From Asterochloris sp. CNOR1 (lineage: Eukaryota; Chlorophyta; Trebouxiophyceae; Trebouxiales; Trebouxiaceae): 64,000 nucleotides of DNA. The position numbers and the translations under genes were made by a program. Positions within the stretch are counted from its first letter, which is position 1, and the number at the start of each line of letters is the position of its first letter. The stretch is from contig OZ017750.1 of the NCBI GenBank assembly GCA_963969365.1, positions 930,001 through 994,000 of the forward strand, read 5' to 3'. A model generated the notes under the pieces. That model made no database searches. It was not told where the DNA came from and worked only from the letters and a program-made list of their open reading frames with translations. Positions 1 to 64,000 of this stretch are shown here, in pieces.

Positions 1-3000
1 ATTCTCAGAGACTGCTGTTGACATGTTTTGCTGAGAGGGCCACCCACCTGGTGGCAGACGGAGTTGGTGCGCAAACTGGTGATTGGAGTACAGAATTTTG
101 CCAAACAGGTCTACCGCCACAATACCAGTTGCCATCCTCTCATGCGAATACCTGCAGTGCGCAGCAGCAGTTGGTAAGGAAGCCGTTCTACTGACAAGGT
201 GGGTGGGATGCGCTTGTTCTATACTCAGCAGCCTCAAGCAGCCAGTGCCCTTGTCCGGCGTGGCAGCAGGGCGCCCTGCAACAGCTCGTGTTCAGTGCAG
301 CAGCGTGGCAGCCTGGAAGGATGAGCAGGCAGCTGTCCAGCAAGCCCAGCAGAGGACCTGCAGAGCAAGCAGATAGCTGCCCTCCAAGATTTTGCCTGAG
401 AGCATACCGAGACGACTCACGTGATCTTGCAGCTGAGCACACGCAGCTCTGATGAGCCGCTAAATGAGATGGAGAAGTGAACAGGCACCTGGGGGCCATA
501 GCGGTGCTTCACAGTCGCCTGCATCCAATGGGAGTCTGATCAGCAACCCTTGCGCCTGGAATGGCCTGGCCAATGTTTTGCAAGCCACAACTGGCCAGAC
601 TCGCTAAGCGCCACTCACAGCAAACTCGAATGGTGGCAGTGCTTTGGCAGCCTCGTTGTCAGTAAGCGCGAGTTTGTAGAAGGCAGTGGCCTTGTCATTA
701 GCCTCTGTCATTTGGCGCTCAAGCTCATTATCCAGCCCAAAAGTTTGGACAGATCTGCTGGTCAGATCAGATGGGCTGTAGCCCAGCAGATCTGTGAACG
801 ACTTGCTTGCACTGTAAATCTGCACTCAGGCATTCAGCAGTCAGCCACTTTTGTGTCAGCCAGCAACCTGGAGGAGAATGTATGAAAAGCCATGCTGGAC
901 TTTGCGATCTGGGCACCTGTCCATCCCCAGCACACCATACAAGCCCCACACGATAATCTTCCTCCACCTGTAGCGCATCATCAGGTCTCAGCCAGCAGGG
1001 CGTTGTGGTATGTGGTATGTCACAGCTATGCTGCATTTGCCACCTGGTATGGCTGAAGTACAGGACAAAGGTACGCAATGCCTGGGCCCCAGCTTTGGTT
1101 CCAATATGCAGCTCACCGGTTGGAATGTGCCAGTGTAGCCTTCACCGCCGGCAGTCTGGTTGATCTCCACCTTAGCTGGGAATGTAGATCCACTCTTATG
1201 CATTGCCACGATGTCCCTGGGCCCTGTGCACAACAGGCAATCCTGTGTCGGAGGGCTGGCCACCAAACATGCCATGCTTTTTGGACACAGAGCACATCAT
1301 GATAAGATGATTGCTCCAAACAGAGATGTGGCTGGCGCAGTGCAGACATGCCAGGCAAAGCTGCAGCGCGACCTGCCAGCAGCCTTACCTGTGCCTATCA
1401 GCACTCCCTTGCCAGTCGCCTTGTATCTGGCCAGGATGGCATTGTGTTGCTGAGAGAAGGGTGGTGGCATGAGGCTGTTTACGTTCTTGTCTGTCAGCTC
1501 TCCAGGTTTGTAGCCAAACAGCTTGCATAGAGCCTGCAGGAGACGCGCAGTTGTAGCTGCCAGCTGATGTCAGGGCACCAGTGCCCTGCTGCAGGGAAGT
1601 AGGGAGGCGCTGCTTGTGGCGAGGTGTGCTGCGCTGAGCAGTCGCTGGCCAGGCACCAGATGGTTTTTGCTGAGCCTCAAGCAGCCATTGGCATGATGCC
1701 CAGTGCCTAAGTTTGCTCACCTGATCAAAGCGTGACTTGGGTCTTTGTGCAGCCACTACAATAATATGCAGCTGAAGCAGCCACCCTTGACAAAGGAGGA
1801 TGGGGCTGCTTGAGCTCACCAGGTTTGTGTACTGGATGATGCCAGTGTCACTGATCATGATGATCGCATCCGGATTCTCATCTGACATCAGGACAGGCAG
1901 GCCGCCATCTGCCCCCGCTAGGTTGGCCTCGAACAGCTGCTGCTTGGCCCGTTCAGCCTGGGCCTGCACTCAGGCATTGCACTGCCAGTAAAATCACAAA
2001 GCTCACTACCAATTGCTGCTGCCTCAGGGGCCAAAGGTGGGGGGGGGGGGGGGGGGGCTTAGGGCTGTGCAGCACAGCTGCTGACGGCAGAGAGCATGCA
2101 CTGCTGCTGCAAGTGACATGCACTGAAGATTAGACGGCTGCCTGCAGGAAGCTCACAATCTTGCCAGCAATGCTCACCGCCTCATGTACATCTGCCTCAG
2201 CCCTATACTTCTCAGCCTTCCAGGGGTCGTTCTTGACATCGCGCAGGTAGCGCTCATATGCCCTCAGCACCTTGACTGTTGTGGGATATCTCTCAAGCAT
2301 GAGCTTGAACGTCTTCTCAGAGGTGCTCTCTGATGCGTCCATCTCCTGGAAGGCCTGCAGGGTTCACCAGACTGGAGGACAGCCATTTAAACACACTCTG
2401 GGGCAGCACAGACAGGCAATTTACTTGTCTGGACCTCAAAGCACCTCTGTACCATTGCAAGGTTTGCTACGGCGCTGACAGGACTCCTGCAAAAGATTGC
2501 AGCCCACCTTGCTGAGTGCCGAAAAGCTGGCTTTGCTGCTGAGCAGCACCCTCCAGAAGCCCCTCACGCAGCGCAGCGTCTCAGAGTGAGACTGCAGCAG
2601 CTGCCTGAAGTTTGTCTGCAGGGCAGCCGGCATTGTCTTCCACCATCAGCAGAAGGTTTGCACCTATGGTTTGTCCTGCTTGGTGGCACCCATGGGCAAT
2701 CTGGCTTAGTGACTTCAGCATTGCGCCAGCTTGAGGCATGCAAAAATGATGTTTTGTCGGCCTTGCAGACCAGTCAGGTGGCCCCACATCCAGCACGTGC
2801 ATGGTCATGTCAAGGAGGCTGCTGGTCAAGGGGTGCTGTCATGCATCTTGACGAGCAGGTTTCGTGCTGCCTACTGGGCAGCATGAGCATGCGGGTCTGC
2901 CTGTCTAAGCACCTCCCACCTGGAATTCCACTATGCTGACCAAGTCAGAGCCGCCACCTCCTGAGGCGCTCATGCTCTTCTGTGTGCTCTCCCTGTCCTT

Positions 3001-5796
3001 GACAAAGAGATTGAAGCGTTCCGACATGGTGGGGCGGCACTTGCGTGCAGTGACCAGGTGCCCGCTGGCAGAGGTCTGCACCAGGTCAGCAGAAAATCCT
3101 GTGGGCAGGCTCTGCATCACAGTGCTGGCAGCAGCATGTGCTGCAGGCTAATGCAGCTGGATGGCTGCTGCTGAGCTAGAAGACTGGTGGAAAGTGCTGG
3201 CTGGACATCAAATGCTGCACAACTGGCTGCTGACTGGAAGGCAGGTAATGGAGGGCTGCCAAGCTTTTGCTGGCCGCTCACAGTGAGGCTCTTCTTGTAG
3301 GTCGACAGGAAGTTGGAGCAGGCTATGTGCAGAGCAGCGCTCTCTGGGAACTGCTGCAGGCCCGCAGTGTAGATTGCATTGGCTGCCTCCACCCACTCCT
3401 TGACTGGCTCCCCTTCCTTGTCCTTCTTGCGTGCACACCTGCAACCGCATGCAGCTGCCAAAATGGCATTGCCATGCAGGCACATCTAAGACTCTCCCAG
3501 CGGGCAAGCCAATCATGCAGCCGAACTCTGATGCATCAGCAGCAAAGCTTGCTGCCAGTGCTGAGGAACTCAAGTGCATATGGCAGGCACAGGAACCCCG
3601 TCTACAGAGACATGGCAGGCCTGATCTGTTTCTAATCTTAGCTGCCGCCTACAAATGCACAGATGCATGAGAGAATCTCAAAAGCTGTACTGCGCCAGGC
3701 GTGGATTGCAAAAGCTTCAGGTGCTGCCCCACCTGGCCACAATCTCAACCTCCTGGGCATCAAAGAACTTGTGGCGCACACGCAGCACCCCTGCAACCTT
3801 GGCTGCCCTGAAGCGGTTTGCTATCCGGTAGGTGTAGTGCAGGCGGAGGTGGGTAGCCCCCCAGCCCAGCAGAAAGGCAAAGGGCATGCCTGCACGACGC
3901 ACATCGGTCAGTCATGTCTGGGACTGGCAACCTGCCAGGCTGGCTGCCAGGCTCTTACCTGCGAGCATGACATAAGTGGCCACTCTTCCCCACGACTCGT
4001 CGATGATCAGCAAAGGAAAGAGCACCAGCGACTGCCAGGTCAGCAGCATGTAGAGAGCGGCCTGCATAGGAGATCAGGAGGTTTAGTATTGTCCAGCATT
4101 GAAGCTCAACGAGTCTGTGAGGCATGCAGGATGCTTGCGCATGTGGTGCACCCAGAGACTCAAGTGCTCATCGACAACACCTGAAAGTTGTTGATTGAGT
4201 TTGAGTAGTAGGGCAGGGTGCGAATGATGGTGTAAAACATGGTGGCATTGACCAGCAGCAGCAGGACTGCCTGAATCTTGAAGTATTCGGAGACATACTC
4301 TCCAAAGACAGTGATGATGGTCTCCAGGACAAACAGACGGAAGTTGGCCCTGCAGGAAAGGTGGTCAGCCAGGCGCTAGGCACAATCACAGAGGGGGGGG
4401 GGGGGGGGGGAGGCGTCTGCTGACAGCCATGTGATAAGCACAGCCTGATGACATAGTGCGGCTGGTCCAGGCAAAAGGCAACAGCCGCAACAAAGGCGCT
4501 CACACTGACTGTGCCCTGCCCAGCAGGTCTTTGGTGTCAGGCTCCAGATCTGTGGCAGCAATGCTCATGAAAAAGGCGATGACGATGGCGATGATGCCCG
4601 TGATGATGCCCAGAGCAAAAATAATGATGTGAGGCATTGTGAAACACTCCACAGTATGTTCAGGGATCCAGTGAGGTGGATGTGCATGGATGATTTTGCA
4701 GTTGGAGCCGGTGATAAGAAAAGCCAGGGACGACACGTCTGCAGGCACAGGAGGGCTACTGGGTTTGCATGGTGACTTGGGCAGGCATGGCACGTAGCTG
4801 GCAGGCTTGATCTGCCTTGGACAGACAGGCCTAGTACAGCTGCCCAACTCACAAAACATGTCAAAAAAGATGGACACTGAAAAGCGCAGCAGCTTGATGG
4901 GCCATATATAAGGGAAGCTGTTGGCCCTGAAGTTCTGCAGCAGGAGGGACAAGTTGTCAGAATGCAGCATTTTCTGGCTTGATAAGGGGCCACCAGAATG
5001 TGAAACCGCTGCTTTACCTGAGCAACGAACAGGCACAGGCACCCCGAAAACACCACGATGACAGCAATCAAGCTCATGAAGATGTAAAACACTGTCTGGC
5101 CGCCAGCCTGTGCAAGGCGCTGCAGCTGGGAGTACTCAAACACTCTGTAAACCCTGCATTGTATCATTGGATGGGCTCAGTCCTGACTGCACCAAGTCCC
5201 TGCTGACATGCAGTGCTGACTCACCAGATGTGCTTATCAAATGCCCAGGGAAACCATGGGGACAAGTTGAACACGCTGAGCTGCAGCGCACAGGTGAACA
5301 GGTTGCGAACACTGAATTTGCTTTTAAGTTGAGACCAGGCCCTGGCTCCCGGGACTGTGCAGCACCAGTCTCTTGACGCTAGGCAGCAGACTGCTGACCT
5401 GCAGGAAGTCCAGGATGATGACTGCCATAGCATACTTCCATGAAGTGTTCAGCTTCTCCTTGCTCAGGGTGAACAGCACCTGCACAGGAGGTCATGGCAT
5501 GGAGGTTGTCTGAAGCTTCCAGAAGGCAGCCAGGGAGGCTCTGCAGGTCCTGTTTTGACTCACCCCAAACACAGCATCCTGCAGCGACCCCTGCTGCTTC
5601 AGCAGGTCCTTGTCGTCATCGCCAGCTATGACTGCCTGCTGAGCATTCTCTGCAGAAGCACAGCAGACCAACTCAGCAGCAGCAGCAGACTTATGACAGG
5701 GGATACTGGTGCAGCTGCCACAGGCGAACCTGCATCATTTTCCCCTCCCCTTGAGCCTGTATCACTGCCGCCAGTTGAGCTGGCAGCATCTGCCAT
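1..5796 (-). CDS. TmcB-like multi-pass membrane protein with PAS domains (3' end outside window)
   Basis: Start codon at 5796; the first exon is acidic and joins an exon ending at 5564, then FTLSKEKLNTSWKYAMAVI (5479 downward), the usual N-terminal block of the TmcB-like family of algae and protists. Membrane exons follow: about 5160-5030, 4950-4860, 4740-4510 (HIIIFALGIITGIIAIVIAF), 4345-4190 (ETIITVFGEYV) and 4065-3960. The cytosolic middle has NRFRAAKVAGVLRVRHKFFD (about 3850) and FKLMLERYPTTVKVLRAYER (about 2310), both family hallmarks. At least two PAS domains follow: one spans about 1965-1100 (ENPDAIIMISDTGIIQYTNL, then NVNSLMPPPFSQQHNAILAR), another about 825-495 (KSFTDLLGYSPSDLTSRSVQ, then ATVKHRYGPQ); a possible third begins at about 150 (GIVAVDLFGKILYSN). 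Such proteins are presumed membrane sensors or signalling scaffolds; ligand and output are unknown, and no kinase or cyclase domain is seen before the edge. The reading frame changes near 4510 without a normal intron, so this joint is unresolved. Confidence 0.82.
2039..2057. repeat. G19 homopolymer (C19 on the coding strand)
   Basis: An uninterrupted run of 19 G lies in an intron of the PAS gene, between the exon ending near 2130 and the next PAS exon starting near 1965. It reads as poly-C in the transcript. It may form G-quadruplex DNA, and its length is likely to be polymorphic or mis-sequenced. Confidence 0.95.
4393..4410. repeat. G18 homopolymer (C18 on the coding strand)
   Basis: A second long G run in the same gene, in the intron just upstream (transcript sense) of the exon carrying ETIITVFGEYV. 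As poly-C it is part of the pyrimidine-rich stretch before that exon. Confidence 0.95.
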
Positions 5797-6403
5797 GATT
5801 ATCACTCTGGCTCGGAATCAGTGATGGCTGTGCCACATGCAGCAGTCCAGGCTGGCAATGTGCTGCAACACCGATGCAGCACTCAGTAGTCAAAGCTGTC
5901 CCCTGCTCAGCACAGTGAGCCTGGCACCCTGCCGTGCAAATGCCCGTGCTCTACTCAAACGTCAGCCAAGACTCATCGCAGTGATGATGCATCATCTCAA
6001 CGCACGCAATGGATGTAGATAGATGATCCCACTCGATCTGTGAACGACATTAACTAGGTCAGCCTTCAAATTGCTGGAACAAGACGTGGTCCATGGCTGT
6101 GAGGCACATGCCAGGGCAAGTCCTCACTCACTGCTATGATCAGTCTCTTAACACATAGCCAGCCTGATTGTTGGCGTTGCATTACAGCTCATAGCCAAAC
6201 ACAGTCACTCAAATCAGCTACGACTCGACAAAGCTGTGACCATTCCTGTCTGTGGAAAGGTGAAGCTGCCGGCTGACCTACGCTGATATACATCCTGCCC
6301 AGCATCAAGCACCTGGGGTAGATGTTTTTCAGTTGCGTGTGCTCAACTGATGTTACTGATAACTCCAGACTTGCTGACACTGCACAACTAGGCTGGACCA
6401 GCC
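5797..6403. other. Intergenic: PAS-gene promoter side and leuC 3' UTR
   Basis: No coding exon is recognisable in these 607 bases. The part nearest 5797 should hold the promoter and 5' UTR of the PAS gene. The part nearest 6403 is the 3' UTR of leuC, with a TGTAA motif at 6186-6182 on the minus strand. No clear TATA box was seen. Confidence 0.6.
6182..6186 (-). terminator. TGTAA polyadenylation motif for leuC
   Basis: TGTAA on the minus strand, about 220 nt after the leuC stop. TGTAA is the established poly(A) signal of chlorophyte algae, and two other genes here show it at a similar distance. Confidence 0.5.
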
Positions 6404-9400
6404 TCACAGGTACTCTCTGGGATCGCACACATGGCCAGCCAGAGCAGATGCTGCGGCAGTGTAAGGTGATGCCAAGTAGACCTGGCCCTCCTTGTGGCCC
6501 ATGCGTCCAGGGAAATTCCTGCAGCACATAGCTGGGCTTGCACAGTGTACAAGGTGCACCAGAGACGACATGTCTGCATTTCTTCTCATGCTGCCTTGTT
6601 CTCATGCTGCCAAGGGGCAGCAGCAGGCAGCACCTTTCAAATGCAGTGTGCTGCAGCTGCCTCAAAAAAGCCAAGTTTGCCACAGATGGCTGAAGGTTGG
6701 TTGAAGGTTTGAGAAGGAAAGGCAGCGCAAAGTATCAGAGCACAGATGTCAAGCACAAGGCCTCAGAGCCATGAGTTCTGCTAGCAAAGCGGCCTGCCAG
6801 ACACTGGGGCCCCAGGCACTCTGATGCTGACCCTCCTGACAAAGGTGCCAACAACCAATACACTGCAGGTGGCTCACCGATTGGTGGTTGAAACGCAGAC
6901 CTCAGGCTTGTTCATGCGGGCGTAGGTGTCCTGGGGTCCGCCCAGACAGGCTGCACATGAGGGGCTGGCTGGTGTGTCGCAGCCCGCCTCCTGGAAGATC
7001 TGCGCAGCTGTCTTGCCCTCGCAGCCGGGGACTGGAAGGCCAAAGACGTCAAAGTACACCTTCTGGGTAGCAGGCACCAGATAGGTGGGGACCTTCACCT
7101 GCCCACCCGCCTTATGCAGCAGCTTGGCTGCTGCTGCAAAGTCTTCGTACTTGCCGCCCGTGCAAGACCTGCAGGCATGTCCAGCCTCACAAAGCAGGTC
7201 AGTGAGTGGCCCAATAGGGGCTCACCGCCGGGTTCACGCTATTGCAGCCACGCAGTACAGTGCTGCCAGGTACAGGGACGGGGGCAGAGCAGCAAGAGCA
7301 ACTAGACATGGGCAGAGGCGAACCTCGCTGCGCATTTTGGTGTTGCAGTGCTGTGCATCGCTGCTGGGGTGTGGGACAGGGCCAGGGCCAGGGCAGCAAA
7401 CAGCAAACATCAACATCAAACGAAAGCCAATGCATCCTGCAGGAGCACCTGAGGGCACGCAGTGCAATGCTTCTGCGCACCCGATGTACACCCTGTCAAT
7501 CTTCACGTGGGAGCATTCTCTCGCCAGCTTCCGGTTGTCTGGGGAGTGGGGGGCTGCAACCACTGGCTCCAACTTACTTACATCAAATCTGCAGGCACAG
7601 CACACTTGTAAGCAGCTCACGCAGTGAACACTACAAGGATGGCTGCTAGAGGCCAAGGACATCCTACCTAAGCGCTCCAGCAGCGCTGAAAGTGTGGCTC
7701 CTTGACAATCACAAAGGCTCAGCACTGCTCTGGCAGAGAAGAGATGCAGAGTTGGCCGCTCACCTATATGTCTGCTGGTAGCTGGCCTGCTCATCTGCAT
7801 ACATTGCTTCAAAAGGTGCGTCTGTCCGCTGCGTGACGTAGTCAATGGTGGTGGCGTCAGGAGGAACCATGCCTGCAAGGCAGCGGTGCAGGCAGATGGG
7901 CAACGAAGTGTGCTGCCACACCCATAGATGGTGCAGCTGCCATCGCACTGACTCATGTGTTCCCAAAGCCCTACGCAAGCATTCAGAAAATGTCAGGCCC
8001 GCATGTCACAATCAAGTTTGCAGAGGCCTCTGCCCATGCATCTTGGAAGCTGGTGGCTGGAGGACTGTCCCCTGTGCAGTATCAGGCCTGGAGATGGCTA
8101 GAGTGTTGAGCTCACCATTCTTGCCGCCAGCCTCCACAACCATGTTGCAGATAGTCATGCGCTCCTCCATGCTCATGGCCTCGATAGCCGTCCCTGTGAA
8201 CTCCATGGCCTTGTAAGTGCCGCCTGCAGCCAGGCAAGCAGTTTTTGGTTAGCATCAGAGGAGTGTGTCATGCCACCTGCCTGCAACATGGCAGCTTTGG
8301 GCTCACTTTAGCAGCTGCCAGCACTCGTTTGCCCCCGCCTGCTGAGATGCAGCTGCTTGAACATCCTCTCCCCAAGATGCTTTTTGGAGGCTCAGTACGG
8401 TGGAGCTAGTGTCACTTTCAGTATTCAGGGCTTGAATGTATGGCTACACTGGCTCTCTCCCAATTGCCCAGCAGCTGAGCTGGCCTCTGTTGGAGCAACA
8501 GCACCCCCCGCACCTGCCACAGTGATCTCCCCAATGATTTGGAGAATCAGGTCCTTGGCCAGCAGGTAGTTGGGCATCTGGCCGTCCATCACAAAGCGCA
8601 ACGTGGGGGGCACTTTCACCTGCACTCAGTAGAGCGCAAGCCTCAAGCAGGCCTGTACAAAGTGATAATGTCAGTAACGCAAGCTTTGAGGCCACGGTTG
8701 TTAAGCAGTACTGCCATTGGTGCAAAGTGACTGCCATGCTGCAACGCCACTCCTTTAGCTGCACTTCATGCAAAAGCAATAACAGCATCAGCAGAACAGA
8801 ACTATTTGAAGATTGAATCATGGGCCAGCACCACCCCAACCCACCAGCAGCTTGCCGGTGCCCAAAATGAAGCCAGCATCTGTATTGCCAATGCCGCTGG
8901 CAAACTGGCCAAATGCGCCCGCATTGCAGGTGTGAGAGTCGGTGCCGAAAAGTACTTCGCCTGCAGTTGGAGGCACAGGCTTACCAGCGTATCAGGAAAT
9001 TGCTCAGGCCATCAGCCAGCACACCAGATGCGTGCAACTCAACCGCGGCTGGACAACTGGGGCTTGGCGAGGGCAGCAGCTGACGCCGCAGAGGCAGCCA
9101 CATCCAGCAGCTGCACTGATGGGCCGCAAGACTGCTTTGATCAGACACTCAACTCTGCTGCAGATGGCTTCAGACATGCCATGCACAGCCCATGGCGGCT
9201 GTGGGAAGGGCGCACCTGGCAGGCAGTGCCCTTCCTGAGCCATTGCAATGTGGCACACCCCCTTGTAGTTGGGGTTGGCTTTGAAGTCACTACGGTCTGT
9301 GATGTCATAGAAGTGCTTGATTTTGTATTTCTTGGCATACTCCCTGCAGCCAGCAGGGCAACAATCCACATGCTGTCTACTGCATGCTTTATCTAGGCAC

Positions 9401-10875
9401 TTAAGTGCTGCTGCCCTGGGATGCTGTCACATGTGAGCCTTAGCTTTTGGCCTGGCAGGAGGTGCTGACGCGCGTCCTGGGCAGCAGGGCAAGTATTAGG
9501 TGCCATCTGTCAGCCCTGTCTGCTGCACGCCCTTTACTGAGGCCTCCATTGGGCTGAGTCAAAGAGTGAGTCATTGTGCCCCTCTTCCGCAGGTGGAAGG
9601 CCACCTCCAGGAAAGCAGCAAGCTGGACAAACCCAGAGAGAGCCCACCTCATCATGTCAACATTCCGATTAGCTCGCTCGTCAGCTGTGAAGATGTAGTG
9701 GTCAGGGATGATGATGACCTTCTCAGAGTCCCAAACCTGCAGCACACAGGAGTTGTGATGAGCATGAGGGGCGTGGCTGCATACATGCTTGTGGCTATCA
9801 TTGTATGTGGCGCTGCATATGTCAGGACTAGCAGGCCCAGAGCAGCACAAGGGTAAGCACCCTTGCTGTTCATTGGCCTGGCACTACTCCAGCACCAGAA
9901 GTTCCCCTGCCAACAGCGCTCCTCCTGGCACATTGCTAGGCATGATTGTCAGGCACTTGCAGCATGCAAGGTTGGATGCTATGCTTTGTCATTGCACATC
10001 CTGCTGCCACACCTGTGCTGAGCCACACTATGCAACAGCAGATGGCAGCTTTGGGCGCTCCATTTCCCAATAACCTTAGCAAATCAGCTGTGCCACATGT
10101 AGAATATAACACCTTTGCTGCAGGTCTCTCAGAACCCAGATGGGTCCCCCTGGTAAGGTCTCAACAGGCAGCAGCGTTGCAGAGTGTCTTGCCTGGGCTC
10201 CTTCCCCAAACTCCTTCTCAAAGATGCCAAAGGTGGGGGGCCCACACACGTCGTGTGTGAGCAGCTTGTCCACATCGGTCCAGATGTTCTCGCCAGGCAC
10301 GAGCTTCACATTGCCTGAGTGGCGCGCCAAGATCTTCTCTGTCATGGTCATGGGGTGCTTGACCTGCAGGCATGCCCCTTGAGCCTTCAGCCCAGCATCT
10401 GCCTGCTCAGGATGCTGGGGTACCAGAATGTGCAGCTATGGTGCAGCATATCTGGCTTTGAGAGCACAGATGCTGGCCAGATCTGGAATGGGGCGGACAC
10501 ACTGCAAGGCAGCCACCTGCCTCAGGGGCACGCATTGCACCATGCATTGCAGAGGCCTCCTCAAGAGGTTTTGGCAGAATCGCCTGTGCATCCCTCGTGG
10601 CAGGTGCCCTCACCGCTCCAGTACTTGAAGGGGTCCTGGTGGGTGTGGGGGCCACAGGGGCTGCTGTGGACTGGCACACTGGCGTCACATGATGCCTGCC
10701 GCTGGTGCTGGCCACAGCCCTGGCCCTTGCAGGGAGCACTGCTGCAGACAAATATACACAGGGGGTCAGAGACCCGCAGAAGAGCAACACGGGCCGCAAC
10801 GCTCTTCACACTCGAGTGGCGCTACAAACCTTGATTGCCAAATGTGCTGCATCCAGATGCACTTGGCAGAGGCAT
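6404..10875 (-). CDS. leuC: 3-isopropylmalate dehydratase large subunit, plastid
   Basis: Aconitase-family Fe-S enzyme interconverting 2- and 3-isopropylmalate in leucine synthesis, working with a small LeuD subunit in the plastid. I place the start at 10875: exon 1 (10830-10875, [15 protein letters not shown]) joins in phase with exon 2 (10614-10741), giving a transit peptide of about 58 residues rich in Ala, Ser, Thr and Arg. The mature part begins [18 protein letters not shown]. Later exons carry [20 protein letters not shown] (about 9740), [15 protein letters not shown] (about 9270), [19 protein letters not shown] with the first cluster cysteine (about 8950), [11 protein letters not shown] (about 7500), and [16 protein letters not shown] with the CxxC cluster pair (about 6960). 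The last exon, [20 protein letters not shown], ends at 6404. All expected blocks are present, so it looks complete and functional. It shares a 164-bp divergent promoter with purM. Confidence 0.93.
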
Positions 10876-11039
10876 GCTGTAGTCTGTCTGGACAGAGCTC
10901 TTATGAGAAGAAAGAACGCACAGGATTGTGTGCTCCCTTTCTTGTCACAAGTGCCGCATTGGGGCCATGCTGCCATGCCAGAGGAGGGCTGATCTGCTAT
11001 TGCTGGCAGATTGATCTGTGTTTCTGGAAGTGAAGCGCC
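10876..11039. promoter_or_regulatory. Shared divergent promoter region, leuC / purM
   Basis: Only 164 bp separate the inferred leuC start (minus) from the purM start (plus), so both promoters and 5' UTRs must lie here. I see no convincing TATA box on either strand. Both genes encode biosynthetic enzymes with apparent plastid targeting, which makes joint regulation plausible but unproven. Confidence 0.55.
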
Positions 11040-13199
11040 ATGCAGACCCATGAATCAGGCAGTGTGCAGCGTTCAGCACCCAGGCTCTGTAGCAGTCACA
11101 GGCAGCTGCCAGTAGGCTGCAGGCACAAGCGTCACCGCATTTCAAGGCATGTGAAGGCAGCTGTGACTGGCGGCCTAAGCTATAAGCAGGCAGGCGTGGA
11201 CATTGATGCAGGCAACGAGCTGGTGCGCCGCATCAAGAAGATGAACCCCAGCATTGGCGGCTTCAGTGGCATGGTCCCTTTTGGTGAGGGCCTCTGTGGC
11301 ATTGCTACACAGCATAGCATTGGCCGCCAGCCCTGCCTCCCTCTTTAGTGATATGTTCAGTGCTGCCACAGACAGCAGATTGCCAGCCATGCCTGTCAGG
11401 CTGCTGTCATGTGCAGGTCCTCAGTCTCGTCACTTTCCCTGCAGGCGACTCCTTTCTGGTGGCAGGCACAGACGGGGTCGGCACCAAGCTCAAGCTGGCC
11501 TTCGAGCTGGGCAAGCACGACACCATTGGAATTGACCTGGTGGCCATGAGCGTCAATGATATCATCACCTCTGGAGCCAAACCCCTCTTTTTCCTGGACT
11601 ACTTTGCAACAGGACAGCTGGATGTGGACGTGGCTGAAGCAGTGAGCGGTGTTGTACGCAGCACCATGCTGCTGACCTTGCGTAAGCCGCAGACAGGGCC
11701 TACACGCTGCATGCTCGAACGTGGTGGCACAAGCCAAGAGATCTTTGGGCTGGTTCCTTTCTAGTCCATGCTTGCCTGTGAGGCCCTGCAAAGTCGACTG
11801 CAGAGTTTCTTCTCCACAGCATGAGCTGTTGGACGTGTCTTGCCCAGCTGTGCTCGAGCTTGACAATTTCTGCAGGTCGTGAAGGGCATTGTGGAGGGCT
11901 GCAACCAGTCTGACTGCATCCTGCTTGGTGGCGAGGTCAGCCTGGTTGCCTGCTGCCTGAGGGTGTGCAGAGCCATGCTGCATGCATTCTGCCTCTCTTG
12001 GGGCTGATGTCCAGCGGGTCACTGGCCTGACAAGCATGTCAGTTTGCATAAGGCTTGTGAGCGCAGGCTGTTGAGGCCTTGGCACTGCTGCAGAGCTCTT
12101 GTGCCTCTGCGGTGCCTGCAGACGGCAGAAATGCCAGGCTTTTATCAGAGCGGGGAGTATGATGTGGCAGGCTTTGCAGTGGGGTCTGTAAAGCAGGACC
12201 GCGTCGTCGATGGCAGCCAGATACAGGAGGGCGATGTGCTGCTGGGCATGAAGTCCAGCGGGGTGCACAGCAATGGGTTTTCGCTCGTTCGCAAGGTTCT
12301 GGAGGTGAGTGCCAATCCCCATGATGTGGCCCGACATCATGCAGGAGATCTGATGCCTACCAGGTGCTGGGCTGCAGCCATCAGTGCTGGCCTGCAATGA
12401 GGGACGGCTGGTGTTTGAGTTCCTCTGCAAGCTTTGCTACATTTCTGGTTGTGGCTGCTGCTGTCTGTTCTCTTTCTGCAATTGCACACACCTCTCACGT
12501 AGTAATGTGACTCGGTCTCTCTTATATGGCCCCCATAGGTTGCAGGCAAGGATCTGAATGACCCTGCGCCATGGGACAGCTCCAGAAAGCTGGGCGAATT
12601 GCTGTTGACCCCCACAGTGATCTATGTGCGGCGTCTGCTGAAGCTGGTAGAGGCCGTCCAGGTCAAGGTGAGCAGGCAGCAACTCTGCACAGCTGAAGTG
12701 AGGACACCCGTTTGGCAACAGCTGCAGGTGGCACTGGCAGTCCTGCAACAAGCGTGTCAGCATGGCTGCCCATAAAGGACCGCAGCCCATCTGCTTTGGG
12801 CTGCAAACCTGCACTCCTTCTGCAGGGCTGCGTCCACATCACTGGCGGCGGCTTCCCTGAGAACTTACCCCGAGTGATGCCTGATGGCGTCACACCTCAG
12901 ATTCAGCTCTCATCATGGGAGCGCCCTGAGCTCTTTCGGTGGCTCCAGCAGGTGTGTCACCTTCCCACCTGGCGCCCATGTCATCTGTGCCAGCTCTCAT
13001 GGAGCTGTTTGCTACAAAGGCTCTGGTTTCTGTGCAGGCAGGAAATATTCCAGATAGCGAGATGTACAGAACATTCAACATGGGCATTGGCATGGTCGTG
13101 GTGGTGCCGCAAGATGCTGTCAAGGCAGCACAGGCTGCTGATCCTGAGGCCATTGTGCTAGGCCAGGTTGTCAAGGGCAAAGAAGTCCAGTTGCAGTGA
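11040..13199 (+). CDS. purM: Phosphoribosylformylglycinamidine cyclo-ligase (AIR synthetase), plastid
   Basis: Catalyses ATP-dependent closure of FGAM to aminoimidazole ribotide, the fifth step of purine synthesis. ATG at 11040 opens a basic N-terminus of about 45 residues ([20 protein letters not shown]) typical of a transit peptide; the enzyme starts at [20 protein letters not shown]. Exons are about 11040-11283, 11445-11641, 11875-11934, 12130-12304, 12540-12666, 12826-12951 and 13038-13199. Signature blocks in order: [20 protein letters not shown] (ATP/metal binding), [33 protein letters not shown] across an intron, [33 protein letters not shown], and [15 protein letters not shown] near the C-terminus. 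Length and domain order match the bacterial and plant enzyme. Tail-to-tail with CAP-H2. Confidence 0.95.
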
Positions 13200-13452
13200 G
13201 ACAGTGTCGGGAGTTACAACAGTGTCTCACAGATGTCAGCCTTCAGTGCACCAGCTGGGCCGCCTGCTTTCCCTTCTGCCGCTTTGCTGGCTTTTCAGGT
13301 TGTGGCAACTCACCAACTCTCTGGTCGTCCAGCTGTGCCTTTGTACTCTGCAAAGCATTCAGGAATGCCCCTCCTTCAGTACTTGTGCTGGCTGCACATT
13401 GCGGCTCAAGTGCCCCAATCTGGCAGTGTTGCAACAGACTCTGCATTGCAAG
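13200..13452. other. Convergent 3' UTR space, purM / CAP-H2
   Basis: The 253 bases between two converging stops hold no exon. A minus-strand TGTAA at 13218-13214 would place the CAP-H2 poly(A) site almost at the purM stop, so the two 3' UTRs probably overlap as antisense. Confidence 0.5.
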
Positions 13453-16400
13453 TCAACCCCCCTTGAAAGAGATCCATGATTGGCTGCTGTTGCACTGCTG
13501 CTGTACCTGGGGAACCCCCAGCACAGAGGGTGCCTGGTACTCAAGAAACTGCTGATGCGGCCGGTGCAGGCTGCACAGCTGCAGCTGGATGGGGTCATCT
13601 GGGCTGCTGCCATGGTGTATCTGCACGTTGCCATTGTTTATGAGCTGCAGCATGGCGCTGAACATCCGCGACACCTCTGGCTTGCTACGGGTAGTCATCA
13701 GAGCATCAAAGGACACAGCATCCACCTGCAGGGAGGCATGCCAGGGTATCAAGCTGTCATGCACCACTTCATGTAAATGAAATGCTGTTGGCTCAAGCAT
13801 GCAAGTTGGCTTGCGTGCTGCCACACTGTGTGAACTCAGCGCATACGCCACACAAGAAGAGCTTCCATCCATCTCAGCATCAGGTGGGCTGTGCCTCAGC
13901 AGGCCTGCATAGGCATTCCTGTAATGCAGCAACCAGCGGGCCTGTGTGTAAGTTGCAGAATGCAGGCAAGGAGTAGCCAGCCTGGCACCATTCACACAGC
14001 TCACCAGGCAGGCTGTGCATTGTGTCCCTACATCTGCAGAAGTGGCCTCAATCAGCGTCTCTGCAGACGCATGCTGCGACCTGCAAGCTGAGCAGTCGCT
14101 GGGTCCAGCCCACCTGACCCCTCTGCATCTGCATGGTGTGCACGGTGGCTCCTGCCGTGCCCCACCTGGCATGTCTGCAGCTGGGCTGCATGCTGGGACC
14201 TGCAAGCTCAGCATCAACAAGGCCCTCCTGCAGCAGCTCAGACATTTCAAAGCCCACCTGGCCCTCCTGCAGCTGCACAGGGTCCTCTGGGTCCACTGCG
14301 CTGACTGTGGCCAGCTCCTCCAGCATGCTGTCCCCGTAGGTGTGGATGTCAAAGGCAGGCTGCGCCTCCTGCTCGTCGAGCATGGGCTGGATCTTCTGGC
14401 GCCAGGTTGACACCCGAGCTGCCAGCTCTGTTTGCGTCTCTGCAGCTGCTGCTGCCTGCACGGGGGTGGGGCACAGGGTCCTGTGCAGCCGTTGGGCTGT
14501 GTGCAGCGCGCTTGCAACTGAGAGCATGCAGATCCAAAGCACTGGCTGAGCATCAATGCCCGCCGCAGTGGGGGCTGTGAGCACGAGGGACATTGGAAGG
14601 TGAGCTCACAGGTGCGCTGGGTGCATGTAGCAACCTTGGTCATGCTTTGAGGGTCTCCAGCCACGCGCAGCTGCAGCTCCACAGGGACCAGACGTCCAGC
14701 AGGGGTGCAGCCTGCCACACACAGGGAACTGGCAAGCCAGGTGGTGCACAGGCAGGGCAGCCCACCTGCAGCATGGCGTCTATGTGCGCCTGGCACAGCT
14801 CCTCGTAGCTCATGGCCTCAGCACCAGCCCGCACCAGGGCGCCTCTGGAGCCCCCTCGCGACCCCGCCTGTATGAGCTGGTCCCAGTCGTCCAGCTCAGC
14901 ATGGTCTGCCAGAGTGCTCATGTCCCCCTGGCTTCCACCCTCAGAGGCACCCCCGTCCCATGCATCGTAGCCTGCACCAAGGCAGCGACAGCGTGCTGTC
15001 TTGCAGGCGCTAGTTCAATCTCAGAGCATGTGCACAAGCTGAGGTGTCCTTGAGCGCCACCGTGCCTGCTGCAGCATGCACCGCTTTCAGAGCTGATTGC
15101 AGGTATGCGGACTGCTTTCCTCAGCTTTTGCATGCTGACTCAGTCCTCAGCTTTTTACCGGTGCCAGCTCTCATAATCAGCCCTTAGGCTGCACGGGCTA
15201 GACAGCGCATGGGTCTGTGCAGTGTGCAGAGATTGCTGCAGTGTGACATGACAATGAACGCTTCTGGAGCACAGTCATGGACCATTGCCTCTGGGCCAAC
15301 CAAGACTCACCACCTAGCCCATCTGCCTCATCACCGCTGCCGCCTGGCCCCTGTGCGTCAGCAGGCCCGGTCAGCAGGAGGTAGGCGTCCACAGAATGGT
15401 CAGCTGCCTGCCTGGCCGCCTTCGTCTGGGCCTGCATGGCCCGCCAGGCACCCTCGAACTCTGCAAAGGCGCACCCTTGCCTGGCAGGTGAGGGGGCCAT
15501 GCATGCGCAGCCAATGTGCACCGCCCAGGAGGGCCCCGCAGGCGCCACGCCAGCCCTGCAGCCCCGCCGGGTGGGCTTGCGCCCCTTCCTGAAGGGCTTG
15601 ATGGGCAGGCTGCCCTTGTCGTGGGGGTCAAGTTGTTCATAAGGGTCCCACAGGGCTGCCTCAGCTTCCTCGGCCTCCTGGTGGGCATCTGGCTGCTCAA
15701 CTGGCGCCTGCTGCCCAGGCTGCTCGCCAGCACCTGCCTGCTCCTCGACTGCAGCAGCGGGTGCAGGTCCAGCAGCGTCAAGCAGGCTGGGAATATAATT
15801 GGCACTAGTCGCAAGGAGAGTGGCTGGCATGAAATGAAGACTTGCAACCCGCTTAGCCAAGCCTGTGCACTGCCTGCACGGTAGGCCAATGGTTCTGTTC
15901 ATGCGGAGGGCCACTGCTGGGGCTTCACAGAGTAACAATGACAGCCTGTGGCCAGGCAGCCACTCAGGAGGTGCCCATGAGAATTGAATGCTGACCTGGG
16001 GCATCAAAGTGGTCATACTCCCCAGCCCCATCGTCATCGCTGCCACCCCCGCCGCCATACTCTGCAGCCCCATCGTAGCCAGGGTCTGGCCCCTCGGCAT
16101 CCCCCAGGGGAGCTGAGCAGGCTGCAGGGTCCACCGCAGCAGTCTGGTTGCCTACAGCACAGCTGTGGCTGCTTGCAGCCAGGTGGCAGACACTGGTGAC
16201 ATGGTCTGTGAAGGTGATGCAATAGGGCTCATGGGAGCAACAGCTGTAGCTTCCATTGGCTAGTGGGCTGAGGGCTGATGCCGCACAGTGCAGGCACCCA
16301 GGTGCATCTGCTGTGCGCTGAGTGCCTGGCTGTACATGCCAGGCAGCCGCAAGCACAAAGTTGCACCCTTTCAAGCATTCAGCCGGACCTGCTGTGGGCT

Positions 16401-18053
16401 GGGGCCCTGGCTGTGCCTGCATGGCGGCAGCAGGCGCAATGCAGTCCAGGTTGCCGTCCAGCAGCAGCCCGTCGCGCGGCTCCAGCAGCAGCGCCCCTGA
16501 GTGGTGGATGCTGCACTTGCTGATCTGCAGACAGGAGGCAGGCTGTCAGCCTGGGATGGCATGTGTCACGCATCAGCATCCCCAGTCTGCAGTTGCTGCA
16601 CATCTGGCTGCTCTTCGTTGGTGCATGCAGCAACAGCCGTGCCACCTTCAGGATGGCACTGCACCCTCCCCACCCGATAGTTGCCGGCGTCCCCGTCGCC
16701 CTGAGCCCCTGAGTTGTCCTCCAGTGCCAGCAGCAGGGCAGGCGGCCTGACAGGCACAGGCGCTGGCGCCAAATTGCTTTCATCCAAGTCAATGTTTGTC
16801 CCCTCTGCAGTACACAAGCAGAAGACAGTGTTGGAAACTCTCCAGCCACCAGCAGTGCGGTTGATGCTGGTCTGCTCTGCAGTGCAGCATGCTACTTGGC
16901 ACAAAATGGCTGCATGGCTGACTTATGGCGCCATCCAGCAGATGGTTCACGGTGAGGAGAGCTGAGGTGAGAAGGGTGGCTGATAACCTGAGTGCACCAA
17001 AGCCAGCTGGCAGGCAGACTTCTGCCGTTGCTGCATCCAAAGCCTGGCTGGAAGGGACCCTGCCAGCACTGCTGAGTGGAACTGCTGAAGCGTGCACCTG
17101 CGGCCGCTCCGAGAGTGCGTGCAGCCCAGCTGGACTGCATGCTGCCTGCCTGGTCACACTCCAGCTCTGTGTTGCTCAGGTCTCACAGCTGCCAGGGTGC
17201 CTGCTGCAATGCGCAGCCACGCAGGCAGGGCACGCTGCCTGTCGGCCTGCATGTCAGAGCTGCCCTTGCCAGGCAGCTGCCATGCTGACCTTCCAGACAG
17301 TCGTCCAGGCTGAGGAATTGCTCCTCGTTGTCAATGTCATCCTCAGCATCTGGGGCATCCTTGATGTGCGCCTTGCTCTCCCGTTTCCTGCGGCAGCAGC
17401 TGACCTCACCTTCAGCCTGCCCTGGTGACAGGCACTGTGATTTGAGGTCCCCTGTTCTGGGGCAGAAGCAGGCCTCACAGTCAAAATGCCCTGGTTGCAG
17501 CAGGTTCTTGCACCTTGCTCTCCTGTCAGGGCGCAGCCCTCACAGCCAGCCTGTCCTGGTGGCAGGGCGCGGGGCAGGTGCCTGTGTTGCTGGCTGGAGG
17601 CAGCCTGCAGCTCCCCAGCAGGAGCCCGACTCACTTCTTTTCTGCAATGAAGTCCAGAGCCTGGTAGACCAGGCTGTGGAGGTACTCCACCTTCTTGCTG
17701 TACACATTGGCAGAGCCCTGGATGAGTAGCGCAGCTGCAGCAGCAGGGCAGGTTGCCATCAGCGAGCCTCAAACCCTGGCAGGTGCTGGTCCGGACAGCA
17801 GCCAGCCCCCAACCTTCTGCAAAGTTCAGGGAGTGACCCTCCTCAAATGAGAAGGTCACAGCCTCCAGCACATCCTGCAGCGTTGCATGATCAGGCTGGG
17901 ACTCTGTTGCTCATAGGATTTGTTAGCATGGCCATGCATGAGGCTCGCCAGGTACTCCTCCAGCTCATTGGCTATGTTGATGTCCCAGTTGCCTGCCAGG
18001 TCCCTGATGGGCTGCAGCAGGTGCTGAAATCGTGACTCCTCAGTCAAAGCCAT
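13453..18053 (-). CDS. CAPH2: Condensin II complex subunit H2 (kleisin beta)
   Basis: Kleisin that bridges the SMC2/SMC4 heads and binds the HEAT subunits of condensin II in mitotic chromosome assembly. Start at 18053: [20 protein letters not shown], then [14 protein letters not shown], the standard CAP-H2 opening. Next exons give [20 protein letters not shown] (about 17870) and [20 protein letters not shown] plus [13 protein letters not shown] (17735-17640). The middle has EEQFLSLDD (about 17320), NIDLDESNL (about 16790), [20 protein letters not shown] (about 16500), [20 protein letters not shown] (about 15650), [15 protein letters not shown] (about 14345) and [15 protein letters not shown] (about 14800). 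The C-terminal winged-helix region includes [20 protein letters not shown] (about 13670) and [11 protein letters not shown], stopping at 13453. Every block found in the animal protein is present in order. Several linker introns are long and rich in short imperfect repeats. It faces the myosin gene across 364 bp. Confidence 0.93.
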
Positions 18054-18417
18054 GCCACTTGTTCCAAAACAGAGCACTGGCCCTTCAGAAGCACATCATG
18101 GGCTTGAGGGACTTGACCGGGCGCTGTGCTTTATCCGTTCACCCTCGGTCAGGATCGTGGTCGTCTCTTTTGACCAGTGCACCTCTGCACCAGCCCGCCT
18201 GGCTTTGTCAATCGACCGTGCATGAGCACCAGGCAGGCAGAACTCCTGCTGACGCACCATTTCGTTGAAGCCCATCATGTCTCAGGCCTGATGGGCGCCC
18301 ACATCCATAGATAGACATCAGCAGCTGCAGGCATTGGGCTGGGACCCAGAAATCAGCAGCATTGGAGTGGGCCTGAGTCCAGGTCCAATACCTCACATTT
18401 CAAGGGCACAGAGCAGC
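18054..18417. promoter_or_regulatory. Divergent promoter region, CAP-H2 / myosin
   Basis: The 364 bases between two head-to-head start codons show no recognisable exon or TATA box. An open minus-strand frame (18278-18096) has no recognisable motif and is probably chance. The region should hold the promoters and 5' UTRs of both genes. Confidence 0.5.
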
Positions 18418-21400
18418 ATGAGCTCCACCCACACCATTGGCAGCTCCATATGGGTGCTGGATGGGCCATCTGGGCAGCAGGACTGGATCAAGGCATCAGT
18501 TACGAAAGTTGAGGCGGAGAAGCTCACCGTCAGGACTGAGAATGGGGACACGCGAGTGTGCAAACCAGAGGGGTGCCCCCTGCAGAACCCACCCTCGCGG
18601 GGTGGCGTGGAGGTGCGTCTGCAGTGCCGCATGCGATGTGCTGTGAGGAGGCCCGTGGGCCTGCTTACTCTGAAGGCTGCATGCACTGCACCACACCTTT
18701 TAAGCTGCTGCTGGCAGGAGCCCGCATCGGCCAGGCAACAAATTGCTTGACTTGCCAGAGTGCGTGCTCCCCTTGCTTGTTATCGAGCATCCATCAGAGA
18801 GCTTGCCGGACACCCCATCAGCAAGGTGCAGGCATTGTGGCAGCCTAGGCAGTGCCAGGTGTCCTCCAGAGTTGGTCTTGGAGAGACAGCTTCTGCACAT
18901 GCACGACCCAGCCTTTCCCCCTCCCTCAGGATCCCCGCTGTACTCGGCTTCGAGTTCCAGCGTAGGCAGCTGGGCAATGGAGAATGCTCTGCTTTGCAGG
19001 ACAGAACCATACCCATCCTCCCCAAACGAGCCTGGGGTGCAAATGAGGGCTCACACCAGCAGCACATGCATGCCCGGCATGGGGCACCTGTAGGCCATGA
19101 TATTTCTGTCCCATGTGGGCAACCCTGGGGTGCCCTTGAGCGCCCACAACAGGTCATGCCCAACCTGCATCCCATGGGGCCCCTGTGCTACCTCAGCAAG
19201 CATCACAGTTCTGCAATGCGGCACCTGCAGACCATGACCCTCCTGTAGTATGTGATCAAGCCTGGCACGCTCTGGAACACACAGCAGCCTCACTGCACCT
19301 GCAGGACATGACCACCCTGTCCTACCTGAATGAGCCAGGGGTGCTCTGGAATCTCAAGGTGCGCTACCAGCTGGACGGGATCTACACCTACACTGGCAGC
19401 ATCTTGATTGCGGTCAACCCCTTCCAGTCCCTCCCGCTGCTGTATGGGGGCATGATGATGGAGCAGTACCGGGGTCGGCCCCTGGGGGAGCTGTCCCCCC
19501 ACGTGTACGCCATTGCGGACGCTGCCTACAAGCAGATGAGGCAGAAGGGCAGGAGCCAGTCCATCCTGGTGAGCAGGCCTGGCGCTGGGCAACCGCAGGG
19601 CCAGCGCTTACTGCTGGCTCTCAGTGCTGTTGCTGTCTTGAGTCTGCATGTAGGCAGGTGAGGCAGATGGGCAGAAGCCAGTCCACGCTGGCGAGCTGGC
19701 GTGAGGTTGGATGTCAACATTCGGTCATGTCGTTGGCAGTAGGCAGATGCCCTGCAAGGGCTGGGCACTTGATGTCAATGAGAAAGGCCAGCAGGCATCA
19801 GTGTTTGCGGTCACTGTCAGTGTCAGCTCCAGTGGCTGGTGAGGCAGCGTCTGAGGCGGAGGTGCAAAGCTTGTCATCCTGTTGAGGCGGCACTGCAGCA
19901 TATTCAAGCCTTCTAACCGGCCAGCAGCTCAGGCAGCTGCCACATGCGGCAGGCTTGCATTGCTTTGGACAGAATCTGGTGCCAGATCTGCTGCCTCGAC
20001 TGTTCTGCTGGCAGTCTCCCCTTGGCTTAAGCCTTCTTGCTCAGGCACCTCACTAGCTTGTCGCCTTGTGTGCCCCCGCCTGTGACTGAGCATCATTCTG
20101 GCTGTGCAGATCAGCGGGGAGTCTGGAGCTGGGAAGACAGAGACCAGCAAGCTGATCATGAACTACCTGGCATGGATGGGTAATGGCGGCGTGACAGATG
20201 GTCAGCCAGGTGTTGAGCAGCAGGTCCGTGCCAATCACTCTTTGTGCACATGGCCTGCCTTCCTCCGCCGAGGACCAGGCAGTCTCCAAATGTCAGGAAG
20301 AGCCTTGTGCCAGCATCCAAGAGCAGTGCTTGTGGATCAGGATTCTAAGAGGCGCAGCATGACACGGCACCCTCCCCGTTAAAGTGCATGTTCTGCTGTC
20401 ACACATTGCTCAGCAACCAGTGGCACCCTGTGCAGATTCTACAGTCCCCCTGCTGGGTACCATCCCATGACGCCAGGAATGGCCTGCATCAGCTGCGCAG
20501 TCGCACCTGATTTAGATGCTGTTCCCTCCGCTGCTCACAAGTGTCAGGCTGCTACATCTCAAGCGCAAGCAGCCCAACACGCATGGGCACGCTTGCAGGT
20601 TCTGGAGTCCAACCCCTTGCTGGAGGCCTTCGGCAACGCAAAGACCACCAGGAATGACAATTCCTCGCGCTTTGGGAAGTTTGTGGAGATCCAGTTTAAC
20701 AAGGCCGGGCGCATCAGTGGAGCAGCTGTGCGCACCTACCTGCTGGAACGCTCCCGGGTGGTGCAGGTCAATGATCCTGAGCGCAACTACCACATCTTCT
20801 ATCAGGTGGGGTGCCTGTGGGCTTGAATGCAGCCTTTTGGCTGGGGGGCTGCACCCATCATCGTGCTGGGGTTGCCCATCTACAATGAATGCACTGCTGC
20901 CAGCTGAGGCTCACATCATGGAGGTTGTGAGGCTGGGAACCAACCGCCTTGACGAGCAGACAGGCTCCAGGCAGCAAAGTGCAGGCCTGCCGCTCGATAA
21001 GGCCCAGCAACCCTGTCAGGCATCAGGCCGCTAGTTATGGAGCATATATGGACACTCCTGCACATCAGTGCCTGCCTGGCAGCCAGCACTTCCCTGCAGC
21101 AGCCCAAGTGCAGGCCTGATGTGCTGTGCCCGCGGCCTGCAGCTGTGCGATGGTGCAAGCCCTGCGGAGCAGCAGGCCTGGCGCCTGCTGCCGGCTAAGG
21201 AGTTCCACTACCTGAATCAGTCCTCGTGCTACAACCTTCCCCGCGTCAGCAATGCTGAGGAGTACACGGTGCGTGTTATGCCCCTCGCTAGCCACTGTCT
21301 GCCTTCTTGGGGTGTGCTGCGTGGCCCCAGTCTGCTGCCTGGAATTGGTGCATGCCACCTGGCCAGCAGGGGCAGTCTTGTGCGGCGCCTGATACCCACT

Positions 21401-24400
21401 GCTGGCCACACTGCCTGCTTTCGTGTCACACCCTGCCCCCCTGCCGCCCCTCCCTTCTGGCTGCATCCTGCTGTTGTAATGTGTGATGTTCAACCCCCTG
21501 CGGTTGTCTGCAGTTCTGCTGAGCACCGGCAACCCCTGGCCACTGCTTACAGACGCGTCATGTGGGCAAGTGTGGACTAGCGTGCATGCTGTGTAAAAGC
21601 CGAGCCAATGGGCACATCCCGTTGGCTTGAAGCCATGTCTCACCCATGGCATCTCCTGTGCTGCAGCGCACCAGGCAGGCCATGACCCATGTTGGCATTG
21701 CGGTGGCCGAGCAGGATGCCGTATTCCAGGCTGTGGCAGCTGTGCTGCACCTTGGGAACTTGCAATTTGAGGAGAGCTCTGAGCCAGACAGCTCGCAGCT
21801 GAAGCCAGGAGCTGTCAAGCACCTGCAGGCAGCATCAGAGCTGCTCGGCGTCAATCCTGAGGGGCTAGGCAAGGCGCTGACCACCAGGACTCGCCAGACC
21901 GTCGATGGTGAGTGCTCTGTAGCGCGTGATTTCATGCAGCATCACGCGCCACCAGGTCCGCAACATCTGCTTGCTGGGGATCATGCGCTGAGCACATACA
22001 CGTGCAGGTGGGGCCAGCACTGCTGCTGCTTGTGTTATAGCAGCACCAACCAATCGCCTGCAGTGCCCAGGCCGAACGGGAGGCCTGGCTGGGCACGTCT
22101 GCGCTGCTGCTGGTGGTGCCATGTACAGCACCCACCAGCCGCCACATGTGTGGCATTCAGGCATTGTCAGCCCTGCTAACGCGGGTGTCTCATGCGCAGG
22201 GCCAATTGTCAGCCCCATCGATGTCAAGGCAGCCACTGACAACAGGGATTCCCTTGCCAAGACCATCTACTCTCGCCTATTTGACTGGCTGGTGGTCAAA
22301 ATCAACTCAGCCATTGGCCAGGTGTGAGCCTCGCACCGATGTTGTTCAAGCCCTGGCTGGGCAGCCTGGCAGCCGGTCATGCAGGACCAACACCAGCTTG
22401 TCATGGCTCAACGCTTCTGCAAGCTGACTCAGCATCACTTGCTGACTGATTGAAGTTTGAGGACCCCACAAATCCCAAAATTTGCCTGGTGTGCACTGAC
22501 ATGTGCAACGCACCAAGGCCAGCCTGGCTGCTGTCCTAAGCAAGCATGAACGTCACATCTGCAGCCAGCTGCTTATGCAGACTCCCTCTGTCTGTAGGAC
22601 CCCACAGCCCCAACGCTGGTTGGCGTGCTGGACATCTATGGCTTTGAGTGCTTCAAGGAAAACGACTTCGAGCAGTTCTGCATCAACCTGGCCAACGAGA
22701 AGCTGCAGCAGCACTTCAACCAGCATGTCTTCAAGATGGAGCAGGTGGGGTGTCTGCCATAACCCTCCTGCCACACTGCTGTGCACAGGAGTCCCTGTGT
22801 TTGACCCAAAATGTTGGCGGTGCTGTTTGTCAGATACCTTTGCCAGCCCTATGCACCGGCTCCCTGCCTGGCCCCAAATGAAACTGCTGTGCTGTCTGCT
22901 GTTCAGGTGATGCTGTGCTGCCCAAGGATATGCACATTTGCTGTGTTTGGTCACCTAGCACTGACGAACAGATGGCCAGTGCCCCCCGCCATATGTGTCT
23001 GTCTCCATCGCCTTTCTGTTCTGTGCAGGCTGAGTATGAGCGTGAGGCCATTGACTGGAGCTATATCGAGTTTGTGGACAATCAGGATGTGCTCGACCTC
23101 ATCGAGAGGAAAATGGGCATCCTGGACTTGCTGGACGAGACCTGCAGGTTTCCTAAGGTTGGCCAGCGAGTCAGGATACTACAACATGGAGTGATGCTGC
23201 AGGCCTGTGAAGGCCACAGACATCTGCAGGCATGCACAGCAGCATGAAAACAATGCATTCAGTGTTGCTGTACCAACGCACAACCAGCAGCAAGCTCTTG
23301 GGCCGCGTGAATTGTGCCATAACAACGCAGCAGCTCACCTGGTGCGTGAGAGGCAGCACCCGGCATCTTGGGTTTGATTGTGGTACAAAGAAGGCTGCGA
23401 TCTGCCTGCAGGCAACCAACACAGACTTGGCAAACCGACTGTACAACACGCCCGAGATCTTCAAGAGTTCCCGCTTCAGCAAGCCAAAATTGTCGCAGAC
23501 AGGGTTCCAGATAGAGCACTATGCTGGTGCTGTCGGCTACAAGACAGACAACTTCTTGGTAAGCCAGCACATGCTACCACCCAGCCCAGTGTTCTTGGTT
23601 TATGACCATCCTGCTGACCTTGTGATGCTTTGTGTTCAGCCATTTAGTCCTGAATGTTGACTGCGTGGGTCTGTATGCCGTGGCTGTGCAGAAGTGTGCC
23701 ATGCACCCTCAGGTAGGCTGTGCTGCCTCGCAGCTTGGTCGGCAGGGGCTGTCATGTCTGGCTGGAGGGTTGTGCTGAATACGTCGCGTGCCCCTGCAGG
23801 TCAAGAACAAAGACTTCGTCGTGGCAGAGCACCAGGAGCTCATGCAGAATAGCACCCAAGCCTTTGTGCGCACCCTTTTCCCTGCTGAGGCACAGGAAAT
23901 CAATGGTGTAGACAAAGTGAGCCTGCTCTTGCTGCCTGCTGCCTGCTCATCTGCTTCTCAACCCCTGCTGCGCGTCACCCAGTGCTAGGTGCGCGAGTGC
24001 AGCAGATGTTCTGTTGCTGGCAAGTGCCCCGCACCGAGAAACAGCTTTGCTTGTGGGGAACCTGCTGGCAAAACGTGTGCATCTCTGGTTGTGGCCGTGA
24101 CGTTAACCAAGCTGCCCTTTGCGGTCACAGAGTTTCAGGTTGCCTCTGCACTACAGGGGACCAAGGCCGCCTCCAAGGTGGGGCAGGGCTACAAGTTCAG
24201 CAGCGTGGGCAGCCGCTTCAAGAAGCAGCTGCAGGAGCTGATGGACGCGCTGCACCAAATGGAGCCTCACTACATCCGGTGCATCAAGCCCAACTCCCAC
24301 AACAGGTCCGCCCTGGCAGCCTGTGCACACATGGTCCCCCGCAGGCCAGCATGCTGCAATACTCCATCTGCTGGCTGGCTGGCCTGCCCTGCTTGCACCT

Positions 24401-27400
24401 GCCTCCAGCTGCTTTGAGCTTGGCCCCCAAGAAGTAATCTCTTGTACCTTTTCATGTAGATCGATATCTATTTGCCGAATCATTGTTCTGCATCACCACT
24501 CTCTCCAAGTAGCCACGTATGCCCAGCCCCACATGCACACTGTTTCTCCCTGCAGGCCCATGGACTTTGAGAACATCAACGTCCTGCACCAGCTGCGCTG
24601 CGGGGGTGTGCTGGAGGCTGTGCGCATCAGCTGCGCAGGGTACCCCACCAAAACCCCCTACGAGGACTTTGTCGACCACTTCTGGAACCTGGTTCCAGAG
24701 CTGCTGAGCAACCAGGAGCTGGATGACGTGGCGCTGAGCAAGGCTGTCCTGAAGAAGGCCAATCTTGTGGGGTACCAGTGCGGGCAGACCAAGGTGCGGG
24801 GATGCCCAGTCTGGAGTCCCGTTCTGCATCAAGGTCTGTCAAAAAGGGCTTGTCACTGCCAGTCAGGACTGTCTTCAAGGAGGCTCACTGTTGTGCGCAA
24901 GTGCAGAGACTCTCCGGGGTGCAGTTGCGCAGCAATGAGCCACACTCACCCTTGTGGCAGCAATTTGAGCAAAGAAGGGCACAGGAGGGAAGCCTGCCCC
25001 CATTACACATGCTGCACCCAGTGCAGACTTACAGAGATTGACCCAGGCTGCCTGTTGTCACACTGCGTGGACGCAGCGCAGTCCCTGGCCAGGTCGCTGC
25101 CATTGCAAGTGTCCAACAGGCTGGTTGGATGGCTGGCCCTCCCTGCAATGCCTCCTAAACCCTACTCCCTAACCCCTCCCCGGCGGCGCAGGGCCTGGCG
25201 CAGGTTCCAGCTCTAGCGCAATGTTCAGCTGATCTGTCCCTGCTGCAGGTGTTCCTGCGGGCAGGGCAGATGGCCGTGCTGGACAAGATGCGCACGGACA
25301 TGATGCACGAGGCGGCCGTCACCATCCAGCGTCACATCCAGGGCTTCATCGTCAGGCGGCGCTTCCTGCGCACACGCGCAGCCATTGTGCAGCTGCAGGT
25401 GACTGGGGAACCCCTGTGTGCTGTAGCGCAGGCATGGTGCTCTGCACTGCCAGGCGGCGCTTCTTGCGTGCCTGAGTGCCGCAGGGGACCAGGCGCAGCC
25501 CGATGGCATGTTCAAAGCCTCTTGTGGAGCAGCCAGAGGCCCTCTGCAGATGTGGGGTCGTGTGTGTGCTGAGCAGGCTGAGCTTGCCAGTTCCTGGCTC
25601 AATGTCCACGTGACTGCCATGCACCTGTGCCTCTGTGTGCCAAGCATGCCTGCAGCACACTCACAGTGCTGCACAGGAGCAACTCGCGGCACAGCCATGC
25701 AGACACCCCTTTGGAAGCTGCCCACATGCTGAGGGCTGCCCCCTGGGTGCAGGCTGGCGTCCGTGGCATGCGGGCGAGGGCAGACGCCAGGCGCAAGCGC
25801 CGCCTCCGGGCGGCCATCATCATCCAGAGCTGCGCACGTATGCATCGCCACAGGAGCCGCTTCTTGGAGCAGCGCGCTGCAGTGCTGGCCATCCAGTCGG
25901 CCTACAGGGGTCGGGTGGCCCGGACGCAGGCCATGGAGATTAGGTAGGCGCCCCAGCTGCCGCATGCTCAATGTCAGTGTCCCTGGCAGACGCATGGAGG
26001 CCCTGCTCATCAGCCCCAGGCAGCTTGCGCACTATGCTGCATGCGGTCGTACTTTGCAGGCATGGCGGTCCGGGTTGGATCCCCTGCAGATGTCTGTGCC
26101 TTAGTCAACCTTGGCCCTGAGCAACCTGGGCTGCGAAGAGTGCAGTACCCAGACCTGAGGCCGTCTGCAGTCTTGTTGCTGCGGATCTTGTTGCACCTGC
26201 AGGTGAAATAGGCTCAGGCAACTGTGGGCCTGTCTGGTGGTCGCTGCTGCATGTGGCTTTGCCACCAGAGGGTCTCAGGCAGTTGTGTGGGCTGCTCCCC
26301 TGGCTTGTGCCAGCCTGAGGACTTAGCCCTGGCGTCGCCAGGAACATCCAGGCAAGATTGCAGGACACTCATGTGGGCCCTCTCTGTTCTGTGCAGGCAG
26401 CAGAGGGCGGCAGTCTGCATCCAGCGCAGGTGGCGAGGCCACATCACTCGGCAGCGATATCTGCTGCATCGGCGCCGCGTGGTGCGTCTGCAATGCCTCT
26501 GGCGGGCCAAGCTGGCGCGGCGGGAACTGCGCAAGCGCCGCGCCAGCCAACGCGAGGCTGGCAAGCTGCTGCAGGTAAGGTTCCTCTGCCTTACTCAATG
26601 AGGCAAAGTCAGATGCTGGGCGCCAAGAGGGGGCCAATGCTAGTGTTGGCAAGAGGGGGCTGGCAAGGTGCTGCAGGCTAGCCCCCGGCAGGAGTCCTGT
26701 TCAGGCTCTGTTGCTGTGTTTCCGTGTCAATCAGCAGAAGACAGGTGCTGGCCGCCAGTGCCTTGACATGCTGGACAATGTCAGGCATCACCTGCCGCTG
26801 CCCAGAGAGCTTAGCTATATCTTCTGCTGCTCATCTCGGCAAATGTGGAACTTCACACAATAGCCAGTGTGGTGATACCCCGCTGCTTATGACGTGCAGG
26901 ATAAGAAGGCACTTGAGGACCGCCTCAAGGAGGTGCAGACCATCCTGGAGACAGTGCAGAACCAGCGCAATGAGCTGCGCCAGCTGTACAAGGTGGGGCC
27001 TGACCTGGCGCCCATGCCATGGAGTTGCCTCAGCTTGCTGCATGCCTGGCTGGCTGCTCTACGCAGCCTCAATGGCGCAGCCAACGGCTGCAGCCTGCTT
27101 GTCTGCATGTGTCCAGGTGCTTGCTGTCCGCAACACAGATGCCTGGTCGACGTGTTGTGCTTTGAGGTCTGTGTTGTGCTTATCATACATGCTGAAGATG
27201 GCAGGTCAACTGTCCTGGAAATTGCTGCTGCAGGAGGAGCGAGCCACCCGGGAGGCCACAGAGACCCAGCTGGCAGCTGCCGTGCACGAGGCTGAGGAGG
27301 CTACAGCCAGCGCTCAGCAGCAGGCTATCCAGCAGCTGGCAGACGAGGTGAGTCCCATCAGCTTCTGCACGGTCAGCCAAGCACATCAAGCACATGCGCA

Positions 27401-30400
27401 GCTGCACTGCTGCCGCTTGTGCAGCTTGATGGGCAGAGTCATAGAGCTGCATTGAGGCCCAGTCCTGTTCATGGTTAGATTGATCCCAACATATGAGCAG
27501 TGGGATACTGCTGATTGCCCAGCCCTGCTTGGCCACTCCCCACGAGTCTTCCCGACCAGTGCACAATGTTGGGCTCAAGTGCCAAGCGCCAGGCACTGGA
27601 GGGAGCAACTGGCAGCAGTGAGTCTCCCCAATACCTTGAGTGGTATAGGCGCCAGTTGGTACCCTTCTCCTTCTCAGACACAAGCAGCTGCTTTGCAGAC
27701 TGCCAAGCGCCAGGCACCAGTACGGCAGCAGGCCTCTGGTAGTATCTCAAGTGGCACTTTCCTGCGTGGCAGCTCTGAGAGGCAGTCTGGAGATATCGGT
27801 TGATATCTTGCAGACTGTCAAGCCTGCCAGGCACTGAAACAGCAGCCGCCTTCTGGTAGTGCTTAGAGCTTGCATGGCAGCTTGAGAGGAACTTCAGGTG
27901 TTGTATTCATGCCCTGCAGACTGTTCAGCGCCAGGCACTTTAGGAGCAGCCCGCTTCTTGCAGTGTTTGACAGACTGAGGACATCACAAGTATTCTACTC
28001 ATGCGCTGCAGACTGCCAAGCGGGAATTCAGGTGTTGTGTTCCTGCCCTGCAGACAGCCAAACGTCCAGGCACCGGAGGAGCAGCTGGCTTCTTGCATTG
28101 TTCCAAGGAATGAGCCAATCTTAGGTATTCAATGCATGCACCGCAGACTGCCAAGCGCCAGGCTCTGGAGGAACAGCTGGCAGAGCTGAGGAAGCAGGCA
28201 CAGTCATCTATGGACCAGGCCAATACAGTGAAGGCGCGCCTGCAGTCCGAGCTGATCACTGCTCAGCAGAAGATGGCGTCCCTGCAGAAGGAGCGCTCAG
28301 AAGTGGAGGTCAGCTGAGGCATGCATGCAGAGGCGCTGCCTTCTTCGTACAGGCACAGCAAAATTTGCTAATGTCACACTGCAGTCAGCTCATCAACGGT
28401 GGACATGCTCTGGTGTTGCAGCTTTGCTGTCTCTTGTTTCCATCCTGTGGTAGCTCAACACTGTTGTACAAAACATCAAATCTGCTTATCACTATGAGCA
28501 TGCTCTGTGCATGCACGCGAGCAGGTTGATTATGTCAAACCTGCTGCAATCAGCTGCCTAAATCCACGTCCCTATGCCCCCCCTGCTTTGCAAAGCAAGG
28601 CAGGACGCCCAAGCATCTGCCTTCCAGCTGTTGTGGAACCACCCCCCCTGCCAAGTTGCACATCAATTCCTGCAGAACAAGGGCATCGCTGTAAAGGATG
28701 ACCTCATGACACGCCTGAGCAATGCCATCAAGCAGCGGGACGTGGCGCGGGAGGAGGCTCTGCTGGCCAAGGAGGAGCTCAAGAAGATGCAGGCAAGCCC
28801 CAGGGATGGGCAGGCGTGCAGCATGCACATGCGATCGATGCGCCTGGTTGTGTGTGCCTGGGGCAGCTCTGGTTGTGGAGCGTCCCCTTGCAGTACGAGG
28901 TCGAAAGCATCCGCTGTGCCTGTACCGACTCTTTCCTCGACCGCAGACCAGCGCTGTGTGCACAGGCAGGGATGTATGTGTCACACCCCAGCCACTGCAT
29001 GCTGTGGACCCTCAGGACTGACCATGCTGTTCACATGCTGCCTGCAGGAGGACTTGGAGACTGGGGCCCTGCAGGCGGCGCCCAAGGCTGGAGTCGGGGC
29101 TCCAGGCAGCCCCGAGGTGGCCCAGCAGCAGCCAGGGCCACAGCTGGGGCGGGTGTCGGAGTCAGGGTCCCCACAGCAGGTGGTGCCCCCGCAGCAGCAA
29201 CAGCATCTGCCGCCGCAGCCACAGGCAGCCCCTGCGGACCCTGGTGAGCTGCTGCTCCCTCCCCAACCTGCTGCAGCCTGCTTCATACTGTCCTGACGCT
29301 TCCCTGCATGTGGCCAGGCAGCGCTCCCGAGCGTACATGTCTAGTGTCCTGCACAGCCTGGCTGGCATGCTGCTGACAGCAAGGAGGCTTGGTGCCTGCA
29401 GGCCGCATCAGCATGCCACGACGGTATGTGGGCACACCTACAACGCCGCAGAGGCCAGAGGCCAATGGGATTCCAGCAGGCTATGGGAGCATGAGACCTA
29501 GCCCCAGCCCAGGTAGCTTGCAGCAACCCTGCGCTGCCCTGCTTGTCTGCAACCTTCCTGTGGCGAGGACCGCTCATCTCCTTCGGCAAGCCATGCACTG
29601 CCTGGCTGGACTGGGAGGGCATGGACTGGCAAAGCGGTTTGGCAGCACTTGCAGCAGCTGCATGCCACCACTTCACCACCTGCATGCACCTCCTGCAGGT
29701 GTTGTGCGGCGCCTCAGCGACAATGGAGCCCTGTCCCCAGCGGGCAGCATTGACGCCAGCGTGCATGGCATGCCCGATGGCATCTCAGACGCCGACCGGA
29801 AGCAGCGGGAACTGTACACGCGGCAGCAGCAGCTGCTGCGGGAGCAGCGGACTGCTGACCAGGAGAAACTGCTGGCCACCATTTCAGGTGCGTGTGTGCT
29901 GCCTCCGCAACCCTGCTTGCTGCCCCTGGCTGCCCAGTCAGGAGAAGCCGCTGGCCCACCATCTCAGGGGGGAGTGGTCCGCCTCAGCACCCCTTCTTAC
30001 TGCGCTAGCATCTGCACAGACTCCCACACCAGGTGCCGCTGCTGGCCCACCACCTGAGGTGAGTGTGATCGGCCTCAGCAGCCCAGCTTGCTGTCCCAGG
30101 TTGCCACACTGCTGGTCACCATCTCAGGTGCGGCAAACATGTCTTGGGCTTGATTGCCCGCTGTGGCTGGCTCAGCAACTGTTCTTTGTCACTGGCCCCT
30201 GTCTCAGGGGTCTGCCTGCCCCAGGGGTCTGCCTGCCCACACGTTCAGGTGCACACCACAGGCCTGCTGTTCACAGCTGGGGGCATTCCTAAGCGTGTGC
30301 AGGCCCCAGTGGCCCATGGTGGCAGCTGCTGTTCACCGCTGGGGGCGTTCCTGACCGTGTGCGGGATGCTGCACACCATGTCTGCCCGGCTGGCGGCTGG

Positions 30401-33400
30401 GGTGCGCTGCAGTGCACCTGATAGAGCAGGGCTGCATTGCATACAGACGCGTGCAGGCACATGCATCTGTTTGAGGATGTGCTGCATGCCTTTGTAAGCC
30501 ATCTAGGCCTGAGCACAGTGTGGAGTGTCCCTTGCACTGTTGCTGCTCTGCAACCCTTTGCTGCCCTGCTGCAGATAATCTTGGCTTCCACCAGGGTCGT
30601 CCGCTGGCGGCTGTGGTCATCTTCAGGTCAGCCCCTGCCACCAGGCCATGCAGTCACGCTCAACAATTTGCTGCCCGTGTGGCTCTCGCCGGCAGCAGCC
30701 TGACTCCAGTCAAAGCTTTGCTCCGAGCAGCTAAGCCCACTTGCGCATCCCTGCTTCCGCATGAGAGTGTGCTACAGCCCCATGATTCTGTCTGCACCCC
30801 ATTCCACACGGGGCCACCGCATCTTTTGCTGCAAGTGCTGCCTGGCATTTCCCAAAGAGCAGAGCTGTCTGGCCCCCCTCTCCTGAGTGCTGCTTGGCAC
30901 GCCCGTCAACAGGACGGACTTGGCCTGGCCCCTCTCCTGGCGGTTGTCCTGGGCCAGCCTGTCACCTTGCCTTACAAGGCAGAGGATATCACCTGACTCT
31001 GTTCTCAATGCGTCCCTGCGCTGGCGTGCAGGTCGTGCTTGCAGTGGAAGGTCTTCCAGGCAGACCGCACGGTGCTTTTTGACAAAATCATCAACTCCAT
31101 GGGCAGCCAGATTGAGCAACAGCAGGACAACAACGGGTGCCTGGCCTACTGGCTGAGCAACACTGTCACCCTCCTGTACCTGCTGCAGCGGAATATCAAG
31201 CCAGCCAGCGGGGGATCCTACAACTCACGCCTCAGGGCTTCGCCGACGCAGAGGTGAGCAGGGGATGCGCCCTCCTGCGCTCTCTGGCACGTCATTGCCC
31301 TCTAGATTTCATGATTCTGCAAGGGCACAGTTAGACTTGACATCATTGTTGAGGTTTGCTTGTGCAGGGGTGGTGGGGGCCTGCAAGGAGCTTGCATCTG
31401 CTTTGCCTCTGCACCAGCACAGACGCTGCACATGCCATGGAAGGTTGTGTGATTGAAAGAGAGCTCTAGAGGGGTACTCCCGCTGCTATGCAGTCCTATA
31501 CCATGCGCCAATGTGTGCCAGGCTGCAGCAGGTTCAGCTGGCTGTGCCTCTGTCTGTGCCTGTCGCCACCTACTGCATGTGCTCTGCTGCAGCAGCTGCG
31601 GCTGGCTGGGCTCTCTCAAGGACGTGCACGCACATGCACATTGCTGGCCTGCGCCTCCTCTCATGCTGCCGCCTGCCTTGCTGCAGCAGTCGCAGCTGGT
31701 TGGGCTCCTCCAAGGGAACATTCACCAGCTTCTTCAGCCGAACAGGGCACTCTAGCGGCGTGGACCAGGCGCAGGCCAGCATCCACGGTGGGGCAGCCGG
31801 CAGCCACTTCCGACAGGCAAGCAGATACACCCCTGGGCAACGCCTGTGCACATTGCTGCAGTGCTGACTGATGGGGCTGACTTTCACAGAACTTGACTCC
31901 CTGATGCACTATCATCAGGTAGCTCACTGATGCACTGCATCATGCTCATGGGTATGCTGGATATGCGCAAGGGAGCTCACTGGTGCCTATATACATAAAA
32001 CACATTGAGTGGGGAGTAAACACCAGGTTGTTTGAGCCAGCTTACTTTCTCAGCTTGTTCTGCATCCTTTCCACGCAAAAATCGCCTGCCACAGGGACAG
32101 AATCTGTACCCTCTATGCGTGTATGCCCATCTCTGAACCGCAGAGAAGTTGCAGCACCACAGCACCCTTTGCTGCAAATGAAGACCACGTACGCAGTCCC
32201 GCTTCTCAAGCAGCTGCTGGGCCCATTGCTGCAAGGAAAAGGGCCCAAGTGCTGTACCTTGCTGTCTGCGTACAGCCAACTGCTGCAGCGATACAGAGTT
32301 TCCTTGATTGCAGGTGGAGGCCAAATACCCCGCCCTGCTGTTCAAGCAGCAGCTGGACGCTTTTGTGCAGAAGATCTTCCCCATGCTGCGCGACAACGTG
32401 AAGAAGGAGATCACTCCCCAGCTGGCGGCCTGCATCCACGCCCCGCGGACTGCCACCACGCGCAGCCGGCGGACCATGAACCCAGGGCAACCGTCGGACT
32501 CCCAAGGCACGCTGGGTGGTGTAGGCGAGCCGCTGCTGCCTGCCTGCCTGCCCCTGCCACTGGGAATGACCTGCCAGCTGTGGACCACTGCCGATGGCAT
32601 TGTTGTCAGAGGACCCCCTGCTGACAATGACCTGCCAGTCATGGCCCGCTGCCAGGCACAATGCTCTCAGCTGGCACGCAAGCGTTGGTCAATGTGGGGT
32701 GCCCCAAGTGTGGCCGCTCTGCCTGCAGACTGCTGCATGTGGCTGCTGTCAGCTGGCCTCTCTGGATGCATGGTCCTGAATGCAACAAGGGCCTGATTGC
32801 CAACCTTGATTGTCTTTTGGCAAGCTGGTTCAGCGCCGCGTGGTCTGCTGTCTGGCTTGGCATACTGCATGGCCAAACATGTGGCAACCTCTCAGGTACC
32901 TGCCCATCTTTGCACCAGCTGTCCTGCTTCCTGCCTCTTGAGTGGCTAGCTCAAGGCAACATGTGTCTGAGCAGGAATGGCGGGTGCTGGGCGGATGCTC
33001 ACCTCACACACCTCTACCCTGCGCAACTCGGCGGGCGCAACCACTCAGCTGAGCCCCCACTGGCGCAACATCCTCAACGTGTTTGATCAGCTGCTGGCCA
33101 CTCTCAAGCAGAACAATGTGCCCCCCTTCCTGGTGAGCTGCCTGCTGGCTTGTCAGCAGCACTGGCCTGGTTGCTTGTGGGCATCATGTCTGTGCCTCAC
33201 CTGTGTAAAATCACTGATGCTAGCGTCCATGCTGATGCCGAGCCACATGGCAGTCTTGAGATCTCTGCTTAGCGAAAACCAAAAACCATGCTGAGGCTGC
33301 TCAATGACTGTTTTGCCCACTTGTGTACATCCCAATCTTCGCTACCATCCTGCGAAACCAGCACGCTGCCCCACAGTGTCTGTGCAGGATCAAAGCTACC

Positions 33401-35360
33401 GGCGCCCATATGCCACTCTGAAAGCATGCACTCTACAGCTCTGCTGCCCTCTGGTTGCAGGTGCGCAAGCTGTTCCAGCAGCTCTTCTCCTTCGTCAATG
33501 TGCAGCTCTTCAACCAGCTGCTGCTGCGGCGTGAGTGCTGCAGCTTCAGCAATGGGGAGTACGTGAAGACGGGGCTAGCAGAGGTCGAGAATTGGATCCA
33601 CTGCGCGGGCAGTGAGTGGGTTGGGGAGTCGTGGGAGGAGCTGCGCTACATCCGCCAGGTGGGCTGAGGCCTTGACAAGCGCGTCAGGCACTGCTTAAGC
33701 ATGTCATGCAAGCCCAAGAACTGTGCTTGCGCTGAGAAACAGCAACCCTTGGAGGTCAAACTGTGAGGGAATGTGAACTGGACTGGCAGCACGTTGCTGG
33801 TTGGGCAAGCAATCAGAGTCAAACCAAACAGTGCAGCATGGTCAGGCGGGCTGAGACAGCAAGTTCTGGGAAAACGCAGTAAACCTAGGTGGCTGCTGGG
33901 TGCTAATTGGGATGAGGGGTTTGGACGCTGAACAGACAGAGCAGCTAGCTGTGGGGGTCCCGGTGAGAGGGCGCATGCACTGGAGCGGCTGCCTGGTGCT
34001 AAGCAGGAAGCTTGCAAGCTTACTAGACAATGCAGCATGGTGATGGTGCCAACTGTTTGTTCTCTTGCTGGGCAATTTGGCAAGTGGGCTCCTAGCAGGG
34101 GGCCTGCTTTAACGCAGCGCTAGGGCAAGCCTTAGAGACATGCAGTCTGCCTCACCTGTGCAACAGCTTCACGGCAGCTCCCGTTCTCTCCTGCCTGCAG
34201 GCGGTGCAGTTCTTGGTGATCCACCAGAAGCACAAGAAGAGTCTGGAGGAGATCACCAATGACCTGTGCCCCGTGCTCAGCGTGCAGCAGCTGTACCGCA
34301 TCAGGTCAGTCCTCCAGGCAGCACTTGCATGCCCCATCTGCACGACCCCCTCCAAGCGGCGCCTACGTGCGCCATCTGCATGTGCCCTGTATATGTTTCA
34401 ACACCCCCGTCTGGAGCCAGCGCACCAGCTGCTGCAGTGTGCCCTGCGAGTGCATGCATCGCTGCAGACGTGGAAAGGTGAGATGTTGCTGACTCTGCAA
34501 TTGCCTAGCCGACGCCAACTGCAGCTGAGGCAATATGCTACATGGTGCTGCCAGTGACAAGTCCTGACAGGGTCCAGGGCAGGACTGTGACTTATTACGA
34601 TGGAAAGCACCTCTGCAGGTCCCATGCTTGAGCCTGCAGCACCATGCTCTGGACCAACCCCCAGGGTGCCCACCACACCTCGCTTGTCTGCTTGCCCTGG
34701 ACTCAAACAACCCCCAAAGTGCTCATCTGCTCCTGTTGTGCCTGCCCTGCAGCACCATGTACTGGGATGACAGGTATGGGACTGAAACGGTGAGCCATGA
34801 CGTGCTGGGACGCATGAAGCAGCTGATGGTGGACAACAACACGGCCGCCAGTCACAGCTTCCTGCTGGACGATGACTCCAGCATCCCCTTCTCGCTGGAC
34901 GACATCTCCCAGCTCATGGAGGACAAGGTGGGACCCGCAGCTCAGCACACCCCGTTGATCACCCTTTTCTTGAGCCTGGCACAAGACAGACAGTGTGGGG
35001 CCTCACTTGTGTGGTGGCTGTACAGCAAGTATGAATGTAGTGGAGGCTGGGGTCATGGCTGCGCTGCATGTGGGTGCTGTGGGTGCTGCATCGAGCTCTG
35101 TGCAACACTTGCTGTGCGGCTCAGTGCTGCAGTGCCAGCTGAGGTGGCTGCTACCTTGCACGAGGCGTGGAGCTGCCTGTTTTGCTCCTCCGCAAGTGCC
35201 TGCTGCACACAGGGCCCCCCTCTGAGGAAGTGTCATGAAAGTCGCCCTTGCCCTGCAGGACATGTACAGCGAGGTACCAGTGCCCCTCAGCCTCAAAGAC
35301 AGCAGGTCCTTCGACTTTCTGCAAAGGGATCTGCGTAGGGGAAGCTTAGGGGACACCTGA
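18418..35360 (+). CDS. Class XI myosin heavy chain
   Basis: Actin-based organelle motor of the plant/algal class XI (myosin V-like). Exon 1 (18418-18612) encodes the SH3-like N-terminus ([20 protein letters not shown]). Exon 2 (19305-19568) starts [20 protein letters not shown]. Motor motifs: P-loop [14 protein letters not shown] (20110-20223), switch [11 protein letters not shown] (about 20660), switch [10 protein letters not shown] (about 22635), [18 protein letters not shown] (about 22695), and the SH1-helix region [20 protein letters not shown] (about 24585). The neck has six IQ motifs over 25250-26573 (e.g. [38 protein letters not shown]). Coiled-coil exons run from 26900 to 28792. The globular DIL tail spans about 30580-35360: [20 protein letters not shown] (31140), [14 protein letters not shown] (32314), [20 protein letters not shown] (33060), and a final exon ending GSLGDT. 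The order matches plant myosin XI end to end and it looks intact. Two introns appear to be GC-AG, and several contain copies of their own exon edges. Confidence 0.94.
19533..19697 (+). repeat. Myosin exon 2 end and donor duplicated in the next intron
   Basis: The exon end plus GT donor at about 19533-19575 (coding [12 protein letters not shown]) is repeated with mismatches at 19652-19697, inside the following intron. The copy keeps GAGGCAG and AGCCAGTCCA, but its donor reads GC instead of GT. Spacing is about 120 bp. Confidence 0.75.
26551..26682 (+). repeat. Myosin IQ-exon end duplicated in its intron
   Basis: The exon terminus GGCTGGCAAGCTGCTGCAG, ending at 26573 before a GTAAGG donor, recurs at 26659-26677 with one mismatch, followed by GC rather than GT. 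A partial intermediate copy lies near 26618-26645. Confidence 0.6.
27570..28195 (+). repeat. Array of six decayed copies of a splice acceptor plus exon start (myosin coiled coil)
   Basis: The genuine exon begins at 28146 with ACTGCCAAGCGCCAGGCTCT after a CGCAG acceptor. Upstream the same edge recurs with starts near 27577, 27699, 27814, 27920, 28012 and 28054. Spacings are about 122, 115, 106, 92, 42 and 92 bp. Five of the six copies keep a GCAG acceptor, all keep the start of the exon-like segment, and some also keep GAGCAGCTGGC further in. Between copies runs a shared spacer with TTCAGGTGTTGT and CATGC elements. Divergence suggests successive tandem duplications of different ages. Confidence 0.85.
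29863..30125 (+). repeat. Repeated exon end plus donor (myosin)
   Basis: The exon end GAGAAACTGCTGGCCACCAT, followed by TTCAG and a GT donor (29864-29888), is followed in the intron by imperfect copies near 29941-29970, 30036-30060 and 30103-30130. Each keeps CTGCTGG(C/T)C(C)ACCA and a CAG/GAG edge before GGT or GGG. CCGCCTCAGC-type spacers are shared by the copies. Confidence 0.7.
30271..30365 (+). repeat. Imperfect tandem repeat, about 60-bp period (myosin intron)
   Basis: Two copies of a unit containing GCTGGGGGCATTCCTAAGCG (30276) and GCTGGGGGCGTTCCTGACCG (30338) lie in the intron before the DIL-domain exons. It is separate from the exon-edge repeat just upstream. Confidence 0.7.
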
Positions 35361-35702
35361 CACCTGACAGCCCCTCGCCCCCCGCCCAGATGTTCAGCTG
35401 CCTGCGCGCAGTGCTGCTTAAATTATCTAATGTCTTCATAGGCAAACAGTTGGTACGCCGACCCCTAGTGTCCATGAGTAAGCCCAGTGTTCTTGGCAGC
35501 CTCCTGTGCCAGGTTAATTGCAAGCAACGTCGTCCCCATTGCCTTTCCTGCATTCATTTTGCCGTGTACATTGGCTTGAACTGCCGGACTTCAGAGAGCA
35601 TAAAGCAGCGTGTAAGGTTGTCTGATGGGGAGTGGCAGGGGAGCATGCAAAGTCTGAAGCACAATTGTCAACGTCAACTTGGAGGGTGGTGCTGGCGGCT
35701 GC
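35361..35702. other. Convergent 3' UTR space, myosin / TOM7
   Basis: No exon is seen in these 342 bases. A plus-strand TGTAA at 35611-35615 lies about 250 nt after the myosin stop and only about 90 bp from the TOM7 stop, so the two 3' UTRs probably overlap. Confidence 0.55.
35611..35615 (+). terminator. TGTAA polyadenylation motif for myosin
   Basis: TGTAA about 250 nt after the myosin stop, matching the spacing seen for leuC and CAP-H2. Confidence 0.45.
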
Positions 35703-35938
35703 TCAGACTGGTAGGAACAGCTGGATGGGGTGAAACCTGGGCTCTGTCTTGAAGTAGGCCAGCAATATGATGGTGGGGATGAAGCCCACATGCACGATTG
35801 GCTGCAGCAGGAGCATCAGAGGCTCAGTGGGTGACATGGCCGCACAGATGTGCAATTGTTGAAGCTCACCTTTGCGATCGACACGGCCTGATCATAGTAG
35901 TAGTTGGCTTGCCTCTGGAGCTGCTTCAGGTCAGCCAT
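35703..35938 (-). CDS. TOM7: Mitochondrial import pore subunit TOM7 (55 aa, two exons)
   Basis: Small outer-membrane protein that stabilises or modulates the TOM translocase. Exon 1 (35938-35870) encodes MADLKQLQRQANYYYDQAVS and IAK. A GT-AG intron (35869-35802) follows. Exon 2 (35801-35703) encodes PIVHVGFIPTIILLAYFK and TEPRFHPIQLFLPV, then TGA. The GFIP-hydrophobic-(S/T)(D/E)P-LL/F-P pattern matches the conserved TOM7 core (compare the plant HYGFIPFVII...DPKP...LLSPV). One transmembrane segment is visible, about residues 24-39. At 55 residues it is as short as the fungal and animal forms and lacks the longer N-terminus of land plants. It shares a 93-bp divergent promoter with the gene at 36032. 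Confidence 0.85.
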
Positions 35939-36031
35939 TTTGCTTGACAGGCCTGCTTGAACAAGACACTCAGAACTCTAAATACAAGACATTGGCCAGA
36001 CCTTTTTGACCAGACCTTGTGCTTCACAAAC
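35939..36031. promoter_or_regulatory. Shared divergent promoter, TOM7 / fibrillin-like gene
   Basis: There are only 93 bp between the TOM7 start and the tentative plus-strand start at 36032. The spacing depends on the latter start, which is uncertain. An AT-rich patch (CTAAATACAAG) lies near 35978, but there is no clear TATA box. Confidence 0.4.
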
Positions 36032-37965
36032 ATGAACAGCCTGCACCAGCAGCGTCAGGTGGTTACGTCACGTGCACAACGCACAGTGCAGCGGCAATCA
36101 CTTTGCATCCAGCAATGCAGACATGTACACAGGTGCCCTGCTGGCTATCTCGTCCTGAAGTATCCACCTGACCACAGCCTGCAAATCTTTGATGATGATG
36201 AGCTTTTGCTGAAAACGCAGATCTGGATCTTGGCATCATGGCAGGGGTGTTCAGACACTGAAGGCAGAGGCAACTTCTGCAGCAAGCAGTCAGGCACCTT
36301 CCACTACCAAGAAGGCAGCACCATCAGGTGATCAGCAGGTGGGGCTGCGCCCAAATCAACTTGAGCTCATTGTTGGCAGAATGTTAATTTGATTGGGCTC
36401 TTGAATTCCAGTTGAGGCAAGCGGGCGCTGCATTCTGCTGAGGCACTGCAGGGCCCTGAGGAGGGGCTCTGGCATCCTGGCCGTCAGGCCTCTGCCTGAG
36501 TGCTGGCCAGGACAGCGCTCTTCTTGTGTCAGCACAGATGCTCCCCTGCTCCTATGCCAGGCAGCAGGAGTGCTGAGCAGGGCTCCTGACACTTACCTGC
36601 CCTCTGCTGTCCTGCAGGTCTCCCTGTGGCTGAGGCCATCACGCTGCTCAAAAAAGCTGCTGCCAGCAAAACGATCGCCAAGCAGCAAGTCATGGAGGCA
36701 ATTGATGTCCTGGAGAAAGCCAAGCTGGATGTGAGGGCTGCTGAACAAGCCTGCTGGCAATCGTCGTTCCAGCATGCTGCGCACCCATGTCTGGCTGCCC
36801 AGCAGTGCTGCAGAATGCAGCACACCCGCCTCTGGCTGCCTGGCCCACAGCTGGCGGCCTTGCAATGCTGGAGCGTGCAGTGCACTCACACCTGGCAGCC
36901 TGGCAGTGCTGCAGCATGCGGCTCATCTAGCCCTGGCTGTCTGGCTGCAGCCCAGCAAGTTCCCAGAGGCGGTGGGCAGTGGCAAGCACGGCCGTGTCTG
37001 GCGCCTCATCTTCACATCAGTGAGTCGAGTGGGGCCATGCTGAGGTGGCGCCATATTCCACAACTTGGTCACCAGATCTTTCCCTGCCTTGCAGGGCACC
37101 AAGAAGTCACAAGACAAGAAGGTGCCAGGAGGGTACTTTCCTCTGGTAGCAGCTCAGGTGCGCGGGCCCAGGCCATGGTGCTGCAGCAAGCCACACAGCT
37201 GCTGCAGTGCACTCAACAGAAACTGTTGCGCTGTCTGCAGAGATGGGTGAAGGACGAGTCAATCATCCAGAACGGTCAGCTTTCATGGGTGCAGTGCCTG
37301 TACAGGTGCCTTTGCTTCCCCAGTTGGCAAGGCGACACAATAAGCAAGCGTTGTGTCCTGCAGGCGTCTACCTAGGGCACATAGCAGCCTTGGTGTTTGA
37401 GGGAAATTACGACTGGCAGGGCAAGAAGCTGTGAGCTGGTAGCTAGCCAATGCGTCCATAAGAGCGTTGAGCTCGTTGTCAGCTCACTCACGGGGTTCTC
37501 GGGTGCCTGCAGCAACTTTGACTTCAACAAGCTGCGCCTGAAAATCGGGCCAGCCAAGAAAGCCTTCAACCTCAAGCCTGGCCAGTTTGGCACCAAGTGG
37601 GTCTGCTTGCATGTTGCTGCTGGGAAGCTTGGCGGCCCCCAAAGGCTGCAGGGGCTGAACATTTTGGCCTGCCCACTAATGCACATCTGGCTTGACTGAC
37701 CCAGGCCCCAACCCCGCAACCCCCCTGGCTGTAGGGCAGAGGCTGACAAAAAAGCCGGCCCCTTTTTCCTATTTGCATATGCCGATGAGGACATCATCGT
37801 GGCCCGCGGCCGCGGTGGTGGGGTGGCTTTCTGGTGGGTTGTGCCCAGGAAGCTGGGCAGCAGTGCTCCTGCACCTGAGTTTGGCACTCATCAGAGGTTT
37901 TCACTGCTTGCAGGGGTCGCCTGACTGCAGCTGATGAGCTGAGGCTTGGCATTGAGACAGCATGA
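36032..37965 (+). CDS. Conserved, probably plastid protein, weakly PAP/fibrillin-like
   Basis: Function unknown. Exons from the second half are clear: about 36271-36327, 36618-36730, 36951-37019, 37095-37157, 37241-37274, 37364-37430, 37513-37597, 37735-37833 and 37914-37965. They read GLPVAEAITLLKKAA, HGRVWRLIFTS, KKVPGGYFPLVAAQ, RWVKDESIIQNG, VYLGHIAALVFEGNYDW, RLKIGPAKKAFNL, GPFFLFAYADEDIIVARGRG and AFWGRLTAADELRLG. The pattern (WRL-FTS, a central VYLG beta region, and a C-terminal DE-IIVARGRGGG) resembles plastid-lipid-associated/fibrillin lipocalin-like proteins. That is inference from motif feel, not alignment. The segment before GLPVAEA (ATSAASSQAPSTTKKAAPS) looks like transit-peptide or linker sequence. 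The true start is uncertain: ATG at 36032 gives a basic Gln/Arg-rich leader, but its joint to the next exon does not fit phase cleanly. Confidence 0.7.
36755..36950 (+). repeat. Tandem imperfect repeat ending in the real splice acceptor
   Basis: The intron before the 36951 exon holds three to four units of about 55 bp. Each has a CAG(C/A)ATGC motif and CTGGCTG(C/T)C or CTGGCAGCC followed by a CAG edge. The last unit provides the acceptor CTGGCTGTCTGGCTGCAG used by the exon, so acceptor-like sites are repeated upstream. Confidence 0.65.
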
Positions 37966-38093
37966 TGGAACTTGGGGGGTGCCTTTGTCAGATTTTCAGC
38001 TATTCTCAGACTATAAAATCAATTGTGCGTGAGAATGTCTGTGTGGAGTGGAGCGTGATGTCAACCTGTGTCTGCGAGACAGGATTTGAGTTA

Positions 38094-38098
38094 GTGTA
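38094..38098 (+). terminator. TGTAA polyadenylation motif
   Basis: TGTAA about 130 nt after the stop at 37965, in the expected position for a chlorophyte poly(A) signal. Confidence 0.5.
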
Positions 38099-38610
38099 AA
38101 GATAACATCGCAACTTGCAGGCAGACAGGCAGTCTTGAGCTATCAAAGACAAGGGGAGTGGCAGTCCATTTGTACTGTGACGGATGCCTGGCGCCAGTGT
38201 GTTGCTTCTCCTATGGGGTGATGAAGGCCACTGTCAGCCCCCCATGCTGCTTGTGTCCTGCAGGCTGCACTTCATTGGCCAACTGAGTGGCTATTTGTGA
38301 TGCGTGGGGGCAGCGGCCGCCGCAAATCAGGATACGCTTGCAGAGGTGCACTGTCCAGCTGAGGCCTGGAGACCCCAGACCAATACCATTGTTGCATGGT
38401 CTGGAAAGATCACTGTACACATTGTATTGTTGCAGGAAGTTGCCAGTCTGAAATGCCAGATACAGCATTTGCAGACAAGACATGTCACTTCTGCTGCAGT
38501 CCTGTTTCTGCTGGCATGCCCAGCACTTATATATTACATAACGACTACATGACCTGACTGCAACTGATGACACTTTGCTCCACCAGTTGCCTGCTCAGCT
38601 TCCGCAAAAA

Positions 38611-38620
38611 AATATAAAAA
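38611..38620 (+). promoter_or_regulatory. TATA box of acireductone dioxygenase
   Basis: AATATAAAAA lies about 50 bp upstream of the ATG at 38668, implying transcription starting about 38640 and a short 5' UTR. It is the clearest TATA element in the window. Confidence 0.65.
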
Positions 38621-38667
38621 GGGCACGATAGGCCCAAATACTGGAAAACCCCGCTTCTTAGCTCAAC

Positions 38668-40029
38668 ATGGATCCTGCAGTTGCCAAGCTCGCTGAGGTG
38701 AGAGCCATACAACGATTACCACTTTGGCGCTGCTTGTGCGAACCTGTGCATTGTTTTGCAGCCAGAGACCGCACAGGAGAGCAAACTCCAAGCCTGGTAC
38801 ATGGTGAGTGCTTTGAGAGCCGCAAGTGGTCTACGACTGGGTCCCTCTGCTCACCTGGTCTGATATGCTCCAGGACGACTCCCAAGAGGACCAGCGCAAG
38901 CCTCACAGGTGGATCAAGCAGCAGCAGTGTCTGCGTTCAGGCTTGTTGTAAGATTCTCCTCTCTCCAACCTCTCCTTGCGCCTGCAGGCAGCAGCCAAAC
39001 AAGCCAGCGTCTGTGGACAAGCTGCGGGAGCTGGGGGTGTTGTCATGGAGCCTGGACGCAGACAGCTTTGAGAGCGACCCCAAGCTGCAGGCCATCAGGA
39101 AGGCCCGCAACTACAGCTACCAGGTGGGGCAGCAGGCAGCCCACTTGGGCTGCTGCGATGCAGGGGCTCCGGCCTGAAGGCACAGCCATCTGACACTTGA
39201 CCGCTACCCAGCCTGGTCCAGGCAGTGTGTCTTAGTCAAGAGTTTGTATGAGCAGGGGCAGGCATCTTGGAGGCAAGGGTGGGCCACTTCAGTTTAGGTG
39301 GTGGGGTGTGGCTGGTACCTTCAGCTGTGGCAGCGCCGAGCAGCCTCCTGACGGGCTGATGGACAATGAGTGCTGGTCCGTCATTATAATGTCACATTTC
39401 TGACTGCAGGACATGATCACCATCACGCCTGAAAAGCTGCCGAACTATGAAGAGAAAATCAAGTCATTCTTTGAGGAGCACCTGCACACCGACGAGGAGA
39501 TTCGCTATATCCTGGAGGGCAGTGGTGAGCTTGGCTGCATTACCAGGGCAGCTGAGTTTAGCACTGCAGCTTTCTGGGTGGCACCAGGCTTGCACGCCAA
39601 TGCCGGGCTTTTTGACTGCAGAGGTGCTTTCTGATTTGTGCAGCTGTCGTATCAACTGCCTTGACCACCCTGCAGGCTACTTTGATGTCAGGGATCTCAA
39701 GGACAACTGGATCAGGGTGGAGTGCACCAAGGGCACCATGATCGTGCTTCCAGAGGGCATCTACCACCGCTTCACACTAGACGAGGGCAATTACATCAAG
39801 GTACGCTGAACAAGGGCTTGCTCACAGTAATGCGGATGCATTCTTACGGTCAGCGGTGCTGGATGGAATTTCACCACTGATGATGCTTGCCTGCTGGCTG
39901 CAGGCTCTGCGACTGTTTGTTGGCGAGCCTGTCTGGACACCCCACAACAGGCCTCAGGAAAACCATGAGAGCCGCGAGAAGTACCTGCATCAGTTTGCCC
40001 ACCAGCAGCCAGCTGTTGCTGCTTACTGA
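38668..40029 (+). CDS. ARD1: Acireductone dioxygenase (1,2-dihydroxy-3-keto-5-methylthiopentene dioxygenase)
   Basis: Cupin enzyme of the methionine salvage (Yang) cycle. It oxidises acireductone to the 2-keto acid precursor of methionine with Fe, or takes the off-pathway route with Ni. Exons: 38668-38697, 38762-38803, 38874-38908, 38988-39123, 39410-39524, 39675-39800 and 39904-40029. The N-terminus is PAVAKLAE then [20 protein letters not shown]; next [20 protein letters not shown]. The metal-binding block is [20 protein letters not shown] (two His and Glu), with the fourth ligand in [14 protein letters not shown]. The C-terminal signature [20 protein letters not shown] is intact. About 190 residues, the usual size, with no targeting peptide, so cytosolic. 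Confidence 0.96.
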
Positions 40030-40553
40030 ACCTAGTTGAGGCAGACCATGCGTGATCAGTCTCAGAATACCCCAGAATTGGACTGCTGCTTGTAAAGTAT
40101 TACATTGCATTTTTGGACAGACATCCTGTCAGCCTCTCAGGTCTCGCTGCATGTGCATGCTCCTGAGCATTAACCCACACGTGCAGTAGCTGTAATGGGT
40201 GCCATCAGAGTTCCAGAAAACAGTCAGTATATGGCCATGGAACAACAATGGCAGAGTGGGTCAAGGTGTCAGAGGAGAGCAGGGATTTAACAATGAGAAG
40301 GCCATCAGGTGCGGGGCAGAGGCTGACATGTCCTGAGTTGCAGCACTGGCCAACAGAAGCTGGCATCAAGGAGGATAAGGAAGGAAGCTCGTGAAGATGA
40401 GTGCAGTTGCTCTCTGCTGCCTGTTGGACTGGCTGACTGAGGACAGGGTGCAGGCAGCCTTCAAGAAGCCCTCCAACTTCTGATAAAGCTGGTACGGCAT
40501 GCTCATATGTTCACCTGACAATTGGTTTACTAGCAAGTCCCAGCATGTTCTGT
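40030..40553. other. Convergent intergenic, acireductone dioxygenase / branching enzyme
   Basis: These 524 bases hold two 3' UTRs and no exon. Plus-strand TGTAA motifs occur at 40091-40095 and about 40189. A minus-strand TGTAA near 40106-40102 is a possible signal for the branching enzyme, although 450 nt is long. Confidence 0.55.
40091..40095 (+). terminator. TGTAA polyadenylation motif for acireductone dioxygenase
   Basis: TGTAA 62 nt after the stop codon. Confidence 0.5.
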
Positions 40554-43500
40554 CTAGTCATCGTCTGCTGCTGCGTCTGCCACTTCAGGCTGTAGTGCAT
40601 AGACCACTGCACTTCTGCTGGGGGACAAAACCTGGATTGAGAAGGCTCTATTGTTGAAGTTGGATTCTGGCATGCCTGGCTGTCCCTCCGCCGCTGTGAA
40701 ATGGTCCACTGTTGGATTCACGCGCTGCTGGCCGCCAAACCTGCTGTCATCAGAGCTCAGGACGGCCCTGTACTTTCCAGCCTCAGGGGTGCCCACCTGC
40801 AGGGCAGGAAGCTGCGTTGTGAGCCATGCAGCTGCAGATCGCGGAGCATAATGCAGAGCAGAGTGCAGAAGCGGGCCAGTGCCTTCAGGGCTCTGCAGCT
40901 GCAGGCTGCTGCAGGTGTGAGCATGGGCTCTCAGGCCAGGCAGTCCTGGATGCTGGCGCTTGTCCCTTCAGGTCACACAGCTCAGACTGAGGCAGACATG
41001 GGTGAGCTGCAAACCGCAGGGTTTGGCCTTCTCAGGTCATGCAGCTGCAGGTCTGGGTTTCTGCCTGCAAGTCAGGCAGCTGTATGCTGCAGATCTCTGC
41101 CTGCGCCTCGATCTTCGGGCAGAACTAGGTGGGAACAAAACCTGTGGCTTCAGGTCATGCAGGATAAGGGTGTGCTGCATGCATGTACCTTCAGGAGCTG
41201 GAGGCTTTCTTGCTTGCTTACCTTGTAGCCCTCAAAGGAGTGGAATGGCGAGAAGTTGAAGACAAAGACAAGGGCCCCTCGCTCTGCCACAATCACCTGC
41301 AGCATGAAAGCTGTACAGCTGAGCAGCCGAGTCATGGCTCCAGAGAGTCTGTTGCTGCATGAAAGGCGGTTCACGCATTCAGCAGACAACTTACAATGGC
41401 CTGTATGCAGACGCTCTGCCAAACATCCTGTTGTGTGAGCTGCCAAAAGCAACAGCTGCATGCACATCGTATGCCAGTCAAGGCATTGCCCGACCTGTTC
41501 GCTGCCAGTGCCAATGAAGCTGACAAGCTGGTGGCTGGACTGCTGGAAGCAGAACTGCTCTTCCAGCTGCTGCATGGCTGCATCCCAGGCCAGGAGGTAC
41601 TTGTAGCGCAGGTGATCGCTGTCTGCCAGGGACCACTGCCGCCGGCAGTAGTGGTGCGACCAGGCATTGCCTTCCCTGCAGAGACAGGGGAGTGGCGGTC
41701 CGGAGGAACTGCTCTGCTCGTCCGAAGGAATGCATCGAACACTTGCTTAGAGCTTGTGCTTGCCGGTGCCACCATGCATGTGTGATGAATGCCGCGGCAG
41801 AGGATGGGCTGTTCAGGTGCTGCCATACTGTGGGGTGCTGCCAGCATGCAGCGCCCTGAGCACGACTCTGCACACTGGCGGTAGCAGCAAATGCTGCGCT
41901 GGTGCACATGCTGCATCGGCTCAGCTGGGCATCAGGATTTAGGGTTTAGGTTATTTTAGGTGAGCGGGTGCCTTGCCTGGGGAAGTCAATCCACTCAGGG
42001 TGGCCCCACTCATTGCCCTGGAAGTTAAGCCACCCATCGCCGCCTGCACGCAGCTGCACAGCCTCTGGACATCCTGTTGAGGGTGCCACCTCCCCTTGCA
42101 GAGCAGCAACAGAACGGTGGCCTCCTTATGTTCAACAGCACAGCTTTGTGCCAGTTGCAGCATTTCGTGCTGCAAAGCGCCGTATGCAAACTGACTGCTT
42201 GTTCTCGCTTGGTTGTCACCTCAAGCAGGGCCAGCAGCGCAGGGAAACGCATTGGCGAGGCCTGCAGGTGGCCAGAATGACATTGTGCTCACCGAGCCAA
42301 ACCGCCAGCCGTTGATGCGTGTGACATGCTGTACAGCTTGAATGCAGGCAACATAGGCTCACCGATGGCCATCGTGATGAGTCGGATGACCTTGTGCAGG
42401 GCCATGCCACGTGCAATGATCGCTGTCTCCTCTGACAGTGCAGACATGCCCTTGTACATGTCCTTACCCATGAGTCGCCAGGCTGCAGACAGCAGGGAAC
42501 AAGCCTGCTGGACTGTTGCGCATTCAGTTTGCAAGCCAAAGATGGTTGCCTACTATGCTGGCCTGGGCGCTGTGTGTGGGGCCCGTCAGAGGAGTCTGAG
42601 AAGCCTTTGCCTGGCTGGTCTTCCCTGTGCTGCGGCAAGCCGCAGCACAGCCAAGCAGGTGTGGTGCACTTCATCCTGCATCAGGCTGGGCTTGCAGGCA
42701 TGGGTAGGCAGGACACGGACTGCAGCGCTCATGCAGGGCACGGCGCAGCCCTGCAGCTCTTGGTCAACCTGCAGCTGCGGGCCCATGGCATGCGTATGCA
42801 GGACGTGGACTGCAGCGCTCATGCAGGCACGGCGCAGCCCTTGCTGCTTCTTTTGGAGGCGTACTGCAGGGGTGTGCATGCCTGCTGTAGGTGTCGGTCA
42901 TGGTGAGAGCTGCTGCACATGGGGTGACGATGCCTTACCTAGGGTCTGATCCCCCACCAGAGATTGATCATGGGACTCCACATAGGCCACAGCCTTTTCG
43001 TCGTACCTGAAGCATGGCAAGCACTGTCACCCTCTCAGGACAGCACCAGGGGACCAGAGACAGCTGCAGCAGGCATGAGTGGGCCTAGGGATCAGGGTTG
43101 GATGAGCGGCTGCAGATGCGCACTTGCAGGTGCTACCAGCCCCTGGTGCGTATGCAGGGAGCAGAGGCGCCACTCCGTGCACCTCTGTGGCTCACAGCCT
43201 GCCCAAGCAGCAGCAGGGGGCGCACATGTAGGAGCATTGGTGCCGGTCAATGATGGAGCTAGAGCAGAGGGGCACTTGCACAAGACAGAGGTGCCAGTCA
43301 GTTGCATGCCTGCCAGCGCCCACCTGCGGCCGCACAGCATGTTCACAAGGTCCTGCATGGCCCAGTCCTCGTCCCTTGTCTCCTTGACCAGCTTGACCCA
43401 GCCATCCTGCACTGTGCAGGACCACCTGAAGCACTGCAGTGGCAGGCAGCATGGCACACTGCGCAGCTGTTTGCCAGCCATCCTGTGTAGCACAGGCCTG

Positions 43501-46500
43501 CGCACATGCATTCAGGCAGCAATGTCCTCACTGCACCATTGGCTGGCTAGGCCTGCTGTGCTCGGGGCGTAAGGAGTGCAGAGGCGGTGTGGCTTCATGT
43601 GCTGCAACAGCTGGTTGCCCCATGATAATTTTTTGTGCTGGTCCAGTTGCAGAGCTTGCAGATGGTGCTTTGCAAGCAGCACATTCAGCCACCCAGTTTG
43701 TGGGTGTAGTCACAGTAGCTGGTGGAGCCTGCCTGACGGCGTTGACCAGTGGCAAGAGGTGCATGCTCACGGGGGGCCCCATGCTCAGGCGGTAGTCAAA
43801 CCCAATGCCGCCTTCTGCAACAGGCCGGCACAGGGTGGGCATGCCAGACACATCCTCTGCCACAGTGGTGGCCTGCAGACACCAGAGGGGGGGTGCAGTG
43901 GGTCCCCCAGCCAGCACAGGCCCCTTTGCAGTTTGCCAGCTTTGCATGGCTTTGCCCTGAGCTACTGCTGCTCCTGAGACGGGCTGCACACAGGGCAGCA
44001 GCCGCATGAATGCAGACAGAGGCCTGGTTGCAGCACCTGAGTGAGGCTTTGCACGGTCAGGCTGGCATTGGTAGTTGTCCAGCATGAGGTAGCAGCAGGC
44101 TGCCATGATGCCAGTGAACGATGCTTTGGCAGGCGGTGACAGCAGGAGGACGTGCTGCGCTCACGTCTGGGACGAGGTCATGCACAAGCTGATTGGCCAG
44201 CATGAGGTAGACGCAGGCGTCCACATTGGTCCCGGGGCTGAAGTATTCATCGTAGCTGCCTGAGAAGGCTCTGTGGATGCCGTGATCCCAGTACAGCATG
44301 CTGGTCACTCCATCGCAGCGAAAGCCATCGAACCTGGAGGACCGCAGCGTGGGTGAGGAACCACTGCTGCTGACCTCGTCACAGCAGCAACTGTCCCACC
44401 AATCATATATAAAGGCAGAGCCACACACACACAAGGAACAACAAGGATCCAGCAGCATGCCAGTGCCAGCCCATCTTGGAGGCCTGCACCGGCACATAGC
44501 CTGTGGCAGGCACACCTGCACAGACCTACAGTCAGTGAGGCCCATGCATGTGGCATCTGCACGGTCAGTTCCAAGATGCTGGCCCACGTAGTGGGCCTAA
44601 GCAGGGCACCCCTTTGTCCAGAGAGTCGTCTGTGCCAGACACGTCCCCTCTCATGCATGGCTCATTGATACTGCTGTAGCCAAAAGCTGAAGCTGCTGAG
44701 GGTACACCTGTTTACTCCAGCCAAGGAATGAGGCTGCGTCTGTAAGATCTCACCTGTACTCCTCCAGCCAGAATCTGAGGTTGCTGAGCAGGTAGCGCAG
44801 CACCTCCCAGTGGCTGTAGTTGAACAGGCGGCTGTCCCACAGCTTGTGGTAGCCAGCTTCCCCCTGCAGGAAATAGTTGCTCTCTGCCGGCTGGCCCAGG
44901 TCAAAGCCTGCAGGGACAGCAGGCAGGCTGCCGGCGGGGCGGGCCTGCAGCGCAAAGCATTTGAACATCCTTTGCCGCAGATGGGGCGATTTTGCAGGTG
45001 CTGGCAGGCTGGGAGGGGCCGCCCACATGACAGCATGGTACGGGACACGCCGGCTGTGCTGCATGAAAATGCTGCAGCAGGGCGCATGTGGGCACTGGGA
45101 AGCACTGCTGAGGCAGCAGGGTGGTTGCCCCCACAGCGAGCTAAGGCAGGACCTACCTGCCAGGCCATCATCTACATTGTTGCTGATATGGCTATGCACA
45201 ATGTCTAAGAGCACTGCCAGGCCCAGGCCATGAGCCTTGTCGATGAGTGCCTGCAGTTGGGGGGGGGTGTGCGCACATCATACACGTGATGGTATCAGTT
45301 GCAATGCAGGGTGCAGCTGTCTGCACTGCTGCCTGGTGGGTGCATGCTTCAGCCAGGCACATTGCTTTAAACTTTGACCAGCACAGACACCTCAAGTTGT
45401 CTGGACCGCAGTTTTGAAGCCAGTGGCACACCAACTTGCCTTCAGCTCCTCTGGGGTGCCTGACCTGCTGCTGGCTGCAAAAGGATTTGTTACATGGTAG
45501 CTGCAGAGACAGCAGGCCAGTCACCCAGGGAGACTAGGCACTGACACTGGTGCACCAGGAGTCCTGCACAGAGCAGCAAAGCGCACCCAAAGCTGGCATA
45601 GTAGCTGTGCTCCTGAACTGCCATGAGCTGCACAGCATTATAGCCTTGCTTGGCTATGCGGGGCAGGACATGATCTGCCACAGCAGAAATCAAGCGTCAG
45701 AGTGCTGCCGGGACTAGGCGGCAAATTTGACCAAAGACTGGTCACACACATGGAATGGGAAGCTGTGCAGCTCTGGGGAACGTTCACCTTTGAAGTATGT
45801 GTAAGATGCAACAGCTGGCTCCTCTGAGCTCATCCCCACATGAGCCTCATAAATGCGCAGAGTGCCTGGCCTGCTGGGGCGCTGGTGCTGCCTGCAGGCA
45901 CACAGAGCTGGCCGCCATTGCTGAGCAGAACCCCCTGCAGCAGCCCCAGCTGGGGAGGGTGAGGCGTGCATCGGCCAGACATACCCACATGCACAGAGCA
46001 GGGAAGGCTGGGCATTGGCAGACATGCCTCTAAGGCCTGGCCACAGACCACTCTCCAGATGTGAGCTCAGGCAGCAAGGTGCCGAACCCCGGCTCCCTGT
46101 CCACCCTCCAGCATAAGTCCGACTGAACTGGATAAACGCACCACTGGTAGGGCTCTGGTGGTTCCCAGTAGACACCATCATAATTTGCTCCCATGCGGTT
46201 GGGCTCCACGGTTGCACGTGTGATCCATGCTGGGATGCGGTCCACCCACCAGCCGCCTGCACCATGTTCAGCAGCACCTCAGGGGCATGCTGACTAAGCC
46301 AACCACAGACCAGCCTGACCTGGGTGCTGCAGCCTGATCTTGACTCGGCTGGCATGGGGGATGGCATGCGTCCCGTCTGGGCCTGCATGGCAGGCAGGCT
46401 CAGTGCTCTGAGGGACTGCTCTTTGTCCTACATTGGCACGCCAGAGCAGGGCCCAAGGCCGTATGACGCACTTGGCATGGGAGGGCCTCATCAAAAGTTC

Positions 46501-47110
46501 AGCATGTCTGCCAAGTAGTCGCAGGTGGTCACCGTCTGGCAGGTGGCAGCTCCAGGCACCAAAGGCATCCGGTTCCAGCCAGGTGCCCGTCCAGCCATTG
46601 AAGTCGCCAATCAGCTGTGCAGCCTGAGCGCCGGGCGCCCACTCTTTGAAGGTGGTGCCTCCATCACCCCGGTGAAAGCCAAAGTGCTTGTACCCCTGCA
46701 GGACCAGCATGCAGCCAGTGCTTGATTGCACCAGCAACGATGATGCGTGGCACATCTGGGCTGCATGGCTGCACTGATCACCTGCGCAAAATCTGCAACA
46801 CTGCCTTCGGCCTGGCTAATCCTGTCTCTGACGGCCTCAAACTGCTTCTGGCGGTAGTCAAAGTGTTCACTGTGACCCTCCAGCATTCTGTCTACAGTGT
46901 AGATGCCCTGCAAGGCATGGTGCACTGGTGGGTCTGAAACTGCACAGGGGCAACACCGGCGCAATCTAGACTCACGAGGTCCTTGCCAGCAGCAACACAG
47001 CTGTGCCTCCGACTTGGCTTTAGTGATATTCGTGGTCTACTTGAGCGGCAGAGGTGAACAGAAGCTGTTGAGGAGCAGCCGCTGCCGGTGTGCACAAGGA
47101 TGGATCGCAT
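40554..47110 (-). CDS. Starch (1,4-alpha-glucan) branching enzyme, plastid
   Basis: GH13 enzyme that makes the alpha-1,6 branches of starch. ATG at 47110 starts a transit peptide ([20 protein letters not shown], Ser/Arg-rich). It splices in phase to [20 protein letters not shown] (about 46910). A CBM48 domain follows: [20 protein letters not shown] and IGDFNGW (about 46700-46590). The GH13 barrel follows: [20 protein letters not shown] (about 45870), [18 protein letters not shown] (about 45640), region [10 protein letters not shown] (about 45200), region [12 protein letters not shown] with the nucleophile Asp (about 44320), region [11 protein letters not shown] with the acid Glu (about 43860), and region [10 protein letters not shown] (about 42990). 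Then [20 protein letters not shown] (about 42430) and [15 protein letters not shown] (about 42000). The C-terminal beta domain has [20 protein letters not shown] and ends at 40554 after an Asp/Ala-rich tail. Region II has Cys where plant enzymes usually have Phe. It shares a 107-bp divergent promoter with the kinesin. Confidence 0.94.
41938..41950 (+). repeat. Short telomere-like motif inside a branching-enzyme intron
   Basis: TTTAGGGTTTAGG matches the plant/green-algal telomere unit TTTAGGG for just under two units, and TTATTTTAGG follows. It is too short to call an interstitial telomere with confidence. Confidence 0.35.
42709..42840. repeat. Direct repeat, 90-bp period, in a branching-enzyme intron
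   Basis: A segment of about 45 bp beginning CAGGACACGGACTGCAGCGC at 42709 recurs at 42799 with very few differences (CAGGACGTGGACTGCAGCGC), extending through GGCGCAGCCC. High identity suggests a recent duplication. Confidence 0.8.
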
Positions 47111-47217
47111 GCCGCACTCAGATTGCCTCAGGAAGGCAGCAGATGCACTTGAACCAATGGTCAAACAATTTCCGCCAAGTTAAAACAGGCTCGAATCCCT
47201 GTACACCTCATCGCTCA
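47111..47217. promoter_or_regulatory. Shared divergent promoter, branching enzyme / kinesin
   Basis: There are 107 bp between the two start codons. If the kinesin instead starts at the in-frame ATG at 47143, only 32 bp remain, so 47218 is preferred. No TATA box recognised. Confidence 0.5.
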
Positions 47218-50200
47218 ATGACTGTAGGTTCTGCTGTGGTCAGTCGAAGAGCATCAGAGCAGCTTCATCCCCACATGGAGGACGGCACCGCCTACAACCT
47301 GCGCAGCAGAGCAGTGCCAGCCACTCCATGCACAGCCAAGAGGGCAACGGGCCATACACAGCACGAAACCGACGACCTCAGCACTGTTGTGAGCAGGCTG
47401 GACCTGGGGTCGCCAGGCAGTCCTCGGGCTGCAGACGCTGCCCAAGCAGCATGGGAGCCTCAGATGTATAGGCAGGATGACGCTGCCCAGCCTATCGGTG
47501 ACATCCAGGTAGACGAAGAAGGGACAGGCGCAGTGGCAAGTGTGCCTCCTGAGGACTGCAGCAGGGGCGTCGATGTAGCTGGTGACGCAGCAGAGGTACC
47601 AGCGGTGTCCAGCAGCACAGCCCCTGGGCTGTCCCTGGCAAGCTCTGGCTCCCCTCAGACGACCTGCTCAGTCAGCTCAGGACCTGCGCCAAGCGCGGAG
47701 GCCACACCACGCTCTGAGGGGGCAGCTGCCTCAGTGGAGACGGCCAGCGCAGTCAGCAAGGGCACTGCTGAAGCCCCTGTGCCAGACACAGCCCGCTCCC
47801 TGCCGTCCCCATGCAGGGCAGGGCAGCCCGCCTCTGGAGGCGAGGCACCCGTGTGTGGCGGGCAGGCCAGCCTGCTGCGGGCTGTGGTGACGCCAGGCAC
47901 TCCTGCTGTGGCTCAGGAGGCCTGGCGTAACCAGCCGGCTCTACACGCGCCCGGCAGCCTGGCTGGCAGCAGCGATGTTGGAGGCATGTGGGAGGGCATG
48001 CACTCCCTGGATGCTGCTGCTGAGCCAGAGGGGGCAGAATGCGCTGTGGCCCAGCCTGCAGACTGCCAGAATTTCATGGTGGAGCCTGACATGGCAGTGG
48101 GGGCCCTTGATGACGCAGCAATGCTGGCTGACGGAGCCGCCGCAGCAGCAGGCAGCATGCTGGACGAGGCAGGTGCAGAGGTGAGGCCAGGCAGATGCTG
48201 TCTGAGAGGCAGGCAATCTGCTTTTGGAGAGCAACTGCCCACTCTGCAGGACCTTGCAGTCTGATTAGTTGCTGTTACCTCCATTCAGGGACCTCACGAG
48301 GCACCTGTTGTGCCAAGGCAGGTGTCTAACATGCTTTGCCAGCAGAGCACGCCAGCAGCTCATTCAAACAGAGCAATCGCCGACAGCCCAAGGCTGGACA
48401 GCAGCCTGCAGGCCGCCACAGAGCAGGGTGACATCTTCCACAGCCCAGCCGGCAGCACCTTGAGCCTGCTCTCACCCGAGCAGCTTCAGCTTGTCTCGGA
48501 GTCCTCCCACCAGGTGCGTTCTGTCTGGCAATGCCCATGGCATGCCTGCTAACATGCCATTGATTACAAGCGGATTCTGTCTGACCAATCACACAGCTTT
48601 GTGGCTTGTCAAGTCCTCTACAGGCCTGCCACCATCGGCAGCACTACTGTCACGAGGCATGTGCACTTGCAGACGACATTAATTGGGCGGGTCAAGGAGC
48701 TGGAGGCTCGGCTGGCAGATGTGGCAAAGCAGCGAGATAGGGACCTCAATGAGCTGCAGGCAAGGCTCTCGTTGAAAGCAAATTTTAGTTCCTGATGCTC
48801 CCCAACTGAGGCCTGCTTGCTGCAGAACATGATGGCCAGCCTGCAGGATCGGGAGGCAGAGATGAGCAGCTTTGTGGCAGCCCAGCAGGCTCGGCATGAG
48901 CAGCAGGAGGCGCTCAAGCAGGTCTGTGGATGTTTGCTCAGCGCTGCCGCTTGCTCAGACGCCTGCAGAATGCCTTCCTTTTGTGTCAGCTGGTCTGATT
49001 CCTTTGTGTGCAGGCTCAAGCTGAAATTGTCCAGCTGCAGCACGAGCTGGAATGCACCAGCAACAGGGTGAGTCTGGCCTGACCTGCGATGTGAAGGGGT
49101 CAGCTGCTTCACATGTTCATATGGCTGCAGCAGGCTCCATTGTTGGCGTCTGCATCAGCTGGCTACCCCACACAAGAGCTCGCCTGCTTGTGCTGCTTAG
49201 CCTGCATGCTCGTCTGCAGGGTGAGGAGCATGAGCAGCAGCTGCTGGAGCAGATTGAAGGCATGCAGGCGGCTGCAAAGGAGAAGGAGCAGCAAGTGAGC
49301 ACTGGCCAACCCCTTCTGAATCCCTTGGCTGCCAGTCCAGTACGCAAGCCATCCTTCACGCCACAAGGACTGGGCTCATCAGCGTGGCGTGCACCCAGCT
49401 CATAAGCACCACCCAGCCCATATGCATCATGAGCCACCCTGTTGCTGCATGTCAGATCTGCTGTGCAAGTGCTGTCAGACCTGCTGTGCGGGCCATGTAC
49501 TTCAAGAGCTGCTGCAACAGATGGTTGTGCCCCTGCAGATTCTGCACCTGACTGAGCAGCAGGAGCAGGCACAGCAGGCCATGGAGCAGCTCAGCAAAGA
49601 GACCACTGCTGCGCGGGAGGCCCTGCTGAAGGCGTTGCGCCTGCGCAGCTGTGAGTGGCAGCAGCACATTGCAACATTCTGCAGCTGCACCCCTGCAGCG
49701 CAATGGGTTCCTGATCTGAGGGTTCATCAAGGAGTACATGCAATGCTTGAACACTGCACCTTGACGGAGCTGCCGGCCGCCAGGCAGCCCAATGAGGTGC
49801 TGGGGCAGCATGTGAGTGCCACCAGCCTGCTGAGAGGGCGCTTTGCTCTGATTCCTAGGTACAGCAGGGGCGCTGCCAAGCGCTGGGGAGGAGGAGGCTC
49901 TGGGGCAGCCACTGCACGCTGTGGCCGCCAGCCTGGCAGAGGCACACCTCACCCTGCAGGTCAGCATTCCTGCACAGTGCGCACAGGCCTCACTGTGATA
50001 CCCACCTCTGCCCTACGCCGCACAGCAAACCCACTTGGTGACCGACCAGCATTTGCTGGCACCAGCAGGCATTTGCTACACTGCACTGCACTGGCAGAGA
50101 TGCGGCAAGCAGCTATCTGAATTTTGTCCTCGAATTACTGGCTGCTGCAGGAACGGTATCTGCAGGAGTCTGCCCAGCGCAGGGCCCTGCACAATCAGCT

Positions 50201-53200
50201 GGTTGACGTCAAGGGCGCCATCAGGGTTTTCTGCCGTGTGAGGCCCCTGTCAGGGAGGGAGCGCCAGGCCCAGCTGGCTCCGGCTGTGCAGTGCGACATG
50301 CTGAGCAATTCCATTGAGATGGTGGAGGGCAGGTGGGGCACTCCCAGTGCGGGCATTGCTGACAAGCAACAGTGGCAGCAGTAGCCGTTGGGGCTGCTGC
50401 TGCATGCTGGCCTGACAATGGCTCCAATAGTGCAGGGGCAATATAGCCAGTGGCTAACCGATGACCTCCATGAAGGCTGGGACCCAGCATGGGGACACAA
50501 GGGAGCATCTTCATGGGTGGCACTGGCATGGGCAAGCCCTGATAGCAGGGTCTTGTTGGTCCTTGCTGGCTGTGGCTGATCAGCAGTCTCCCGCGTGCAG
50601 GCCAGGCGTCACCATGGGCAGGGAGAAGCGGAAGCGCTTTGCCTTCGATGCGGTGTACGGCGAGGGGACTCTGCAGCAGGCTGTGTATGAGGACACTGCC
50701 CCGGTGGTCACCAGCGTGCTGGACGGCTACAATGTGTGCATCTTTGCCTATGGGCAGACAGGTGCGTGCATGGCACTCTGCGTCGTCCACTGGCACCAGC
50801 AGCTGTGCCCGCAAGAAGCCTGGATGACTGGATGTTGCTGTCAGCTCTCCTCAGTTTGAGAGATGTGGTGCTGGTCTCAGACAGGCCTGCCAGGAACATA
50901 CAGCATGTAGGCAGTGACCTGAGATGCAGGGATGGGCCTGAATGTGCGCTGTGCTGCCTTGCAGGGTCTGGAAAGACCCACACAATGGAGGGCCCTGCAC
51001 AGGACAGGGGCGTCAACTACCGCACCCTGGAGGACCTGTTTGGGGTGGCAGAAGCGCGTGGTGCTGAGACTGACTACTCCTTCTATGTCAGCCTGATCGA
51101 GGTGATTGGCATGCTTAAACCCTGCAGAGACACATGCTGGGCTCGTGTCCCTGCAGAGTAGCTGGCATCGCTCCCTGGCAGCCCTTTCTTGTGTTGGCAC
51201 TCTGCAATGACAGCTGCAATGAATGGCCAGCAGCTGCACGGCACCATGGCGCATGCAGCTGCCCACATCAAGCAGAGTGGGCATGCTGTGAGGGATCGGC
51301 GGACAACAGCAGCACCCCTGCTGGCTGAGCTTTCTTCTTCCTGGCAGGTGTACATGGACAGCATTCGAGACCTGTTGTTTGAGGGTGTACCCAGTCAGCG
51401 CCCCAAGCTGGAGGTCAAGCAGGGCGCCCATGGCTCCCATCTGCCCGGGCTCACAGAGCATGAGGTTGGTCTGGGGCAATGCAGACCTGAATCCAGACAC
51501 CAGATAGCCCTTGAGACACAAGCAAAGGACTCCAGCATGCCTTGTACTGGGACAGGCATTGTTGTTGGCTGGCATTGTCATGCTGCTGCATCTCGTTTCG
51601 CCCGATGTACATTGCCAGGCAGCTCGATTTTGATGCAGTCGACTGCTTGGCTGTGCAGGTGGCCTCTGTAGGGGAGGCGTGGCGACTACTACAGTTGGGC
51701 TCAGCTGCGCGGCACAGTGCAGAGACGGCCATGAACGACCGCAGCAGCCGCAGCCACTGCGTGCTGTGCGTGCGGGTCCGGGGGCAGAGCCGGCTGACAG
51801 GTGAGGCCCGGCACGTGCCATGCCAGCTCTTGCCACTAGCGCTTTCAGCCGGCGGTCAGGCCTGTGCAGATGACTGCATGAGCCTTGGAAGCTCTGCTGC
51901 GCTGAGCCTGCTTGCTCACATCACTGGCGGCTCCTGGGGCCAGCCTGGTCCCATGATGCCTGCCCATGGAGACAACAAAGCAGCACCTCACGGCGCCCCA
52001 CTGCCGAAAGGGGAGACCTCAAGGGCATAGTGTCCCACTGCCTGCAGAGCACATATGGCTCTCCAAGCTGCTCGACAGCGCACATGATTGTGGGGGCCGC
52101 TTTGCTCAATTGAGCGTACCTATGTGTTTGGCTCTGTTGGCCTGCCTACAGGGGACTTGTGGCACCCGAAGGCGCCTTGTGGTGCAGCGGCCAACTCAAG
52201 TGGCCCTGCTGCGGCCATCCTGGGCTTCCAGTTGTCAGTCAGGTACTCCAAAGCTCCTCTTCCACATGTGCAGGGGATGTGTGGCGCTCTAAGCTGCGCT
52301 TGGTCGACCTGGCAGGCAGCGAGCGCCTTAGCAAGACAGAGGTGACAGGGGACCGCCTGAAGGAGGCCCAGTTCATCAACAAGTCCCTCAGCGCGCTGGG
52401 GGACTGCATCCATGCGCTGGCCACACGGGCAGGGCACATCCCCTTCCGCAACTCTAAACTCACCTACGTCCTTCAGGTGAGTTCAGCATGCTGTTAAGCA
52501 GGCGCAGTGATGCAGTATCTTTTGGCAGCAGCTGCTGCACACTGATGTTGGGGACTGCTTATGAGGGTCCATTTCGAAAAATGCTTTCACACCTGGCTGC
52601 AGGACTCCCTCTCAGGCAACAGCAAGACACTGATGTTTGTCAATGTGAACCCGACGGAGGCAGACGCTGGGGAGACTGCGTGCTCACTGCAATTCGCCAC
52701 CCGTGTCCGCGGCGTCGAGCTGGGTGCTGCCAAAAGGAATGTGGAGGCAGGCGGAGAGATCAGCCAGCTGAGGGCTGAGCTGGAGGCTGTCAGGCAGCAG
52801 GTGGGCAGGCCAGTGCGGCACAAGCAGCACATGGATGACAATTGCGGCATGCTGCTTGAGCTTGTTGTCTATTGCAGCAAAGGCACAGGGCAGTGGGAGG
52901 CTGCCATCACCGGGTTAATTGAGATGGTCTATCATGGTGCAGATGGCAGTGGCTCATGAGGAGCGGCTGCGCCTGGCTGAGCAGCTCAGGCTGCGGGACA
53001 GGACAGGGGCCAGCTCTGCAGGCCAGCTGGGGGAGCTCCAGGCTGAGCTGCAGCAGCGCAATGCCCAGCTGCAGGCTGAGCGGCAGCGTGTGGCCAGGTG
53101 AGCGAGCAAGAAGGGATTCTGGTGGTAGGATGTCCTGCATCCTCACACAAGACTCCGGAGAGTGCGGCAGCTGCCAGGCAGCCTGGCTGCATGAGGTAAG

Positions 53201-55266
53201 CCCATCACCCACCAGCCCGTAAGAAATGTGTACCTGTCCTCACAGGTTGCTGGAGGAGCGCGTGGCCCCAAGAAATACTTTCAGCCCATCTGCATCATGT
53301 GCTGGCAGCCAGCCCAGCAGCAGTCGGACGTCTCCAGGCACTGGGTGTGGTACGACGAGGAGGCCAGCTGCTGGCAGGGCACTCGCGCTGGCCAATGCCA
53401 CGCCAGGGAAGCTACGGGGCGGCCCAAAGCAGACTGGGTGAGCTGCCCGCAGGCAGCCATGCCTGCAAGGCACGCCTGGCTGGGATTGGTCTGCATGTGT
53501 CCGGGTGCATCTTATTCATTGGGACTGGGTTGTTTCAATGCTGGCATGCCTGTGGCTTTGATGACTTGAGGCCATTCAAATTGATCTCACCTTGCAGGTC
53601 CATTGGGACGCCTGAATCTGGTGGCAAGGGGACATTCAGCACAGGCAGCACAGGCCGCTCACCATTTGCTGTCACCCCCAAGCCAAAGGTAAGTGGTGAG
53701 CAGCAGCACCATGCATGATTCTGCAGCCCTCAGCCAGCACAGTCTACCCCCAAGCAAGGGGCAGCCTCATCACAACAGCGCCACCCATCCAATCATCCTG
53801 TCCTGCAGGCTTTGGAGCCAGGGTCCATCCTGCGCCTCACACAGGGCAGACCTGCCCAGATGCCAGCCTCTGCGTTCAAGCGGCGCACAGCTCTGTCGGC
53901 CTCGCTCTCTGGGCCAACGCCCATCCGCAATGCGCTGGCCTGGACCAGCATGGCCTCTGTCACAGGCAGGCTGGACAAAGTCTGGCCAATGCCAGCCTGC
54001 ACATGCATTATGAGCAGCTGGCCTGCACTGACCCCGCTGCTCGTCACCAAGGCAGGGTCTTTCGATGTGCCAAGCTGTCAGCGTCAACTTGAGATGAGCA
54101 AATTTTGAGCTGACGGCGTTGATGGCTGCAGCATTTGCATGGAGCTTTCTCCCAAAACAAGGTCCAGTTGTGCCCATTCAAGGGCCTTCCTGGGGCTGGT
54201 CGTCGGGCATGCAAGCTCACAGTTTCTTTTCTCTGTGATACAGGCAGAACCACACCCTTCCTGCGCACAGCAGCAGGCGACCTGGAGGCTCCCACCACCC
54301 GGCAGCCCACGCAGGCGGCTGTGATGCAGCCCTCGCGCTACCATGGCACTGCCCAGGGGACTACAAGCCAGACAGTCAGCCTTGCAGGCCGCGGCAGCGC
54401 ACTTGGTGGCCTGCAGGGCCAAGCAGCGTCTGCGGGGCTGCACATGGCTCACGCTGCGCCAGGGAAGCTGCCTGTGCGGTCCAGGCAGCAGCAGCGAACC
54501 AGCAGGCACCTGGGCTCTCAGGAAAACCAGGAGCCTGCTGCTCACCAACGTTGCCAAGCTGCACCTGGGAAACACATGCAGCCAGGCAGCCCTGTGGCAG
54601 GCAGGGAGGCACATGCAGAGCCTAGCACCACAAGCCAAGGGGCAGCGCAGGAGCCGACTGCAGGGCAGGCCGCGGCTCCGGGGGTTACTGCGGGCGAGGA
54701 CGCGGCAGCTCGCAGCCAGATGGGTGCAGCGCAGCCTGCGCCGCCCTCGACTGCAGCTCAGGCCGCTGCGCCCAGCTTGTCAGCTGGCACCAAGGCGCAA
54801 CCTGCTGGCAAGGAGAACCTCAGGACAGCTGCACAGCCAGCAGAGGCTGTGCTTGACGCTAAGGCAAGCAGTGTACTGGACCTGTCTTGGATGTCAGAAA
54901 AGTGGCAGCAGTGAACCTCTGCCTGTCCCTCTGCAAGATGTTGGTAACAGCAACAAGCCAGTTCATCTTGCTATCATAATGCAATGAGGTCCAGCTCTGT
55001 GTCTGGGTCAGCGCCGCAACAACTCCCTTATGCTGCAGGCGGAGTACTTGGCAAAGTTTGAGCGGTATCGCCAGGCACGAGCAGACAACAGGGCAAATCT
55101 TGCCCCAGCATCAGCCAGCGCCAAGTCTGGGGCAGGCATAAGCTCCATGGGAGGGCGGCTTTCGGTGATTGCAAACCCATCCAGAGTCAAGACAGTGCCA
55201 AAGGGGGCCACTGTCAGTCTGCGAGCTGAGCGAATGCCATTGAAAAGCAAGGATTGGCAGGGCTAG
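47218..55266 (+). CDS. Kinesin-14 family motor with long N- and C-terminal extensions
   Basis: Microtubule motor; kinesin-14 proteins are typically minus-end directed and act in spindles or transport. The N-terminal 400 or so residues (47218-48510) are Ala/Ser/Pro-rich and probably disordered. Coiled-coil exons follow from 48690 to 49650 (e.g. [20 protein letters not shown]). The kinesin-14 neck and motor start is [20 protein letters not shown] (about 50190). Motor motifs: FAYGQTG joined across an intron to SGKTHTMEG (50745-50990), switch I NDRSSRSH (51736), switch [14 protein letters not shown] (52303), [15 protein letters not shown] (52377), and [20 protein letters not shown] (52648). After the motor comes a short coiled coil (52940-53100) and a long Ser/Ala/Gln/Thr-rich tail. 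The last exon (55039-55266, [20 protein letters not shown]) ends at TAG 55266 if a GC donor at 54864 is used. Without it the protein stops at 54914. Confidence 0.9.
52149..52310 (+). repeat. Decayed copy of acceptor plus exon start (kinesin switch II exon)
   Basis: The real exon starts at 52274 (CAG then GGGATGTGTGGCGCTCTAAG). At 52152, after another CAG, the intron reads GGGACTTGTGGCACCCGAAG and continues GCGCCTTGTGG against the exon's CTGCGCTTGGT. The offset of about 122 bp and partial identity indicate an old tandem duplication of the exon edge. Confidence 0.6.
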
Positions 55267-55436
55267 TTAACAGTTACCGCCCAGACTGGTGCTCTTGTTC
55301 TGTGTTTCAGTTGTGCCCTTGCAGCTTTCTGGCCTCAATATCATTGCTTCAAGATAATTTTGCTGTTGCAGTAGCTGTTTCTGTATTTTGCTGATCAACC
55401 ATTCTTGGTAAATCAGGGGTTTTCCGCCCTGCACTG

Positions 55437-57989
55437 ATGATTGGGGCCCTGCACAGTGACTGTCTTCATCTGGGCTGCCACCGGCCATCTCTGCGTTTTC
55501 TCATGATCAACAAGCTTCATGGGCGTCCTCATGTGCAGCACCGCACTCGATCTGAGCTCAAAGCAGCCAGCGAGGAGCATGCCAGCCCTCAGGAGTCCAG
55601 ATTCCAAGAGGCCAGACTTCAACAGAGCCCTCCAGATGGGGCCAAGCTGCGAATGGGGCAATTGATGCTCATGACTGTGGCTTTGTTGTGGGGCACTTAC
55701 TCTCCAGCTGTCAGGTAAATCACAGTGACGCCTCCTGATCCTCCAGCTTGCTCTTCAGTGTACCCAACACTCATCTGTCTCTTGTGTGGGCTTCAGGATC
55801 CTGTTCACCCAAGATGGCCCCCCGACACCTTTAGCATTGACCGCAATTAGAGCTAGTCTTCAATCCTTGGTCCTCATCATCCCTGCTGCCCTCAGATTGA
55901 GGCAGATAGCAGATGCTAGGCACCAGCAACACAGCATTAAGCAGCAGGAGTCCCCGGGTTCCTCCACCCAGATCGGCAAGCTGGCCGGCAGCTCTGGCAT
56001 TGCTGGTGTTTTGAAGGCTGATGGTGGACCGCTCAAGGCACTGCTGAACCAAAAGACCCAGAATTTATGGGTGGCAGGGGTGAGGCGGCTGCTGATCTGG
56101 TGCTCCATGTGCAGCATCCCCTGTGCTGCACCATCAGGCTGACCCCTGCTGCTTCTGCATTGGAGCTGTCTTACTTTCTGACACCAACAAGGTGTGCCTT
56201 GCGGCCTGTGCAGACCCACCACTCTTGCTGCTTCTGCAGCTGGAGCTAGGCACCTGGAATTTCCTGGCTTCCACCCTCCAGGCTTTTGGGGTGAGCCCTG
56301 TCCAAGTTCAGCTGCTGCGTAAAGTGCCGTAGCTGCTATGTTTGCGCCTGCTGCATGCATGCAGCACAGCTGGAGGCACAACGTGAAGCTGAGCCGCCCG
56401 TGACTGGCAGAAAGGCAGTGTGCTCGGTTGACCCAGAAGCATGACCGCAGGGAAGACCGGAGGGGACACCACTGACCCTGTTTGCCCACTGCAGCTGGCG
56501 CATTCTACAGCGACACGTGGGGCCTTTCTGATTCAAGCGACCACCATGCTGACACCCCTCATCTCGCTGGCAGCTGGAGAGCGGCTGAGCCGGGGCATCT
56601 GGTCTGCATGCGGCCTTGCCCTGGTAGGGACTGCACTCATCACGGCCGACTCAGCTGGGGCGGGCAGCACAGCGGCAGCCAGCGGCGTCACACTAGGCAA
56701 GCTGGCTGTGTCGCCATCCCTGTTCGCTGCTGCGAAGCTAGAATTTGCTATGGCTGCACAACTTGGCTGCAGCTCTACTCGTGCTGCCAGAGACTTGCAG
56801 CCCTGCACAAGAATGCTTGTCACTTACTTGGTCAGGCTGTGTGCCCTCATCTTGAGATCCAGCCCAGGCATGGCTGTACCTGCTTGCATTGCCTGAAGCG
56901 GCAGCGCAGGCGTGCACCATCTTTGGCATTCTCGCTTGACTGCCGCTAGTGTGGCCAACCCGTCTGATGTGGAGCGGCTGGTTTACACAAGACTTTGATG
57001 CATTTCCTGTTGCAGCATGCACAGGGCTACTGCTCTGGCCATCCCTGGTACACATGCTCACTGGTCCTCAGCAGGGACGATCAAGCTCATCCTGCTGGCA
57101 GCAGGCCTCAGTTTCAAGCTGAGGCCCAACACTTGGAATGCTTTAGCGCGCCCGCTGCAGTGGCCAGTGAGGGGTCTGCTCTTACCAGACCAGGGGGTGC
57201 TTGAAGGTTTGATGGGGCCGACATGACAATCTGCCGCGCTGCTGCAGGTGGTGACATCCTGATCCTGCTGGCGGCCTTCATGTACAGCATGGTCACAGTG
57301 CGCCTGTCCAAGCTGAGCCCCAGCTTCGACTCCATCACACTGGCAGCCTCCAAGTCGACGGCGCTTGCAGGCACGGCAATCCTGGCGCTGCTGTGGGCCT
57401 GTGCCCAGCAGTGGCTGCGGGAGGGCTTTGTCGCCTCACAGTGGCCTGGCATAGCCAACCCAGCAGCCTGGGGCTTCATTTTGTGGAGCGGGCTGGGGCC
57501 TGGGGCGCTGGTGGCATACCTGCAAGCCAAGGTGGGCCCTGTCGCAGCCCTGGTGGATGCTTGCCGTCAATACGCCTTTGGCCTCGGGGGTTGGGTGGCA
57601 GGCTGAGCTCCGTTGGGCCAGGTGTTCACTTGACAGGTATCCAGCGAGGCTGGCTACAACTTATGAGCTGGAAGCAGTGCTGTACTGTAATGCAAGGCTG
57701 GCTGCAGTACACACAATAGGCAACACTGTGCAGTGTAGCTTGATCCCTGACTTGTCAGGACCTTGCTGTCGCCGCCGCTTCTGGTGCCTTTGCCATGATC
57801 AGCAATGCTGACCTGCAGGGTCAAAAGATTGTGCCTGCCTCTCAGTCACAGCTCATTTATGGCACAGTCCCGTGCTGGTCGGCAGCCATTGGCATGGGCT
57901 TTATGCATGAAACTGCCGGCACCTTCACATGGGCCGGAGGCGCCCTGGTACTCGCAGCAAGTCTCTGGGGGTCACAGAGCAGCAAGTAG
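55437..57989 (+). CDS. EamA-family (drug/metabolite) transporter, probably plastid
   Basis: Ten-helix DMT-superfamily permease; substrate unknown. ATG at 55437 begins about 75 residues of basic, Ser/Gln-rich sequence, plausibly a transit peptide. Helix 1 is GQLMLMTVALLWGTYSPAV, ending at 55715. Exon 2 (55797-56081) carries ALTAIRASLQSLVLIIPAAL. Then LELGTWNFLASTLQAFG (56240-56290), and an exon from about 56491 with RGAFLIQATTMLTPLISLAA and CGLALVGTALITADSAG. That exon ends at a GC donor after ACACTAG (56696), joining to GDILILLAAFMYSMVTVRLS at 57248, then WGFILWSGLGPGALVAYLQ, and a last exon ending GGALVLAASLWGSQSSK at 57989. Helices 5-6 and 9-10 show the duplicated EamA pattern. The region between 56697 and 57247 holds open but non-conserved sequence, supporting its intron status. 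Confidence 0.85.
56141..56250 (+). repeat. Duplicated acceptor region in the EamA gene
   Basis: CTGCTGCTTCTGCATTGGAG at about 56147 resembles the true acceptor and exon start, TTGCTGCTTCTGCAGCTGGA at 56225, at an offset of about 80 bp. In the copy the acceptor AG is replaced by AT. Confidence 0.55.
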
Positions 57990-58256
57990 AGGGCCACACC
58001 ACGTGTGGTCATGTGATGCAGCCTGAGCAAGTGATGCTACATTGAGAGAAGAATTCTTTATCCTGCAGCTCCCAGAATCTGAACCCCTCTGAATGTCCAC
58101 GAAGCCTTCTTGTACACTGACCAATGAACCTCTGTGACTATAACATCATATTTGCTGCGTGAGGTGAACAAATCTTGCCAAAGGGCAGACCAGTTGCTGG
58201 AAAAAGAGAAGCCAAAATGCAATGTTCAACATGGGGAAAGTGCAGTCATGATGCTG

Positions 58257-59882
58257 CTAAAAGCCCCACTGCGTGTCACTGACACCAAGGCGGGGGTTCC
58301 ATTCATTTTGGGTCCCTTGCAGGCCCAGCACCATGTGCATCACAGCCAGATCCCAGTCTGCATAGCCCTCCTGGCACACATCTGCATACCTCTGCTGTGC
58401 AACACGCATCAGAGGCAGGAACATGCCTGCGGTGGCTGCCCCAACAATGTCCAGGTCCTTCACAATGTGCCTGATTGGCATTGGAGACTGCTGGAAGGCA
58501 CTGCAGCGCACATCAGCGGCGAACAAGGGTTGTGACACACTTGTGGGCTGCAACACCATCTTGCACCACTGAGATAGGAAGCCATGGCAGGGCCCCAGAA
58601 GGCTCACTGTGCAGCCATGCCTACCTTTTGGCAATCACTGGTCCATGCCGCTGCAGCACGTTTGAGTTCCCCAGGCTGGTGCTGAGGCAACTCAGCAGAG
58701 CTTCATGGTTGTGCACCCCCAATTTGTCGGCCAGCAGCAGGGCCTCGCAGGCTGCAATGCTGTGAATGCCCACCAGCAGCTGGTTCACCTGCAGGGAGGA
58801 GGTCGAGCAGGCTACAGCCTGGAAAGCAGGTGCACCCACAACGGGGCCATAGCAGGCACTGACAAGTGCACCGGATCTGTGACGCGGCGACGTGGACCAC
58901 ATGCCAGTCTGCTGGGACTCGTGCAGCTGTCTTGAATCACGTGCAGCTTACCAGCTTGGCTGCAGTGCCTGCCCCTGGTCCCCCAAGCAGCTTTACATGG
59001 CTGCCCATGCACTGCAGCACGGGCAGAGCCCGGTCAAATGATTCCTTCCTGCCACCACAGAAGATGGTCAGGTCCCCTGTGGCAGCTTTAGGGGGCCCGC
59101 CAGAGATGGGACAGTCCATGAAGCTGACCCCCTGCGCCTCACATGCCTCTGCACACCTGGCAGCCAGAGAGCGCAGGAGAAGGGTAGGCAGCGCGTTTGC
59201 AGGGTGGCAGTGTATGGGCCAACATGCTAAGGACAGGCAGATGTGCTCCGCCCTTCAGTGGCAACATCGGTGCCCTGTGTGTAGTGTCAGCCACTCTCGC
59301 TGCTGTGAAGGACATGTCGCAAAGACAGCCTCACCTCAGCGATGTTTGCTGAGAGACGGTGGATGTGTCGATGAACAGCTGACCGGCTTGGGAATGTGGT
59401 AGTGCTTGCTCCAGGAGCACATATAGGGAGGCTGCCTCATCTGGGAGGCACAAGATCAGCATCTGCAGCACCATCATGTTATGACTGGCTCTGTGATGCA
59501 AAGATGTGGGTGCAAGGCGGGAGTCAACTGTCAGGCAGAGCACCTGGCAGGCCGCCACCAGCTCTGCAATGCTTGCACAGAGTTGAGCGCCATGCAGTGG
59601 CTCGTCAGGGGCTGTCATTGCTGTGCCCTTGGTGCCATCTTGCGTGAAGACAGCCTGCATGCCAAGTCAGCTGTGTTGGTCTTGTCATGCTGGCATCGAT
59701 CCAGCACACTCAGCAATACCAGGGCACATGTTCCAATCAAACGCTGCGCCATTGGCAAGCCCATGTGGCCTGCACAATCCCATGCTAGCGTGAGTGCTCC
59801 CTCCAGATCATCAGCATGTTATGAAGTGAAGCTGACCTAGACCGATGAAGCCCACACTGGGCTCTTCTTCTGATGAAGCCAT
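58257..59882 (-). CDS. Beta-hydroxyacid dehydrogenase (3-hydroxyisobutyrate / glyoxylate reductase family)
   Basis: NAD(P)-dependent oxidoreductase of the 6-phosphogluconate-dehydrogenase-like family; the exact substrate cannot be told. ATG at 59882; exon 1 (59837-59882) joins to give the Rossmann motif VGFIGLGHMGLPMAQRL. Next GAQLCASIAELVAACQ (about 59580), MLILCLPDEAASLYVLLEQA (about 59450), and GQLFIDTSTVS. The substrate block is FMDCPISGGPPKAATGDLTI (about 59115). KL and VNQLLVGIHSIAACEAL, joined across an intron (58950/58790), supply the catalytic Lys and Asn. The C-terminal exon has HIVKDLDIVGAATAGMFLPL and ends at 58257. The frame stays open upstream of the ATG, so a longer mitochondrial presequence from an earlier in-frame ATG is possible, but I see no conserved sequence there. 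Confidence 0.88.
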
Positions 59883-59988
59883 GGCAGACGGACAGATCTT
59901 ACTTACAAGTTCAGCTCTTGTGGTCAAACCATCAACAATCTCCATTACTAAGTTTGACCTATAACCCAGCAGGCACTTCTCCTGCATC
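59883..59988. promoter_or_regulatory. Shared divergent promoter, beta-hydroxyacid dehydrogenase / ATP11
   Basis: There are 106 bp between head-to-head start codons, with no TATA box seen. A donor-like TGTAAGTAAG on the minus strand near 59905 has no obvious partner acceptor. Confidence 0.5.
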
Positions 59989-60975
59989 ATGTGGCGCTGC
60001 TGCCATGCAGCAGCATGCAGAGGCCAGCAAGGCGGACGCCACGTCCTCACAGCATTCCAATCACAACCAGCTCTGCTGGGCAGATGGTTCAGCGGGCTGG
60101 GCACATCAATGCCATCTTCTGGCAATCTGGAGGACATTGTGGACATCCAGAAATTGCTGCAGCGCTCTCCTGAGGAGGTGGCACACATATGGATGCAGGC
60201 AAGCTTGCCAATTTTGCTTCAGCAATGTAGCTCAGTGCTCGACCTGCTGATCTGCTTCTGCAGGGCCATGAGGACCCTGCACAAAACAGGGTGGCTGCTG
60301 TGCTTGATTCAGAGGACTGGATGAAGTTTTCCACGAGGGCAAAGGCATGGCAAGAGCTATTGATGGCATGCTGTGTGCCTGATAAGCATGCAGGAGCAGG
60401 CATGCCAAATGCGTGGTATTTTCCTGCAGCCCCATGTTTGTTCTGCCACTATCCGCGCCTGGAGGGGGCTTTATCACGCTGCTGATGCAGCATAAACCAC
60501 CACATGTCTTGTTCACAGCTCTGGAGGAGTTTAGGCAGTGAGCTACAAGATATGAGTGCATAGCAATGTGTTCGCCATGATTGCCCATCAAGGTGCGGCC
60601 CCTCGACACGGATGAATGCACGTTGTGTGCTGCAGGTTGCAATCAAACGCCCCCACACACCTCGCAGTCACACACTACCCTCAGCTTCAAGAGAGCAAGG
60701 GTCTGACACTGGCAAGAGCAGACTGCATCAATCCTGGCCACCTGAACATCAAGGAGGTGTGTGGTGCTTTGTTTTTGGGAGCTGACAGCATCATGTGAGG
60801 CTTTGTGACATCTCTGTAATCACTGCAGGCCCGAACGCTGATGACTCTGATGTATGCTTACTACACAGACCCGGTATCCTTTTTGCATGTGCACAATTTC
60901 AATCATAGTCCTGAAGAGTTCAGTTTTGAGGCTATGCTGGCAGAACTTGGCATCGGCAAGCGCCCAGCAGGGTGA
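59989..60975 (+). CDS. ATP11: Mitochondrial ATP synthase F1 assembly factor 1 (ATP11)
   Basis: Chaperone that binds free F1 beta subunit during ATP synthase assembly in the mitochondrial matrix. ATG at 59989 starts an Arg/Ala/Gln-rich presequence (MWRCCHAAACRGQQGGRHVL). Exon 1 ends EDIVDIQKLLQRSPEEVAHI then WMQ at 60198. Exon 2 (60264-60349) reads GHEDPAQNRVAAVLDSEDW and FSTRAKA. Exon 3 (60430 on) gives CPMFVLPLSAPGGGFITLLM and VLFTALEEFRQ. Exon 4 has HLAVTHYPQLQESKGLTLAR and INPGHLNIKE. The last exon gives ARTLMTLMYAYYTDP and ends KRPAG at 60975. The order (PEE-IW, RAK-CP-F-LP, ALEEFR, HYPEL-KG, LN--EA--L--Y) is that of ATP11. The first two introns both need GC donors (60199 and 60350) to give these conserved joints. 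Confidence 0.9.
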
Positions 60976-62320
60976 AGGTATGGTCAGCAGCTTCAAGCAT
61001 TGACACGTGCTGTATCAATGATGCATGTCAGTGACAGCAGCAGCGGCGACTGTACTTGCCAGAACTGAAATTGAACTCTTCTCATCTGCTTGTCACAAGA
61101 CATCTAATTTTTGCCTTGAGTATTTGGGAAGAGGCCCACGCTTCCACAAGTCTGCTCCTGTTGATCAGGTGCCACACTGTCCTTGCTGGGCGCTTCACCA
61201 GCTGCCTCTGAGCCTGATGAGCAGCGTGGTGCCGTATCAGCCCCATTCCTAATAGCTGTATGGCCGCAGCCTGTTGTGTGTCCCCGGCTCGGCCTGAGGT
61301 TCATCAGCCTCTGCCTCACCTTGAGGAGGTTCAGAGTCTGTCTCAGGTTTTTTATCCACAGCTGTAGCGCCAGCATCTTCCACTTAGCTGGCGCCAGCCT
61401 TGGGCTGAGGGGTGCAGCGCCATGGATTGTGGGCTCAGCCTGCACACGCGGGGCTATGCTGTGGCAATGGGGTGTCCTCAACAGTATGCTTAATCAGGCC
61501 TGGCTATGGCGGCTGCCACTCATCCGCAGCCTGGGCAGGTGTTGTCTGCAGGGCACACATCCCTGTCAACAAGCATGTTGCCTTCAGCACATAAGGAATC
61601 GGGGCACATGCAGGGCTGCAGGCATGTGATTGGGGGCAGCTGGTTCACAGCGATTGGGGTCCTCGCTCCGCCGGCTTCCAGAGGCAGCTGTCTTTGGAAG
61701 AACCAGCAATGCCAGGGCTAGACCATGTTACCCATCATAGGCTTCCCTGAGGAGATCAAGTGGCACATGCCTGAGCTGACGTGCAGACCCCATGATGCAG
61801 GAGGCTGTCAGGTCAGCCAACAACTTGCTTATCAGGCCATGCCAGACTGACTGGGGCTGGCTGACAAAGTGCACAAGTGGTGCTTTGCTTAGGCGACTTG
61901 TTTGCAAAGGCTGAGGAAATCCTCACAAATTCTGAGGAAGTGTTCAACATGCTGAGGGTGGCATCAGGAACCCGCATGCCTGCGCCATTTTATTGGTTTG
62001 TCTTCTGTGTGCAGGGTGGCATAATTGATTAATCAGCATGCACTTGATGCTTTCCTCTGGTATGCAAGCTTGCTGCACAGTCTAGACAAGAGTGAGGGGG
62101 GCTCCATTCTCACCTGATCGCCAGCACTCAAACTTCATTGGATCAATCTGCCCTATGGCGGCTGCTCTTGGGATGACGCCATGGCGGTGCAAATGCACAG
62201 ATCTAGAAGTGCAAGGCGGAAGTGGGGCCGGTCAACACTTTTAGGTCGTTAGGAAACATCGGCGGCCAGTCGGGAGCTGCTCCACAACGTGAGGCCACAC
62301 TTCGAGGCAGGGCAGGCACC
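60976..62320. other. Unassigned 1.35-kb intergenic region
   Basis: No gene recognised. On the minus strand, 61389-61254 reads as a hydrophilic Glu/Asp/Pro-rich open stretch (EDAGATAVDKKPETDSEPPQ and so on, ending RLRPYSY). An ATG at 62138 is followed after 25 nt by a good GTGAGA donor. Another open segment at about 61980-61820 begins RVPDATLSMLNTSSEFVR. They could be pieces of one small minus-strand gene, but I cannot join them in phase, and much of 61860-62040 is AT-rich and looks non-coding. The right end holds the promoter and 5' UTR of eL27. Confidence 0.35.
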
Positions 62321-64000
62321 ATGGTGAAGTTCTTGAAGGTGATCCTTCTCTTCCATGGCTGCCTCTGCAAAGCTTGCTGGTGTCTTACACTCTCAGCTGA
62401 CAGGTTCGTGCTCGATGTGCAGCCTCAGAAGGTGGTGATCATCCTGACTGGCAGGTATGCTGGCAAGAAGGCCGTCATTGTCAAAAACTTTGATGATGGC
62501 ACCCAGCAGCGCAAGTATGGCCATGCCCTGGTCTGCGGGCTGTCCAAGGAGCCCAGGAAGGTGAGTCTGCTGCACCAGGGTTGCCTGCGGACTACATAGA
62601 GAGGGCTATCAAATTGCAATCACTCTTGACCACCATTGCACACTGGGAGCACCAAGGCATGCTGCCAGTCCAGGTCTCCAGGCTTTGCTGGCTCATGCCT
62701 GCAGTGCTGCAGCTGCTGGTCCCTGCAGCCAGACACGCTGCAGCGCTATTCTCCATTGTACAGATGACAGAACTGTGTTGCATGTTGCAGGTCACAAAGC
62801 AGTTGAGCAAGAAGAAGCTGGAGCGGCGGGCAAGCCTCAAGGTAATTCAATCTCACTTCACAGCTGACAACGTCAGGCATAGACTCAAATCTGAGCGCGC
62901 CACAGTTGCGAGGGATGGGGAAGCGGGGGCTTTTTCGCGCCCCAGCTCCAGCTAGCACTCTCAGGGGAGAGCGGCACAGTGTCACAGGCCTGCAACAGGG
63001 AAGAAAGCCACGGCTATGGAGCACACATATGGGGCCTGGCCTCATTTGATGCGCGCTTCACAGCAGCACTGCCTTGATGCCGTGCTCCAGCTGCTGGCAT
63101 GGGAGCTGCAGTTTGCAACAGCAGAGGCCACGCTGCTGCACTGGTCCCCTGCACTGTGGGACCACCTCCTGCGTGCTGGAAGGCAGCTGAAGTAGCGTGC
63201 TGTGAGGCAATGCCCAACCGTGCCCTGCATGAGTGCAGCTGAGGAGGCTTTCCTTGAGGGCAAGGGGTGCCCTGCCCTTGCTAAAGTGCTGTGCAGGTCC
63301 CCCAGGCAACAATGGAGTGGCCGCTCTGCAGTGCTGCCCAGGCCGCAAGTACTGCAAGAGGGGGCGATGGTTGGCTCTGCTGCAGAGCTGCCGGATGACT
63401 CTGCATCAGCCCTGCCTGCCCCTGCTGCAGTGTTTCGTGAAGACAGTCAACTACCAGCACATGATGCCCACCCGGTATGCTTTGGATGTGGACCTCAAGA
63501 ACGTGGTCACGTCCGAGTCCCTAGAGAACAGCAGCAAGCGCACCAGCGCCCGCAAGGTGAGGACCTTTGTGGTTTCCCTCTGCATGGGTGTACCAGTCTC
63601 ACAGTCTCCGTTGGCTGAGTGAGCCAGCTAGACCTGCTCAAACAACAGCAGATGTAGCAGTCATGAAATGGGGCCGTTGTTGATTATCTCCCTGCTGGCC
63701 TCCAATGTCAAGTGAGCGATTACAGAGCAGCAGTCAGCGCATCCAGAGCTGCAGGGCAGCCTTGTCATGCACAATGACCTGCTCACTGTCCCAGCAAGGT
63801 GCATGCTGCAGGGTCGATTCGCAAGAGCTGTTTGTAGCTGCACTTGCAGGACATCTTGCATGGGCTGTTAGACGCTTATCAGCAGCACCTGTCCACAAGT
63901 GCTGGTCTGAAAGTCTCTCTTCTACTCCTCTCTGCAGGAGGCAAAGACACTCATGCAGGAGAAGTTTATGAGCGGCAAGAACAGGTGGTTCTTCACCAAG
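62321..64000 (+). CDS. RPL27: Cytosolic large-subunit ribosomal protein eL27 (3' end outside window)
   Basis: Structural protein of the 60S subunit. Exon 1 is only 18 nt (62321-62338, MVKFLK), beginning in a favourable ACCATGG context. Exon 2 (62423-62560) reads [40 protein letters not shown] and SKEPRK. Exon 3 (62791-62841) reads [17 protein letters not shown]. Exon 4 (63431-63556) reads [20 protein letters not shown] and [14 protein letters not shown]. Exon 5 from 63938 reads [20 protein letters not shown] and K at the window edge. By family only a few codons should remain. The short first exon and long introns are normal for ribosomal-protein genes. I looked for box C/D snoRNA motifs in the introns and saw none convincing. 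Confidence 0.96.

What the first reader, a model, noticed from the sequence alone, without database searches (positions are those of the whole stretch)
27570..28195. Six-fold array of a splice acceptor plus exon start inside a myosin intron
Upstream of the coiled-coil exon at 28146, the acceptor and first bases of that exon recur at about 27577, 27699, 27814, 27920, 28012 and 28054. Each copy is at a different stage of decay and most keep a GCAG acceptor. A copy chosen by mistake would insert or replace residues in the coiled coil, so this is either an evolving mutually exclusive exon cluster or an intron growing by repeated tandem duplication of its own 3' edge.
Basis: partly seen in the sequence, partly recalled or inferred. 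Interest (0 to 1): 0.7.

Follow-up and report, generated by a model that had tools for sequence, protein, structure and literature searches.

The report
Intron grown from splice-edge duplications
In a photosynthetic eukaryote's myosin gene, one intron has lengthened through repeated tandem duplication of its own end together with the start of the next exon, and signs of the same process are seen at a minority of other introns sampled from this genome.

Summary
The array is real: six decayed copies of [intron 3' end + start of exon 28147-28308] lie in the 799-nt intron 27348-28146 of a class V/XI-type myosin gene; five keep TGCAG|AC. It is not a mutually exclusive exon cluster: only copy 1 is followed by a donor-like site, and extending the exon back to any copy meets in-frame stops.

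It is not isolated. With a gene finder built here I tested 374 introns from 314 kb. Exon edges recur in their own intron at 19/370 acceptors and 33/368 donors (P<=0.005, about 2 expected each; reverse-complement controls 4 and 1). In regions not chosen for this finding 28/251 introns carry an echo, from 1/42 (100-200 nt) to 16/51 (450 nt or more). There the acceptor excess is weak by this test (6/248, control 3/248) but clear by a second method (11, 3.0 expected).

Open: the exon's own acceptor (CCGCAG) is the second weakest of 417 scored, weaker than five decoys. RNA is needed. The kind of event is known; I found no report of it at this frequency in the searches made.

The parts
18418..35360 (+). 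Predicted 31-exon myosin gene (Myosin_N, motor, IQ, coiled coil, DIL)
   Evidence: gene model; Pfam Myosin_head 803.9 bits, DIL 102.2, IQ 53.5, Myosin_N 27.4; hand-joined motor exons match 7dhw_A, 858.6 bits. Last exon scores -9.9; ends are uncertain. Coiled coil is by eye.
27348..28146 (+). Focal intron, 799 nt, phase 0, donor GAG|GTGAGT, acceptor CCGCAG|ACT
   Evidence: flanking exons 27234-27347 and 28147-28308
27578..27618 (+). Copy 1: exon-like start, acceptor lost (ctca), followed by donor-like GTGAGT at 27618
27699..27735 (+). Copy 2: TGCAG|ACTGCCAAGCGCCAGGCAC
   Evidence: acceptor 6.9 bits
27814..27850 (+). Copy 3: TGCAG|ACTGTCAAGC with 2-nt insertion, stop at codon 8
   Evidence: acceptor 6.7 bits
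27920..27956 (+). Copy 4: TGCAG|ACTGTTCAGC, stop at codon 8
   Evidence: acceptor 10.2 bits
28012..28022 (+). Copy 5: truncated, TGCAG|ACTGCCAAGCG
   Evidence: acceptor 10.1 bits
28054..28091 (+). Copy 6: TGCAG|ACAGCCAAACG with 1-nt insertion
   Evidence: acceptor 13.0 bits
27888..28157 (+). 135-nt duplication of a two-unit block (c4-c5 against c6-exon start), probably a late event
   Evidence: TRF, 77% matches; the repeat finder D6, 76% over 92 nt
28147..28308 (+). Coding exon ([17 protein letters not shown]...), whose start is the exon part of the unit
18613..19304 (+). Second acceptor array in the same gene: echoes of exon start DMTTLSYL at about 19094, 19171, 19231
   Evidence: this intron did not reach P<=0.005
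19569..20109 (+). Donor echo: exon end + donor repeated at 19691 (122 nt offset, 29/34 identical)
26575..26899 (+). Donor echo at 26677 (102 nt offset, 25/34 identical)
29888..30574 (+). Donor array: exon end CTGGCCACCATTTCAG|gtgcgt repeated at offsets 80, 171, 240 (a further weak match at 30249)
   Evidence: both edges of this intron reached P<=0.005
31254..31686 (+). Acceptor echoes at 31529 and 31593
31817..32313 (+). Acceptor echo at about 32178

Best explanation
The intron grew by successive tandem duplications, each about 40-135 nt, whose segment spanned the 3' splice junction (tens of nt of intron end plus up to about 35 nt of exon). Each event doubles the acceptor region; if splicing uses the exon-proximal (downstream) acceptor, the protein is unchanged, the older copy becomes intron, and it decays. 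Shown: the repeats, their place across the junction, decay by indels and stops, the same kind of echo at other acceptors and donors, and longer introns carrying more of them. Inferred: that the downstream acceptor is the one used, that an exon-definition-like preference explains this, and that the duplications come from slippage or templated break repair. By the count the focal junction has the most echo copies in the sample; I read it as an extreme case of a fairly common neutral process.
For: Array and shuffle control. Stops and lack of donors in the copies. Other junctions, 374 introns: acceptors 19/370, donors 33/368 at P<=0.005, reverse complement 4 and 1; exon interior 1/244 and 0/243; intron at the other end of the same exon 3/264 and 2/264. 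Junction-spanning local repeats in unselected C1+C2+C8: 11 acceptor-type vs 3.0 expected (P printed as 0.0 of 500 placements), 7 donor-type vs 2.9 (P 0.018). Echo introns have median 528 nt vs 272 nt (44 vs 283 introns, p 2.7e-10). Young case: M13 intron 2856-3490, 100-bp acceptor duplication, 55 of 57 exon bases identical.
Against: No RNA data. The exon's own acceptor (1.24 bits) is the second weakest of 417 and weaker than five decoys (6.7-13.0), odd if it is the one used. TGCAGAC is fully conserved in 5/5 decoys (column-shuffle P 0.00175, chosen after seeing the data), more than simple decay suggests. In unselected regions the acceptor echo rate by the alignment test is 6/248 against 3/248 in the control. 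An automatic count of differences between the real exon and the decoy majority does not single out the real exon as codon-constrained (4 of 8 at third positions).
Confidence: 0.86

Rival explanations
1. Evolving mutually exclusive (or cassette) exon cluster: the copies are alternative versions of the exon start, chosen one at a time.
For: Five of six copies keep an acceptor of 6.7-13.0 bits; all six keep some exon-like sequence.
Against: One donor-like site among the copies, a weak one at 27618; stops at codon 8 in c3 and c4; c5 has about 11 nt only; extension to 28146 has stops from every copy. Units match only about the first 35 nt of a 162-nt exon.
Confidence: 0.03
2. Functional decoy ladder: the strong upstream acceptors compete with the weak true acceptor, giving unproductive mRNA with premature stops and so setting myosin output.
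For: True acceptor is second weakest of 417 while decoys at 28054, 27920 and 28012 score 13.0, 10.2 and 10.1 bits; TGCAGAC intact in 5/5 decoys; extension from any copy carries stops.
Against: Across the sample, when the search excludes the splice site itself, echoes keep AG in 7 of 14 and GT in 7 of 18, about the identity of the neighbouring bases, so no general upkeep is seen. The PWM is self-trained and may overstate TGCAG: 371 of 417 predicted acceptors have it, but only 14 of 18 hand-called ones (counted by eye, the focal one among the 4 exceptions).
Confidence: 0.1
3. Chance or local composition (CTGCAG-rich, GC-rich introns) imitating repeats.
For: CTGCAG recurs in the introns read; detection that used the splice site inflated apparent AG retention (15/18, against 7/14).
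Against: Shuffle, reverse-complement, exon-interior and other-end controls.
Confidence: 0.01

Closest known systems
Internal tandem repeats at exon-intron boundaries in human duplicated genes (PMC2812944; passages seen)
   Same: Tandem repeats lying across exon-intron boundaries change intron structure; authors speak of exon and intron elongations and report 27 intron modifications.
   Different: There: minisatellites of on average 30-bp units, recent, in duplicated genes often polymorphic, often with both isoforms, novel introns formed. Here: offsets mostly 40-200 nt, mostly diverged, in predicted ordinary genes.
[quoted passage not shown] potato RdRp case PMC4974935, passages seen; Drosophila cases PMC2891723, passages seen)
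   Same: Tandem duplication supplies splice signals. In the potato gene the duplicate carried branch site, pyrimidine tract and 3' splice site of an upstream intron.
   Different: Those create a new intron; here the copies lie inside one intron and no added intron position is seen, though without relatives its history is untested.
[D] stwintrons in Lipomyces (PMC7138796; abstract and outline seen)
   Same: May involve duplication of the donor element of an intron.
   Different: Stwintrons are spliced in consecutive reactions; nothing here shows nested splicing.
[quoted passage not shown] recalled, seen only as cited)
   Same: Within-gene duplication said to be common in eukaryotes.
   Different: Focus on intron creation, judging by its title.

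Membership tests
Mutually exclusive exon cluster | Each alternative exon has its own acceptor and donor | tested here: not met
   acceptors in 5 of 6 copies, donor-like site only after copy 1
Mutually exclusive exon cluster | Each alternative exon is open and keeps the frame | tested here: not met
   stops from every copy when extended to 28146; insertions in c3 and c6
Mutually exclusive exon cluster | Transcripts use one alternative at a time | not testable with these tools
   no RNA data
Intron gain by tandem duplication (Rogers model) | Duplicated segment is exonic and holds AGGT | tested here: not met
   units include intron sequence upstream of the acceptor
Intron gain by tandem duplication (Rogers model) | A new intron position appears relative to relatives | not testable with these tools
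   no related genome is held
Intron elongation by tandem repeat across an exon-intron boundary | Direct repeats spanning the junction, extra copies on the intron side | tested here: met
Intron elongation by tandem repeat across an exon-intron boundary | Copy number differs between strains or relatives | not testable with these tools
   no relatives held
Introner elements | Same element in many introns across the genome | tested here: not met
   array sequence found only at its own place, at that search's sensitivity

The most novel reading that the evidence does not exclude
In this genome duplication across splice junctions is a main route by which introns lengthen, so that the spliceosome is repeatedly confronted with two near-identical splice sites, mostly 40-200 nt apart, and settles on the exon-proximal one, as exon definition would predict; in the focal myosin intron the leftover strong acceptors still compete with the weak true acceptor and throttle productive mRNA.
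Probability: 0.2. Interest if true: 0.78.

Novelty: new variant of a known kind. Interest (0 to 1): 0.55.

Why it matters
How introns get longer is usually ascribed to transposons or unspecified small insertions (general knowledge; transposons were not surveyed here). This genome records another route, with copies of graded age, at about one intron in nine of the unselected sample (28 of 251). Each young duplication is a natural experiment on how a spliceosome picks between two almost identical sites, which RNA sequencing of this organism could read directly.

Tried and rejected
Mutually exclusive exons: rejected on donors and stops. Introner or dispersed element: rejected, one location only. 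Selective upkeep of decoy sites: a first count (AG kept 15/18, GT 14/21) was biased because the splice site took part in finding the repeat; with exon bases 4-48 only, and counting the 14 of 18 acceptor and 18 of 28 donor echoes whose alignment came within 8 nt of the searched edge and fitted in the intron, it fell to 7/14 and 7/18, so the general claim was dropped. Donor-over-acceptor asymmetry: 23 vs 6 in unselected regions by alignment (binomial p 0.0023), but the second method gives 7 donor-type vs 11 acceptor-type, so I do not claim it. Enrichment of junction-spanning repeats (roughly 2- to 4-fold) is not read as a mutational preference: the exon side is conserved, which lengthens detectability. 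Exon-side copies are fewer than expected but not absent: EE+EJ+JE 8 vs 13.4 in unselected regions, P 0.05. Codon-position count of exon against decoys did not discriminate; only the two silent differences in the best-aligned part, read by eye, point to coding constraint. A first self-training of the gene finder collapsed into many tiny exons and was replaced by one with a stiffer exon penalty (17 of 18 hand-made exons exact). The MAFFT alignment of whole units put copies out of register and was not used. Paper searches: 0 papers; 0 papers; one search gave passages of the review PMC3488318.

Full report
WHAT IS THERE. The window is part of a 56.4-Mb genome in 21 contigs. It is nuclear DNA of a photosynthetic eukaryote: introns throughout, and 31 exon-level matches to the chlorophyll a/b-binding family. 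I think it is a green alga, but that is my inference. The finding lies in a myosin gene predicted at 18418-35360 with 31 exons. Its protein has Myosin_N, motor, IQ and DIL domains, and the hand-joined motor exons align with 7dhw_A at 858.6 bits. Motor + IQ + coiled coil + DIL is the class V/XI plan (own knowledge). Motor-domain matches also lie on C3 and C13, so there are probably two more myosin genes.

THE ARRAY. Twelve self-offsets reach 26/40 identity against a mean of 0.11 in shuffles. Copies differ in decay: c1 has lost its acceptor, c3 and c6 carry small insertions, c5 is cut to about 11 nt of exon, and c4-c5 and c6-exon look like a duplication of a two-unit block of 135 nt. The array is found at no other place in the genome at the sensitivity.

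NOT ALTERNATIVE EXONS. One donor-like site lies among the copies (27618, 4.3 bits). Extending the exon back to any copy meets 1 to 5 in-frame stops, and c3 and c4 stop at codon 8. In the best-aligned part the real exon differs from the decoy majority at two third-codon sites, both silent (GCT/GCA, GAA/GAG; alignment, read by eye); the automatic count over the whole aligned stretch, 4 of 8 differences at third positions, does not set the real exon apart from the decoys.

THE SAME THING ELSEWHERE. While reading the gene I saw other introns with faded copies of neighbouring exon edges. I therefore wrote a gene finder, trained from 18 hand-made exons and then on itself (17 of 18 recovered exactly), and tested introns for copies of their own flanking exon edges, against equally long stretches of other introns. 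First run, 276 introns: 18/276 acceptor edges and 22/275 donor edges at P<=0.005; reverse complement 3/276 and 0/275; exon interior 1/244 and 0/243 (reverse complement of those 2/244 and 1/243). Skipping the three exon bases next to the splice site: 18/325 and 28/323, while the same edges against the intron at the other end of the exon gave 3/264 and 2/264. With 50 kb added that played no part in training: 19/370 and 33/368, reverse complement 4/370 and 1/368; 48 of 374 introns have at least one echo. In the regions not chosen for this finding (C1, C2, C8): acceptors 6/248 (control 3/248), donors 23/248 (control 1/248), and 28 of 251 introns with at least one echo. So outside the window and the two other myosin loci the acceptor signal is weak by this test. 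A different method, counting ungapped local repeats and placing them at random 500 times, finds 11 acceptor-type against 3.0 expected and 7 donor-type against 2.9 (P 0.018) in the same regions, and 9 against 2.7 for each type in the window and myosin loci. Repeats wholly inside introns are also somewhat more than expected in the unselected regions (33 against 24.3, P 0.034). The two methods disagree on which side is commoner; I make no claim on that.

LENGTH. Introns with echoes are longer: median 528 against 272 nt, 44 against 283 introns (echoes at P<=0.007). In unselected regions the fraction with an echo is 1/42, 6/93, 5/65, 12/42 and 4/9 for lengths 100-200, 200-300, 300-450, 450-700 and 700 nt or more. 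The null is length-matched, so this is not merely a larger target. Offsets are mostly 40-200 nt (range 39-569) and show no preference for multiples of three (remainders 2, 1, 0: 17, 15, 14).

AGES. The youngest-looking acceptor case, on C13, is a 100-bp duplication with 55 of 57 exon bases identical and an intact second acceptor; use of the upstream site would shift the frame. It stands at the top of the list; cases further down are much more diverged.

WHAT IT DOES. The simplest account: short tandem duplications arise widely; those that span a junction and leave the exon-proximal site in use are harmless and make the intron longer; the surplus copy decays. That the exon-proximal site is used follows here from reading frames and homology (for example [12 protein letters not shown] across the donor-echo intron 19569-20109), not from RNA. 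Exon definition would explain such a choice; this is inference.

WHAT DOES NOT FIT. The exon's own acceptor, CCGCAG, scores 1.24 bits, second lowest of 417 predicted acceptors, while five decoys score 6.7 to 13.0, and TGCAGAC is unchanged in all five (post hoc). Elsewhere echo sites decay like their surroundings (AG 7/14, GT 7/18). So either this array is recent enough to keep its sites, or the decoys still matter in this gene. Only RNA can tell.

KNOWN OR NEW. Tandem repeats at exon-intron boundaries that elongate introns are described for human duplicated genes (PMC2812944, passages), and tandem duplication as a source of new introns is well known (PMC4974935 and PMC2891723, passages). In nine answered searches of the held open-access library I met no report of intron lengthening by splice-junction duplication at this frequency; the library lacks most subscription papers, and most hits were seen only as listings.

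LIMITS. Gene models are predictions without RNA. Sample: 314 kb of 56.4 Mb. No related genome is held, so copy-number change, age and direction cannot be tested. Whether other eukaryotes show the same level was not tested.

Noticed in passing
window 29888-30574: Mirror-image array at a 5' splice site: exon end plus donor repeated at offsets 80, 171 and 240 nt; the copy at 171 has a higher donor score (11.5) than the used one (9.9).
   Followed up: partly
window 18613-19304: Second acceptor array in the same gene, three faded copies of the exon start coding DMTTLSYL.
   Followed up: partly
L011, minus strand, intron 2856-3490: Young-looking 100-bp duplication of an acceptor and exon start in a myosin locus, 55 of 57 exon bases identical, both acceptors intact; a natural test of splice-site choice.
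   Followed up: partly
L010 (C3 myosin locus): Echoes in 6 of its 12 tested introns, the highest fraction of the regions sampled; why is unknown.
   Followed up: no
window 22161-22200: Exon start uncertain: the gene finder prefers 22161; the hand model by motor homology uses 22200.
   Followed up: no
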